A stretch of DNA of 64,000 bases from Mixophyes australis. Taxonomy: Eukaryota > Chordata > Amphibia > Anura > Limnodynastidae. A program made the translations under genes and the position numbers. The stretch covers positions 184,088,448-184,152,447 of the forward strand of contig JAVHZZ010000005.1 of assembly GCA_036250195.1 (NCBI GenBank), given 5' to 3'. Of this stretch, positions 1 to 64,000 are shown in pieces. The first letter of the stretch is position 1; each line of letters begins with the position of its first letter. The notes under the pieces were generated by a model. That model made no database searches, was not told the DNA's origin, and was given only the letters and a program-made list of their open reading frames with translations.

Positions 1-106
1 TGTTATTGTTATTCAGCCAGAAGTATCTATCCATTTAAATACAGTATACTCATATAATCATGTAAAATTACTATCTATTACTATTACTATTATTGTAAAC
101 ATTTTA

Positions 107-420
107 GTCCTGATTCATTAAGGCGCACAAAGCAAAAAAAAAAGTAAATTTGCTCCTGGACAAACCATATTACAATGCAAAAGGTGCAAATTGGTTTATT
201 ATTTTGCACGTAAGGAAAATACTTGCTGCTTTTTCATGTAGCATGCAAATACTTGATAGCTTTATTATTACACTGAAATTTAAAGTTGATCTAGGACATG
301 CCCTACCCCAACTTTAAATCTGCCCCACATTTTAAATTTACCTCTCCCTCCAATGCAACATGGTTTTGCCAAGATGCAAATTTAGTCCTTTATTTTTGCT
401 TGCCTTAATGATTCAGGCTC
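107..420. mobile_element. Harbinger-like MITE, copy 1
   Basis: The ends are inverted copies of a motif close to CCTGATTCATTAAGG (left about 108-123, right about 402-417 in reverse). The interior is AT-rich with no coding capacity. It matches the element at 17705-18017 along its whole length, including the shared blocks TTTAAAGTTGATNTAGGACATGCC and GCTTTGCCAAG-type right half. The target duplication is not clean here, whereas copy 2 has TTA on both sides. Non-autonomous DNA transposon; superfamily inferred from copy 2. Confidence 0.75.
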
Positions 421-2094
421 ATTGTATGAATAGGTATTATATTGGTAACATTTTCCTTCATTTATTTTTTTATATATAGGAAAAGTATAATGTACATTAG
501 TTAGCTCTTTGTTTACCTGAAACTGAATTTTCCCAAATGCAAAATACCTGCAGAACTGATATAGGATTATTTTGAGGGAATGTGCCTGAGCTGTATAATA
601 GAAAAAAGCAACTAATACGCACATTTAACTTAAAAACATATGGCTAGCATTTTTACAATGCATGACAATTCTATGCAGGAAACGTCGCTGTAGAGCAATT
701 AAGGAAATATTGTTTGTTCATTTACTTCCTAAATATGTGAATTTGGGTTTAATGAGTATGTGTAACATTTAAGGAATTTTCCAGGATCGTTAACACTGTA
801 CTAAAAGTGAACATCCATGTAGGTTTACAGTTTATTGCTTTTCGATGTGTTACAATTAGATTTACATAGAAGTGATGGCTGTACTCTTGAACAGCTTTTT
901 ATCATAGAAGAAGGTGTGATTGGAACCTTTCCAAGTGAAAGGAATGTGTCCATAGCTAACATTTCCTATTTTATTTATGACATTTCTACTTTTCTTCATT
1001 TCGGAAACCAGGATTAGCAAGTGCGGACAGTATCACTTCTTGCTAAACCCAGGAAAAATGAGTCCATAATAGCAGACCTGGTTTTGATTACATCTAGTAA
1101 TCAAAGTGTGCACAGAATGGCTTGATTAAATGTTTCAGAAAATGTTAATGTAAATATCAGGAAACTCATTATTTAAAGTTATACAACCCAGTGAAATTTA
1201 GGAGTAGACATGGGAGAATGCATGTATGTTTCACAAACAGATTTAATGTTCACTGCTATTTAAGAATATATATAGGTTTAATATCCAGATATCCATCTTC
1301 TATTAAGTTTTGCAAACCAGAAAGGAAAGAAAAAAATGAGTTGCTGCTGTTTGATGAGAATAAGACATTTTTACTAAATCTTAACTCGTGTAGTCAATGT
1401 GAGGTGCACACTTTAAGTGGTGGAGGTCATTTCTGAAATGAAAAATTACTGAGCTGATTTCTGCCAAAGCGCATAGATATATAGAGCAAGATGGCAGCAT
1501 TTGCAGACGAGTAGAACTTTGCACAGGCTGAGAGGAGGGCAATGCACAGGCCAGAATGAGGGCATTCCTTGCTATAGAATAGACTCACTATTGTGCCTAC
1601 ATTTGAAGAGTGTGGAGAGGAAATATTTTTAGGGGTGGAGGGGGCATTTTTAATCTACAAATAATTAGAATTTTGCATCACTTGAGAGTTTGCATTCTTT
1701 AGGTTTCATTCTATACTTTTAATGGATCCCCAACCCTAGCAGAAAAGCACACATCTAGATGCATTCAGAAGGAATGTAATAAAAAGATTTGCACAAAAAG
1801 TGGCACATTATAAAAGCAATCCTTGTGTTCCCTAACTCATCTGATTAGTGTAAGCTGCAAAAGAGGCTAAACTGAGCAGTATTTTAGGAGAAAAATTGAA
1901 AAGGTATCTTTCTAAAGTGGTAGGAAGCTGAAATTACTGACATTTGCACTTTTGCACAGTGTACCTCAAATTATACCACCTCTGTGGATGCCTAAGTACC
2001 AGAGGGATTAACAGTAGGGCAGACAGAAAAAAATATGTGACCAGAAAGGAAGTCTAGGTAGGGTCAAATAAAATAATAAGGAGAATGGAACATG
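421..2094. other. AT-rich spacer, no gene seen
   Basis: Only short chance open frames occur here (for example 835-1017 and 1191-1436), with no recognisable protein motif or coding-like composition. I see no inverted-repeat element or RNA gene. It is probably intergenic or intronic spacer. Confidence 0.6.
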
Positions 2095-2099
2095 CTATT

Positions 2100-2335
2100 G
2101 AGCATGAAGCATAGGCTTTTAGGGTTTCACACTTGAGGAAACACTAAATAAAATCTGATCACTATTAGTTGATTTATGGATCCACGTATAAAGTATTCAC
2201 AAAACCATATCATATAGAGCATGGAGCATAGGCTTATAGGGTTTCAAACTTGAGCAAACACAACTAAACAAAATCTGATCACCAGTAGCTGACTTATGGA
2301 TCCATGTATAAAGTACTCACAAAATCATAGCATAT
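2100..2335. repeat. Two-copy tandem duplication, 118-bp unit
   Basis: The block starting GAGCATGAAGCATAGGC at 2100 is repeated as GAGCATGGAGCATAGGC at 2218, an offset of 118 bp. Similarity continues through GGGTTTCA, AAATCTGATCAC, CTTATGGATCCA and GTATAAAGTA. The copies differ at scattered sites and by small indels, so this is an old local duplication. Confidence 0.85.
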
Positions 2336-2429
2336 ATAAATTTACACAAAGAAGAGTTTTTCATCCCTTGTACATAGTTGTAAGACATTTTAATCCATGG
2401 AATCTAAATCTGTTTACGCAACTCACCAT

Positions 2430-2835
2430 TTAATTGAGCTGCCCAGACTACTTTTTTTGCTCTATAATCCATCAATCCCTAATATTTCCTAATATTTCTT
2501 TTGGCAGTTTTATTGAGATGGGATTTTTTTATCTACAATACAATAGATTGAGATATGTGTGACACCTTTACAGTAGGGTATGGAATTATAAAATATTCTT
2601 GTTATATGACTGTATCTAGATTCAGTGATGTTGCTAACAAATCTTCATACAGAATTTACCATTCCATAGAGTTGCTATTGGCTATTATCTCTACTCCATA
2701 ATCCATTACTTCCTAATATCTTCTCAAAGAGTTCTCTGTCAGTCTTATTGAACTGTGATATTTCTCCTACAATATAGATCGGGGCCAGGGATATATGTGA
2801 CACTGTTAGATTTGGGTATGGAACTATTAAGGGTT
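2430..2835. repeat. Diverged tandem duplication, about 230-bp offset
   Basis: Blocks near 2458-2600 recur near 2690-2835: CTCTATAATCCATCAATCCC / CTCCATAATCCATTACTTCC, TTTTATTGAGATGGGAT / CTTATTGAACTGTGAT, ATATGTGTGACACC / ATATGTGACACTG, and GGGTATGGAATTAT / GGGTATGGAACTAT. Divergence is clearly higher than in the 118-bp duplication just upstream. No function is visible. Confidence 0.7.
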
Positions 2836-3586
2836 GTTGGAATGAGAGATAAAAAACGTAGCAGACAAAATGCCTGAGATTGCTCATAGCCTGGACAGGG
2901 GATGACAGAAAAACATATGTTGTATATTCCACTGTGTTAGATACAAGTAAGCACAGACAAAACTTAAATAAGCCTATTGATGTGAATAGTATACACTGCA
3001 TATAAGGAGTGAATTAGATTAAACCTTATGACATATGACTTTTTTCAACTTCAATGATTATGTAACTAAACAAATGGAAAAAAATATTTTCATGGCTAAG
3101 AGAGTTTGTATTCCTGTTTTCATTATCCTCTAAGTTCCCCATAATTAGCTATGATGCTTTTAATAAAATACAGGAAAGAAATCACATTACAGCATTTTGT
3201 AGCATTGATCTATCTGTGTCCTGTATACCTTGACTTCTGAGCTCTGTCTGTTGGGTTGAGAATAAAATTACTTTATTAATTATTATCAATCTACAGGAAG
3301 TACTTAAAGTGGAACTCTCACAAACCATTAATAATTTCCCTGGAAGATGACTATTTACAGCATTTTCGTATACATTGGTTTAGTAATCATTGTTGCAAAT
3401 GTATTTCATTTACAGTGTAATCATACATTTCTCAGGAATTATACCTGGCACTCCTTGCATCCTGCATACTATGTTGCTGACCCATGTTTTTGCTATATTA
3501 CAATGAAATTAATCTGTTCCCAATTAGTGGCCAATCAAAGGAAGGACTGGGCTATTTAAACCCAGATGGATCCTGTGTCTTTTACC
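2836..3586. other. Spacer, no gene seen
   Basis: AT-rich sequence without recognisable motifs. The open frames at 2675-3001 (minus) and 3347-3559 (plus) are short and have no protein features I would trust. Confidence 0.55.
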
Positions 3587-3868
3587 CAGGGCCATCTTTT
3601 CCATTGGGCACGATGGGCAGGTGCCCGAGGGCCCCATGGGCAAGGGGGCCCCATAGGCAGGGCTCTTAATTAGAATAAATAATCCTGCAAATAAAAAACC
3701 TGCAAATAAACCTTCAAGGGTCACTGAGAAAGTACATCTATCTATATCTATATATCTATATCTATCTATCTCTATCTATCTATCTATCTATCTATCTATA
3801 TATATATATGTAGGGGCCCCGGTGCACTTCTTTGCCCGGGGGCCCATAATGTTGTTAAGATGGCCCTG
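3587..3868 (+). mobile_element. hAT-like MITE (CAGGGCCATCTT family), copy 1
   Basis: The element begins CAGGGCCATCTT and ends AAGATGGCCCTG, inverted termini of 12 bp. It is flanked by a perfect 8-bp duplication, CTTTTACC at 3579-3586 and 3869-3876. An 8-bp duplication with CAGGG-type ends is characteristic of hAT transposition. The 282-bp body is GC-rich near both ends and carries a TATC microsatellite; it has no transposase. A second copy in the opposite orientation lies at 32192-32641. Confidence 0.92.
3736..3809. repeat. (TCTA)n microsatellite inside the hAT MITE
   Basis: Runs of TCTA/TATC units grade into a (TA)n tail. It lies wholly within the 3587-3868 element. Confidence 0.9.
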
Positions 3869-4096
3869 CTTTTACCCCATTATTATGGTTTGTACCTGTG
3901 ATTTTACATCACTACTTCTTCTATTGTTACGGGACAAATTCAGCATTCTAATCACACCTCACTTGTACTGATGTATTTAGTATCTCTTAAAGTGAAAAAT
4001 CACCAAATAAAAATAAAGTCAGAACTTTATGTTCAATATGTGCAAAATTAGATCAACTGGTTAAAAATGTCCCTTGTAAAAGAAATAAAACATTTA

Positions 4097-4257
4097 GGGG
4101 TAGATTCATCAGATCTTCTTAAAATGAAAAGTGGATGTTCTGCCCATTGTAGCCAATCAAATTCTAGTTATAATTTATTTAGTACATTCTAGACAATGAA
4201 AGCTAGAATGTGGTTGCCTCCAATATTCAGTGTGAGAAGGTATGATAAATCTACTCC
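4097..4257. mobile_element. Harbinger-like MITE, 161 bp
   Basis: Starts GGGGTAGATTCATCA and ends TGATAAATCTACTCC, imperfect inverted termini. It is flanked by TTA at 4094-4096 and 4258-4260, the TWA duplication usual for PIF/Harbinger elements. The interior includes GTAGCCAATCAAATTCTAG, the reverse of the GAATCTGATTGG block seen in the related element at 56911-57034. No coding capacity. Confidence 0.8.
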
Positions 4258-4260
4258 TTA

Positions 4261-4678
4261 GTGTGTCATATAGTGAGCAAAGGTGAGGTGACCATTTACT
4301 GGGCAGCTTTTTCAGTTCATTGCTTGTGGTTTGTTCTTACATGCAATATATTCTTGTTCAATGGAAAACAGTTCCATCAATGTTGTGTGATGGCGAAGGA
4401 TTCCCATTATACCAAAATATGCATAGATATTTTTTTTAAGAGAGGGAATCAGATGTGATATGTATTGTAGCCAACCCATTTTGAAACACATTGTGCAGCA
4501 TTGATGATGTTATCATGATATGGTAGGAAGATATAATAATCCTGGAGTGAGATTGTCTAATAATAAAGGCCATTTGTATTCCACACATGCATGTACTTAT
4601 TAAGTTAAAAGGTCCTGGATTTTCATACACAGAAGAGGAAATCCAAAGTGATTAATACCCTAGTAAGGAAATATAGCT
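4261..4678. other. Spacer, no gene seen
   Basis: AT-rich sequence with short chance open frames on both strands and no recognised motif. Confidence 0.5.
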
Positions 4679-5012
4679 GGGGCAGCACAGTGGCTTAATG
4701 GTTAGCACTTCTTGCACTGGGTTCATGAATTCAATTCCTAACCATGGCCTCATCTGTGCAGAGTTTGTATGTTCTTCCCATGTTTGCATGAGTTTCCTCC
4801 TGGTGCTCCGGTTTCCTTTCACATTTCAAGAACATACTGGTAGGTTAATTGGCTGCTGACAAAATTAACCTTAGTTTGTGTGTATGTGTATGTTAGGGAA
4901 TGTAGACAGTAAGCTCCAATGGGGCAGTGACTGATGTGAATTACAAATATTCTCAGTGCAGCGCTGCAGAATTGGTGGCACTATATAAATAAATGGTGAT
5001 AATGATGATGAT
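4679..5012 (+). mobile_element. tRNA-headed SINE with LINE-type tail
   Basis: The 5' head GGCAGCACAGTGGCTTAATGG looks like a tRNA-derived RNA polymerase III promoter: an A-box-like TGGCTTAATGG at 4691-4701 and a weak B-box-like GAATTCAATTCC near 4727-4738. The middle reads like GTTTGTATGTTCTTCCCATG and GCTCCGGTTTCC. The 3' end, CAGCGCTGCAGAATTGGTGG then ATATAAATAAATG and a GAT/AAT-type microsatellite, resembles the tail of the LINE at 47140-50385, which suggests shared retrotransposition machinery. A reverse copy is at 27288-27940. Confidence 0.85.
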
Positions 5013-5048
5013 AGCTTTCATCTACCTGGAATCATTAGAGATATTTTT

Positions 5049-5315
5049 TTGGGACAATTCCTGAATTTATATGACAGTTGTTCCATAATGAAAGCCTTTG
5101 ATAAAGCACCAGAAACATTAAACAAGAGATTTAACTATTGGGGTTATAATATTAATGATATTGTCAAAGCTAGAGTTGAAGCTGGGAATTCTGGTTATTT
5201 TCTTGAAACTCAAAGATTAAGAAAGCGAGTACAGGATTCTATTGATTATTCCCCCATGACATCCACAATTAAAAAAATCTATGTTGAAGAATTGGGGAAT
5301 CTTTCAGAAGGATAA
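5049..5315 (+). other. Unassigned open frame between SINE and LTR
   Basis: An 88-codon open frame starts at a non-ATG codon; the first ATG comes about 13 codons in. The translation is lysine/glutamate-rich and looks more protein-like than neighbouring frames, for example AFDKAPETLNKRFNYWGYN and LRKRVQDSIDYSP. I do not recognise a family. It could be a remnant of a retroelement or virus-derived gene, or chance. The frame stops before the solo LTR at 5482. Confidence 0.2.
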
Positions 5316-5481
5316 TCAATTCTAAGATATGTTTCAGAGACCCTAGAAGGTTGTTTTTAGGACAGCAAATTATATCTGAAATCTGAAGTGAATAAAAAAA
5401 TCCTCTGACACTGACACATAAAGCACAAGGAATTATTTTCCTGTGGACACCGTGATTTATGTAGATAGATTGTGAGGTATT

Positions 5482-6519
5482 TGTCATGAATTAGGGTCTT
5501 AGCCCTATTTACACCACTTGGCGGTATCATATCCCCGTGCATCTGCCTCCTGTCAGAATGCATTCTAAATTCTAGGACAAAGCGTGACTTCTGTCTGCTG
5601 TATTGGAGGCTGCCATCTTGGCTATATACTGCTTAGTCTGAGCACCTGACTTCATCCACTAATTAGCTTCCTCTGCAGACTATAAAAGTCCCCTCCTACA
5701 CTCAGCTAATTGCCAGTGCAACACTTTCCTAGTTCATCATCATCATCACCATCATCATCCATTTATTTACATAGAGCCACTAATTCCAGTTTACCACTGT
5801 TGCTGTTTGTTTGCTGCTTCATTCTGCCTACTGCTGTTCAGATTTCAGCCATTAACCCTTTGTGTGAATTCAGCTTCATTCTGCCAGCTGTAATACAGAC
5901 TTTGGCTATTAACCCTTCTTGTGGATTCATTTTCATTCTATCTGCTGCTGTACAAATTCCAGCTGTCACCCCTTGTGTGGATCCGGCTCATCCTTCGTGT
6001 GGATCCTGATCTCTTCAGCCTATTCCTGTCTCACCTACTGGTAGTAGGTTACTGCTCTGAGTCTTCCATCTTCTGGAGCCATGTCTGTGTCTCTGGGTAC
6101 CGGCTTCCAGTTCCAGGCTTGTCTCAGGTTCTGAGTTGCCCGGGCCAGTTCCAGGCTTATATAGCTCAGGAGGTAGTCACCCCTGATAATCAACTGCCTG
6201 AGTTCTGAGCCTTCCCAGTCCCAGTTTTGGTACAATATTAATCTGAGTTTCTGGATCTTTGGAGGTACTGAGTCTCTAGCCATGGGTTCAGTCCCTCTGT
6301 TCCTGTGTCCAGGTTCCAGTCAACCAGGTCCAGATTTCAGTTATTTATTTCAGTACGGAGTCCAGTCCAGCATTGCTCCTCCTAAGATCTGGTGTACAGG
6401 AGTAGAGCACATCCTCCATGAGCAATACCTTCATCCGGTCTCCTAGTTTCCAGTTCATCCCTCCCACAGCAAGTCCCAAGGGTCCCGAGACGGATCCCAG
6501 AAACCCTATTGCCGTGACA
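5482..6519 (+). mobile_element. Solo LTR 1 (1038 bp)
   Basis: Begins TGTCATGA and ends GTGACA, flanked by a perfect 5-bp duplication GTATT at 5477-5481 and 6520-6524. TG...CA ends with a 5-bp duplication are the mark of LTR-retrotransposon integration. A TATA box, TATAAAAG, lies near 5681. The body is C/T-rich on the plus strand, as in the LTRs at 13124 and 50551, which gives plus orientation. There is no internal pol and no second LTR, so it is a solo LTR left by recombination. A CATCAT run near 5736-5757 resembles a SINE-tail microsatellite. Confidence 0.88.
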
Positions 6520-6774
6520 GTATTATGCTACAAGTTTCATTAAGTGTAGTTTGTGTGATGTAGTTCCTGTGTAATATGGTGTACATAGGAAAACAGAAAG
6601 ATAACTGCATGATATAGAAGGTGTACACTGTAGAGAGATTATGAAAGGTACTATTACTTTACCATTGGAATATCATTTCAGGTAATATCAAGGAGAGAAA
6701 GGGAGTATGGACTGAACGAAAGTACTGTGGAAGTTGTAGATTTTGCTTGCAGCCAGGAATGCTATATTGATTAA

Positions 6775-6960
6775 TGACAAGTGAGGCTGCATAGAACGAA
6801 TGCACTTAAAGGGCGAAAGGGTTGTTAGTAAGCTGAACTCTTACCTGAAGGGGTTAACATAGGTCTTTGGCCCGACCAATGTGTGCTCCAGTGGGAGGGA
6901 CCTTGATTGGTAAAGAAGGCTGTACTTCCTGTTCTGCCTCATTCCACAGCACGAGATCCA
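6775..6960 (+). repeat. Ngaro split repeat A1
   Basis: Starts GACAAGTGAGGCTGCATAG and runs through GGTCTTTGGCCCGACCAATG and GGGAGGGACCTTGATTGG to CGAGATCC. It matches A2 at 15157-15348 with few differences, which suggests a fairly recent insertion. It forms the 5' end of the element; CCAAT motifs within it may belong to the promoter. Confidence 0.9.
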
Positions 6961-8237
6961 GAGGGAGAGCCTGCTGCAGTTAATCGGATAAGTGTCCTTA
7001 CTTTTCTTTGACTGTTTTTTGGTTTTATTTCTGTCTCATTTCTGCTGCTTTATCCTCTATTTTTCTCCCCTGTTATCTTTTTTCATCCCGTCTTTCCTCT
7101 ATATCTTTCCTTGTATTCTTTTTTCTCCTTGCCTGCTTCCCTGCCACCCCCTCCCCCTGCCACCTTCTCATGTTTTTTTATTCCCCCCCTTTCCTCCAGT
7201 TCCCCTTCCATCTCACCATGCCCCGTCCCAAGCGCCTCACCTCCTGCCCGGCGCACCTCCGTTCCCCCTCCCCCGCCAGGTCCGGCCGCCATTTTATCTC
7301 CCAGCATGGTTCCCCGGCCATCTCTAACTCCCAGGCTTCTCACGCTGTCCTCCCAGCGGCCAGTCACCTTACCCCCATCCGCTCCTCGGCGGGGCTTCAC
7401 CCGGCGGTCAGCAGTGGTCATCGGGGTCGGGCAGCAGTATCTCGCCCGGCGGCCGAGTCGCGCATGCGCAGAACGAGAGTGCCATCGCGCCCGGCCGTTT
7501 CTGTCCTCGCTAGTGTAGGAGGAGAGGGGGGGAGGGGGTGTCAGCGGGGCCTCTCAGGAGACTGTGAGTCTCAGCCAGGTTCATGAGGGAATGAATGTAC
7601 AGCAAGTGAGCGATGCTGGGGGGAGGGGGAGAGGCATTGACACCAGCACAGAGGGTTCACATGTAGCTTCAACTATGCCTGCATCAGCGCAGGCTGGATA
7701 TTCCTCCCCTGCTAGGGGTAGTGCAGGGGGGGTCAGGATGCAGGTGTCTAGCAGCCCTCAGGGGATAGCAGTAGGGGACACATACGTTTGCTAGCGGAAA
7801 TGCGGGTGATTTTGGGGAAAGGAACGAGGCGCCTTTGTGGACCCCCCTTCATCACCACATTCTGCCATCCACGGATGAGGGGACGTACATGGCACGGCGG
7901 GCTCCCTTGCCAGCGTTCGCAGACAGGAGTAGCATTTGTTTCAGTCGGGGCCGAGATAATTTAGTTTTTGATTACAATCATTCCAGCGGCGGTAACACGT
8001 ATCAATAGTCCCCCTCATTGCGCAACCAGCCCATGCCAAGCGGTTTTTACGAAGAACCCCACCGGGCACGTTACGATAACATCCCCCTCAGCGTCGCGTA
8101 ACATCGGTAGGTTCCTATAGCCCGGGTCCCCTTGCGTCAGCAAGCCTAGAGCACGGCGGCCCAGATATAGGATCGGCGCGGCGACGCTTAGATGACATGC
8201 CTAGGTCTCAGCTTACTGCTCCTCTTTGTGTTTCAGA
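6961..8237 (+). other. Ngaro 5' leader, pyrimidine- and CpG-rich
   Basis: Lies between A1 and gag. The first part (about 7000-7250) is very T/C-rich and the rest is CpG-rich. Open frames here, such as 7008-7586 and 7083-7421, are low-complexity and overlap on both strands, so I do not call genes. A donor-like CAA|GTGAGC near 7605 and an acceptor with a pyrimidine tract (CTCCTCTTTGTGTTTCAG ending at 8237) could remove most of it from the gag mRNA. That splicing is inferred. Confidence 0.5.
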
Positions 8238-9268
8238 GCCTACGGTCACGTCCCAAGAGTCGAGGGTTGCCGGTGGAGGTCGTTCTGGGTCCGAGTCATG
8301 AGACCAGAGGTCGGCAGGGATCCGTGAGGAGTCGATCCCGGGCGCAGATGGGGCTCAGACGGAGGCAGCTAAGGATGGAGAGGCGTCTGCTGGTACCGGG
8401 AATCCTGCTCCCCATGGTGAGTCCTTTTCTGGTACAACACATAAAGTACAAATGTTGGGGTCACCAGTTCTCTCCACTAGCAGTGGTTCCTCAGATTCTG
8501 ATGATAGGCCCAGAAAACTTATCAGGTTATTGGAGACAAAATTGCTAGGCAAGCGCAGCAGGCAGATACCTCCGGCGGGGGGCGCAGAACAGCCGGTGGT
8601 TAGGAGCGAATTAGGGCAGGTCGAAACTCTGGAGATAACCCATGGTATTCGGCCTAGTGTACGGGATAGAATCAGGCGTGGGAAGTATGTGGACATGTTC
8701 GCACTGACGGGTGAGGAGGCGCTGGCTGCGGCAAGTGAAAAGTCAGGCATAGGGGAAGACAGGTTCAGATCGTTCCCTAGATGGCCGAATGCCTTCTCTA
8801 TTTTTGCTACCATTTACCTAGAGACTAGGCCCGGCGAGCAGGATGAGGTGTGGAGATATATGCACCTGATTAGTGGGATGGTAGTGAAAGACGGCCCGTT
8901 AATCTGGAGAGCATATGACGAGCTCTTCCGCAAGCGGATGAGCGAGCGCGATAAAGCTCCCTCTGGGGTCTAGGGACATCGACACATGGTTGGAACTCAT
9001 GAGACCGAGCAACCGGGGGGCCGCGGGTAGCACGGGCAGGAGGTTTCAAGGGCCGGGGAGGGTGCAAGCGACCCTCCCCACAAAAGGAAGATGCTTTGAC
9101 TTTAACACAGGCTCTTGCCAGCGAGGAGCATCTTGTAGATTCAAACACAATTGCACGTCATGTGGAGGTCTGCATCCAGCCGCCGAATGTGCAAAGGCCC
9201 GAGGAAGTGGGGGTAGAGGAAGAAGCGCAAATCCAGCTATGCCGAGTCAAGGGTCCATCGCCAATTAA
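8238..9268 (+). pseudogene. Ngaro Gag-like protein, frameshifted
   Basis: Nucleocapsid/structural protein of the Ngaro element. The main open block from ATG 8452 to 8973 contains the Ngaro Gag core: a basic KLIRLLETKLLGKRSR segment, then RIRRGKYVDMFALTGEEA, FPRWPNAFSIFATIYLE and WRAYDELFRKRM. The frame is also open upstream to an acceptor at 8237, apart from one TGA near 8298. After 8973 the protein continues in another frame from about 8960 (SRDIDTWLELMRPSNR), so there is a one-base indel near 8955-8975. The tail carries a CCCH zinc finger (C-x7-C-x5-C-x3-H, 9092-9150) followed by a CCHC-like knuckle (C-x2-C-x3-H-x4-C, ending 9190), presumably for RNA binding. It ends at TAA 9268, overlapping the start of pol. 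Confidence 0.85.
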
Positions 9269-10811
9269 TTTGGCTGAATTGGACAATTGGCTCGCTTGGT
9301 TCCCTGATAGAGACACCGCTGCTCTCCTTCATGACGGCTTTCATCTAGGCTTTAAACTCCCAGTTCAGGGCAGCATTTCTACGGCAGCGCCGGTCAATTT
9401 GAAGTTGGCGCTCGCTCTCCCGGAGGTTTTAGACTGAAAAATTGGGAAGGAAGTTGGTCTGCGTCGCATGATTGGCCCGTTCCTACTTCCGCCCATCCCA
9501 AATCTTATTTTGTCCCCGGTAGGGGTTGTCCCCAAAAAGGCAGCAGGAAAATTCAGACTGATACAGCATTTGTCGTACCCGACTGGCTTATCCGTGAACG
9601 ACGCTATAGACGCCACCCTAAGTTCAGTTAATTATCAATCGTTTGAGTGTGCCCTAGCATTGGTACAGGAATGCGGGAGGGGTTCCCTGTTAGCTAAAAT
9701 TGATATCGAATCGGCTTTCAGGTTACTGCCCCTTCACCCGGAGTCGTATCAATACATGGGTTTTCTGCATCGTGGTGGATACTATATCGATCGCTGTCTT
9801 CCCATGGGTTGTTCGATATCCTGTGCGCTATTCGAGAAGTTTAGTGGCTTCCTGCATTGGTGCATTCAGGCGGGAATGGGGTGTCGGTGGATTGCACACT
9901 ATCTTGACGACTTCTTGGTTATCGGGCCACCTGATTCCACATGTTGTCGGGATACGCTGTTTTCCACTAAGGCTCTTTTTAGGGTGCTAGGCGTTCCCAT
10001 AGCCATGGATAAAACGGAGGGCCCAGCCACGTGTCTCTCATTCCTTGGAATTGAGATCGACACTGTGGCCGGGATCTGCCGGCTCCCAGCTGATAAGGTG
10101 TCCAAGATGTGCGAGGCCATTGCAGAGGCGCTAGGTTCCAGCTCCAGTCCGCTTAGGCAGGTTCAGTCCCTGTTGGGGAGGTTCAACTTTGCCTGCCGTG
10201 TGATTCCCATGGGTAGAGTTTTCTGTAGGAAGCTACAGAGAGCCACTGCGGGTAGGAGTAGGCCGCATGCGGCAGTGCGACTATCCAAGGTTATCAGGGA
10301 AGACTTGCAAATCTGGCTCACCTTCCTCAGGGAGTTCAACGGGATGCGAATCTGGCCGTCACCACCCGTAACAAACTTTAATATCGACCTGTTTACGGAT
10401 GCTTCCGGAGCATGCGGCTTCGGCACTTACCTGGACGGTCATTGGTGCGTGGAAAGCTGGCCTGAGGAGTGGCATAGGATAGGAATTACCAAGAACTTGT
10501 TGGTCCTGGAGCTATTCCCGATTGTGGTGGCAATTGAACTGTGGGCGCCCACGTTGCGAGGGAAGCACATAGTCTTTTGGTGCGACAATTTGGGGGTGGT
10601 CCAGTCGATCAATAAACAAAGCGCTCTAGTTTTGCGCTGCCTGCAGTACGATATTTCGTTCAGGGCTAGACACGTTCCTGGGGTGCAAAATAGTTTGGCC
10701 GATGCTTTGTCCCGGGGCCAGTGGAGCAAGTTCCGTAGTCTGGCTCCCCAGGCGGATACTGTTGGTATTCCGTGTCCCTCTTGTGTTTGGCAGATCATCA
10801 AGCCGGCATAA
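9240..10811 (+). pseudogene. Ngaro reverse transcriptase / RNase H, one in-frame TGA
   Basis: Copies element RNA into DNA and degrades the template RNA. The frame opens inside the end of gag (PSPINLAELDNWLAWFPD from about 9252), so expression probably needs a +1 shift or reinitiation. A TGA at 9435-9437 interrupts it, then it is open for 447 codons from 9468. Counting from 9468: RT motif A LAKIDIESAF (D79), motif B LPMGCSISCALF (111-122), motif C YLDD (145-148); RNase H acidic residues D311 (FTDASG), E348 (LELF), D373 (WCDN) and D412 (ADALSR). All catalytic residues are present. The YLDD form and the RH domain directly after RT fit the DIRS/Ngaro group. The end overlaps the YR frame by about 70 bases. 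Confidence 0.95.
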
Positions 10812-11695
10812 GGGGTCTTGTGGAGCAAGCGGTAGCCCCTTCCACCCTGAGGACATATCAGGCAGCATGGAGACGGTGGTCACTATTCAGCGGGCAAAAA
10901 GATCAATCTGAGGCAGGTCAGCGTGACGCTATGTTAGCATTCATGTGGGAGAGATACTCCAATGGGGAATCTAGAGCCTCTATGGCATCTACTCTGGCGG
11001 GGATATCTTTCATGGCCAGGCTGCAAGGTTACACGGATGTCACCAAGGGGTTCATGATCAGCAAGGCCCTTAAGGGGTGGGCTAGGGCTCGACCCTCGCA
11101 TGTAGATGCGCGCTTACCAATTACCAACAATATTCTGGACCAGTTGATAGGGACTCTGGGTGTAGTCACAGTCGATGAATATGAGAAGCTCTTATTTAGC
11201 GCTGCGTTCTCCATGGCATTTTTCGGAGCTTTTCGGGTTTCTGAACTGGTTGCTAGATCCAGGGAGCATCAAGAGTCTGGTTTGAAGGCAGAGCATGTCA
11301 GCTTATGCGGAGGGGTTGTTGTCTGTAAAATAATTAGTTCTAAGACTGATCAGGGTGGCAAGGGAGCATGGGTGCAGTTAACTAAGCATCCTAATAGTAA
11401 CATCTGCCCGGTTAACTTAGTGTCACGGTTTATGAATATGAGACCCCAGGCCTGTTTGTTTTTATGTCTCCATAACGGCATGCCCCTGACGAAATATCAA
11501 TTTTCGGCCATTATGAAAAGGACCCTGCAGTCACTTAATCTTGACAGTACTATGTACGGGACTCATTCGTTCAGGATTGGGGCGGCCACATCTGCTGCCT
11601 TGGCTGGATCCTCCACTGAGACCATAAAAGCCCTGGGCCGCTGGAAATCCACGGCTTATAAATCTTACGTCAGGATTGACAATGTTGATGTTTGA
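10739..11695 (+). CDS. Ngaro tyrosine recombinase (intact frame)
   Basis: Site-specific recombinase that replaces integrase in Ngaro/DIRS elements, cutting DNA through a 3'-phosphotyrosine. The frame is open from 10739. Its first 307-codon stretch begins at a GTG (10772) and the first ATG is about codon 54 of that, so it is more likely reached by frameshift from pol than by its own start. Numbering from 10772: N-terminal SAM-like DNA-binding region about 20-110; catalytic Arg R155 in FGAFRVSEL; candidate beta-lysine K191 (SSKTDQGG); H265-x-x-R268 in HSFRIGAAT; W291 and nucleophile Y299 in GRWKSTAYKSYVR, spaced like Cre. The full R-K-HxxR-W-Y set is present and the frame is unbroken, unlike the other genes of this copy. 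Confidence 0.95.
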   Translation, partial: SGSPGGYCWYSVSLLCLADHQAGIRGLVEQAVAPSTLRTYQAAWRRWSLFSGQKDQSEAGQRDAMLAFMWERYSNGESRASMASTLAGISFMARLQGYTDVTKGFMISKALKGWARARPSHVDARLPITNNILDQLIGTLGVVTVDEYEKLLFSAAFSMAFFGAFRVSELVARSREHQESGLKAEHVSLCGGVVVCKIISSKTDQGGKGAWVQLTKHPNSNICPVNLVSRFMNMRPQACLFLCLHNGMPLTKYQFSAIMKRTLQSLNLDSTMYGTHSFRIGAATSAALAGSSTETIKALGRWKSTAYKSYVRIDNVDV

Positions 11696-12070
11696 TTTTG
11701 TTACGCTAATCAAAATTTTGCCTTACAGTTTTCTTTTTCTTATTTTCATTCTCTTATTGTTACCCAAACCACCCCCACTGCCCTCCCCCACCCCATCTTC
11801 TCCCTCCATTTGGTGGGCTACCCTGGGCTTTTCCGCTCGTTGCTTTGAAGCGGGGGCGCAAAGGGATTTTCACCCGGGTTTCCCTGGGCGGAAGTCCTGA
11901 TTAGTGGTGTGCTGCCGGGGTTTTTCCGGGTGTTGTTTACCTTCACCTGGGTGGCCTGCTTCCCATATGTGTCTATTTCCCTTACCCTCCCTGTTGACCG
12001 GTTATTTCCATTATGCTATCCCTCTCGTGCTTTTATGCTAAGCCTGGCCTGTCTTCCAAATTAAGGTGGC

Positions 12071-12667
12071 ATGGTTTTTAACACTGTTTTTCTGCTTCCA
12101 GGTGAGGGTGTCCCAACTAAGATGGTGTGGATCATTGGGCATTCTTTTGTGTTCTGGGCGGCTGGCCACCCCAGGTCTAATGTTATCCCAAATCACGAGA
12201 GCACCGTAATAAGTTGGTTGGGCAGAAGGGGCTTAGGCTGGCCCGATCTTATTCCATGGTTGGTGATTCTTATTAAACAGCAAGGCCCACCAAATGTCCT
12301 GGTAGTGCATGCAGGGGGCAATGATCTGGGGAAAGGAAAGTCACTAGATCTCATTATTGCGATTCGGGAAGACCTTAGGTGAATCCACGAGGCGTGGCCT
12401 GATATCATCATTGGTTGGTCGGCATTAATCCCCCGGCTAGCATGGAGAACGACTATCCCCTTAACAAAGATGACGGTTATGGTCAGGAAGCTAAATAGCG
12501 CAATTAGGAAGGTTGTGCGGTCTTTGGGAGGTGTAGTTATCAATCACCCGGGCGTAGGGGTAGAGTCACCTCACCTGTTTAGACGAGACGGCGTACATCT
12601 AACGGAAGAAGGTATGGGGTTGTTTATAGATAGTATTTGCGGGGGAGTGTCGGCGTGTCTCGCTTAG
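12071..12667 (+). pseudogene. Ngaro SGNH-type hydrolase ORF, one in-frame TGA
   Basis: A third or fourth ORF found in some vertebrate Ngaro elements, related to SGNH/GDSL esterases. SGNH signatures: block I VWIIGHSF with the candidate nucleophile Ser in GHS (codon 25 from ATG 12071); block III VHAGGNDLG (the conserved GGND Asn); block V RDGVHLTEEG (Asp-x-x-His pair). A single TGA at 12380-12382 splits the frame after EDLR; the second part continues in the same frame to 12667. A polypyrimidine tract and CAG ending at about 12101 precede the ATG at 12122, so it may be expressed from a spliced mRNA. The substrate and role in transposition are unknown. No signal peptide is evident. Confidence 0.88.
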
Positions 12668-12703
12668 TTGGTGGCGGGCTGCGGCGTCTGTGGGGCGCAG
12701 CGG

Positions 12704-13123
12704 GGTAGGAAGGCACTGCGTTCAGCGGCTGATTTGTGGGCGCACAGGTAGTTGTCGTAGGTCACTGCCCCCCTTTGAGGCACCAGCAACTCCCTTTTTG
12801 GCCCTTCGGTAAGGAGGATCCCTGTCCGGCTCGGTGAGGGAGGGCAGCATGAGTTTTAAAGGGGCAGTCACTCTGACGCCAACTCAGCGCAAGTTATGAT
12901 GGGATTTGTTCCCCGTGGTTGTGGACGTACGGCGGTGTGCGCCAGTCCACTTGTGATTTTGTGTTATCAGCTTGAGAGTTGTTTCGCAGTGCCCTTTCTC
13001 CACCACCATAGGTTTAGTTAAAGTTAAAATCATAATAAAAGCTCAGGCAATTTTTAATAACTTATACATGTCTCTGTGTGTTTATTTGCATGCAAATGTT
13101 TAGAATTCTTAGGTTGATGTAAG
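12704..13123 (+). repeat. Ngaro split repeat B1 (left part)
   Basis: Begins GGTAGGAAGGCACTGCG and matches B2 at 15385 onward almost base for base. It is cut by the solo LTR after GATGTAAG; the remaining 31 bases, through GGGAACATACACAGTGAGCC, are at 15126-15156 and adjoin A2. B1 carries a polyadenylation signal AATAAA at 13034-13039. Confidence 0.93.
13034..13039 (+). terminator. Polyadenylation signal of Ngaro (B1)
   Basis: AATAAA in CATAATAAAAGCTCAGG. The same signal occurs in B2 at 15715-15720. The repeat placement fits 3' end formation for the element transcript. Confidence 0.6.
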
Positions 13124-15120
13124 TGTCACTCACCAGACTGTGAGTGCTTCTTCCCGTATGTTTAGGAACCGTGGCCGTCCACCATCCTGAGGGTCTGCGC
13201 ATGCGCAGCCCTTTCAAAACCTTCAGTACCTGTTCCTTTAACTTAATTGGCTGATCAGGCAACACTCCCTATTTAAAGCACCTGCTGTCCATACCTCGTT
13301 GCCTGATCTTGGAGTCTCATTCCCCATGAGCCTCTGAAGGTGTTACTGTGTTTCCTCGTGTATTCAGCGCTGCTGATTCCTGTGGTTTCCAGACCACTTC
13401 TACTCCTGTGGTTTCCAGACCACTTCAACTCTCCTGTGTTTCATCGTGACTGTTAGCTGATTCCTATCCGCTGCCTCCGTGCACTACAGTCTTCAGACCA
13501 CTTCAACTCTGCTGTGTTTCATCGTGACTGTTAGCTGATTCCTATCCGCTGCCTCCGTGCACTACAGTCCTCAGACCACTTCAACTCTCCTGTGTTTCAT
13601 CGTGACTGTTAGCTGATTCCTATCCGCTGCCTCCGTGCACTACAGTCCTCAGACCACTTCAACCCTCCTGTGTTTCATCGTGACTGTTATCTGATTCCTA
13701 TCCGCTGCCTCCGTGCACTACAGTCCTCAGACCACTTCAACTCTCCTGTGTTTCATCGTGACTGTTAGCTGATTCCTATCCGCTGCCTCCGTGCACTACA
13801 GTCCTCAGACCACTTCAACCCTCCTGTGTTTCATCGTGACTGTTTGGCTGATTCCTATCTGCTGCCTCCGTGCGCTTCAGTCTTCAGCTCATCTCTACTC
13901 TCCCGTGTTTCCTCGAGACTGCTACATCTGATTCCTATCCGTTGCTCTCCGTGCTCAACAGTTCCAGCTCAGCTCTGCTCTCCCGTGTTTCATCATGGCT
14001 GCACCTGCTGGTTGCTATCCGCTACCTCCGTGTACCTGCAGAGTCCTGCTGGCTGCTACTCCTCAGTTCTACTCGTGTCTACGGCAGCTGATCCGCTCTC
14101 CGTGCTTCTCAGTGTTCCTGCTGGTCTCTACTCGCCAGTCTGCATCGGATCTGCGCCTCACTGCTTTCATCTCGTCTAGACCATCGCTACTCTTCAGGGT
14201 CCTCCAGGAGTCCAGTTCTACATACTACTGCTTCCTGAGTATTTGTTCCCCTGCTGGTCTACCTACCTGTGCGCTGCACCTACTTGATTACCGCTTCACC
14301 CTCCAGGGACTTCGCATCCTGCCGGCCTCCAGCCGTTCAGGTATCTCTGCACTCCTGTCTGACAGCCTGCTCCTGAACCACGGTATGCATACTTCTCATT
14401 GACTGTGCTGGTGTATTGCATATCTTGCTGGACTGAGTTGTTCTCCTCTGGAGCTTACTATCCGCTGAGACTTTCGCCATCATTGACTGTGTTATCTTTT
14501 GCTCGGATAGTTTCTATGACTTTATATTACTGCAGTGCTGTTCAGTCATTACTATATTGTGCATGTCATTGTGGATCAAGTTCAAGGTGCCCGTGTATCC
14601 TCTGTATTGCAGTCTCTCCCCGTGCTCCTCCTCACATATATATTCAGTGGTACAACTTGCTAGAGGCAGACCACTGATCCCTGTTTCCTGTGTCACCTGT
14701 TCCAGTATCCTCTCACATAGCAGTGGTACAACTTGCTAACGCAGACCACTGACTCCCGGATACCTCCACTTGGATTCCATTCCTTCACCCAGACAGCGGT
14801 ACAACTTGCTAACCACAGACCGCTGACTCTCATCACCTCCTCGTTCCTGTTGGACATTCCTCCTCACTATAGCAGTGGTACAACTTGCTACCGCAGACCA
14901 CTGACTACCCTCACGTGTCCTTTGTCCATTCAGTTCCTCGTGTATTACTACATATATATTACCAGTGCTGCTAGTCATAGACTTTCCTGAGCATCTCTAT
15001 CATCTGCTGTCTCCTGTTCCGTGATCACCCTGCTACCAGAGTACCATATTACCACCTATACTGCTCTGGTAAGCTTATCACCTGGTGATCCCTGAGTAAA
15101 GACTCCTAGTGCCCGTGACA
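13124..15120 (+). mobile_element. Solo LTR 2 nested in Ngaro B1 (1997 bp)
   Basis: Begins TGTCACTCACC and ends CCCGTGACA. The perfect 5-bp duplication GTAAG lies at 13119-13123 and 15121-15125. The uninterrupted site is visible in B2 (GATGTAAGGTTTACGG near 15797), so the boundaries are certain to the base. A TATA-like CTATTTAAAG lies at about 13269, and AGTAAA near 15095 may be a weak polyadenylation signal. The body is C/T-rich with a 78-bp tandem array at its 5' side and GGTACAACTTGCTA motifs repeated near 14648, 14725, 14798 and 14876. No pol is present. It is unusually long for a vertebrate solo LTR. Confidence 0.93.
13363..13850 (+). repeat. 78-bp tandem array inside solo LTR 2
   Basis: TTTCATCGTGACTGTTAGC recurs at exact 78-bp steps (TCATCG starts at 13441, 13519, 13597, 13675, 13753 and 13831), with decayed units at both ends. 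Units differ by only one or a few bases, so the array expanded recently or has been homogenised. Confidence 0.95.
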
Positions 15121-15156
15121 GTAAGGTTTACGGGAACATACACAGTGAGCCCTTTA

Positions 15157-15348
15157 TGACAAGTGAGGCTGCATAGGATGAATGCACTTAAAGGGCGACA
15201 GGGTTTGTAGTAAGCTTAGCTCTTACCTGAAGGGGTTAACATAGGTCTTTGGCCCGACCAATGTCTGCTCCAGTGGGAGGGACCTTGATTGGTAAAGAAG
15301 GCTGTACTTCCTGTTCTGCCTCATTCCACAGCCCGAGATCCCACCCAC
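15157..15348 (+). repeat. Ngaro split repeat A2
   Basis: Second copy of A1, starting right where B1 ends (CCCTTTAT|GACAAGTGAGG). It diverges from A1 after CGAGATCC. About 36 bases (CACCCACCCACTCC...) separate it from B2. Confidence 0.92.
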
Positions 15349-15384
15349 CCACTCCTAGTTGCAAGTATTTTTGGGTAATGTTGC

Positions 15385-15836
15385 GGTAGGAAGGCACTGC
15401 GTTCAGCGGCTTATTTGTGGGCGCACAGGTAGTTGTCGTAGGTCACTGCCCCCCTTTGAGGCACTAGTAACTCCCTTTTTGGCCCTTCGGTGAGGAGGGT
15501 CCCTGTCCGGCTCGGTGAGGGAGGGCAGCGTGAGTTTTAAAGGGGCAGTCACTCTGACGCCAACTCAGCGCAAGTTATGATGGGATCTGTTCCCCGTGGT
15601 TGTGGACGTATGGCGGTGTGCGCCAGTCCACTTGTGATTTTGTGTTATCAGCTTGAGAGTTGTTACGCAGTGCCCTTTCCCCGCCACCATAAGTTTAGTT
15701 AAAGTTAAAATCATAATAAAAGCTCAGGCAATTTTTAATAACTTATATATGTCTCCGTGTGTTTATTTGCATGCAAATGTTTAGAATTCTAAGGTTGATG
15801 TAAGGTTTACGGGAACATACACAGTGAGCCCTTTAT
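15385..15836 (+). repeat. Ngaro split repeat B2 (element 3' end)
   Basis: An uninterrupted copy of B1, GGTAGGAAGGCACTGCG to GTGAGCCCTTTAT, followed by unrelated TTAGTTTCAAC. It shows the intact target into which solo LTR 2 inserted in B1. AATAAA is at 15715-15720. Confidence 0.93.
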
Positions 15837-16605
15837 TTAGTTTCAACTGATGCCCCAACTTTGCAAATAGTTTATCAGATTTTATTTAATATAATCACCT
15901 GCAATATATTATAATCCACATTCTTAATGAATTCATATCTTAGCAAACTTCCACACTCCACTTGAAGGAGTTGATTTGACCTTTCAGAAACATTGAATGT
16001 TTGACAACACAGCAGTTGTTTGGTGAATGGCCAGGTAAGTGTTTAAGGTTTTTATGACTTTTGGCACTATCATCGGAGGCCAGGTAAATAAAGCAGGTGA
16101 ATGTTGTATTAGCCAGATGGCTTTGTGGCCAATTTATTTTAAGATGGTGATGTACCACCTCTGTTAGATGCCTATCCCACCTATCTACTACCGTTATGGT
16201 CAAGTAATTTCTCCTCAGATTTCCTATAAACCTAGTACCTTCCATTTCCAGTGCATGTCTTTTTCTCACACATACCCCACTGTCCACCAGCGATGTGTTC
16301 ACATGCACATATGCAACTGCCAAGTGCAGCAGCTTTTCTCACGTCACTTCCTATGTACCAGCCGCTCTCACATGACACCACATTATCACTGTTATTCTTT
16401 TACATATGACCTCCCTGTGCACAAGCTTAACTTTCAACTGTCACCACCTTTGCACCAAAGTTTCTTTCAAATATCACACCATTCGAACCAGATTTTGTCA
16501 TACGTCAACCCTTATGCCCACCAACATTCTCAAACATGCCATCAAATATGCCTACCAGCTTTTCTGTCATGTGCCACCCAATATGCCCGTGAGCTTTTTT
16601 CTCAC
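15837..16605. other. Spacer; degenerate CA/CT-rich repeats
   Basis: Unique-looking sequence to about 16200. Beyond this, loosely repeated TTTCTCACATG..., CCAATATGCCC and CACCA motifs run into the minisatellite and may be its decayed edge. Open frames at 15940-16323 (minus) and 16168-16671 (plus) show no family features. Confidence 0.45.
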
Positions 16606-16609
16606 ATGC

Positions 16610-17338
16610 AACCATGTATGCCCACAACCTTAGTGAGGTGCAGTATGTATGTCCTGGCAGTAGTAAGGTAAGGTATGTATGTTCTGGGAGCAGTGAGGCG
16701 CAGTATGTATGTCCTGGCAATAGTGAGGTGCGGTATGTATGTCCTGGCAGTGGTGAGGTGCAGAATGTATGTCCTGACACTGGTGAGGTGCAGTATGTAT
16801 GTTCTGGCAGTAGTGAGGTGCAGTATGTATGTCCTGGTGGTAATGAGGTGCAGTATGTATGTTCTGGCAGTAGTGAGGTGCAGTATGTATGTCCTGGCAG
16901 TGGTGAGGTGCAATATGTATGTCCTGGCAGTGGTGAGGTGCGGTATGTATGTCCTTTGAGTAGTGAGGTGAAGTATGTATGTCTTAGTAGTGGTGAGGTA
17001 CAGTATGTATGTGTTGACAGTAGTGGGGTGCGATATGTATGTCCTGGCAGTAGTGAGGTGTGGTATGTATGCCCTGGCAGTGGCGAGGTGCAGTATGTAT
17101 GTTCTGGCAGTAGTGAGGTGCAGTATGTATATCCTGACACTGGTGAGGTACAGTATGTATGTTCTGGCAGTAGTGAGGTGTGGTATGTATGTATGTCCTG
17201 GGAGTAGAGAGGTGCAGTATGTATGTCCTGGCAGTGGTGGGGTGCAGTATGTATGTCCTGGCAGTAGTGAGGTGCGGTACATATGTTCTGGCAGTAGTGA
17301 GGTGCAGTATGTATGTTCTGGTGGTAATGAGGTGCAGT
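16610..17338. repeat. 30-bp minisatellite, left array (about 24 units)
   Basis: The unit is close to GTATGTATGTCCTGGCAGTA plus GTGAGGTGCA. Because 30 is a multiple of three, several frames on both strands stay open for hundreds of bases and give artefactual 10-residue repeat proteins. One 4-bp GTAT slip occurs near 17190. The array is interrupted by the hAT-like element and resumes at 19553. Confidence 0.97.
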
Positions 17339-17419
17339 CAGGGGCGGATTGGTGATTGACATTACCGGGAAGATTACCGGTAGGCCGCTACCCTGTTGAG
17401 GCCGCCTCACTAATTAATT

Positions 17420-17576
17420 CTAAAACTTCTATGGGAAGGGGCTGCACTAGGGAAAACTACTATGGGAAGGGGCTGCACTAGGGAAAACTACTATAGGAAG
17501 GGGCTGCACTAGGGATAACTGCTATGGGAAGGGCTACACTACAGAAAACTACTATGGGAAGGGGCTGCAATGAGAA
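17420..17576. repeat. 31-bp tandem repeat inside the hAT element
   Basis: Five units around ACTACTATGGGAAGGGGCTG with a CACTAGGGAAA spacer; the last two units are more diverged. Confidence 0.9.
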
Positions 17577-17704
17577 CTAGATGGCAGTAATGAGAGGGCA
17601 AAGTCAGAGATGCGAGGGAATGAGGGGGCTTTGTTACTAAAATGTGGAAAGGAAAGGAGGGGGAGTCTTAATATAACGTGGGTATGAGGTAGGCTGTACA
17701 TTTA

Positions 17705-18017
17705 GGGCCTGATCCATTAAGGAAAAAAAGACAAAAAATTGAGTAAGTTTTCTCCTGGACAAAACTGTTACAATGCAAGGGGTGCAAATTAGTTTTTTTG
17801 TTTTGCACATAAGATAAATTCTGGCTGTTTTTTAATGTAGGACACAAATACTTTATAACTTTACTTGTACATCAACATTTAAAGTTGATATAGGACATGC
17901 CCCACCCCGACTATAAATCTGCCATCACATTTTAAATCCCCCCCCCTCCAATGTAACATGGCTTTGCCAAGGTGCAAAGTTACTCATTTTTTTTTGCTTT
18001 ACTAATGAATCAGGCCC
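17705..18017. mobile_element. Harbinger-like MITE, copy 2
   Basis: Starts GGGCCTGATCCATTAAGG and ends CTAATGAATCAGGCCC with TTA at 17702-17704 and 18018-18020. Same family as 107-420. It is nested within the hAT-like element, so it is younger than that insertion or was carried by it. Confidence 0.88.
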
Positions 18018-18989
18018 TTAATGGTGGAGTGTAGGCAGGGCTATTTATTTAATGGGTATTACTTTATTTTTTTTATTTGTGGGGTGATGGGACTATTTAA
18101 ATTAATATTGGGGCCTATTAATTTTAGGTGAGGTGATGGGACATTTAATGCTGGAAAGGTTTAGGGATATTAAATGAATATGGGGCTTAGGTTGGATAGG
18201 AGGGCTGTTTATTAAATGTGAATATGAATTGTTTAATGCTGGGGATGGTTGTGGGAAATTGTTATATTTATTAAACGTAAATGCTATTTATTGTTGGGGC
18301 TACTTGGAGGGAGGCAAATAGGTTCATTTAATAAATGTGTATACTAATTATTTAATGTCAGGACTGGTTGAAGGGAAATAGATCTATTTATTAAATGTGA
18401 GTACTATTATTTTAATGTTTGGGCTAGAAGGAGGCCTAATTATTGAATGTGGGTGCTATTGATTTGCTGGGGCTGGTTTGAGTTTTCTAAATTTCATGTA
18501 CCCATTTTTTTTTCCAAATAGGGCCTCCAACATTCCAGGATCCAGACAAGCAGCAACTGATCTAAAGACACCAGGAGCCACAGGTGATAAAAGTGACAAG
18601 AACAGGTAGGAGAGAGCAGGACAGTCTACCAACTGTCCTGAATCTGTCAGGACAGTCCAGAATTTGGGTGACTAAGTGAGACAGTCAAGATTTGGTCCGA
18701 CTACAAGGACAGTTGGGAGGTATGTCCTGCTTCACACTGTACTGCACTTACTATATCACCAGCAAATCATTGTCAGCCCCCACTTTACTGATCTCATTGC
18801 CAACGCTCCCTGCACTGTTATTAATTCAAACCAGACCCAATCACTAGGCACATTTAGAGCGCATACATAATTGTTACAAAAGAAGTGTTTTGTTGCAGAT
18901 GCTTAAAGAATTTCACCTTGATCACACCTGGAAAGCCATTTATTATAAAAATTACTTTAAATGCATTTATGATACACACAGTGTATATG

Positions 18990-18993
18990 AATA

Positions 18994-19046
<53 letters not shown>

Positions 19047-19072
19047 TTATATATATATTTATAGAGAGAGAG
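18990..19072. repeat. (TA)n microsatellite
   Basis: Alternating TA with a few interruptions, followed by GAGAGAGA. It lies within the hAT-like element. Confidence 0.95.
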
Positions 19073-19552
19073 ATTTGACTGTTTGACTGTTATCTCATGA
19101 CAGCAGGGAAAGATACAGCTGTGCGTGAGGTGCTCATATGCTGCTCTAGCAAAATGATCAAATGCGATTGTGCCAACATGTTTCGTAATAGTTAAACTCA
19201 TTAACCAAAGTCCAGTATGTTTCTGTGAAGGGAATATTAGAAGGATGTGTTAGTAGGCAATTAAACAAGTTTGAGCACAGATACATAAACCAGTCACAGA
19301 TAATGCAAAAGGATTCATGTATTTTTATAACACAGGACTGGCAGTTTTTCCCTGCATTGCTTTAGAAATGACCCACTGTGCATTAAGTCATCACATCTAG
19401 GTTCTTCTAAATGTTGTTACAACCAAATTCCAGTACTTCTAAATACCGCCCACTTTTGTATTGGCTCCACTTCCAGTTGATTTGGTCCCGCCCATATGAG
19501 GCCACTACAATAGTTTTTTCCAGGGCCACTTTAAGTTCCCAATCCGCCCCTG

Positions 19553-19895
19553 GGTGCAGAATGTATGTCCTGGCAGTAGTGAGGTGCAATATGTATGTTC
19601 TGGCAGTAGTGAGGTGCAGTATGTATGTCCTGGTGGTAATGAGGTGCAGTATGTATGTCCTGGGAGTAGTGAGATGCGGTACGTATGTCCTTTGAGTGGT
19701 GAGGAGCAGTATGTATCTCCTGGTGGTTATGAGGTGCAGTATGTATGTTCTTGCAGTAGTTGGGTGCGGTATGTATGTCCTGGCAGTAATGAGGTGCGGT
19801 ATGTATGTCCTGACACTGGTGAGGTGCAGTATATATGTTCTGGCAGTAATGAGATACAGTATGTATGTCTTGACAGTAGTAAGGTGCGGTATGTA
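19553..19895. repeat. 30-bp minisatellite, right array (about 11 units)
   Basis: Continues the array at 16610-17338 on the other side of the hAT-like insertion, with the same unit and orientation. Confidence 0.96.
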
Positions 19896-21200
19896 CGGGT
19901 AATAACGTGGGGCCAGTGCTCAAAGTGGGAATTCAGAAGCACCGGTATGGAAATTAGATGGGAATGGCCTGGGACCTGGGGTCCGCTTTTAGCCCCCTGA
20001 AGTTTTAGGGATACCGAAAGTGTGAAATTATTTTTAGATGCTTTTAACACTGTATAGCATGATCTAAAACATATTAGTGATGCAACAGCTGTGTGTCACT
20101 CACCTCTCCTGTGTCCATTTATCTTTCTTCTGTGTCCTTTCACCTTTCATGTCTCCTTTTTTCCCCGATATCTCGTGTCCTTTCAATAATGCATAATGTC
20201 TACTCTGTTTCTTCACTTCTCCCTCTATCATCTATGTGTCTTTTCTCCTTTCCCTTTTGTTTCCTTTGCCTGACCACTGTCCCCGTGTGCCACTATCTTC
20301 ATCTCAGGTAACCCCTTCTCTACCCATTCATCTGATTTCCTCAGTCTCTTACTCACACCCTGCCCTTGGCTATACCAGTTCCAGCTCCTATTTTCATGGC
20401 GAACACATGCTAAAATGCATATGAGTTGCTGATTTAATTATATTTATTATGTGTCATCACAATGCTGGCATTTGCAATAAATATTACAAAAGTATAATGT
20501 TTAAAAAAATTGACTTACACACAGCTTTTGAGACCTTAAAAGGCAATCTCAATGGATCTCTTATTTTTCACTGCCTGTAGTGTATTTCTCACTGTGGTAG
20601 TGATCTAAACATGGTACTCCGCCCTCTGTCTTAGGGTTGTAGCCTCTGATTGGTTAAAACATACAGATTGACAGAGAACAAGCACCAATCAAAGTAATGT
20701 GGTGTGTGCGTTTTAACCAATGAGAGGATGCACATAAGAAATCAATGGACAACACTGAAATCATGAAGATTATTTCCCCTCTTCTAATTCATTCACTCTT
20801 CCAATTAGTCCGGGAGTATGTCAGTACCCTCAGTTCTGTGTCAATGCCACTACAGGGACCAGTCAGACTCTGCCCAAGGGACAGCCTCAGTGCAGCGTCC
20901 AGGAGGATAAGTCTTCTAGCTACAGATATATCGTGCAATCCTGCTCTATACAGATTATATATATTTATTTGGATTGTTGTGATCATTATGCCCAGTGTGT
21001 AGTGAGTACAGTTCTATATCTTGACTGTGCTCTGTCTGCACAGCGACCCTAAGCTCAGTAAAGCAGATACAGGCATGTAGCTTGCAATGAATTATTGCTG
21101 CACATCTATGCCCTTTCCGCAGCCTCCTGCACTGACAAGTTATAAAAGGTGGAGAAGATTTTGTCTGCAGATACATTAGCTACTAAATCCATCTCCTCCA
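19896..21200. other. Spacer with a CCAAT inverted repeat
   Basis: No gene recognised. A pair of inverted arms, TCTGATTGGTTAAAAC at 20646-20661 and GTTTTAACCAATGAGA at 20710-20725, brackets about 50 bases containing another CCAATCA. Three CCAAT-type boxes in 80 bp could be promoter-like or the ends of a small decayed element. Confidence 0.4.
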
Positions 21201-21204
21201 TTCC

Positions 21205-21537
21205 TCCTCTCATCCGCTCCCCCGCTCCTCCAGTCATCCGCTCCCCCTCTCCTCCTGTCATACGCTCCCCCTCTCCTCCTGTCATCCACTCCCCCTCTCC
21301 TCATGTCATTCGCTCCCCCTCTTCTCTTGCCATCTGCTCCCCCTCTTCTCACTCCCTCACTCCTTTTGTCTTTCGCCCCCCTTCTCCTCCTGTCATCCTC
21401 TCCCACTCTCCTCCTGTCATCCGCTCCCCCTCTCCTCCTGTCATCCGCTCCCCCTCTCCTCCTGTCATCCACTCCCCCTCTCCTCATGTCATTCGCTCCC
21501 CCTCTTCTCTTGCCATCTGCTCCCCCTCTTCTCAAAA
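21205..21537. repeat. 24-bp minisatellite with 183-bp higher-order repeat
   Basis: The unit resembles GTCATCCGCTCCCCCTCTCC plus TCCT (copies at 21440 and 21464). A multi-unit block ending TCATGTCATTCGCTCCCC, CTTGCCATCTGCTCC recurs 183 bp apart (21301 and 21484). The 175-codon frame across it (IRSPSPPV-type repeats) is a by-product of the 24-bp period; the opposite strand is open too. Confidence 0.93.
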
Positions 21538-21540
21538 CAT

Positions 21541-22851
21541 TGTGTGCTCCCCAAATACAGATTCCGAGGTGACAGGAGGAAGGTGTGTGGACTGCAATAA
21601 GGAGTTATGTTACTTGCTCTTATTCACTGCATTCCTTGTTGGCTTTGGGCACAGAACAAAGACAATAGGTAGGTGATCACTGCAGAACTACAACCCCCTG
21701 CTCAGTGCAGTGAATAAATTAACTGACATCACTGAGGGGCAGGAAGTTTAAACGGGCTCTGTTACAGCCACCTCTGACACCGCACGGACCCATTAAACTT
21801 TAAAAGGAGAGCTGTGCCAGGGCTAAAATTTCTAGTGTGTGTCCCGGCAGACCAAAACACCAGACATCTTCCCAGTATCCAGCAAATATGGCCAATTTCT
21901 TCTGCTAACAGAAGGAAAATTCTTAGTGAGAGAGAGTTCAGCCATATCTGTACTCTCAAGTGAAGCCACTCTAAGTACACCCAGCACACACCTCTATTTG
22001 ACATGTGCAACATTATGAAAATTCTATAAAATCTTTAAAATGGGGCATATTTTTCCAAATTGTAAAAAACTGTAACTTTGTCAAACTTGTGAACCCTCAA
22101 AGGCACTCCTCAGTCCTAATAGCTTTCTAACAAAACATACCCCAAGTCTTAAAACCTCCTGTACACTGAGTTACGCTCTCCCAAAAAAACTGAACAACTG
22201 TGACTTTTTTTTCAAAACAGGACGTGGAAAAAAGCAGCGAGATTTTCAGCTTTAGATTATTCCTAATTTGTCATTTTTAATTTTTTGTTTCTGAAATTTG
22301 GCATGTGGCACCAATGGACAGTTCTCCATTCACATACCAAATTTCAGCTTAATAGCTTTAATACTTTTTGAAATGTATCTCCTCAAACACCATGCCCCCC
22401 TCTCATAAAGTTAACATTGCGGAATGCCGTTTATTAGATGCAACCTTAATAGTCGTGCCCTTATAATACATTAAATTTATTTGCCATTTCACGCCCTCAC
22501 TTTGCCATTTTGTATACATTCTGCTTTCTATAGCAGGTTACTATCCTGCTAAGGGTTAATAAACTTCATGGATTAGTGTCAAAAGCAAACATAAACCTTA
22601 CTTTCTTAGCCATCTGCAGGTTTGTTAAAAAAAAAAAGATTAAAAATGATGGGACACGATACCGATAACAGTAGGACATCGCTAATAACTTGAGCCTGGT
22701 CTGAATATGTTCTGTTTATAAGCACTCTTTGTCTTCTATACTTAAACTAGCAGTTCTCTATCCATTTACATACTTTTTCTTCTAGACACAGTAATCTTAT
22801 CTTATATACCCGACTGTTATGTGAAACAGAATTAATCGCGTCATGGAGACC
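21541..22851. other. Spacer, no gene seen
   Basis: A short inverted CACTGCA...TGCAGTG pair occurs near 21678-21712. The remainder is AT-rich with no convincing coding frame or element ends. Confidence 0.5.
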
Positions 22852-22970
22852 CATCCTGCCAACTTCACTTGGAAGTGGGCAGTATGCGGGACAATGACCT
22901 GCTCTCTTGGGAGTTTGTCAAACCTACCCGTAATTTGGGAGTTTCCTGGACATTACAGGGGAGTGATGTT
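22852..22970. mobile_element. Diverged fragment of the CATACTTGCC MITE family
   Basis: CCAACTTCACTTGGAAGTGGGCAG and GGGAGTTTCCTGGACAT match the internal blocks CCCACTTCACTAGGAAGTGG and GGGAGTCTCCCGGACAT of the element at 32873-33182. The ends are missing or too decayed to place. Confidence 0.55.
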
Positions 22971-25900
22971 TTCAATACAGATGAAAGAGACATATTTAAA
23001 AGTTGTCTCCTTATCTTCTGTATTTATTATATTAATAGTTCACATACTAGTAAAACGGATCTAACATTGCTGTGGGTCAAGGGAGACACTGATCATGCCC
23101 TTCCTGCACCTTATAACTTGAAGAACAAAAACAAATACAATTATTTGTTAAATAATACTGTTAATAAATAATTGAAATGTAAAAAAAATGTTTCTGACAC
23201 CCATCCATCTCCTTTACTAGCCCATCGAGACTGTGTCAATTCATTGTGCGTGACACAGGCATATTTTTAGATGGGTGTAACACACTGTCAGGATGAGAGC
23301 ATAAATCTGATATGATGAAATATGATGAAATATAATATTGAATGTCAGGGCACAAATAAAACATTGCATTGATACCTAAATGAACCTGATTTTCAACTCA
23401 GATAAATATTTGACTAAATGTTTTTAAAAAGGAAACAATTAGCCCAATATGAGGTTATTAGGTTGAGGAGACCTGCTTAAGATATGCAGATCACAGATAT
23501 CCATTGTTTTGATCATGTAGTCCACTTCCTAATTGACTTCCTTTTAATTAATTGCAAGCACTACAAACCACTGAATGTAAATGACAGAGCCATATGCCTA
23601 GGTGAGATCCTTTTAGACAAAGATAGCTCTTGAAGCCTGTCTATACAGGTATATAGAAATATGGGCTTCAAAGGAAAATGTCTTCATAGTTCATATTTTG
23701 GGAAATTTGGGTGCCACTCCATACCAAGGATCAGAAATCACACCAGGGATGTGAATGACAGGTACTGATGGTATCCGGGAACAGCTATAATCACATATCT
23801 TTGGAAAAGGTATGTCACATTGTCATAATTCCATCATGTTTGGTATTTAAATGTGCGGGAGATTATGATCGTTTTATTGAAGGGGGCGTTCTGTCTCTGG
23901 GATAAATCTGTGAACAATTACCCAAAGGTCAAAACTTTGGGAATATTTGTGAAAAAAACTATAGTGACACCCAGGAGACATCATTGTCCCCCTATTAGCA
24001 TTAACACATCCCTGTGAAGAACATCCCATTTAATTTTGCATGAAAAATATGTATTGTGAAGGGGAAAGTTGTCAGCTTCTTGAGGATCAATCTAATTGAA
24101 GGACTGTCCATCTTTTATGCCTGTTCCAGGCATACAGATTATATTATATGTAAGTGATGCTCTGTATCTTTGTTTTTATAACTATTTGCAATTTTTTACT
24201 TGTATGTCAAATCTTTATCTACCTGTGTTTTTTCAATTCCCTGTAAGCATTATACTTTTTGTATATTAAATCTAACAATTAAATAGTTCTGTCCTTATTG
24301 TTCTAAAACAAGTTCATTGCCTGTTTAGAAGAGATAGATTACTTGGCTGGATTAACTCTTTAGAAACCAGTGTGTGAAGGGTTAACTGTTTAGCTACCAG
24401 AGCATAGAGTGTGCGCAATTGGGTGATTATGTCATAGGTTTGCTATGGGTCTTTTACATAGCTGGTGGCAGTTGCTGAGAGGTGTGAAGCCTGCGTTTGT
24501 GTTGGGAAGGGACCAGCAAAATCTGTTGCACTAGAGGAACAGGTGAGTGTGAAATATGGGCTGGAATCCTGTGTGTTCTTTTTCAGTAAGCTTCCAAGTC
24601 ACAAGTGTGCAGAGGGCAGTTTGTTACCGATAAAGGGGTTTAGGAGCGGTTTCCTGACAAAATAGAGGTGATATATTGTATGACTGTTGGAATATATGAT
24701 AAGATATCTAATCAGGGAGTAGCTAGAGGGGCCTATCCCTGACACACTAATGCAGTAATGTATAAATGTTATACCACAATGTATAAGATGTACTGTATAC
24801 CACAAATATACACAAATATCTCTACCTATCCCCACTCAAATGTTAACTCCTAATTAAATCTCATGTATTACCCTAAGTTTTTTTGTTTTGTTTTTTAAAA
24901 ACCATACAGTACTCATTGCTATTTCTGAGCTTGGGCAAACTAGCTGAAATAAATTGTGAGGTAAATTTCTATGGCTGCACCAATTATATAAAAGTGATTT
25001 TTGCCTATTTTGACCTAGATAATGTATATAAAATAAACATATACAGTGTCGAATCTATATCAGATTGTTCACCTGTAAGTGTCAGTCTATCAGTTATGAG
25101 CTCATCAGCTGGAGAGAATTAAATACGCTGCATGGTTTGAGTGTACAATAAACTCTGCTTTATTAGTTACAAGTCCCTATCTATATACCAAAGTCACGTA
25201 TTACAGAAAACTACGCCCCAAAAGCTTTTAACCACTCATGCTCCCTTCACAAAGATGTTAATATATTCTCTCACTATCACACAGGAAAACTCCCCAGGGG
25301 GGCTGGCTTATCTCCTGTCTGCTATGTCCAAGGTTATAAGCATATTCTTGCAAATAATGAATTACTCCTACGAAACAGGTGCATCTAATTTGTATTTAAG
25401 CTATAACAGAACAAAATGGCTATAAGGCAACAAGATGGCGTCAGCTTAGCAAAATCACATTTCTCATACAGTATTTGCTCGAACTTGATATAAAAAGAAA
25501 GCCCTGTCTGTAATGATAAAAACAATATTAAAAAGTTGGGTAGACTAGGAAAAAATTTATTCTAATTTAAACTGAAACATTCCAAAAAGTGAAATGTAGT
25601 CTAATCCGGAAGTGACAGAAATCCTCTTAAAATCAAGAACTTCAGAAATATTTGTTTTTTTAAAGACATTTTGGTGTTTTCATAAAATGTTAAATTAACA
25701 TTTATCCTACAAAAGTAGTGTTAATAGACACACAGAGCCAGTTCACAACACAGGGCATTCTGGCTATATACTACTAATACATGGAGGCACCACTTACAGG
25801 CAAGAGAAGAACAAAATACTTTTTAAAGGGCTTCACAAGACCCTTAAAGCCTTGAAAATACACATTATGAGATCATATAACAAGAATGCCAGGGTCATTC

Positions 25901-26398
25901 TGTTCAAATAGCAATTTAACCCATGGTTGGCTTGTGAAGCTGGTGAGAAGATATCACTCCCCAATCATGTACTAAATTTCTACATTGACTGTGTTGATGA
26001 TCAGCACATGCTTTGTGACATCACACTCACTGGGAGGAGAACAAAAGGAGAAATTACTCAAAAGGACTGCGTGTGACTCCACAGAGGCACATGTGACTGC
26101 TAGCTTTGTATTTTTTAGTGCAATGTGCAGTTTAAAAAAAATTGCAAATACATTGGATATCAGGTTTCTGAATCTGTATGTTACATAAAAAGGAAATCCG
26201 TATTCCATGTGTTTTTCATTGTGTGTTTCAAGTTTGAATTTGAAAAATGCTGAATTAGTATGTATAATTGATCTTTTACATAACCATACATTAAAAACAC
26301 AAAAAAAACAAAACATAATTTCTTTGTGGCTTTAGATTACATTTTTTATCAGCTATAATTATTATAATAATAGACTTTTGAAGGATGGGAGGTTGTTA
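22971..26398. other. Spacer, no gene seen
   Basis: Long AT-rich stretch with only short chance frames. About 23440-23640 is repeat-free with homeodomain-like cores (CTAATTGAC, TTTTAATTAATTGC) and could be a minor conserved non-coding block. About 24950-25440 reads like a decayed retroelement end but has no definable boundaries. Confidence 0.4.
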
Positions 26399-26420
26399 CT
26401 CTTTATTTAATTAATGGTTG

Positions 26421-26434
26421 CCAGAAGAGGGCAG
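26421..26434 (+). promoter_or_regulatory. CTCF-like motif
   Basis: CCAGAAGAGGGCAG differs by one base from the common CTCF core CCASYAGRGGGCAS. It is a single motif match in non-repeat sequence; occupancy cannot be judged from sequence alone. Confidence 0.3.
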
Positions 26435-26998
26435 GCATGCAGCACAAAGCTGTCAGCTGTTACAATAATATAACAATACTGTATAGTTACCAATGAGGTA
26501 AATTTCCGTGTAGCCTGCAGCTTGCTGGAATCAGTACAGATCCTTCCTCTATCGTCTCGATTTGTGCAGTACCATTTACACTTTCTACAATGGTGCATGC
26601 AGTTTTTTTTATATACTTCTCTGTATAACAGGTATGATTGTTACTATCTAATTGTATGGTTCATAGATCATAACACTTGTACATTCTGCAAAATAGTAAT
26701 ACTGTGCACTGACATTTCTGGTTGTCATGTCACAATGAATCTGATAACTTCTAAAGCTATATTTTTTAAAAAATATTTATAAACTTTAATTTGCTCCATG
26801 CAATCTCTCATAAAAGAATCTAAGGCTGGGTGGAAAGGGGTTAATTCACACATGCGATATTGTTTTTCTGGCCATCTAATATAACATTTTATTACCTTTG
26901 GTTATTCAAGATGTGCAGTTTATCAAGTATATTGTAGCATATTGATGTACCGCTCAAATCGACGGATAAACAATGGCATAGGTCCACTTCTGTTTGAT

Positions 26999-27160
26999 CA
27001 AGTTACTATTTTATTTATATAGCGCTTTTTTCTCATTAGAAGTCAAAGCACTTTATACTGATGCAGTGGGTGCATTCAGGGGCTATTCTATGTAATCATT
27101 CACATCAGTTCCTGCCCCCATTGAAGCTTACAGTCTAAAATTTCTAACACAATGCACGTC
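26999..27160 (-). mobile_element. SINE/LINE 3' tail fragment
   Basis: Reads in reverse as the shared tail: TATTTATATAGCGC, then CACATCAGTTCCTGCCCCCA and AAGCTTACAGTCTAAAATTT, matching the tails at 4679-5012 and 27288-27940. Confidence 0.75.
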
Positions 27161-27287
27161 CATTGTTGCAGTCATGCCAACAATACCAGTATGTTTTTAT
27201 ATGGACTTGGGAAATGATTTTACCAGCACGAGAGTCCTGATCTTTGTGTGACATTGTAATGTTTTTTTCCTGAAAAATAGACAATTT

Positions 27288-27940
27288 GTCATATCATCAT
27301 CATTATCATCATCAACAACAACTATTTATATAGCACCACTAATTCCCCAGTGCTGTACAGAGAACTCACATTAGTTCCTGCCCCATTAGTGCTTACAGTC
27401 AAAATTCTCTAGCATACACACTCAGAGAGAGAAGAGAGACTATGGTCAATTTTGATAGCCAATCAGCCTATGTAACCCGGTGGTAGTCACTACACCGACT
27501 ACCACAACCCCGATAACAAATAGCCCGACTTGATAACAGCGAAAATGTGCTTGCTTACAGACATTTAATGGCGACTGCTTGAAAAACAGACTTCAAAGGA
27601 TTGCGACGAATGAACATCCTGGGATGTCCATTTGTCGCAATCCTTTGAAGACTGTTATTCAAGCAGTCACCATTAAATGTCTGACCTTACTCACAGCTAC
27701 GCTGTTATCAAGTCGTGCTATTTGTGCACGGAGCTGTGGTAGTTGGTGAAAGGTACCCAACGCAATTAATCTAGTATGTTTTTGGAGTGTGGGAGGAAAC
27801 CGGAGCACCTGGAGGAAACCCACACAAACACAGGGAGAACATACAAACTCCACTCAGATAAGGCCATTGTCGGGAATTGAACTTATGAACTGAGCGCTGT
27901 GAGGCAGAAGTGCTAACCACTAAGCCAGTGTGATGCCCAG
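27288..27940 (-). mobile_element. tRNA-headed SINE, interrupted by a fold-back element
   Basis: Reverse copy of the SINE at 4679-5012. The tail is at the left (CATCATCATTATCATC, TATTTATATAGCACCACTAA) and the tRNA-like head at the right (GTGCTAACCACTAAGCCAGTG at about 27910). The SINE is split after AATCAGCCTA (27470) and resumes at CTAGTATGTTTTTGGAG (27771). Confidence 0.88.
27472..27762. mobile_element. Fold-back (palindromic) MITE inside the SINE
   Basis: Two arms of about 125 bases are inverted copies: CGACTACCACA...GACTTGATAACAGCG...AAAGGATTGCGACGAATG on the left, and the reverse complement on the right ending TGTGGTAGTTGG. The centre is near 27617. The exact insertion ends and target duplication are unclear, but the SINE is cleanly interrupted. 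No coding capacity. Confidence 0.85.
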
Positions 27941-30900
27941 TTGGCACAGATGTTTCCATTACAGATTTGCAGCCATAAATAAAATAGATTGGATCAATCC
28001 TTACTAGAGACATCTCTAAAGTTTAATTAATATATCACTCTGCTTCTGGAATTACTAAATGTTTTTCAAACATTACCCCTTATTTTTATAAGTCTGTGTA
28101 TGGTTTGTCACCTATGCTACATGAAAGGCTTGGAACAGATTTGCATTCATTCACATTCTGCACATTACGTAACATGCCTGCTATACATAAAAAATACAGG
28201 ATTATCAATTATTTCCTCCATTAGAAGGGTTTTATGAGCATGTTTCCTAACTATTAAAGTACCTGCCGGCAAAGCTGTTGATTTATGTCTATGTCCGTAT
28301 AAATGTTGGTGTTGTGCAGCCAGTCTTTTAAGTTCTGAGTAATTCCTGCTAAATTGCACAATTTCATGTTTGGGAAATTACTTTCCTTATTATGGCAGAA
28401 TTGTTGCAACATTACCACATTCATTCTGCAATGTTTTTTTATGCAATGTGAACTGTCTAAATGGTTTATTAATATGGTTTAAGTTTATATGGGGTTTAGG
28501 TTTATGTGGGGTGAATATAGGATGTTGAATATCTTTAGAAATGCAAGCATTATTAACAAATATGCCCTGCCCATAAATGTTATGGTATTAAGTTCTCATT
28601 TGATTTATGTGAATTTGGATGAATTCATTAATTTGGTCACAATAATCCAGGTAAAGGTTGGTGAGGCTTCTGTGAATTGTAGCTCCGACATATTTCAGCT
28701 TTTGTTCCTGGCTGTAAATATACTGCTTCTGATTCATCTAAATTTGTAATCATTAAGTAAGACTACATTTAATGTACAGTGCTGTAGTGTAGTATATAGC
28801 ACCGCCAATTATGTGTGTAGTATTTGTCCGAGTGCACTATATTGTATGTGAAATATAAGGGAGGAGATCATCCTCAAAGGCCACAACCTTCTTATATACG
28901 AATACCTTTAAAACAAATTCTACATTTTCATTATTTCTCTAATGGCTATAGAGTCAAACTGAGCAACAGTGGGTAAAGACACTGCCTTGTGCCTCTACCC
29001 TACATCACGAGGGGTGCAATGGTTGCTTATTACTAGCGTTATAAAGCAGTTAATACGAATAATTTGAATGTTTGTGTAAAAGAGATGCTTAAATAATCTG
29101 CCCCACAATATATAAAAAAGTCCAGTAAACTTTGTCAAACACCTTTGAATCATAGCTCACCAACGCATTCCGCCAGAGAGCGGAACAAGGAGGCTCTCAC
29201 CACAAAATATGAGTTTATCAATTAGTCAGAATGTTAAATAATTTTTTAAAATCCGTGCCGTATATAAGTAGTATTCATACAACATCTGTAAATTCTAGAC
29301 TGATGGTTCCTTAGGAGAGATCCTGTATGGCTCCTTTATATTGTTTGCATTCTGGTCAGGTTTGCTTATAATTGGTCGGTTTTGTTCTCAAAACAAAATA
29401 ATTTATTTTAATACTATCAAACTTCATTTGAACTGTGTCTGTAGAAAAGGTATCAAACAAGTGTCCAGTTTAAGGTTGTTTTCAGCTGAGTAGATGTTTT
29501 ATCTATGTTACTTTCTGAATTTCCTCATCAATTATCAGTTCTTGCCTCCAATTATCAATACTATTCAGGTCGGCGGCATCTTTATCGTCATCGCCGTTTA
29601 CCAGTTCACCACAGCTTTAGATTAAATAGGGTAGCAACTCATTTCATTTTCCCCTTCATTATTCTACTACATGACACTTAACAACTGCCTTTTCAAACAA
29701 AAATGGGTGATTGGTCAATGCCACAACCCTTATAAAAGCATTTCTTGTACAATATGATCTGTTTGCACAGTATTCCTTAGAAACATTCAATGTATTGGTA
29801 GGTAAGCAAGGATTTCTATATAGTGAGGTCAAGCAAATGATGAAAATGTAGTATCTGCCCCAACCGCAATGCAACAATGATATTTGAGTCATTATCAGAT
29901 CTCCAATGTCCAATCTTTAGTTGTCTTGAGGACAGCTATTGCTCAATTTCACTATTAATCCAAGCAAGATTTTATTTAGTTGCATGTGATTTTTAGCCCA
30001 AACTGAGGAAACATAAGGTGGCAGGGCAATGCTTTTTTAATTCTTTTTTTGTAAAAGCCAATGGTCATTAGAATAATGTTAATGAAGATGATGATGGTGG
30101 TGATGATGGTGAAGAACATGTGGCTTGATCTTATTTTGCACTCTAGAATAAACTAGGGGCTTATGTACAGTTGGACTCTAGCTGTATTTTTACTTCCATG
30201 CATGCCCACAAAGTACTAGTTACTAGCTACAATTGAAGAGGCGGAATGGGGTAGGAAGGGGGTGAGTAAGGGCATGTTACAGCAAATGCAACTTATGTAG
30301 ACTAAGACTCAGACACATATACTCCTGTCAGGAGACAGGAAACTTGTAAGTGCTCAATCACTGGTGTAAGTTATGAACTGATAGTGATGACCATCAGCTT
30401 AACTACATCCAGCTTAATAAACCTTTCTGCATTTTAGATGGAAATTGCATCCAACTCTACATAAAGCTCCTGGTGAGCAATGAAAGACATATATTGATCC
30501 TCATCATATCCATTACAGAGTGATTGCTTTATTTTGGTAACAATATGAGCACATAAAGTGAGTACAGCTTTAGTTAAAAAATAATAGTGATTAGGTACTT
30601 CCCATCTCAGTTTTGCAAAAGCCACCAGTTCCCAAAATGACGCAAATTTCATAAATTTCATGTTTGAGTAAAGTACTCTAAGATGTGATCTGTTGTACTT
30701 CTTTCTTCTGTTAATAATACTTCCAGCAGCAATAGGTAGATCTTATGCTATTAGTTGCCTTGGGACATGTAAGTGTATACCTGATCTAACAATGGCCATC
30801 ATATGGACCCTGAGGGTCTTTGGAATATATCAATTATTTATTTATGCTTTCAATGATCTGTATATGCCCCATTTGATGTTTTGTATTCCACTTGATTTAC

Positions 30901-31856
30901 ATATTTACACCATAAATAATACAATTATATGATCATATTAACACTGCGCAATTCAAATAGCGCTGGATCTACCCTATTCTTTCTACATTTCTGAGGTCTG
31001 GACTCCCTTCTAGCAGCAACGATATCACATTAATCCTAGTCTAATCTTAATCTAGCCCTAGTTTAAGCAATCTGTGCACCAGATCTTTCCTACTTCTATT
31101 GTATATGCTTCTGTATCACGGGCTGTATCTGTTCCCAATTGTGAAAACCTGCTCTTACTGTACTTGGCTTACATTAGAAAATCCCTTCCCTCCCCCATCC
31201 CACTCTCTAGATGCAAGCATGTGATAAGAATCACGGAATTCTGCATAAGCACATATGCATGTGTCAATTTTCTGGGCATTGCGCAGAGCAATTTTATGGA
31301 CGATATAGTACACAAACTGGTCACTCTGCATCAGCCACAATATGTACAAAGTTTAACTTCTGTATCCTCAGAGTTTTTGTAACATTTTGGCTATTACTTT
31401 GTAGGCTTACACCCCAAAATTGGAGAGTGAAATTGTAGTACAACAGAAGAAACAGTTCTGAAAATAAATCAAATTGTGTTAATCAGCATCATACCAATCC
31501 TACTGTAGTATGAAGCTGATGGTTTTGCTTACTGGATATATTAGCAAAACTATCCCAATGCCTATCCCTGAGTTAGTGGAGTGTGGATATTACTGGTGAT
31601 GTACATTGTAGAGAACAGAACAGGTTGATGCAAATTAATTCTATATAATGAAGTGTTATTAAAAAAAGATGTTATTCTAAGACCAGCATGTATGAAATAT
31701 GTACCCCATATGTATTTTGTTGGGTATTAAATATACTATGATCTGGCTTTATTAAAATAATCCTTCTACAGAAGTAATTAACTGTCTGTCACAAAAAGTC
31801 AGCTGTGATGGCTTCTGAAGTTCAGGAGCCTACAGTTGCTTAGATAATTAAGAAGA
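27941..31856. other. Long AT-rich spacer, no gene seen
   Basis: About 3.9 kb without recognisable elements or coding frames. Minor low-complexity runs occur, for example GATGATGGTGGTGATGATGG near 30088. Short open frames on both strands have no family features. Confidence 0.5.
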
Positions 31857-31920
31857 TATTATCATCATCATTTATTTATTTAAATAGCGCCAACATATTC
31901 TGTAGTGCTTAATATAAGAA
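31857..31920 (-). mobile_element. SINE/LINE tail fragment
   Basis: ATCATCATCATTTATTTATT followed by AAATAGCGCCAACATATTC matches the reverse of the shared SINE/LINE 3' tail. Only about 60 bases are recognisable. Confidence 0.6.
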
Positions 31921-32191
31921 GTTTGGTAAAAGGTTATTGCCCACAGATGTTTGCTAGATTGGCAGTTCGTCTAAAACAATGAAAACAGAAGAAGGGTTAA
32001 CCCTTTGCTTATCTCGATGAGCAGGGATGTCATGCAGGTGCCCTGGTGCATACCTACAGTTATGAGATCAGGTCAGTGCAAGGATACCTTTCCAGATTAT
32101 TGAGTCTTCTGACCCGTATCCAGCGTACCTGTTGTTCCTGTATTGACTGCCTGCCTCCACTGTTTGCTGTCTGTCATACAGGTCATTCTAT

Positions 32192-32641
32192 CAGGGCCAT
32201 CTTATCAACATTTTGGGCCCCCGAGTAAAGCAGTGCACCGGGGCCCCTATATATACATATGTATATAAAGAAAAAAATATTATATATATGTGCCCTGCAG
32301 CCCAGGGGGGCCCGTCGGAGGCAGCAAAAAAAAAAAAACCTAAAGAAAATACTTACCTTTCGGTCAGCTGGCGATCCGGCTCCCTCCCTAGTCTCCTCCA
32401 CCGTCGCGGTCGGCAATGGATGTCGGGCGGGGTCGTGATGACATTACGCCCGACATGCACTGCGAGCGCGACGGAGGAGGAGACCAGGGAGGGAGCCAGA
32501 TCGCCAGCTGACCGCAAGGTAAGTATTTTCTTCTTTTTCTTCAGGTTTTTGTTGGTTTTTTTTGCTGCCTCCGACGGGCTCCCCTGGGCTGCAGGGCCCC
32601 CGGGCACCTGCCCATAGTGCCCAATGGGAAAGATGGCCCTG
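32192..32641 (-). mobile_element. hAT-like MITE (CAGGGCCATCTT family), copy 2
   Basis: Starts CAGGGCCATCTT and ends AAGATGGCCCTG, flanked by CATTCTAT (32184-32191) and CTTTCTAT (32642-32649), 7 of 8 identical. Compared with 3587-3868 the inner ends are swapped, so it is inverted. The centre contains a longer inverted repeat (CCCTGCAGCCCAGGGG...GTCGGAGGCAGCA against TGCTGCCTCCGACGGG...) and a donor-like AAGGTAAGTA at about 32517. Confidence 0.88.
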
Positions 32642-32872
32642 CTTTCTATCCATTCTGAACACTGCTTGCCTTTTAACTCTTTTTATTTGTTTTCCTGGTT
32701 TCCACTGATCTGTGCATTTTTGATTTTGTGTGCACTCTAGCTGTATGACCTATGGTGAATCCTCAGTGCTGCATGAACTATTGCTACTCGTTTCTGATTC
32801 AGAATGGATGTTTAATCTGTTCCAGTGTGTTACCTGATCACCTTTTGCTTGCATTCATACCAATATGTAAAG

Positions 32873-33182
32873 CATACTTACCAACTTTACAATGTTGGTA
32901 TCCGGGAGCGGGGGAGGTGGGCGTCATGAGGGGCGGGCCTCCAAAATCTGTGTCATTTTGGACCCGCCCCCATGACGTCATGACGCAAAATGCGTCATTT
33001 GACAGCGGGGGGCTGGGCCAAACGCCGCGATTCACCAGGAATCGCGGCGTTTGTGACCTAATTCTGCCCACTTCACTAGGAAGTGGGCAGATCCGGGATT
33101 TTGCCACACTCGCCCGGGAGTCCGGGAGACTCTCTCAAAATGCGGGAGTCTCCCGGACATACCGGGAGAGTTGGCAAGTATG
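32873..33182. mobile_element. hAT-like MITE (CATACTTGCC family), copy A
   Basis: Ends CATACTTACCAAC and GTTGGCAAGTATG. A perfect 8-bp duplication ATGTAAAG lies at 32865-32872 and 33183-33190. The GC-rich interior has several nested inverted repeats (AACGCCGCGATTC / GAATCGCGGCGTT, CTGCCCACTTC / GAAGTGGGCAG, CGGGAGTC pairs). 310 bp, no coding capacity. Confidence 0.93.
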
Positions 33183-33190
33183 ATGTAAAG

Positions 33191-34103
33191 AAGCCAATCA
33201 GGAAGCTTCAACCAATGTCACATGACCATAGCCTCATGAAAGGGGCTTACTGAACTTCTGACACTCATTTGTCCTGGATTATAGCAGGGTAAAACACCTA
33301 TAGATGCTCTTTGTGGCTGTGGCTATGTAGTCTGGACTATTGTACATTTGTGTGAGCACTGGATTTGCTACATAGATGGGTAAACAGTGTTGAAGTTCTG
33401 TCCTGACTGATTTATCTTTTCCCTTTTTTTAACACACTTTCCACAATCACTACAACACACTGACTGACATACAATACATTTATATTCTGTAGTTATCCTT
33501 AGCTATCTAGGTGAAAACATACACAGCCAATTCATTGTGATATCATCCAGTGTATTTGTTCAATTTGTTAAAATGCTACAAGCAGGCAATGGGCATTTTA
33601 ATGCATCTGTCTATGCTGGTGCATTGGTGAGAAACAATTACACATACTCTCCAGTCATTTATTCATGAAGAAACGGAAATATGTCAGAGAAAAAGCATGT
33701 CTGTGTGCTCACAACAACCTTATGTCATTAGTAATGAATGTTACAGTGGAAACCAGCCCAGGCTGTTTATCTATGGGACTGGTTTAGGATTTGGGGAGAT
33801 GAGGGTATACTGCTTGTAATTTTATATTATTTATTTATTTTACTTATTTATATATGGTGAACTGTGCATGGGGACTATAAAGACACTATTAAAAGGAAAT
33901 ATAAAGATACTATTAAATGCACAATTAGTATCCATATAACTACAATCTCCCTCATATGATTACAGGTCAATCAGCAGTAGCCCCTTTGTCCTGGTATTTA
34001 CGTAAATGTATCCTACAGCCACTGCGCAGTGAGAATCGTATAATCAGCCAGGGCTGAATTAACAATGGGTCTGATGTGACTGCAGCCCCAGGCCTCTCCA
34101 CAA
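33191..34103. other. Spacer, no gene seen
   Basis: AT-rich sequence with no recognisable element ends or protein-like frames. Confidence 0.5.
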
Positions 34104-34111
34104 AAATAGGC

Positions 34112-34330
34112 CATACTTGCCAACTCTCCCGGAATGTCCGGGAGACTCCCGCATTTTGCGAGAGTCTCCCGGACTCCTGGGCGAGTGTGGCAATCTCCCG
34201 GAACTGCCCACTTCACTAGGAAGTGCCCCCAAACGCCGCGATTCAAGGAGCATTTTGGAGCCCCGCCCCCCTCACGCCCACCTCCCATGACAGTCTCCCG
34301 GAAACCAACTATTCAAAGTTGGTAAGTATG
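34112..34330. mobile_element. hAT-like MITE (CATACTTGCC family), copy B
   Basis: Ends CATACTTGCCAAC and GTTGGTAAGTATG with a perfect 8-bp duplication AAATAGGC at 34104-34111 and 34331-34338. It is a shorter version of copy A (219 bp), lacking much of the middle. Confidence 0.93.
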
Positions 34331-34642
34331 AAATAGGCCCAGGCCAGCCAGGAGGAAATTTATTTATTTATTTATCTATTTGTTTATTTGTGAGAGCACC
34401 TAGTGCGGGGATGGGGTATTGGGGCTATAAGCAGGACGGGCAGCCTGCTGGAGGCTTCTCTGGTTAGGGCCGTCCCATCATTGGAGATCAACAGGCAGCC
34501 AATTGTGAGGCAGTCTGTTGCAAAGTGGGGTAGGAAAAGTGCCTACAGAGGCTGTATGTGACTTGTGCTGTGAAAACTTTCATCCAGTCCCAGACTGAGG
34601 TCACCGTCACTCAGCACAACAGATAGGAACAATTTCTTTTTA

Positions 34643-34805
34643 ACAGGTGACATGTGACATCAGGGAATATGTAACAACAGAGAAAATGTGACAACAGGTC
34701 AAACAGGTGATATGTGAAAACAGGCTCAACAGGTGATATGTGACAACAGGGGATATGTAACAACAGAGAATATGTGACAAGAAGTCCAACAGGGGATATG
34801 TGAAA
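34643..34805. repeat. Degenerate minisatellite
   Basis: Recurring GGTGATATGTGACAACAGG / GGATATGTAACAACAGAG-type units of roughly 25-32 bases, irregular in length. Confidence 0.8.
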
Positions 34806-34810
34806 ATATA

Positions 34811-35917
34811 ATATGCATGTGTGAATGGCCCGTGTGTATTAGAATTGGTTTCAGTTCTTTTTCTTACAACAAAATTAGCAACTCTGTCAATGGAGATTAT
34901 ACCCTGGTGCCACTGACAGTAAACTGTGGTTCACTATTTGTATTTTGAAGTCTGTTCAGATGTATGAACAGTTGAAGAAAGAAGAGTTACATATAACAAA
35001 TCTTATACATCCGCCTTTGGCCATTCTAGGTGTTAGGAGGTAAGAAAATAACCAACACATTAACTGTATTGTGTGGCAGACACAAGGTTGTCCTCTGTAT
35101 TGTGTGATGGTTACAGGGGTGTTATGTGCTCTATGGTGGTCCCGAGGGTGCTATGTATTGTGTGGCGGTCCTAAGGGTGTTGTTTTGTATGGAGGTCACA
35201 AGTATTGTGTGTACTGAGTGGCAGTCACAAGGGTGCGTGTGGTCTTCTGCCGCTGTAGCAAATCCACTTCAAGCTTGAATGTGCTGTGCATTCAGAGATG
35301 CTCTTCTGCATACCACCCATGGTTAATTGAGTTACTGTCGTCTTCCTGTCAGCTGGAATCAGGCTGTGAATGTTTTCGGTTTTGAGCACCATTCTCTGTA
35401 AACTCCAGAGACTGTTGTGTGTAAAAATCACAAGATATTGTCATTACCATCTCTGTTCCAGATCACAGACCTCTGGCCTGTCTCTACTCCATGTATTACC
35501 TCCCACTCCTGAGTGCTGCTGTGTCACCATAAACTTGTACTACACTGAGTATAAGACCTGGGTGCATCTGAGTACCTGTGAGCATAACCAGTCTCTACGG
35601 GAAAGCTGGCTGCTATAGGCTGCTATAAGACCTCTTCCGCTAGTTCCACAAGTTTATGACGCACTGGTGGCCATAACAGATATCAACAGTTTCTGAGTTA
35701 CTAAAACAACCCGTAGGGCACCAACTATCACTCCACAGTAAAAGTCACTTAGATCACACATCTTCATTATTCTGGTGTTTGTCAGAACAACAATTGCAAT
35801 TTTTAACTATGTCTGCGTGCTTTTATGCATTTAGTTTCTGATACATGATAGCAGGTGTTCAGGTATAAAGGCGGACAGTGAACGTTTATAAATATATATA
35901 TATATGTGTGTGTGTAA

Positions 35918-35948
<31 letters not shown>

Positions 35949-36094
35949 AGTATTGCCCGGGTTTATTACGCTAACAATTAGTTGGATGTAACTGTCAACA
36001 TTTTAAAAATAATTAGCAGCTTAGCAGCTCTTCCAATGCACCCATGAAGTTGCTGTCCAGTGTCGATTTTGTTTTTATACTAAATGCCAATGAA
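34811..36094. other. Spacer with (GT)n microsatellite
   Basis: Degenerate phrases TGTGTGGCGGTC, ACAAGGGTG and TATTGTGTG repeat between about 35070 and 35240. A (GT)n run is at 35905-35944. No gene seen. Confidence 0.5.
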
Positions 36095-36470
36095 ATCCAT
36101 TCAGTGGAAGGCTCAGGACAGGCTTCCTGGGTAAAAGTTCTGCCCAGCGTATCCAAACCGGAAGTTCGATCGGGAATGTAATCCTCCTAAACCTGGCCAG
36201 ATCCATCTGGACTACCTTGCGTTGTTTTTTTCCCAATTGGTGCAGGTGTTTCCGAATGCATAACCAGACAGTCAAACAAACCAAATCCCTGCAGTGGAAG
36301 GCCCAGAACAGGCTCTCCGGGTCACAGTTCTGGCCAGCACAGACCATCGGGAGGTCAACCCCATAGTATGTCTTTTGGGATCCAATGTTACCAGTCTGTG
36401 AAGTTTTCATCCAAACCCATCCATTGGAAGGCTTAGAACAGGATCCCCAGGTCACATATTCGCCAAACGA
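36095..36470. repeat. Three diverged copies of a GGAAGG...CAGG...GTC block
   Basis: CAGTGGAAGGCTCAGGACAGG (36102), CAGTGGAAGGCCCAGAACAGG (36292) and CATTGGAAGGCTTAGAACAGG (36420) each precede a CCNGGGTNACAGTTCTG-like block. Spacing is uneven (about 190 and 130), so this is an old, eroded local amplification. Confidence 0.7.
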
Positions 36471-37384
36471 ATATATATTAGAATCAATATAGATACATAA
36501 AATAGACAATAGTGTATTTTATAAGTATTCAATGTTAAAAACCTGAAAAGCATTTTTATGTATGTTTTTTGTTAAAGCACTTTAGTAATAAAAATAATAA
36601 ACCATTATTTGTTGTTTTCTCTTCTATGTTCAATAACAATTTACATACATGATGTGAGAACCAGTTAGTGGTGCACTCTTTATATAAGGGAAGATGGGAG
36701 GGAGATGTAGGTGGTTGGAAGGAAGTGTAAACTATGCCCTCCATGGTGCTGGCCACACACAGACACACAGCTGGCCACACCCACACATCAGTGGCCTCAC
36801 CTCCTGTACTTCTCAAAATTGGCCCTGTATAATTTTCAGCCTCAAGCCCATGTGCCCCTTAATCTGGCCATGGACTCCACTTGGTAAATTGTGATGTAGC
36901 TAATGTCAAAGATGGCTGCAGCAATCTTACTCAAATCATAATAGGCTGGTCCGCAGAGCCTTAATGCTTTTTGATCAAAGAATCTCTCACAGTCCAGGCA
37001 TTCTGGAGGTAATTTAGTCAATGTGCTGCAGCAATGGGAAACAAAGAGAAAAAATCATATTGATTATTATAAGATGAGAGTAGACCACTTTATTATGGGG
37101 TCTTACTGGTTGATTGTAATACTCACTGCTCCATGATCCGTTTGAATTTCCCGCTGGGAGTCACATGATCTGCACTGTTGCAACCCGGATATGAAAGATG
37201 GCCAGCAGTGGTGATTATGTGACTCCCGAGGAGAAATTCAAACTTTGCCTGTCCGTCTATTTAAATTGCGTTCTGACACAAGCCCTGTGTCAGAGCAACA
37301 AATTACGTTCCTGACTTCTGGCTCTCTGACTTCAAGCTCCCTGTGTCCCTCTCTGTGTTTCTCCTGTATCTCCTGAGCTTTCCC
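36471..37384. other. Spacer, LTR-like at its end
   Basis: Nothing recognised to about 37130. A TATA-like CTATTTAAATTG near 37257, followed by C/T-rich sequence, resembles the R-U5 style of the solo LTRs here. I could not find terminal TG/CA ends or a target duplication. Confidence 0.35.
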
Positions 37385-37545
37385 TGTGTACCAGACCCGA
37401 CTAGACCTGGCTACTCCATTTGGAATCTCCTTTGGCGTGACGGACATCTGCTAACGTGTACCAGACCCAGTTCGGCCCTCATTACTCTATTTGGATTCTC
37501 CTTTGGCGTGATGGACATCTTCTATCGTGTACTAGACCCGGGTGT
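37385..37545 (+). repeat. 71-bp tandem repeat (two full copies)
   Basis: GTGTACCAGACCC recurs at 37385, 37456 and (as GTGTACTAGACCC) 37527, with CTCCTTTGGCGTGACGGACA inside each unit. Likely part of an undefined LTR. Confidence 0.88.
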
Positions 37546-37949
37546 GCCTCACCAACCTCTAGAAGAACCCCCGGTACTCATTGGACCTTGCCTCAGGTAT
37601 CGTTTTCCTTATATAATCATTATATAATATTTATTTTTACAGTTGTTTTAGTATTGTTATTCATTCTTAAGTTTTTTTGTTTTATTCATTGCTTCTGTTA
37701 CTGTATCTGTGATTATGGACCAATGAGATTGTACTAGGACGGCCTTGTGGGTGGCCCTTTATCCACATAAAAACTGCCCTATTTGAAACAAGTTTATCTT
37801 CGCATTCCATCCTGAGGGAGCCCCGGTTAGAGGGGTGCAATGTGTTGACTGAATGCATTCCATATCTGCACAGTACTGTTTTTACTTGTTTCATGTATTG
37901 AGGAAGAGAACTTTCCATTTACATTATTTACAGTTGGACATGAGCACTA

Positions 37950-38137
37950 GGGGTAAATGTATCAATGTCCGGATTCTTCAACTCCGGCGAGATCGGCGTC
38001 TTCAGCGCTTAAATTTAAAGCGGCGATGCCTTGTAAAGGGAAGTTTCCCTTTACAAGGCAGCGCCGCTTTAAATTTAAGCGCTAAAGATGCCAATCTCGC
38101 CGGAGTTGAAGAATCCGGACATTGATACATTTACCCC
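37950..38137. mobile_element. Near-perfect palindromic MITE, 188 bp
   Basis: Left arm GGGTAAATGTATCAATGTCC..., right arm its reverse complement; the arms meet in TAAAGGGAAGTTTCCCTTTA near 38043. Flanked by CTA at 37947-37949 and 38138-38140. The few arm mismatches are mostly C/T or G/A at CpG sites. The DNA could extrude a hairpin of about 90 bp. No coding capacity; the 3-bp duplication hints at a Harbinger origin. Confidence 0.92.
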
Positions 38138-38338
38138 CTAGTGTGTGTTCCAGTCGAATAAATCGGAAGTTCGACAAATTACAGGAAACTACAGGGGAAC
38201 CATTCAACGAGCCGGATTTGGCAGTGCAACGCGTCCACTGTGGGGAGAACTCACCATATGGAACCCCTGCATGTTTGTAAAAATTTTGGATCACCGTTAT
38301 CTTTATGAGAGACCTTCTGAACTTTTTTCCTTTGTAAA

Positions 38339-38378
<40 letters not shown>

Positions 38379-38858
38379 ACCGATTTTTTATTTTTTGTAC
38401 ATGAACAAATTGGGCCATATATTTTGGCATTTATACATTTTACCCTGATCTGAGCCTTTTTTTTTGGACATTTATTTGATGAGCAATATTCCAGACTTTG
38501 CCCATATACCTATTTTATTCATATCTTTACATCATTTTCTTTCTTTTTCTTCAGAAGATTTTTTTTAGATCACGTCACATATTATTGTTTTTATTTATTT
38601 ATTGTTTAATACTATTTTTTGCCCATTAGGCATATATAATAAATTGTTAGAATCATTGGTTTAGAAGATCTATTTAGACCTGTATTAGGGTTTTCATATT
38701 GCATTGTTTTTCATCTTATATGTCATACTTTTCCGCCGTGGGTCCTTTCTAGCTTGTTCGTTTTGTTTTACCTTATTGGGAAAATTTTGGAATTTGTCCC
38801 CTACAGACTCACATTGGCAGCTCTATATAGTATATATTCCAGAGCAGCGCTGTTGTCC
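38138..38858. other. Spacer with (AT)n microsatellite
   Basis: An (AT)n tract is at about 38341-38377. The rest is AT-rich with no gene; decayed Gypsy gag could lie at its right edge but is not recognisable. Confidence 0.45.
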
Positions 38859-38859
38859 C

Positions 38860-40600
38860 TAATCTTAAGTTCTGAAATCTCTCTGCATGATACTCATTTT
38901 TCTATTGAAGTTACCCTCTGTCTTTCTGATCACAAAGTTTCTCTCTTGGCACTTATTGATTCCGGAGCTACTGAGAATTTCCTGTCTGCGGATACTGCTA
39001 GTAAGCTCTCCATGCATACTGTCCCTCTTCTTCAACCCATTGCTATCACCGCCATCGATGGCAGCAAGGATATGGGGGGTTCTATTAAGAATCACACTGC
39101 GCCCCTGATTCTGCAAGTTGGGGCTCTACATAGCGAATCCATCTCCTTCCTGGTAATTCCTAAAGCTGTCAATCCTCTGATGTTAGGTCTCCCCTGGATT
39201 TAAGCTCACTCTCCTGTTCTGGACTGGAAATCAGCCCAAGTGCCTTCCTGGGGTCCCACCTGTCACTCCAGATGTCTTCAGAAGATCCTTCAGCTTAGCC
39301 ACTCCCATTGTCTTAATACTTCCATTCGGGATACTCCACCTCAATATGCCATCTTTGCGGATGATTTTATGAACAAGAACCTTCCAAGCTACCCCTTCAC
39401 AGTCCTTGGGATTGTGCTATAGAATTGTTACCTGAGAAGTGTCCCCCGTATATATTCTCTTTCTCTGCCTGAATCACAGGCTATGTCAACCTATATTGAT
39501 GACAATGTAAAGAGAGGTATCATTCAAAAATCAACTTCCACTGCGGGTGCCGACTTCTTTTTTGTTAAGAAGAAATATGGGGTCTTCACCCCTGCATCGA
39601 TTATCGGGATTGGAAATGCAATCGCTGTAAAGAACCGGTACCCCTTGCCTCTCATTTCCGAATTCTTTGATAGAATTAAAGGAGCTTCCGTGTTCACGAA
39701 AGTAGACTTTTGAGGCACCTATAATTTAATTTGAATCAAGAAAGGGGAGGAATGGAAGATGGTCTTTAATACGCATGATAGTCATTTCGAATACAATGTA
39801 ATGCCCTTCGGGCTGGGTAATGCCCCAGCGGTGTTCCAACACTTCATGAACGAGATCTTCCGACATCTACTTTATCATTCTGTAGTAATCTATTTGGATA
39901 ACATCCTTATCTTTTCTGCTGACCTAAGAACTCACCATGAACATGTTTCTACTGTCTAGAGACAACTTCAACAGTATCAATTATTCTGCAAATTAGAAAA
40001 ATGTAATTTCAAATCCAGTCAACTTCCTTTCCAATAATTGGTTTTACCAATTATTATAGACAGTTCATCCAGGGATTCTCTTCTCTAGTGGCCCCTATCA
40101 CAGCTTTGACCAAGCGGTCTGCTAACTCCAAGGTTTGGCCACGCAAAGCAGTGGAAGCCTTCCTTCAGCTTAAAAAGGCCTTCATTTCTGCCCTTGTTCT
40201 ACGACAACCAGATACTTCTCAGCCTTTCATTCTGGAGGTAGATGCCTCTTCTGTTGGTGTCAGAGCTGTCTTCTATTGGAAGACTCTTCCCATGTGGATT
40301 ATTCTCCTGGAAACTATCCTCTACTAAGAGAAATTACGGAATAGGTGACCGTGAGTTGCTTGCTATGAAAATGGCCTGAGAGGAGTGGAGACATCTACCA
40401 GAAGGAGCATCCTTTCCTATAACTATTTTCACCAACCACAAGAAACTGTTATATCTCCAATCTGCTACTTGTTTAAACCCACGACAAGCAAGATGGTCTC
40501 TGGTTTTCTCTCACTTTGATATTCAGATCACCGAACTGAAGTTTTGGCAACCAAGCTAGTCAAGTTCTTCCACACCAAACTCGGGAAACCATTATCTGAT
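38860..40600 (+). pseudogene. Decayed Ty3/Gypsy pol (protease, RT, RNase H)
   Basis: Polyprotein of an LTR retrotransposon, broken by many stops and shifts. In order: aspartic protease ALIDSGATENFLS (catalytic D at 38958); RT fingers/palm VKNRYPLPLISEFFDRIKGA (about 39630-39700), [20 protein letters not shown] (about 39788-39847) and YLDN (about 39891), where the second Asp of the YLDD active site has become Asn; RNase H start FILEVDASSVGVRAVF (about 40225); and the tail [14 protein letters not shown] (about 40430). Order and motifs fit vertebrate Gypsy elements. No integrase is seen; the sequence runs into a Tc1 remnant at 40613. Old and inactive. Confidence 0.9.
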
Positions 40601-40612
40601 GACCTAACTTTG

Positions 40613-41130
40613 AGAACTGGGGCATTGCCATGCTGAAACAGGAAAGGGTCTTCCCAACAGTTGCCACAAAGTTGGCAGTACACAATTCTCTAGAATGTCA
40701 TTGTATGCTGTGATATTAAGACTTTCTTTCACTGATAGTAAGAGGCCCAAACCAAACTATGAAAAACAGCCCCAGACCATTTTTTCTCTTCCACTATACT
40801 TTACAGTTGGCATTATGTATTCAGGTAGTAAGCGTTCTACTGGCATCTGAGAATCTGGGGTTTGTCCGACAGATTGCCAACGGTGAAGCATGATTTGTCA
40901 CTCCAAAGAACGCATTTCCACATCTGATGCTTGATCTGAGGCTTACTTGTGGGTGTTTTGCTGTGAAAACCCAATCCATGAAGTGGTCCACAAACAGTTC
41001 CTGTGCTGGCATTGCTTCCAGAGGCAGTTTGGAATTTGGTAGTATTTTTACGCGGTATGTACTTCAGCACTCAGCAGCCACATTCTGTAAGCTTATGTGG
41101 CCTTCTGCTTTGCAGCTGAGCAGTTGTCGT
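40613..41130 (-). pseudogene. Tc1-like transposase remnant
   Basis: On the minus strand the sequence reads as a decayed Tc1-like transposase around the middle of the catalytic domain: NAFFGVTNHASPLAI (an FxVTNHAS-like block), then CRTNPRFSDASRT, and further on a stretch ending in a VWGCF-like motif near 40760. Only a fragment remains, with stops. I could not place inverted termini. It abuts the Gypsy remnant, so one inserted into or truncated the other. Confidence 0.7.
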
Positions 41131-42945
41131 TCCTTGGATGTTCGTCAGTCAGGATTGGCACTGCCAGAGTCAAGATGTGGATTGTAATGAACCCCTCTTT
41201 CTTCACCAGGAACTGCCGCATGGTGATATGGACTTTGTTGCCAGGAGACAAGAGGTCATGGCCCTCAAATTGCCAGCTGATGTGACTCACTGGCAAGTGA
41301 TGTCAGCAGGGAGGCACCAAATCATTAAGCAAAAGCTGGAGTCAGAAAAAAGCCGAAGGTCGAGGTCACATGCACAGGTTCCAAACAAGAAACAAGCTGG
41401 AGTAGGGGTCACAGGTGCAGGAGTGAAACAAGAAACAAGCTACAATCGGGATCATAGGCTCAGTTTCAAAACAAGAAGCAAAATTAAGTCAATTCAAAGT
41501 AATGATTAAAGTGTAGCAAACAGCAGGGATAGTTGGAGTAGGTAAGACCTGACACTCTGGCACTGATTACTTCAGACAGGGTTTTTCATGTGTCAGGAAT
41601 CACATGACTAAAACCAGGAAGTGTATGTTAGAGATAAATGAGTACACAGTTTAAATTAACCAGAAAGTGAAGCCACAGATCACATGAATGGAAACTCTGA
41701 GAAATCAAGAAGTGTTATGCAGAACTGACTGGAAGCGCCTAGTGCTGAGAACGGTAAGTAAAAAACGGATACTAGCGCTGGCGTGTGACAGCTAGGAGCT
41801 ACACTGTACTATTGAAATGAATAAAGAAAGGGTAAGTGGCCCAGTGATGCAGCGTGTGACAGAGGAGGCAAGGGCAAGGGGCCAGAGCATCTCCTCTGTC
41901 AAAAGGTGGCTACACATGGGCATTAACAACAACTGAAACTATTTTCTATGCCGCTGACCTTGTTACTGAATTTAGCTCTCTGTCAACTGTGACTAAACAG
42001 TGAGTGCATTTATTACATTGTGTTTCTATATACTTTGCGCAACACTAGGTATTAGGAATTTCTATGTCAAACCTGAAGAGGGGAAAACGAACATCACAAA
42101 AACAGTTTGGTGTGTGTTAAATATTTTTTACATAAACTCATTCTCTCTCGTGGCTCGCAACACTGGTGTTTAAGTATTCAGTTTGCCAATTTGAATTCTA
42201 CTAGATGCAGATGTGTGATATGAAGCCACATGTTAATAATTTTTTCCTTCAATATAAAATGATTGAGCATTTTTATGTGCCCCTGGGCTGTTGTATTTAG
42301 ACATTGTGCATGTAACGAATCAATAATCTGTCTACAATTCAAGTACAGGTGATATGAGAGATTTTCTAGAAAATAGGTAGCAATTAAGTATGGTTATCGC
42401 ATACCAACTTTACTATTAGATACAGTTATTCCTTATTAAACACTGTATACAGTAACCATAACTATATCAACTACATACTGTATATTATTTTCCCTTGTAA
42501 AAACATTTGCTACAAAATGATTTCAAGCAAGGCAATGACAAAACTTTCAGGATATGTGTTATTAGATTGCATATCTGTAAATAAATCAAACCAGTTATTG
42601 GAGTGCTATATTTTTTCAGTAAAATATTTTTATTTTTCTTAAACACTTTGATGCTATAGTATAACAATAGTATAAGAACATGCAATGTAATATTTCCTAA
42701 AAAATGTTGTATTATTTATATTTGGTTAGTATTGATATCATCAGTTATATATGGATAGATAATGAAATACATCCTGTAAACTATAACATATTCGGAGACT
42801 AGTGATGTCACATGACTCATTCTGAAAGTGTTCCATAATGAGATGATAACTGTAAAGTTATGAAGTGAAGGTAAAACACAGCAGGAAATGAGAATCCTCT
42901 CCTAGAAGCTTGCTTTGTTTCAAATGAAAACTTATGTACAGTTGT
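41131..42945. other. Spacer; possible minus-strand LTR at left
   Basis: From about 41300 to 41870 the plus strand is purine-rich with repeated AACAAGAAACAAGCT, GGTCACAGGTGCAGG and GTGTGACAG phrases. This resembles the antisense of the C/T-rich LTRs elsewhere in the window, but no boundaries or target duplication were found. From 41900 on it is AT-rich with nothing recognised. Confidence 0.35.
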
Positions 42946-43138
42946 AAAGATGCCCCCAAAGCCGGTGCCCGAGAAGAGGGCGAAGATGTCCGGCTTTGCT
43001 GCGCCCCTGGAGGGGCTGAAGAGTCCCCTGGTGGCTGAGCCCTACAAGTGGGAGAAGAAAGAAGGTTACTCACCCATCCAGCGCTCCCGCGGTGAGTATC
43101 GCTGCTTTTCCCAGGTTCTGGCAGCGGAGGAAGGATGA

Positions 43139-43226
43139 GCCAATCAGGGCTCATCTTTCCCCGCTGGCCAATCAGCGGCCGGATACGCGAGCCAATCGCG
43201 GCTCGCGCCCGGCCGTTTAAAATAAT
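43139..43226 (+). promoter_or_regulatory. Promoter-like CCAAT cluster
   Basis: Three CCAAT boxes at 43139 (AGCCAATCAGG), 43166 (GGCCAATCAGC) and 43191 (AGCCAATCGCG) precede a TATA-like TTTAAAATA at 43216, about 25 bases after the last box. Spacing and composition are those of a polymerase II promoter. Transcription would run rightward into the CAG|GTAAGT donor at 43404. Confidence 0.55.
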
Positions 43227-43429
43227 TGGCGGAGCAGTGATGGCCGGCGGGGAGCCCTTGTCAGGGCTGAGAGCGTCTCACCTCCAGAGCAGCAGAGGAG
43301 CCAGCGCCGAACGGGAGAAGAGGCGCCGCCAGCTTGAGGGTCTGGAAGACCCGGAAAAGAAGAAGGAAGATGGCATGGCAAGCTGAGATTCCTGTGCGGA
43401 GCAGGTAAGTAGACTCAGCATAAAGTCAG

Positions 43430-43960
43430 GCACTAGGCCCGTGGCCACGGTCGGGCATAAGGCCCGTGCAGCATGTAATAGGGGCACAAGGCCCAGGGAA
43501 TTGGGCACTAGACCCCGATGAAGTAGTGGGCCAGTAGGCCATAAGTCTTAAAGGGCACAAGGCCCTGTTAGTTAGAGAGGCAGGGGGGCTCAGAGCCCCA
43601 GTGGTAAAAGGGCACAAGGCCCTTAGTTAGGTAGTGGCCTAGAGGCCATAAGAGAGGCCACAGGGCCTGGTTAGGGGGCTGAAAGCCCATAGACTGAAGG
43701 GCACAAGGCCCTTAGTTAGATAGAGAGGCCTCAAGGCCTAAATAGGCAGGGGCTAGTGCCCCTAGGTAGCAGGGCACAAGGCCCTAGGTAGTGGACTCAG
43801 AGCCCTGAGTTAGAGAGGGGGCTAAGGCCCGTAAACAGAGCACAAGGCTCTGTATGTAGCTGGGCAGAGGCCCATGGTGTGTAGGGCATAAGGCCCTGGT
43901 GGTGTGTTAGAGGCGTGAGAGCCTTGTGAGTGTAGGCGCGGTCCTGTGAGGTGAGCACAC
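43430..43960. repeat. Irregular GGCACAAGGCCC repeat array
   Basis: GGGCACAAGGCCC / GGGCATAAGGCCC / GAGGCCATAAG units recur every 15-45 bases. The unit is itself close to a palindrome (GGGC...GCCC), so the transcript would form many small hairpins. Confidence 0.85.
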
Positions 43961-45242
43961 GGAGTTAGGAGGTACAGTAGAGCGGAGGCTCCTGTGGGTG
44001 CTGTAGCAACCGGCCGGCTGGTTGGCTAGCAGCTGTGTGCTCTGGTGAGTAGCATGCAAAGTACTGTATACTGTATTTATTCTGTCTGTATTACTGTATC
44101 TTTGGGTGTGCTACATAATTGTGTCCAGGGGCAAGACGTCAGGCCCCCATTAAAGGTAGGCTCTTGTTTCCTGTGTTTTCCTGTACTAACCCGTGCTGTG
44201 GGGACAAGTGTAGTTACCAGCTTACACATAGTCAGTGAAGAACATACGTATTTTTCCCGTCCCTTAGGTCCCTGGGGTCACGCTGGTTCCCAGGGGGGTG
44301 ACTGAGTGAGGCGGTGGCAGTGCAGCACACCTTGAGGCAGTTTCAGGGGCGGCCCGTGGTTCTGGTTGAGGGTCCCCAAGGCCGGTTCCGTGCAGGTGCA
44401 ATGGTGGTTCCGGGTATAAGGACACGTGTTCGATACCCGAGTACAGGCAGTCATGCGGTTTAGTTTCGATCGGCTGTTCCGTGAGGCAGTCGGCCCGCGG
44501 GTTAGTGTGCTGTTCCAGTGAGCCTCAGTCGGGCCTGGTGCAGCCGGTCCTTAGGGTCCGTGGGTGACCCCATAGAAAGGAGACAGTCTCCTTGGTTAGA
44601 CCTGGGTGAGGGGGTTAGGAACCGCCCTCCGGTATAGTTCATGAACACCGGCTGGTGTTCCCCGTAGTGGTTAGTGAGCAGTTCCGTTAGATAGTCATAG
44701 TTGTTTGACTTAGTTGCGTTGCCGACCATTAGAGCATTGTTAGGGTCGGGTCGCTGTTGTAGTTAGTTTAGCGTTGTGGGTGCCCATCTTAGTCTCACTG
44801 ACAGCGCAGAGGGAGGCTGTGTATGTTCCTTGTCATCCGCAGGTGTCGGGGTGGTGCAGGAGAACCGGATCGGAAATGGGAGTGTCCGGTAAATATCACG
44901 CTCGATTCCCCCTTTCGGTTAGGCCCTCACTGGGAGGTGTGCGAGGTACTTGAGGCGGGACTGTTCCTGGTCTCAAGTGCCTGTAGTCCCCCGTGCCTTG
45001 GCAAGAGCAAAGTGAGGAGGCGGCAAGTGAGCTTGGACTGAGAGTGTCCTTATTCATTGCCGTATTCTCGGACAGCCCTTACCTGGTAGGCACGGCCGTA
45101 ATCTCTGTCTCTTTCAAGGGTTGCGGCTGCTGATCTGCTGGGATCGAATCGCAGCTGGGATATCGGAAGCGGACTGGAGGTGACCATCATTTACAAGGTA
45201 AGTTCTTTTGTGTTGCGTCTGTCCTGTTCCCAGCAGGCGCTA

Positions 45243-46364
45243 CACAGTCATGAGCAAAAGTTTTGAGAATGACACAAGTATTAGCTTTCACAAAGTTTGC
45301 TGCTTCAGTGTTTTTAGACCTTTTGGTATACTGAAGTAAAATTACAAACATTTCATAAGTGTCAAAGGCTTTTATTGACAAGTACATTAAGTTTATGCAA
45401 AGTGTCAATATTTGCAGTGTCGACCCTTCTTTTTGAAGACCTCTGCAATTCTCCCTGGCATGATGTCAATCAACTGGGCCACATACTGACTGATGGCATC
45501 TCATTTTGCCTAATCAATGCTTGGAGTTTGTCAGCATTTGTGGGTTTTTGTTAGTCCACCCGCTTCTTGAGGATTGACCACAAGTTCTCAATGGGACTAA
45601 GGTCTGGGGAGTTTCCTGGGCATGGACCCAAAATTTCAATGTTTTGATCCCCAAGCAGCTTAGCTATCAATTTTGCCTTATGGCAAGGTGCTCCATCATG
45701 TTGGAAAAGGCATTGTTCATCACCAAACTGTTCTTGGTTGGTTGGGAGACGTTGCTCTTGGAGGATGTTTTATTACCTTTCTTTATTCATGGCTGTGTTC
45801 TTAGGCAAAATTGTGAGTGAGCCCATTCCCTAGGCCCTGAAGCCTTCTTCACAACTATTGAACCTCTCTCCTTGAAGTTCTTGATGATCCAATAAATGGT
45901 TAATTTAGGTGCAATCTTACTAGCAGCAATATCCTTGCCTGTGAAGCCCTGATTGTGCACAGCAATGATGACTGCACGTATTCCCTTGCAAGTAACCATG
46001 GTTAACAGATGAAGAACAATGATTTCAAGCACCATTCTCCTTCTATAGCTTCCAATCTGTTATTCTAACTCAATCAGCATGACAGAGTGATCTCCAGCCT
46101 TGTCCACTCTGTGTTAGCGAGAGATTCACTGACCTGATGTCGGTTAGTTCTTTTTCTTGCAGTGCTGAAATGAAGTGGAAATTTAGTTTTTGGGATAAAG
46201 TTCATTGTCATGGCAGAGAGGGACTTTGAAATTAATTGCAATTCATCTGATCACTCTTCATGGTATTTTGGAGTATATGCAAATTGTAATCATAAAAACT
46301 GAGGCAGCAGACTTTGTGAAAAATAATATTTGTGTCATTCTCAAAACTTTTGGCCATGACTGTG
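45243..46364 (-). mobile_element. Tc1-like element with internal deletion
   Basis: Termini CACAGTCATGAGCAAAAGTTTTG and CAAAACTTTTGGCCATGACTG are inverted and extend inward; TA lies just outside the left end and next to the right end, as for Tc1/mariner. On the minus strand the transposase start is near 46040 and keeps the paired-type DNA-binding region (TCKGIRAVIIAVHNQGFTGKDIAASKIAP, KNFKERGSIVVKKASG). The sequence then jumps at about 45833 to the distal part, corresponding to the QHDGAPCH-like and NSPDL region (45690-45600), with stops. The middle of the catalytic domain is gone, so it cannot make transposase. Confidence 0.92.
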
Positions 46365-47139
46365 TTATAAGAACTAATGTACTGTAAAATATAAATAGAT
46401 AAGAAGTCTCCTCTGAGTTACATAGCTTATATAAAAGTAATCGACCCAGAGCCTCATACTTTTATATGGTCAAGGAACTCTCTGGTGTCTGCTAATATTC
46501 TTATGTGGAGATGAAGCTTGCTTCTTTTAGACAAATAGTGCAATTTAGAGCCTGTCAATTGGTGCATTTATCACACTCTTTGTACTTAACTGTGCCATGC
46601 TCCCCTTGTTAAACAAAGAAGCATATGTTGTTAACAATACAGATGGTACACACCCAATCATGCCATATGTCTTAAAGAAAGATTCTACAGTATATATAAT
46701 TGTTATTATTTGAATTTTTTTACATAAATGTTCCCCAAAGATTTACTCAATTTTGAAAAATAGCCAGCTAATGAGATATAAATATAAACAATGAAAAAGA
46801 CTATTTAAAGTTGGAATGGACCTAATTGTTGTTCCTTTTTGTATGTGCTCCAGATTTATGTATATACTTACTCCCCATGATAGCATAGAAAAGTGTAGAG
46901 ATGTGGCTTCACAGCCTGACAGTGTTAGTAACAGTGGTTGAAATGGGCTGGTATATGCTGGTATGTTATCGACACTTCTTCTACTGCCTTTATTGTAAAA
47001 TTATCAAATTCCATTCACTTACATTTTTCATGCTGTCACTTCTAAATTTCTATTGTGATCATTGGTTAGCTCTAAATGCTAAAGTTTTATTACCTACTCT
47101 TCCCAAATCAACCTTTATTCATTCTCTCCAACTGAAGAC
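46365..47139. other. Spacer, no gene seen
   Basis: AT-rich; no element ends, RNA gene or convincing frame. Confidence 0.5.
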
Positions 47140-48700
47140 AAAGTATCTGCACTAATTTTATCATCTCAGCCTACAACCTGTCCAATTGACCCTATTCCCT
47201 CCCTCTCCGCTCCCTCTCCTCCACTGCATGCCCACCTCTAACTCACCTCTTCAACCTGTTTCTCTCCACTGGCACATTTCCATCCTCCTTTAAATATGTG
47301 CTCATCTCACCTATTCTAAAGACACCATCTCTTGAGCCAGCCCTTTTCTCCAACTATCGCCCTTTTTCTCTCCTCCCCTTTGCCTCCAAACTACTTGAGC
47401 AATTAGTGTACAAACACCTGTTTCACTTTCTCTACTCTCATTCCATACATGACTCTCTGCAATCAGGCTTCTGCCTCCAACATTCCACTGAAACTGCTCT
47501 CACAAAAGTGACCAATGATTTTCTTACTGCAAAATCTAAGGGTAATTTCTTCATACTCATTCTCCTGGACCTCTCTGCTGCTTTTGATACTGATCACCCT
47601 CTACTCCTACACAACCTTCACTCCATTGGCCTTTGTGACGCATTTCTCTCCTGGATCGCTGCCTACCTATCAAACCACTCCATTAGTGTTTCTACCTCTG
47701 GCACTTCCTTCCCTCCACTCCCACTATCTGTTGGGGTCCCACAAGGCTCTATTCTTAGCCCTTTACTTTTTTCATTGTACACTTCTTCTCTTGGGGCATT
47801 AATTCGCTCATTCGGCCTCCAATACCTCCTCTACGCTGATGACACCCAAATCTATATCTGTTCCTCTGACCTCTCTCTTTCTGTACTATCTTGTGTAACC
47901 AACTGTCTTTCTGCTACCTCCACATGGATGTTTCAATGCTGCCTACAGCTCAACATGTCCAAAACTGAGCTTATCATCTTCCCTCCTGCCAGAGTCACCA
48001 CTTCCCTCAGATCTCCCTCACTGTCAATAACACCACAATTTTCTCGGTCTCTCACACTTGACTCTACCATCTGATTTTTTCCTCACATCCAGACTCTCTC
48101 ACAGTCCTGTTGATTAAACCTTAAAAACATTGCCAGAATACGTCCTTTTCTTACTCAACATGATACCAAAACTCTTTTCCGTTCTCTCATCATCTCCCAT
48201 CTTGACTTTTGCAACTTTCTGCTATCTAGCATTTCTGACACCCATATATCCACACTTCAATCCAACATAATGCTGCAAGACTGATCTTCCTCTCTCACCG
48301 CTGCACATCTGCTTCACCACTTTGCAAATCTCTACACTGGCTCACTGTGTCATCCAGAATCAAATTCAAATTACTCATATTTACCTACAAAGATCTCAAC
48401 AACATTTCCTCTGCATACATCTCAAATCTCATGTCAAAATACTCTCCCTCCTGCCCTCTTGGATCTACCTTTGACCTTTGCCTTGTCTTGTCTCTGGTAA
48501 CCACCTCTCATTCCTGCCTACAAGACTTCTCCCATACTGCTCCCCATTTATGGAATTCCCTACCATGCTCAATCAGACTTAACCACAGTCTTCAAATCTT
48601 TAGAAGCTCTTTGAAAACACATCTCTTTTTTAGAGGTGACTTTATCCTTGATTACACTATTCACACTAATGCACACTCACAACTATCCCAAACTCCACTC
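47140..48700 (+). pseudogene. LINE reverse transcriptase (L2/CR1 clade), broken
   Basis: Open for 258 codons from 47298 (a GTG; the frame enters from upstream without a proper start). Numbering from there: SNYRPFSLLPFASKLLE (18-34), QSGF with HSTETAL (55-67), motif A LLDLSAAFDTDHPLL (D91), motif B GVPQGSILSPLLF (146-158), motif C YADD (179-182). After the stop at 48074 the thumb/C-terminal part continues with shifts, including SSRIKFKLLIFTYKDLN and LWNSLPCSIRLNHSLQIFRSSLKTHLF (to about 48640), the conserved C-terminal signature of L2/CR1 proteins. No endonuclease domain. Catalytic residues are kept but the gene is dead. Confidence 0.92.
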
Positions 48701-48789
48701 TAAGCCACACTAGCTCCTCTTGTTTCAGCTGTGCCCTCTTCCATTTAGAATATAAGCTCTCTCCATACCCTTTGTTTTTATGTCTGCAT

Positions 48790-50260
48790 TGTTAGGAACC
48801 CTTTCAGCCAGTATAGCAAAACCCGGAGTCTGCTCCGAACGCCTGGTGTTCACTGTTGCCCCTAGTGGTGGGGACAGGCTTGGCTGCAGACAAACGTGAG
48901 ATATGCACTGGCTGGAGACAAGCCAGGAATAGAGTACCGAGGCCGTAGAGTAGGAAGTGCAGGAGGGAGTCAGGAGAGACACCGAGTGGATGGTGTCAAG
49001 ACTGATACATCACTCGTGGCCGCTGGAATAAATAAATGAATAGTTGATGGAGAGGTCCCCTGATACACAGCAGCTTCAGTACCGGTGCTTGTCTGGAAAG
49101 GAACGGAACTTGCAGTGATAGGTAAAGATGATGAAACCGGACGGGTAACTACAACCCACAGTACCGTGAGCGTCCAGAGATTTAAGGGGAATAGTTCTTA
49201 GGTGGTTGCCAGGGTTGACTACAACCCACAATACTGGTGAGAGTCCAGAGATTTTAAGGGAAACAGTTCCTAGGTGGTTTCCAGGGGTAACTAAAACCCA
49301 CAGTAGCGGTGAGAGTCCGGAGATTTTGAGGGAAACAGTTCCTAGGCGGTTGCAATGGATAACTACAATTACAGGCACATGGTGATATTTGTAAACAGTC
49401 AAAAGTACCTGTGGCAAGGTTGAGTCTGGAGCCAGAGGGAGATTTTAGAAATCTGAGCGCAGTGATGCTGCAGGGGCTGCTTCTCCATATACAGGTTAGG
49501 ATGAGCAGAAGAGCTGGAGATCATGCTGGGGCCATGCCTGGGAGCACGACTGTACCGGGTTCCGGAAGATAGCTGACTGGATAGTAGATAGTAGAATAGT
49601 CCAAGGAAAAACAGGGTCCGTGCACGGGGAATCGAATGGCGAAAAGTCAGGAACCAAATGAGGTCTGGCACACGGGATATCGGCACAGGAGAAGAGTCAA
49701 AGCAGAGCCGAGTCGTTACACAGGGAAATCCAATGAAGAGTAGACAGGAACGGAACTGATCTGGTAGACGGGGTTACAACTAGGCGGCAAGAAACAGCAG
49801 GAACAGGTAACAGGGAAAACACAAGGGAGCAGAACACTATGGTAAACATATTACCGGCAATCCTGCAAAGGATTAGCTGGCTATTTAAGGAGAGCAGAAC
49901 CAATAGGCTGCAAGTAAATAATGAGGAAGCCAGGTGAGTAGACTAAGAGAAACAGGCTGGCCAGGTGAGGCACTACATAGGAAATGACAGCATGAATGAG
50001 GGCAGATTCTGACAGAGAACAGACCTAACTGAACCTATCTAAGACCTATCTAATCTATCTAGCTAATCTATCTGCCTATTTGATCTACCTAAACTAATCT
50101 ATCTAATCTATCTAAGAACTAAACTAACTACCTATCTAAACACCCAAGGTGGCTATCTAGCTACCTACCTAACTACCTACCTACATATCTCTAACTAACT
50201 ATCTATCTACCTATCTGTCTATCTAGCTAACTCTGACAGAGAGCCCGGCGAGTCATAACA
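48790..50260 (-). mobile_element. Solo LTR 3 nested in the LINE (1471 bp)
   Basis: Begins TGTTAGGAACCC and ends GAGTCATAACA; a perfect 5-bp duplication TGCAT lies at 48785-48789 and 50261-50265. The plus strand is purine-rich, the opposite of the other LTRs, and ATTGG followed by TTAAATAG reads as CCAAT/TATA on the minus strand near 49905-49880, so I place it on minus. It contains a 71-bp tandem repeat and, at 50010-50230, a degenerate CTATCTAA microsatellite. No pol. Confidence 0.9.
49148..49370. repeat. About 71-bp tandem repeat in solo LTR 3 (three units)
   Basis: ACTACAACCCACA starts at 49148 and 49218, with related starts at 49290 and 49362. Each unit contains GAGNGTCCAGAGATTT and TAGGTGGTTGCCAGG. 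Confidence 0.9.
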
Positions 50261-50550
50261 TGCATTTATTTTGTCTACCTTTCATATCCCTGTTTTATGT
50301 ATGTACTGTTTTCCCTACTGTACGGCGTGACGGAGCACTACTTACAAATCTACGATTATTATAATAATAATAATAATACCGTATTTGTACACAATATAAT
50401 GATTTAATGAAGGTTCATATACAAGAGAATATTGTGTTAATAAATAATAATATCATTTTATGTAATAAATATAAACAGAAAAATATAAATACTGTTGCAG
50501 GAAATATGGGTGATATTAATCATACTAATAGCAATAAGACCAATGCCTTA

Positions 50551-51375
50551 TGTCACGATCTGCCTCTATTTACAATACAGCATCTTTCCTGTGAATGCTG
50601 TTTTGCCTATTTTAGGAGGTGCCTTCAAGGGGTTAAGTTCTCATTACTGGATCTGGATAATCATCACCTGTGTCTGGCTGTTATAACACTGCCTTTTCCG
50701 GCACACTGGCCCAGTTCATAAATTGTCACTATTGCTGGTCTTTCTGAGAAACTCCTGTAATCTGGTCCTGATTTGTCTTCTGGTATCTGACTTCTGTTTG
50801 TCTCATCGTATTGCACCTATACCTGTGACCCTGACTTCGGCTTCATTTCACTTTGCTCATGTCCTACAACCTGCTCAGTTGTGGATTGTTCAACTTCCCA
50901 GCTAAACTTGGTTATCCTGGTATTCTGTACCCACAGATATTCTATTGTGCCTGGTATTCAGCGTCTCCAGCTTCCCCGTTAAACCTGGTTATCCTGTAAT
51001 CCTGTACCTACAGCTATCCTATTGTGCCTGGTCTCCTATAACTCCTGCTTCTCAGCTAAACCTGGATATCCCAGTATCCTGTACCTGCAGTTCTCTAACT
51101 GTGCCTGGTATCCAGTAACTCCAACTTCTCATCTAAACCTGGACATCCCGGTGTCCTGTATCTGCAGTTCTCTAACCATGCCTGGTCTCCAGAAACGCCT
51201 GCTTCCTCAGCTATACCTACTAATTCAGGTATTCTGTTTCTGATGTTTCTAGACTTGTGCTAGCTCCTTTACATTGACTGCATCTCGTTTATACCTGTGT
51301 GACCTGTGTTTAAAATAAAGACACTCAGTTTCATTTACACTACTCTCCGTGGTCTTCATACTAGGAATCCTGACA
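50551..51375 (+). mobile_element. Solo LTR 4 (825 bp)
   Basis: Begins TGTCACGATC and ends GAATCCTGACA, flanked by a perfect 5-bp duplication CCTTA at 50546-50550 and 51376-51380. A polyadenylation signal AATAAA lies at about 51315, 60 bases from the end. C/T-rich on plus. The 3' half has three to four diverged copies of a CCTGGTNTCC...CTCAGCTAAACCTGG...ATCC block of about 70-90 bases (50890-51230). Confidence 0.92.
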
Positions 51376-51380
51376 CCTTA

Positions 51381-54300
51381 GATCTTATTAATAACTAATT
51401 AATTATTGAGTTGTAATACAATTTGTAACTTTTACGATATTTTAGTCATATTAAACAAGATAGAATCTGAGACATCTGAGGTGTTCTTATTCCTAATGCA
51501 TCCTTCCATATAACCTTTTTAAACATTCATCTTGTACCCTTACAACCATAGACAGAAAGCCCCAGTTGTTATGCCAATGCGCCCCATCTACAAGTCTCTG
51601 AGGGCTAGTCACGTGACTCCTTTGTTTGACAAGATTCTATACCACCAAGTATCACGCATCTCAAATATATAGTTCAGAAACTTTTACTTCACAAAAATAA
51701 CTTTGAGATCACCTACATAAGACCTTTACATACAGCACATATTGTATAATACAGAATATATATGTGTGTGTGTGTGTAAAGACAGAAATAATGTATGTGA
51801 AGGTGATATTGGTTTAACCTCCATTGGTAAATTCAATACTGGTACTCCATTGATCAGGTGCAGGATAAGATACATAACCCTCAATCCTTAGGAACTAGCA
51901 CAATGAAGGAATGGTGAAGGCAAAGAACAATAAATCGTAACCGTAAGTTGAGTATAGAAGGTCAGGTACACGTAACTGTAGCATGACACCCTGGAGATGT
52001 GACCTATTGAGACTTTGACTCATCTCCAGATATGCTTCGTAGAGGCATTGCCTTTTGTGGGTACCTTAGGCTGGTGTAAAGATACGATAATGATGATGAT
52101 GATGACGACACCAGCAGCACTATATATCTGCTTCCAGCTGTTTCTGTATAGACTCGTACAGTACTTAATTCATTAGAATTGCGGCTATATATATTAAGTC
52201 GTGGCCGTCTATTTGCATTACTAATTTGTCATTTCCATGTGGACTACTGCAGGAAAGCAGATTCACATTGAATTTTTTAAGGGGTAAACAACAGATGTGG
52301 GGGTGTTTGTGTTTCACTAAATTTTATAAGGCAAATGTGATTTTCACATTTATTAATTACATTGTCAAGCTCCTATTCCTTCTTGTGTATATGACACTTC
52401 ATTACGTTACATTATGTACAAATAGGATAATGAAGCTCCAATTTACTATATGATATATGTGGGAGTAAATTTACACACGTAATTACACTTTTTTTAAACA
52501 GAATTTTTAAGCATACATTTGGAGCGCAAAGTGCATTCAACTCTATATTAGGCCCTAAATATCATGCAAATGATAAACATATATCACCAATTTCATGTTG
52601 CAGTTAATGTATTGATTTATAGGCCAAGATGGTACACTCAATCTCAGGCCAAACATCAAAATCTTTTTTTAGGGGGCAAAGGTCCACTCCTGACCATGCT
52701 GCTCTGCTATTTAGCACATAAGTAGGGTCGGTGCATATGCAGGGAGACACAAATTGAGCTTTTAGTTCTAGAAGTGAAAGACCACATGGGACTTCACTGT
52801 ACATGTACCAGCAGCATCACACGCTCAGAAGAGCAGAGTTGCAACATCCGTTGAGGATGGAACAGCTTCACCTGACCCCCTTCACCACTGGACTTCATAG
52901 CAGCCACTGTTAAATAGAGTTTGATTTTCTAACGCTTTTTTAATGAATTGGCAAAAAATTTGGTCCCACAAAGACATGGGGTCCATGTTTAAATGACTAA
53001 TAATGGAACCTGGATAGAGGATGCCCTAAAATAGGTCCTAAATCAGCCCCAAGTTTTATGTTTAAAGTTATTTGACACGGTAATCCTAACATCTACTGCT
53101 TCGAATAAATACGTAAAAACAAAACTTTTAACCAAAACTTAACAGTTTTAATTTTAACATTTATACTGTATAGCCCTAAAATTAACCCAAATCCTCATTA
53201 TGAACTTTTTACAACTGATAACCTTAAACCTCATGTAAATGTAAATTATAATCCAAGCAAAACTCCTAACCATAAATTTAGCTCAATTTATAAAACTATC
53301 CCACGTCCCAACAGATATCTGTCGCGCTTTCATGGCATAATTTATATAAGCGGTTTTGTCTTGATACAGTTGTGTGTTATCCCTCATATTCTGTAAGTGA
53401 TAATGGGGTCGTCTAATGTGATATTTGCCCTGGGCCCACAAGTTTATTAAAGTGGCTGCGGATTTATCCGTAGAAGAGAACACAGTGCTATATATGTTTT
53501 GAATGTACATTTTGTAGAACCACATTTATATGACCCTTTATAATTTAAAAGGGTTGCCCATCTTTGGAAAAGCATCCTTAATACAGCATTACATAGAGGG
53601 TGTCCCTCCCAGGAGCATCTCTGTTCCTCTGCTACCTGAAACCTGAGCTCAGTAGCACCACAAGTTGCGTATTTTCTCTGCAGCATTGCAGGCAAAATGT
53701 TATGGGTACTACAGCTCATCTGTAGCTCTTCAATACAGTTCTATGGAGCTCTATTGTTAGCTTATGAATTAAGAAGAATGGACCCATTGAGTCTTCCAGC
53801 ACTTAGTGGGGGTGGGTATACATTTTCGTATAATTTCTCCATTAGAGGTATATAAGTCAAAAATATCTGATTGTATATCGAGCTATCATGTTTTACAGCT
53901 ACACTAAATTTCATTTAAAGATTCTTCTTCAGTACAAATCATGGGGAGACATTGGTGAGAAGAATCATACTCTGTTATATACAGAATGATTGACATAGTA
54001 TGATGGGAAATTAGTTTTATTTTATATTATACCATATCAATAAAATATCATCTGCTCTGCTCAACTTTTCTTCTTTAACTCTCCTCCTGTGAACGCCATC
54101 ACTCTGTTTCTTTCACAATCCGCGCCAAGTGTTCAGACAGATATAACAATGTACAGTGCCATAACAATAACAAGTTATACTGTGATTGGAATTGGAAAGG
54201 CATATTTTACCTATGTTATGATATATATTAAATGCAGTAATATTAATGTTGTAGTTTTATTTTAATATTCATATTAATACATTTAATTAACAGATTGCAT

Positions 54301-55009
54301 AAAATAGTTGATTTTACGTTTTATACAGACTGACACATTCATGAATGTTTTTACTTTCTATTGCAGTTGTTTGGAATATAAGTGAGTGTATTTTAAAACT
54401 GTAGGTTTTAAATCACAGGTAGGGTACAATAGTCTTTGGTGTCCTTTGTAACACTTCAGTTGAGCTTGGCAATACTTTCCTCTGTATTATCCTCAACAGA
54501 ACATGATACATGTTGTGGGCATCAGTGAATACTAGTTCTTATAGACATGCTGTGCCCATATATTTTGCGCCCAGCAGCGCCCACTCATATATTGTGACTT
54601 AGGCATGGTCAAAACATGTGAGCATAACATGTTCAGTTAATGAGATATAAAAAAAAGTATATTTTATTAAGTTAAAAATAAAATACAAAACCATCTGAGC
54701 AATATTCAGTGTAGTCCATACTTTAGTAACCTCTATACAGAACAAAGACAATTCTTCTGCCTGGAATACATTGTAGGCACTGATAGTGAATATGATACAG
54801 ACAGTGACCTTGGTCAAAGCATTCTAGTGACCAATATATAATCTACAAATTATATTACTGTTCATTATACAGTACAAATCTCAACTCAGCCATAGGCTGC
54901 CTATATAGAACTCACTGATATATGCCTATAGAGTTGGTATTTAAATCTCTGCTGTGAATTTCAATGGGACACCTTTTGCTCTATCTAGGCATATTTTATA
55001 GGGTAAGAA
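51381..55009. other. Long spacer, no gene seen
   Basis: Mostly AT-rich unique sequence. A short (TG)n run occurs near 51764 and GATGATGATGATGACGAC near 52092. Open frames (52226-52453 plus, 53447-53719 minus and others) are short and featureless. Confidence 0.5.
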
Positions 55010-55581
55010 CATACTTGAAAAATTTTCCTCGTTGGCTTCAGGGAGATCCTGGGGGAGGTGCAGGGGCGGGAATTGGCCAATTGCATCATTTGGGCCCTGC
55101 CCCCTAAACAGTTGTCACAATTTTGGCCAATTACAGCAGGGAACAGGGCTAAGATGATGCAATATTTGCGTAATTAAGCCCCCCCGTCACTTATCTATTG
55201 CAGGGGTGAGAACTGGGAGGTTGCCCTGCTCTCCCGGAAATGCGGCAACTAAGGCAACTAAGCGTTAAAGAAAAGCAGCTAATGAATCTCTAGAGACTTA
55301 ACTGTCTTTTACATTTTTGTCTCCATTACTGAAGTCATGTTGTCTTACCTGTCAGTCTTTGATTAAATCTTGGTCTCCATGAAAATGGCCAGCTCCATAG
55401 TCATCAATACATGGACATAGGACAGAATTTCTGAACTGTGTCATCATGCCACAGATGGCGACGCCAACCACGTCTTGTACTGGCTCAGCATCAGGGGGAA
55501 TGCCAGACTCTTCAGGGAGTGAGGGAGATCACCCCTATTCCAGGGAGTCTCCCTGACATTCAGGAAGAGTTGGCAAGTATG
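55010..55581. mobile_element. hAT-like MITE (CATACTTGCC family), copy C
   Basis: Ends CATACTTGAA and GAGTTGGCAAGTATG with a perfect 8-bp duplication GGTAAGAA at 55002-55009 and 55582-55589. It keeps diverged internal blocks (GGGAGATCCTGGGGGAGGTG, GGGAGTCTCCCTGACAT). At 572 bp it is much longer than copies A and B and has an unrelated middle (about 55250-55500). Confidence 0.88.
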
Positions 55582-55870
55582 GGTAAGAACATTAATACAC
55601 ACACAAAATTTTTTTTTTTTTAAAAAATTAGAAGTCAAAATTATTACAATTGTTGCATTTGAAATAAATGCAGCCCTGATGACACTTCATTTATGTAAGT
55701 TCAAATTAAGCAAGTAATCCAAATGTGAAAACTACACCAGGCTACACCCAAACTGAATGTCTTTAAAATCCACTGTTGTAAATAAACTGCAGTCCATAGT
55801 TCAGCTACATGGATCACCTTTCACAAGGCACAGTCAGGAGTCACTTGGTGTTAACCTTTACATTCTGTTA

Positions 55871-56271
55871 GGCTGGGTACACACTAGAGTGTTTTCAGCC
55901 AAATATCGGGCCAATCACTCGATAAACGACCGTTCAGCCACCTGCATTAGTGTGTACACTTAGACAGATAGTCGTACCAAAGCAGAGATCATCATTTGAT
56001 TTGATTGTTCAGCAGAACTATAAATCTCGTTCAGCTATAGAACAACATCCTTCCAATCCAGCAGTGTATATGCACTCATGATCAGGATGTCCATAGAGTT
56101 TACAGATGATTATGACAGTTTAAGAGCACAGATCTGAAGGTAAATCTTTTAAAGCATGTATAGTGTGTACGCATGAATCAACATGCTGATCAGGACATTT
56201 TTTTCTCAGTCATTAGTAAAATTGTTGTAGATAACACATTGGTCAGAAAATTCTATAGTTTGTACCCAGCC
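55871..56271. mobile_element. Harbinger-like MITE, 401 bp
   Basis: Starts GGCTGGGTACACACTA and ends TAGTTTGTACCCAGCC, flanked by TTA at 55868-55870 and 56272-56274. The AT-rich interior has no transposase. Confidence 0.88.
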
Positions 56272-56910
56272 TTAATTCACAAGTGAATGATACTGTGTTG
56301 CAAGTTATCAGTGCTGGCTATCAATGGATGAGAATGCTGTAATGACTTGTGACTCGATTGGTAAATCAGTTATGGGAGCTGATTGTTGCTGACACTTTAT
56401 CTAGTTATATTCATAATCCCCTGTACTGTTTCTTAACACTGTTACAACTTCCTCCTTTCACGCAACAAACGTCTTGTGACCTTTTCCACTGCTCATCATC
56501 ATTCAAGTATTAACCTCTTACTTACAGGGAAGATGAATTAAAATAAAACTATATCTGTAGGAGGAACACCATAAATGCACAAGATTACAATAATATCAAC
56601 ATATGTACATTTTAAAAAATGTCTGCTTAACCATATTCCTGTATGTCTATGGGGAGAGAGTAAGGTAGGAGGATGAGAGATTTTATTTTCTGTATTGTAC
56701 CATTTACTGTTGCCTACATTTTTGGCACCAAACTTAGGCTACAATGCAGCAAACATCAATATTGAATCTTAATAATATTTATGTGCTGAAACAGCAACAA
56801 TAATTATTTGATATAATAGTATTTCAGTATAATAATTTCATCCATGTCAATAAACATACTAAAAGTCCCCCCAAATTTAGATAAAATCAATATGATCCCC
56901 CATCATGCCT

Positions 56911-57034
56911 ATGGGGTGCATTTATCAAGCTTTCATTTTGTAGAATTTAGTAACTAAATGATAACTAGAATCTGATTGGTTGCTATAGGCAACATCCCCA
57001 CTTTTTCAAACCCGCAGCTTAGTAAATCTAGCCC
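56911..57034. mobile_element. Small Harbinger-like MITE
   Basis: ATGGGGTGCATTTATCAAGC at the left, and AGTAAATCTAGCCC then TTA at the right are degenerate inverted ends. The interior GAATCTGATTGGTTGCTATAG and CCACTTTTTCAAACCCGC is a repeat phrase related in reverse to the 4097-4257 element. The left target copy is unclear. Confidence 0.7.
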
Positions 57035-57569
57035 TTAGTGTATCTCCCTCATGAGAGATAAGCATGTTCACTACAAACAAGGGGATTGTTTAGCTTCGGT
57101 TTTATAAGTCAGTCAAATCTTGTTAAAAAAATTTTTTAGTAAAATAATATAAGCCCTTGATCTCTCAACTTTTCACATAATTGAAGTTGTCTGCCAAAGT
57201 AGAAAATTACAATGCAGTTTAATGTAGGTGAACAGTGAATTCAAATTGTGAGTAAAACAAAGTCAAATAATAAACAATAAAATATACAATTAAAACAGTA
57301 ATAAAAATTAGGATAGATGCATTGCGCGTGATTCCATGTACAGCTTGGTTCCCAAGTATTTTCAGTAGTATAACATATTACATCCTGAATCTATTTAATT
57401 TTACTCTTTTTCTGACACCAGTTATTAAAGAAAACAGATACACTGACAGAATGAGTGTTTGGTTTTATACTTTTTTTGGCATGCACAGTGCCTGTCAACA
57501 CATATTCAGTGCCTCTACACTCTCTTTTGCCTGTTATATCCTTACACAGACGGCTGAAGCCTTGTTAAT
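57035..57569. other. Spacer, no gene seen
   Basis: AT-rich left part. The 123-codon frame at 57322-57693 has no recognisable domain and extends into the conserved-looking block, so I do not call it a gene. Confidence 0.45.
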
Positions 57570-58330
57570 CTATTTAGAACCTATCAGCTCTGTTCATCGG
57601 CTCATAAACGTATTACCTCAGAGGCAATGTGCTGAGGGACACAGGTGCCAGACCAGAGCACAAAACCCAATTGAGTTATGTAGCAGACAGTGAGAGCCAC
57701 AGAATCATGAATATGACTGCATTGGGGAATTGCATGCTCTGTGTGGCAGCAGCCACTTTATTAAATATCGATTTAAATCACAGCCCTTAATCAAATCTGA
57801 AAGATTTTTTCACCTTTCTCTTTTTCTCTTTCCTTCTTTTGTCTCATAATAGTGGTTCCCCGGAATGAATAGTTAGCAAATAGTTTAACTGCAAACCCTT
57901 ATCAACTGTAATGAGGCATTTGTGATAATCGGGTGATGAAATGTAAATGGGCAGTAATGAGCACAATTATATCCACCAGGGAGCCATCAAAGCGGCTTCT
58001 TTCCTCACAGATAGATGAGCTCTTTCACTGTCATTGCCCATTGCTGACTTCAGCGTGAGCTTTTGATTCGGTGGGGGAGGTGTTGAGGAAACAGAAAGTG
58101 TCTCTCAGAACAAGCTTGCTGACAGTAGTCAGGTGAAAGTCTGGATCACTTTAATCCTACCTTTGATGATTATCCATTGATCCATTCCAAGCTTCTTTCA
58201 TGCTCTATTGCAGTCTTCTTTAGGGATGATTTGATTTGCAGTAATGTTTAGAAACTGCCTCATTGTGCTAACATGATTAAGATGACCCTCTCTATGTTTG
58301 TTACACTGACAATAAGCTGGGTGACTGAAA
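57570..58330. promoter_or_regulatory. Candidate conserved non-coding element (enhancer-like)
   Basis: About 760 bases free of repeats, with balanced composition unlike the AT-rich flanks and no sustained coding frame. The core (about 57890-58090) is dense in homeodomain-type cores and other factor-like words: GTAATGAGGC, TGATAATCGGGTGATGAAATG, CAGTAATGAGCACAATTATA, AGATAGATGAGC, TTTTGATTCGG; nearby are TTTAAATCACAG and CCTTAATCAAATC. This texture is typical of vertebrate developmental enhancers in gene deserts. Conservation is inferred, not measured. Confidence 0.45.
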
Positions 58331-58499
58331 CGTGTCTTTACACCAAACTTAATCTGAGCAAAATGTTTGCTACAGAAAAATAAGCTCAGTTATATCTATA
58401 TGAATATAGAAAACACACATTGTGCACAGTGGAATTAAAGGGACATTATTATGATGATTAATATTTTGAAATGTTCTCATCGCCCATTTTAATAACTTC

Positions 58500-59265
58500 A
58501 TCCTCCCCATTTATTAATCACACTCCTTCATCATTATACCCCTTTCATCATTTCCCCTGCTGTAGCATTCTCCCCTCTTAAATATGTCTTCCACTGTAAT
58601 CATATATCCCTGATTGCATTACACCCCCCATTTATATCCCCCTATAACACTTTATACCAACTTGTAATCATCCTTCCCCTTGTAATTATACATCCCCCTG
58701 TAGAAATACTCCCCACTGCTGTAGACATTTATCGGCCTGGAGCATTATTCCATACTCCTGTAACCATTGATCCTCCCTGTAGCATTATCCACCTGTTACT
58801 CATTTATTAGCATTACCCATTATCCACTCTTGCTCCTGAAGTACCCTCCCTTTAGCCATTTACCTCACCACTTGTAAAATAATCCCACCCTATAGCTATG
58901 TTGTTGCCTCTGTAGCCATTTACCACTCCCTTTTGCCATTTATCCTACCCCTTGTAGCATTATCCACCCTGATCACATTTGAAAAGATGTCTCTCCTCCA
59001 TATATATATGCAAAGCATAGAGATCATTGACCTCTAAGCAGAAAGTAATTAATGTCAAGAGGAGCTGTGCTCTGCAGTCAGAGAGGGCTAACGATCATAC
59101 ATTAGTTCCCTTTAAATGTAGAGATAGCAGAGAGGGACCAGTGTCATGGTGCTCCGAGGGGAACTTAAGTTACATTTAATTACCTCTGTAGCCATTTACC
59201 AACCCTTTTGCCATTTATCCCACCCCCTATAGTATTATACCCTCTTCTTGCCATAGATCTCCCCT
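58500..59265. repeat. Degenerate pyrimidine-rich tandem repeat
   Basis: Loose units like CCCCTGTAGCATTTATCC repeat from about 58500 to 58975. A near-copy of the block at 58907-58970 (CTCTGTAGCCATTTACCA, TTTTGCCATTTATCC) recurs at 59186-59245, after about 210 bases of unrelated sequence that may be an insertion. Confidence 0.7.
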
Positions 59266-59282
59266 GAAATCAAGCTCCTCAA

Positions 59283-59313
<31 letters not shown>

Positions 59314-59375
59314 AGCAGCTATTTATATAGCACCACTATTTCCGCAGCATGTAGTACTTTGTGATAAGCGCTCAC
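59283..59375 (-). mobile_element. SINE/LINE tail with (CAT)n(CAG)n
   Basis: (CAT)n then (CAG)n microsatellite followed by CTATTTATATAGCACCACTA, the reverse of the shared tail. The short fragment ends around 59375. Confidence 0.75.
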
Positions 59376-62300
59376 TTTGCCCTGTATGAGAAGGTATCCT
59401 GGATGTAGATCTCTCAGGCTGACATCTCCTGACCTTTATATCGCTTCACCTACTGTAGATATTTTGGCTTACAAGATGTCTGCCACTCCTCTTCTCTATG
59501 TAGGAGCTTTTGACTCCTCTATACCAGACAATCTAAGTAAACTCATCCTATATGTAACATTCTTCTAAGCAGTGTCTACTATCTTTGAAATATAGAACAG
59601 ACAGCATCTATCTACATATTCCTTTATTCTAGCTGATTACAAAAATAATAATATTCATGAAACTATGCTACAGATATTTATTTAAGTAGATTGTAACATA
59701 TAATAACTAATCCAAATCCCTACTGTTGACAATTAGACAATTGAACGATAGCAATTTGCATTCCCTTAGCGGAACAGTGGAATTCTCTTCCATTTAAATG
59801 CTTTATGTCTATTAGCTATCTCCTAATTAAAATTTGCACATTTATATTTATTGGGGTTCATATGTGTTATAGTGTAATACAATCCAGTGTATGCAATGTA
59901 AAGAACATCCTGTATCTGCTTATTTCTCCAGATAGCTAGGAAGATATGTGGAAAAGTGAAATTAACACTTGCTCCCTTGACAGTCCACAGAAATGGTATT
60001 CATACAATAATAAAACATTCTCGCAGGGAAATATGTACACTTTGTCAACAGATACATACAGAAATTTCCGATTAATGATAGTGATCTTTCCCAGGTGCAA
60101 TGTTTTCTGGTACACATTTATGTATAAATTCAGGGTCTAAATATCTGCCTATTGAGCCTAAGCAGATGAGCTCTCAAACCTTATTACTATGCACTATATT
60201 TTCCAATTCCCCTGACATTGAATTTCTCCTGCTACTCTTAGCCTCTTGTATCTTTATCTCTAAATGTATGGCTTGTATTGATTTAATTGAATTTATTAGA
60301 TGATTATTAGCAAAATATATTAAAATATGCACCATATTATTTATAGAATTGGCTTTGCAAGTTGTATTCAATAAACAGATCTATTCTTTTATTAAATATC
60401 ACTCATTTTGAAACTTTATGGAATATGGACAAATCATAAATATTATAAATAGTTCTAAGCAAGCACATTTTTTATTACAATTTCATGCAATACTCTCACA
60501 AATGTAAGGTTCTAGGTAAAGGAAGTAAGATTATTTTATAGTGGAAAGTAGTATTTTTCCTATTTCCCAAAATACTTAGAAATTGAGGATTTAGTTTGAG
60601 GATTAATTAATCTATCATTCCCAACAATATACACCATGGGCCTGAGTCATTAAGGCATGTATCTGCCGAACTCCACGCAAATAGGCTCTGCTTACACCTG
60701 TAGTCAACAAGGAATGGATCTCAAGATATGTTCCTTGTTGATTACGTGTGTATTTTGACACCCCTCTCTGCTCTACTACACAGGACACTGCAAGATATGT
60801 ACGTACCTGTCAGTTCCTGCAGCAGCCTGCGGGTCTTGCGGCTTCACAGCTGCTGGACCCACTTGCTCAAAACGGTGTAAAAATAGATAATAATAATAAA
60901 AAGAAAAAGTGTTGCCAGCATAGTGCTGGTTGGAGCAATAACGGGGGGAGGAGAGGCAGCGTGGGGTCCCCCTCAGTGTTATTCCAACCAGCACTAGGCA
61001 AGCCACCCGGGGCTGTTGGCACCCCTGTCATAAGGGCAAACCAGTCCCAAGTTGATCAGTACGAGGCTGGATTCTACAAGGAGTTGGGGTCAGCAAAAAA
61101 AAAAGTGTGGGCCGCCTAAGGATACTCAGCTCCGTGCTAAAAGCACCAGGGCTCTTCCCACACCCCTAGAAAGTGGATATGGGGTGATAAAGTGAATAAT
61201 TTAAGTATAAAAACTATTTCAGTTTGTGGAACTACAGGTCCCAGCATACCCATGGCAGCCAGGGCCCGTTAAGTCATGTAGTGCCACAAAATAAAATTTA
61301 AATAAACCAGACTCATACCTAGTTCAACTTCATACCATATCTTTTTATTAAAAATAATTAAAATGAAAAGCCCTGATATACTTACCAACATCTGTGTTCT
61401 TCATCTTAGTTCCTGTATGCAGGAACACACACTGCATAAATAAATCCAGCACTGGAAGTGCACTGGAACTGACGTTGGTGTCCCTGAATGGGATTGCCCT
61501 TACAGTATATTGCCTAATTTAATCCACCCATTCCCCACCCCGTTCACTCCCCTAAAAGGTAAGCTGTGATAAGCCCTTTATTAAACCAAAACCAGCCAGT
61601 TCTGGACATGCGCAGAACGATTTTGCGAAGGATGCGCTCAAAACAGCCAGATATGTGGTTTGATGATTCTGGTCCTATATGTTTACACTATACACAACTG
61701 GAAAATGTTCAGCCTCAATCTCCTATTCCTTCCTTCTTTCTACCATATAGATTTCACTTAATCTTAGGTCTAAGTAATAGATCTTCTTACTGCCTCCATG
61801 CCTCTGCATGCACTTATCCCTTATCACAAATACTTCTCACTTGTCCCTGGCTTCCTATTTTTGTCTTTACCAAAGGTCTTAGCGCCAAACTCACTCTAGT
61901 GCATCATACATAGCCCCGAATCTCACCACTGAAGTTTACATAAACATTTAAGCAAAAAGACAACCTTTTGCTGGTTGAATTCTTCAACTTTTCTGCCTTA
62001 ACAGTGCCAAATAACACTGAAATAACACAATATCCCACCCAACATTTGAAGCTGTTCATCCCTACTATCCACTTTAATAAATGTAAATACAAACTATATC
62101 ATATACAAAGGACGTGATTACTGAAGGTGCTGTCACACTGTTAAGTAGAACTGGAGAAAGTCTTGTGTAGAATCAGACTTATTTAATATCATGCTATCAA
62201 TTCACATTTCTACAAACCATCACTAAGCAAAAATGTTTAAACTCTCTCATTTAAACTCAGTCCAGCAAACCAAAGCATCTTTCGCCACACTTTTCAAATT

Positions 62301-62639
62301 ACATATATAGGCCATTGCCACCTAAACCTCATAGCGTAATATCTTGAAGGGGCGTGTCTATAACCATAGCAGCACAGAGGGCCTATTGAAGATGAAAAAA
62401 TGTGCCTTAAATTACAAAGTTCACAAAAGGCATCATAAAAGTAATGAGAATAATATGACAATACAGCTAATTCAGACTAATGTGCCAGAATGCATAGTAA
62501 TGCATATTTTCATACTGAAGGGGATGGAGCAGATATTGTGGTGTGTATAAATTATGATGGTGCATACAGGGTTCCATCAGAATCTTGCTACGGGACCCAG
62601 TCAATTTTAATGATGCCCTGTTTGCAGACTGTTGAAGTC
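59376..62639. other. Spacer; small repeat traces
   Basis: About 59690-59860 is repeat-free and enhancer-like (ACAATTAGACAATTGAACG, CTAATTAAAATTTGCA). GGGCCTGAGTCATTAAGG at 60639 matches one end of the MITE family at 107-420 but the other end is not found. ACTACAGGTCCCAGCATACCC at 61225 is a phrase I associate with dispersed vertebrate repeats. No gene seen. Confidence 0.4.
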
Positions 62640-62850
62640 GTATAATTGGATGAACGAAAGTATATTGGTTTAATATTGGTTTGCCGTGCGTATTGCGAAG
62701 CGTACGCCACGTGTTACGTAGCGTGGTGCGTTCGCACGGTAAAATACGCACGCACACACTCTCATTACAACATTTAGTTATTTATATAATTTCATATTGG
62801 TTCTGTTACACTGTAATTCAGGAGCAGATAGTATTCGGTTTATTATTAGT

Positions 62851-62866
62851 CTATATATATATATAC

Positions 62867-62928
<62 letters not shown>
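62851..62928. repeat. (TA)n microsatellite
   Basis: Nearly pure TA alternation with one CATATG interruption. Confidence 0.95.
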
Positions 62929-62929
<1 letters not shown>

Positions 62930-63533
62930 GATTATATGTACATTGTAGTGTTATTAAAGGTTTAGGTTATAGTCATGCCTGATATCATATTGAATCCCTA
63001 ATCATCAGCAGCTGTCCGGTGCAGTCAGCGAAGAGATCGCACATTGCATACTTTAGTTATTGATATTAGAGAGTAAACCTTTGTATGATACTGGCTATGA
63101 AAGGAGCAGACCCCCTGGAGAGAAGACTCCCACCTTTGGATTCCTTAGATTGAATCAACCTATTACCTGTCTGGCCTGGACCCACCCAACGTCTGGACCT
63201 ATAGAAACAATCTACGTCATCTCTATTGTTCAAGTGTAACACTATACTGTATATAATATAGCTGCGCTTCCTTTGGCTCTCAGTCTACTCTGACCACAGT
63301 TATCTAACAGATACACTGTTCCATTGGGACCCATGGAAGCGCAGCGATTGCAGCGGTATGTATGTATGTAACTTTTGGTATTGGCTGTGCTGTACTGTAC
63401 TGTATTATAATATGTTAATGTATTAAATTGTTGACTATTTACATCTGCTAAAATAAACCACCATGTGCTTTGGACACACATACAATTGATTGAGCAATGC
63501 TTATTTTAAAATGATACAATTACTTTAATAATT

Positions 63534-63547
63534 TGGGGGTTCGTGAG
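63534..63547 (+). other. Primer-binding-site-like motif (tRNA-Pro type)
   Basis: TGGGGGTTCGTGAG matches 10 of the first 11 bases of the tRNA-Pro primer site used by many retroviruses (TGGGGGCTCGT). It sits 77 bases after an AATAAA, a plausible R-U5 distance. The match ends after 11 bases, so it is suggestive only. Confidence 0.35.
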
Positions 63548-64000
63548 TTAGAAGTTACGTTACCGGTAGGTATGCAACGCTTACGATATTCGGTTCCTCA
63601 ACAAAGGGTGGATTGACGGACGCGTCGCATAAAGCAGGAAAGAACGTAATACATTTAAGACCTGTGGTTCACTGTGTGTTGCGAAACCGAATGTCCGTTG
63701 TTGCATAGACTGATGGAACGCTAATTAGAATCTAGGGACAAGAAAGAAAAATGTTTCTTTTTATTGTCGTTTTATGTTTTAAAGGGTACTGCATTGCCTA
63801 GTGTATGTGTGCTTCCTGTTTAGCGTGTATGAACTTCCGGTATTGTTGCCACGTGTGTAAATAGTCATGATCACAGTCTGTTAGCTATGCATAGTGTAAT
63901 CACTTGGTAAAATCTCTGAAAAGATAGTGCCATTGTTTGGGAAATTTATTTTCTGTACAGAAAACAAAGGTTATGTGTGTGTATGTGAATGAATATATAA

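Follow-up and report, generated by a model that had tools for sequence, protein, structure and literature searches.

Identity and structure of the element

What kind of retrotransposon lies at positions 6775–15836 of this stretch of Mixophyes australis DNA (64,000 nt, hereafter the window), and is the copy as complete and representative of its family as a first-pass annotation had proposed? The interval holds one element on the forward strand, in the order A1, gag, RT/RNase H, tyrosine recombinase (YR), SGNH hydrolase and B1-A2-B2, and its sequence indicates that it is very probably a decayed genomic copy belonging to a frog family of Ngaro-like YR retrotransposons. The anatomy of a complete Ngaro element is present, but function is not: stops or frame changes interrupt gag, RT and hydrolase, and B1 contains an insert.

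The split direct repeats that characterize Ngaro elements (A1 ... B1-A2-B2) can be aligned in both pairs, as the earlier reading required, and match far beyond chance (BLAST E 3e-81 for A and 0 for B). A1 (6774–6959), whose 5' end resembles those of sister copies, is 95% identical to A2 (15156–15341), with 9 differences in 186 positions; the AT at 6774–6775 is common to the element and the host side. The main part of B1 (12704–13123) is 96.4% identical to positions 15385–15804 of B2 (15 differences in 420), and the two also share an identical 32-bp tail beyond the 420 aligned positions. The severed tail of B1 (15121–15157), identical to 15800–15836, meets A2 at 15157, forming the B/A junction. 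A 43-bp spacer (15342–15384), found in the same layout in solo units, separates A2 from B2 (15385–15836), which forms the 3' end of the element according to the repeat alignment and the CCCTTTA ends of sister copies. An AATAAA lies in B1 at 13034–13039 and again in B2 at 15715. The repeats reported as B1-A2-B2 are therefore all visible, but they are not contiguous, since a 1997-bp insert (13124–15120) breaks B1 32 bp ahead of A2. This insert (TGTCAC...GTGACA) resembles a solo LTR, with TG...CA ends and a 5-bp target duplication (GTAAG), and contains a 78-bp tandem array. For the Ngaro-like element, inspection of occupied sites by eye showed no target-site duplication in 18 of 20 copies; the other two, L021 (no ends) and L023 (5' end unclear), could not be read at both ends.

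The gene content also points to Ngaro. The element encodes RT plus RNase H (RVT_1 above the cut-off, RNase H motifs by alignment only), a tyrosine recombinase in place of a DDE integrase and, as in amphibian Ngaro elements, an SGNH hydrolase located behind YR. It is very improbable that it belongs instead to DIRS1 or PAT. Split direct repeats occur in PAT elements too (PMC4157794), but a hydrolase behind YR is found in Xenopus Ngaro-like families (PMC9210276), a Pfam scan of seven element pieces gave no methyltransferase match, and inverted terminal repeats, which the first-pass annotation had named as a sign of DIRS1 or PAT, were looked for and are absent; the single inverted pair detected (30 nt, 73%; 7239–7268 and 9015–9044) is internal. 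This placement as a Ngaro with a hydrolase is based on structure and gene content. The nearest named proteins are those of Mixophyes fleayi (RT 88%, hydrolase 87%).

Amphibian Ngaro elements carrying an SGNH hydrolase have already been published (PMC9210276), and the window element is a further member of this known kind. The Xenopus families described there likewise encode gag, RT/RH, YR and SGNH hydrolase, and A1-B1-A2-B2 repeats are common to DIRS-53_XT, copies of DIRS-54_XT and the window element. Compared by description rather than by sequence, their repeats differ in size (A 236 and B 152 bp in Xenopus, about 186 and 452 bp here), and whereas all reading frames overlap in the Xenopus families (PMC9210276), about 370 nt separate YR from the hydrolase in the window.

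Coding regions and selection

The N-terminal part of gag (7774–8416), located by tblastn of the Mixophyes gene model P0135, has broken frames and is a candidate 5' exon. It is followed by a middle part with an open frame (8423–8970) and, in a different frame, by a C-terminal part (8972–9265) in which the reported CCCH finger (zf-CCCH, 20.7 bits against a Pfam cut-off of 20.5) and CCHC knuckle (by eye) were both found, although an in-frame stop and frame changes interrupt the gene. RT/RNase H (9267–10808; RVT_1 E 2.3e-10) retains in alignment the RT motifs D and YLDD and the acidic motifs of RNase H, in agreement with the claim that all catalytic residues are present; its frame is broken by a TGA at 9435, and RNase H lacks 11 residues relative to the nearest homologue, P0001. 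YR (10742–11695), which had been claimed to be intact, has an open frame over 10742–11692 and a Cre-like predicted fold. A search of its sequence against the PDB gave two matches (E 0.67 and 0.86), neither of them a recombinase, and a single scan for YR in viral contigs found nothing.

The hydrolase (12102–12667) was likewise recognized correctly as a domain and fold (GDSL_2 38.9 bits on read-through; model pLDDT 93.8), but its frame is broken by an in-frame TGA at 12380. The window copy has the S, G, N and D-H catalytic residues, by which the predicted protein is an SGNH hydrolase, and these are kept in the alignment (S in 67/69, G(51) in 63/69, N in 66/69, D in 67/69 and H in 68/69). Median dN/dS between copies was 0.20 for the gag middle part (over 8449–8970), 0.21 for RT, 0.22 for YR and 0.28 for the hydrolase, with off-frame controls of 1.39 (YR) and 0.93 (hydrolase). 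The proximity of the hydrolase value to those of RT and YR indicates that purifying selection of the same order has maintained this gene, whose function in Ngaro elements has been described as unproven (PMC9210276).

An SGNH esterase is also carried by ORF1 of the zebrafish LINE ZfL2-1 (PDB 4c1b; PMC3905857), a non-LTR element, unlike the YR retrotransposon of the window. By sequence profile, 4c1b is the best solved-structure match to the hydrolase (E 1.4e-6), whereas Foldseek, ranked by E-value, places bacterial GDSL lipases and others ahead, with the first 4c1b chain at rank 17. Given this disagreement, the case for a close kinship with the LINE esterase was judged too weak. In a further comparison, 4c1b was absent among the 50 matches listed, an observation that carries no weight.

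Candidate splicing of the hydrolase message

P0135 is a Mixophyes Gag-hydrolase gene model, and its joint coincides, at the protein level, with a candidate 5' splice site in gag (GTGAGT, 8417–8422; rank 17 of 3844 GT in the window) and a candidate 3' splice site before the hydrolase (12080–12101; rank 5 of 3889 AG in the window), the scores being built on approximate base frequencies. A further candidate 3' splice site precedes YR (10765–10793; tenth of 437 AG in the element) and is, by hand, in phase with the gag donor. The donor is intact in 19 of 20 copies, the acceptor AG before the hydrolase in 18 of 19 and that before YR in 19 of 20. Within the donor hexamer, both third codon positions are unchanged in 20/20 copies, compared with an average of 0.76 for this portion of gag. 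Given this conservation of the pair at the joint of P0135, the hydrolase is probably, though by no means securely, expressed from a spliced RNA joining the Gag N-terminus to the hydrolase.

There is an appreciable, smaller chance that the hydrolase is translated without splicing, via reinitiation or an internal promoter, and that the fused gene models are annotation artefacts. The upstream pieces that the models attach are diverse and include fragments of RT and YR, an in-frame ATG lies upstream of the acceptor, and none of the best 40 scored genome matches to a joined gag/hydrolase query spans the joint, as a spliced genomic copy would. The acceptor tetramer, moreover, is conserved no better than about half of the surrounding spacer tetramers (197/412), which counts against splicing. 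Unspliced translation is harder to reconcile with a model joint that coincides with a donor and an acceptor ranking among the window's best, with the retention of both sites even in copies whose gag N-terminal part is only 79% identical, with a hydrolase frame that starts about 370 nt past the YR stop, and with two X. laevis models that have one gag-like stretch in common, the difference between them being a YR cassette. It also counts against splicing that a gene model may be assembled across decayed frames; in several models the hydrolase is fused to fragments of RT or YR. Short-contig proteins were examined for an excess of phenylalanine upstream of the hydrolase as a polypyrimidine sign, but it was weak (16/259 against 155/3434 in the domain) and was not used. 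In the literature searched, splicing and introns included, no title or abstract opening reported a spliced Ngaro hydrolase message; an earlier report in Goodwin and Poulter 2004 or the 2015 review is possible.

Two-unit and single-unit copies in the genome

Of 388 candidate gag-region places in this genome, 40 were scored, one of them being the window itself. Among sister copies chosen by gag similarity, 19 had readable ends, and A2-B2 was absent in 18 of these; in a second sample it was absent in 12 of 20 copies, the other 8 having B1-A2-B2. The window copy consequently does not define its family well, and taking it as intact or typical is excluded by its stops and frame changes together with the sister copies that lack A2-B2. 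Copies with a single A-ORFs-B unit are frequent, as are solo A-spacer-B copies: junction patterns detected 142 B/A, 364 ORFs/B and 409 spacer/B sites, and the backward control patterns detected 0. The three spacer/B patterns (103, 409 and, for a young subfamily, 52 sites) possibly overlap and were not summed, and the A/ORFs pattern (31 sites, most at 3 mismatches), lying in a region variable between copies, was not used.

Comparable forms are known elsewhere. SIRE of Trypanosoma cruzi corresponds to A2-B2 of VIPER with its own spacer of about 30 bp, resembling the solo A-43 bp-B units found here, whereas the description of VIPER, a kinetoplastid element, lists gag-like, YR and RT/RH genes and names no hydrolase (PMC6681497). 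Ngaro of Cafeteria burkhardae also occurs as A1-ORFs-B1A2B2 elements and solo AB repeats; the main text of PMC8547959 contains neither "hydrolase" nor "SGNH", and its account of these repeats does not mention single-unit A-ORFs-B copies such as those of the frog genome.

Origin of the single units

In the model for the group, a circle is formed via the internal B1/A2 junction. Here, the RNA would begin at A1, stop at the B2 poly(A) signal and be reverse transcribed, the internal junction would supply the ends that the RNA is missing, and the Cre-like YR would recombine the B/A junction of the circle with the host at TA-rich sites. B1-A2-B2 may be read as a two-unit composite, A-ORFs-B plus A-spacer-B, with one B/A junction common to both. 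Single units would then arise by YR resolution of the two-unit circle, by homologous recombination, or by both, and we consider these two sources about evenly placed.

That recombination after insertion produced all single units, YR being uninvolved, has close to an even chance. Exchange between B1 and B2 would delete A2 and the spacer, and that between A1 and A2 the ORFs, as in the formation of solo LTRs; the isolated AB repeats of Cafeteria Ngaro were interpreted in this way by their authors (PMC8547959). The sampled two-unit copies are very young, with a median B1/B2 K2P of 0.004 (n=17, chosen among junctions with the fewest mismatches), in keeping with a second unit that is lost later. Their terminal branches are shorter (0.005, against 0.015 for A-ORFs-B and 0.014 for solos), but this comparison is made on unequal terms, since within a copy B1 and B2 are mutual sisters in the tree. 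Against an exclusive role of recombination, single units are already common in the young subfamily and near parity: with flanks unread, 18 of 70 ORFs/B sites (L009 among them falls outside this subfamily) and 23 of 52 spacer/B sites have no B/A junction among those listed. The same holds for 24 of the 25 zero-mismatch spacer/B sites on C1–C4, and in a tree without support values seven solos group together to the exclusion of the other forms. Recombination between 450-bp repeats 230 bp apart should also outpace that between 185-bp repeats 6 kb apart.

It is improbable that the window instead contains an A-ORFs-B copy beside a separate A-spacer-B insertion rather than one transposition product. 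Both single forms exist, and two pairs of B/A junctions show an array-like spacing of 682 and 689 bp; however, the B/A junction was found 142 times, A and then B follow it at all 20 loci examined (window included), and B1 and B2 are near-identical within many copies.

Implications

Taken together, these features allow a tentative joint reading, on balance unlikely in full, in which Ngaro elements would use the host spliceosome as complex retroviruses do, with a Gag N-terminal leader exon joined to YR or hydrolase. The split direct repeat would be a head-to-tail pair of YR units rather than a special terminus, the pair being the copyable form, and YR would resolve the circle into A-ORFs-B and A-spacer-B monomers. 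Selection on the hydrolase of the order seen for RT and YR would mean that the element has needed the predicted enzyme, and the conserved splice pair offers a testable route to it, one by which a YR retrotransposon would depend on splicing by its host. How SIRE-like repeats originate and move was left open in PMC6681497; the three genomic forms in the frog make both questions testable and, if the joint reading is true, SIRE-like solo repeats would be explained from trypanosomes to frogs.

Structure and decay of the window element

The anatomy that the first-pass annotation had claimed for 6775–15836 (A/B repeats, zinc-finger gag, RT/RNase H, YR and hydrolase) was borne out. A1 (6774–6959) and A2 (15156–15341) are 95.2% identical, B1 (12704–13123) and B2 (15385–15804) are 96.4% identical, and the final 32 bp of B do not differ between B1 and B2; in the proposed check of repeat identity, pooled with this 32-bp tail, 24 differences were found over 638 positions (K2P 0.039). 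The repeats enclose gag pieces bearing a CCCH finger and a CCHC knuckle, as well as RT/RNase H, YR and the hydrolase. The element measures 9062 bp, or 7060 bp without a nested insert and the duplicated GTAAG. This 1997-bp insert (13124–15120) cuts B1 32 bp ahead of the B1/A2 junction, ends in TGTCAC...GTGACA and has GTAAG on either side (13119–13123 and 15121–15125); once it is removed in silico, the 66 B1 positions around the joint show one difference from B2. It carries a 78-bp tandem array of 7.8 copies and is a candidate solo LTR. Four near copies of CAGTGGTACAACTTGCTA...ACCACTGA were also observed within it.

Gag contains an in-frame stop and frame changes, a TGA lies at 9435 in the RT frame (stops at that position occur in 4 of 20 sister copies) and another at 12380 in the hydrolase (one sister copy also has a stop there), and RNase H lacks 11 residues present in its nearest homologue, P0001. 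The YR, annotated as intact, has an open frame. The window element is an ordinary family member and a dead copy. Elsewhere in the window, we observed a 258-aa reverse transcriptase fragment (47298–48074, + strand; RVT_1, 95.5 bits; LYADDTQ), LINE-like by eye; one 30-bp minisatellite unit in two arrays (16631–17338 and 19553–19895; 23.5 and 11.4 copies); and a 24-bp repeat array (21193–21534) within an open 175-aa frame rich in PSPPVIRS.

Selection on the element genes

The 20 sister copies compared were picked from those with the highest gag similarity in the genome that contains the window (G000, 3.1 Gb). In pairwise comparisons within this set plus the window element, limited to dS > 0.03 and at least 60 codons and with stop and gapped codons excluded, median dN/dS was 0.20 for the middle of gag, 0.21 for RT/RH and 0.22 for YR (210 pairs each), and 0.28 for the hydrolase (134 pairs), values probably raised by post-insertion decay of the copies. 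Off-frame controls, shifted by one base, gave 1.39 for YR and 0.93 for the hydrolase. The hydrolase has been maintained by selection on the element. Separately, the newt (Lissotriton) gene model P0113, possibly a chimaera, fuses an element-type RT to an endonuclease/exonuclease domain (PF03372).

Three genomic forms and the origin of single units

Readable A and B ends were present in 19 of the 20 sister copies, 18 of which have one A and one B (counting the two overlapping A pieces of locus L015 as a single split match); B-A-B was found only in L013 among these 19 and in the window copy. All 20 B/A junction loci with the fewest mismatches, window included, run on into A and then B. For contig C1, the twenty mismatch-free ORFs/B junctions that head the list were followed: 8 lead into A2, whereas different DNA comes after the remaining 12. 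The window is one of the 15 spacer/B places at the top of the list obtained with the first pattern; all 11 that were read are solo A-spacer-B units, and three were left out (one preceded by a listed B/A junction, two 680 bp apart and array-like). The 11 solo units are flanked by other DNA on both sides, and all run from TGACAAG, or a close variant of it, to CCCTTTA. Four solo units at different places (L055, L057, L058 and L059) have a changed 5' end, TGAAAAG, in common and belong to an all-solo clade of seven, as if solos spread on their own.

Across the genome, at up to 3 mismatches, we counted 142 B/A junctions, 364 ORFs/B junctions and 409 spacer/B junctions with the better pattern (103 with the first), the patterns capturing subfamilies unevenly, so that these are not totals of forms; backward control patterns gave 0 matches in the genome. 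Spacer/B junctions are clearly more numerous than B/A junctions. In two cases B/A junctions are paired at a distance, 682 and 689 bp, that fits A-spacer-B arrays. For a young subfamily (B1/B2 K2P from 0 to 0.011, nine copies measured), a B/A junction is listed at 52 of 70 tagged ORFs/B sites and not at the other 18, the tag being imperfect (one of the 18 is L009, outside this subfamily); the corresponding spacer/B figures are 29 and 23 of 52.

We read the split direct repeat as a tandem pair of YR units. Near parity of A-ORFs-B and solo A-spacer-B is the outcome predicted if the YR resolves a two-junction circle. Alternatively, single units may come from later homologous recombination, the earlier explanation for isolated AB repeats of Ngaro given in PMC8547959; the very young age of the sampled two-unit copies is as expected under such recombination. 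The terminal-branch comparison of forms does not set equivalents side by side and settles nothing about this origin.

Candidate splicing of gag to hydrolase

The Mixophyes model P0135, the only one mapped to gag DNA, is a Gag N-terminus fused to hydrolase. Its joint, projected on the window DNA, falls at CATG|GTGAGT (8417) and TTCTGCTTCCAG|GTG (12101), in phase; by a simple score with approximate base frequencies, the donor ranks 17th of 3844 GT and the acceptor 5th of 3889 AG window-wide. The donor GTGAGT is retained in full by 19 of 20 copies, though conservation is lowest in gag-N (79%); equally well-kept hexamers, donor included, number 15 of 722 in 7774–8500 and 52 of 1192 in 7774–8970, and both third codon positions of the donor hexamer are unchanged in 20 of 20 copies, against a mean of 0.76. 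The AG of the hydrolase acceptor is retained by 18 of 19 copies, but conservation of the acceptor tetramer does not exceed that of about half of spacer tetramers (197 of 412). A weaker candidate acceptor ahead of YR (10793), whole in 19 of 20 copies, is in phase with the gag donor, as worked out by hand.

Two X. laevis models have a gag-like stretch in common, which runs directly into hydrolase in one and via a 103-residue YR-containing cassette in the other; by eye, many further models carry a disordered gag-like N-terminus ahead of hydrolase. In the short-contig proteins P0140 and P0171, a YR N-terminal motif is joined to hydrolase in a single frame. Two points tell against splicing: fused models can be stitched gene models, several of them fusing RT or YR pieces to hydrolase, and the 40 best-scoring matches to the joined gag/hydrolase query in the window's genome include no spliced copy. 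The gag donor and hydrolase acceptor form a conserved candidate splice pair. The interest of the family lies in the sister copies, with their selected hydrolase, this conserved candidate pair and abundant single units.
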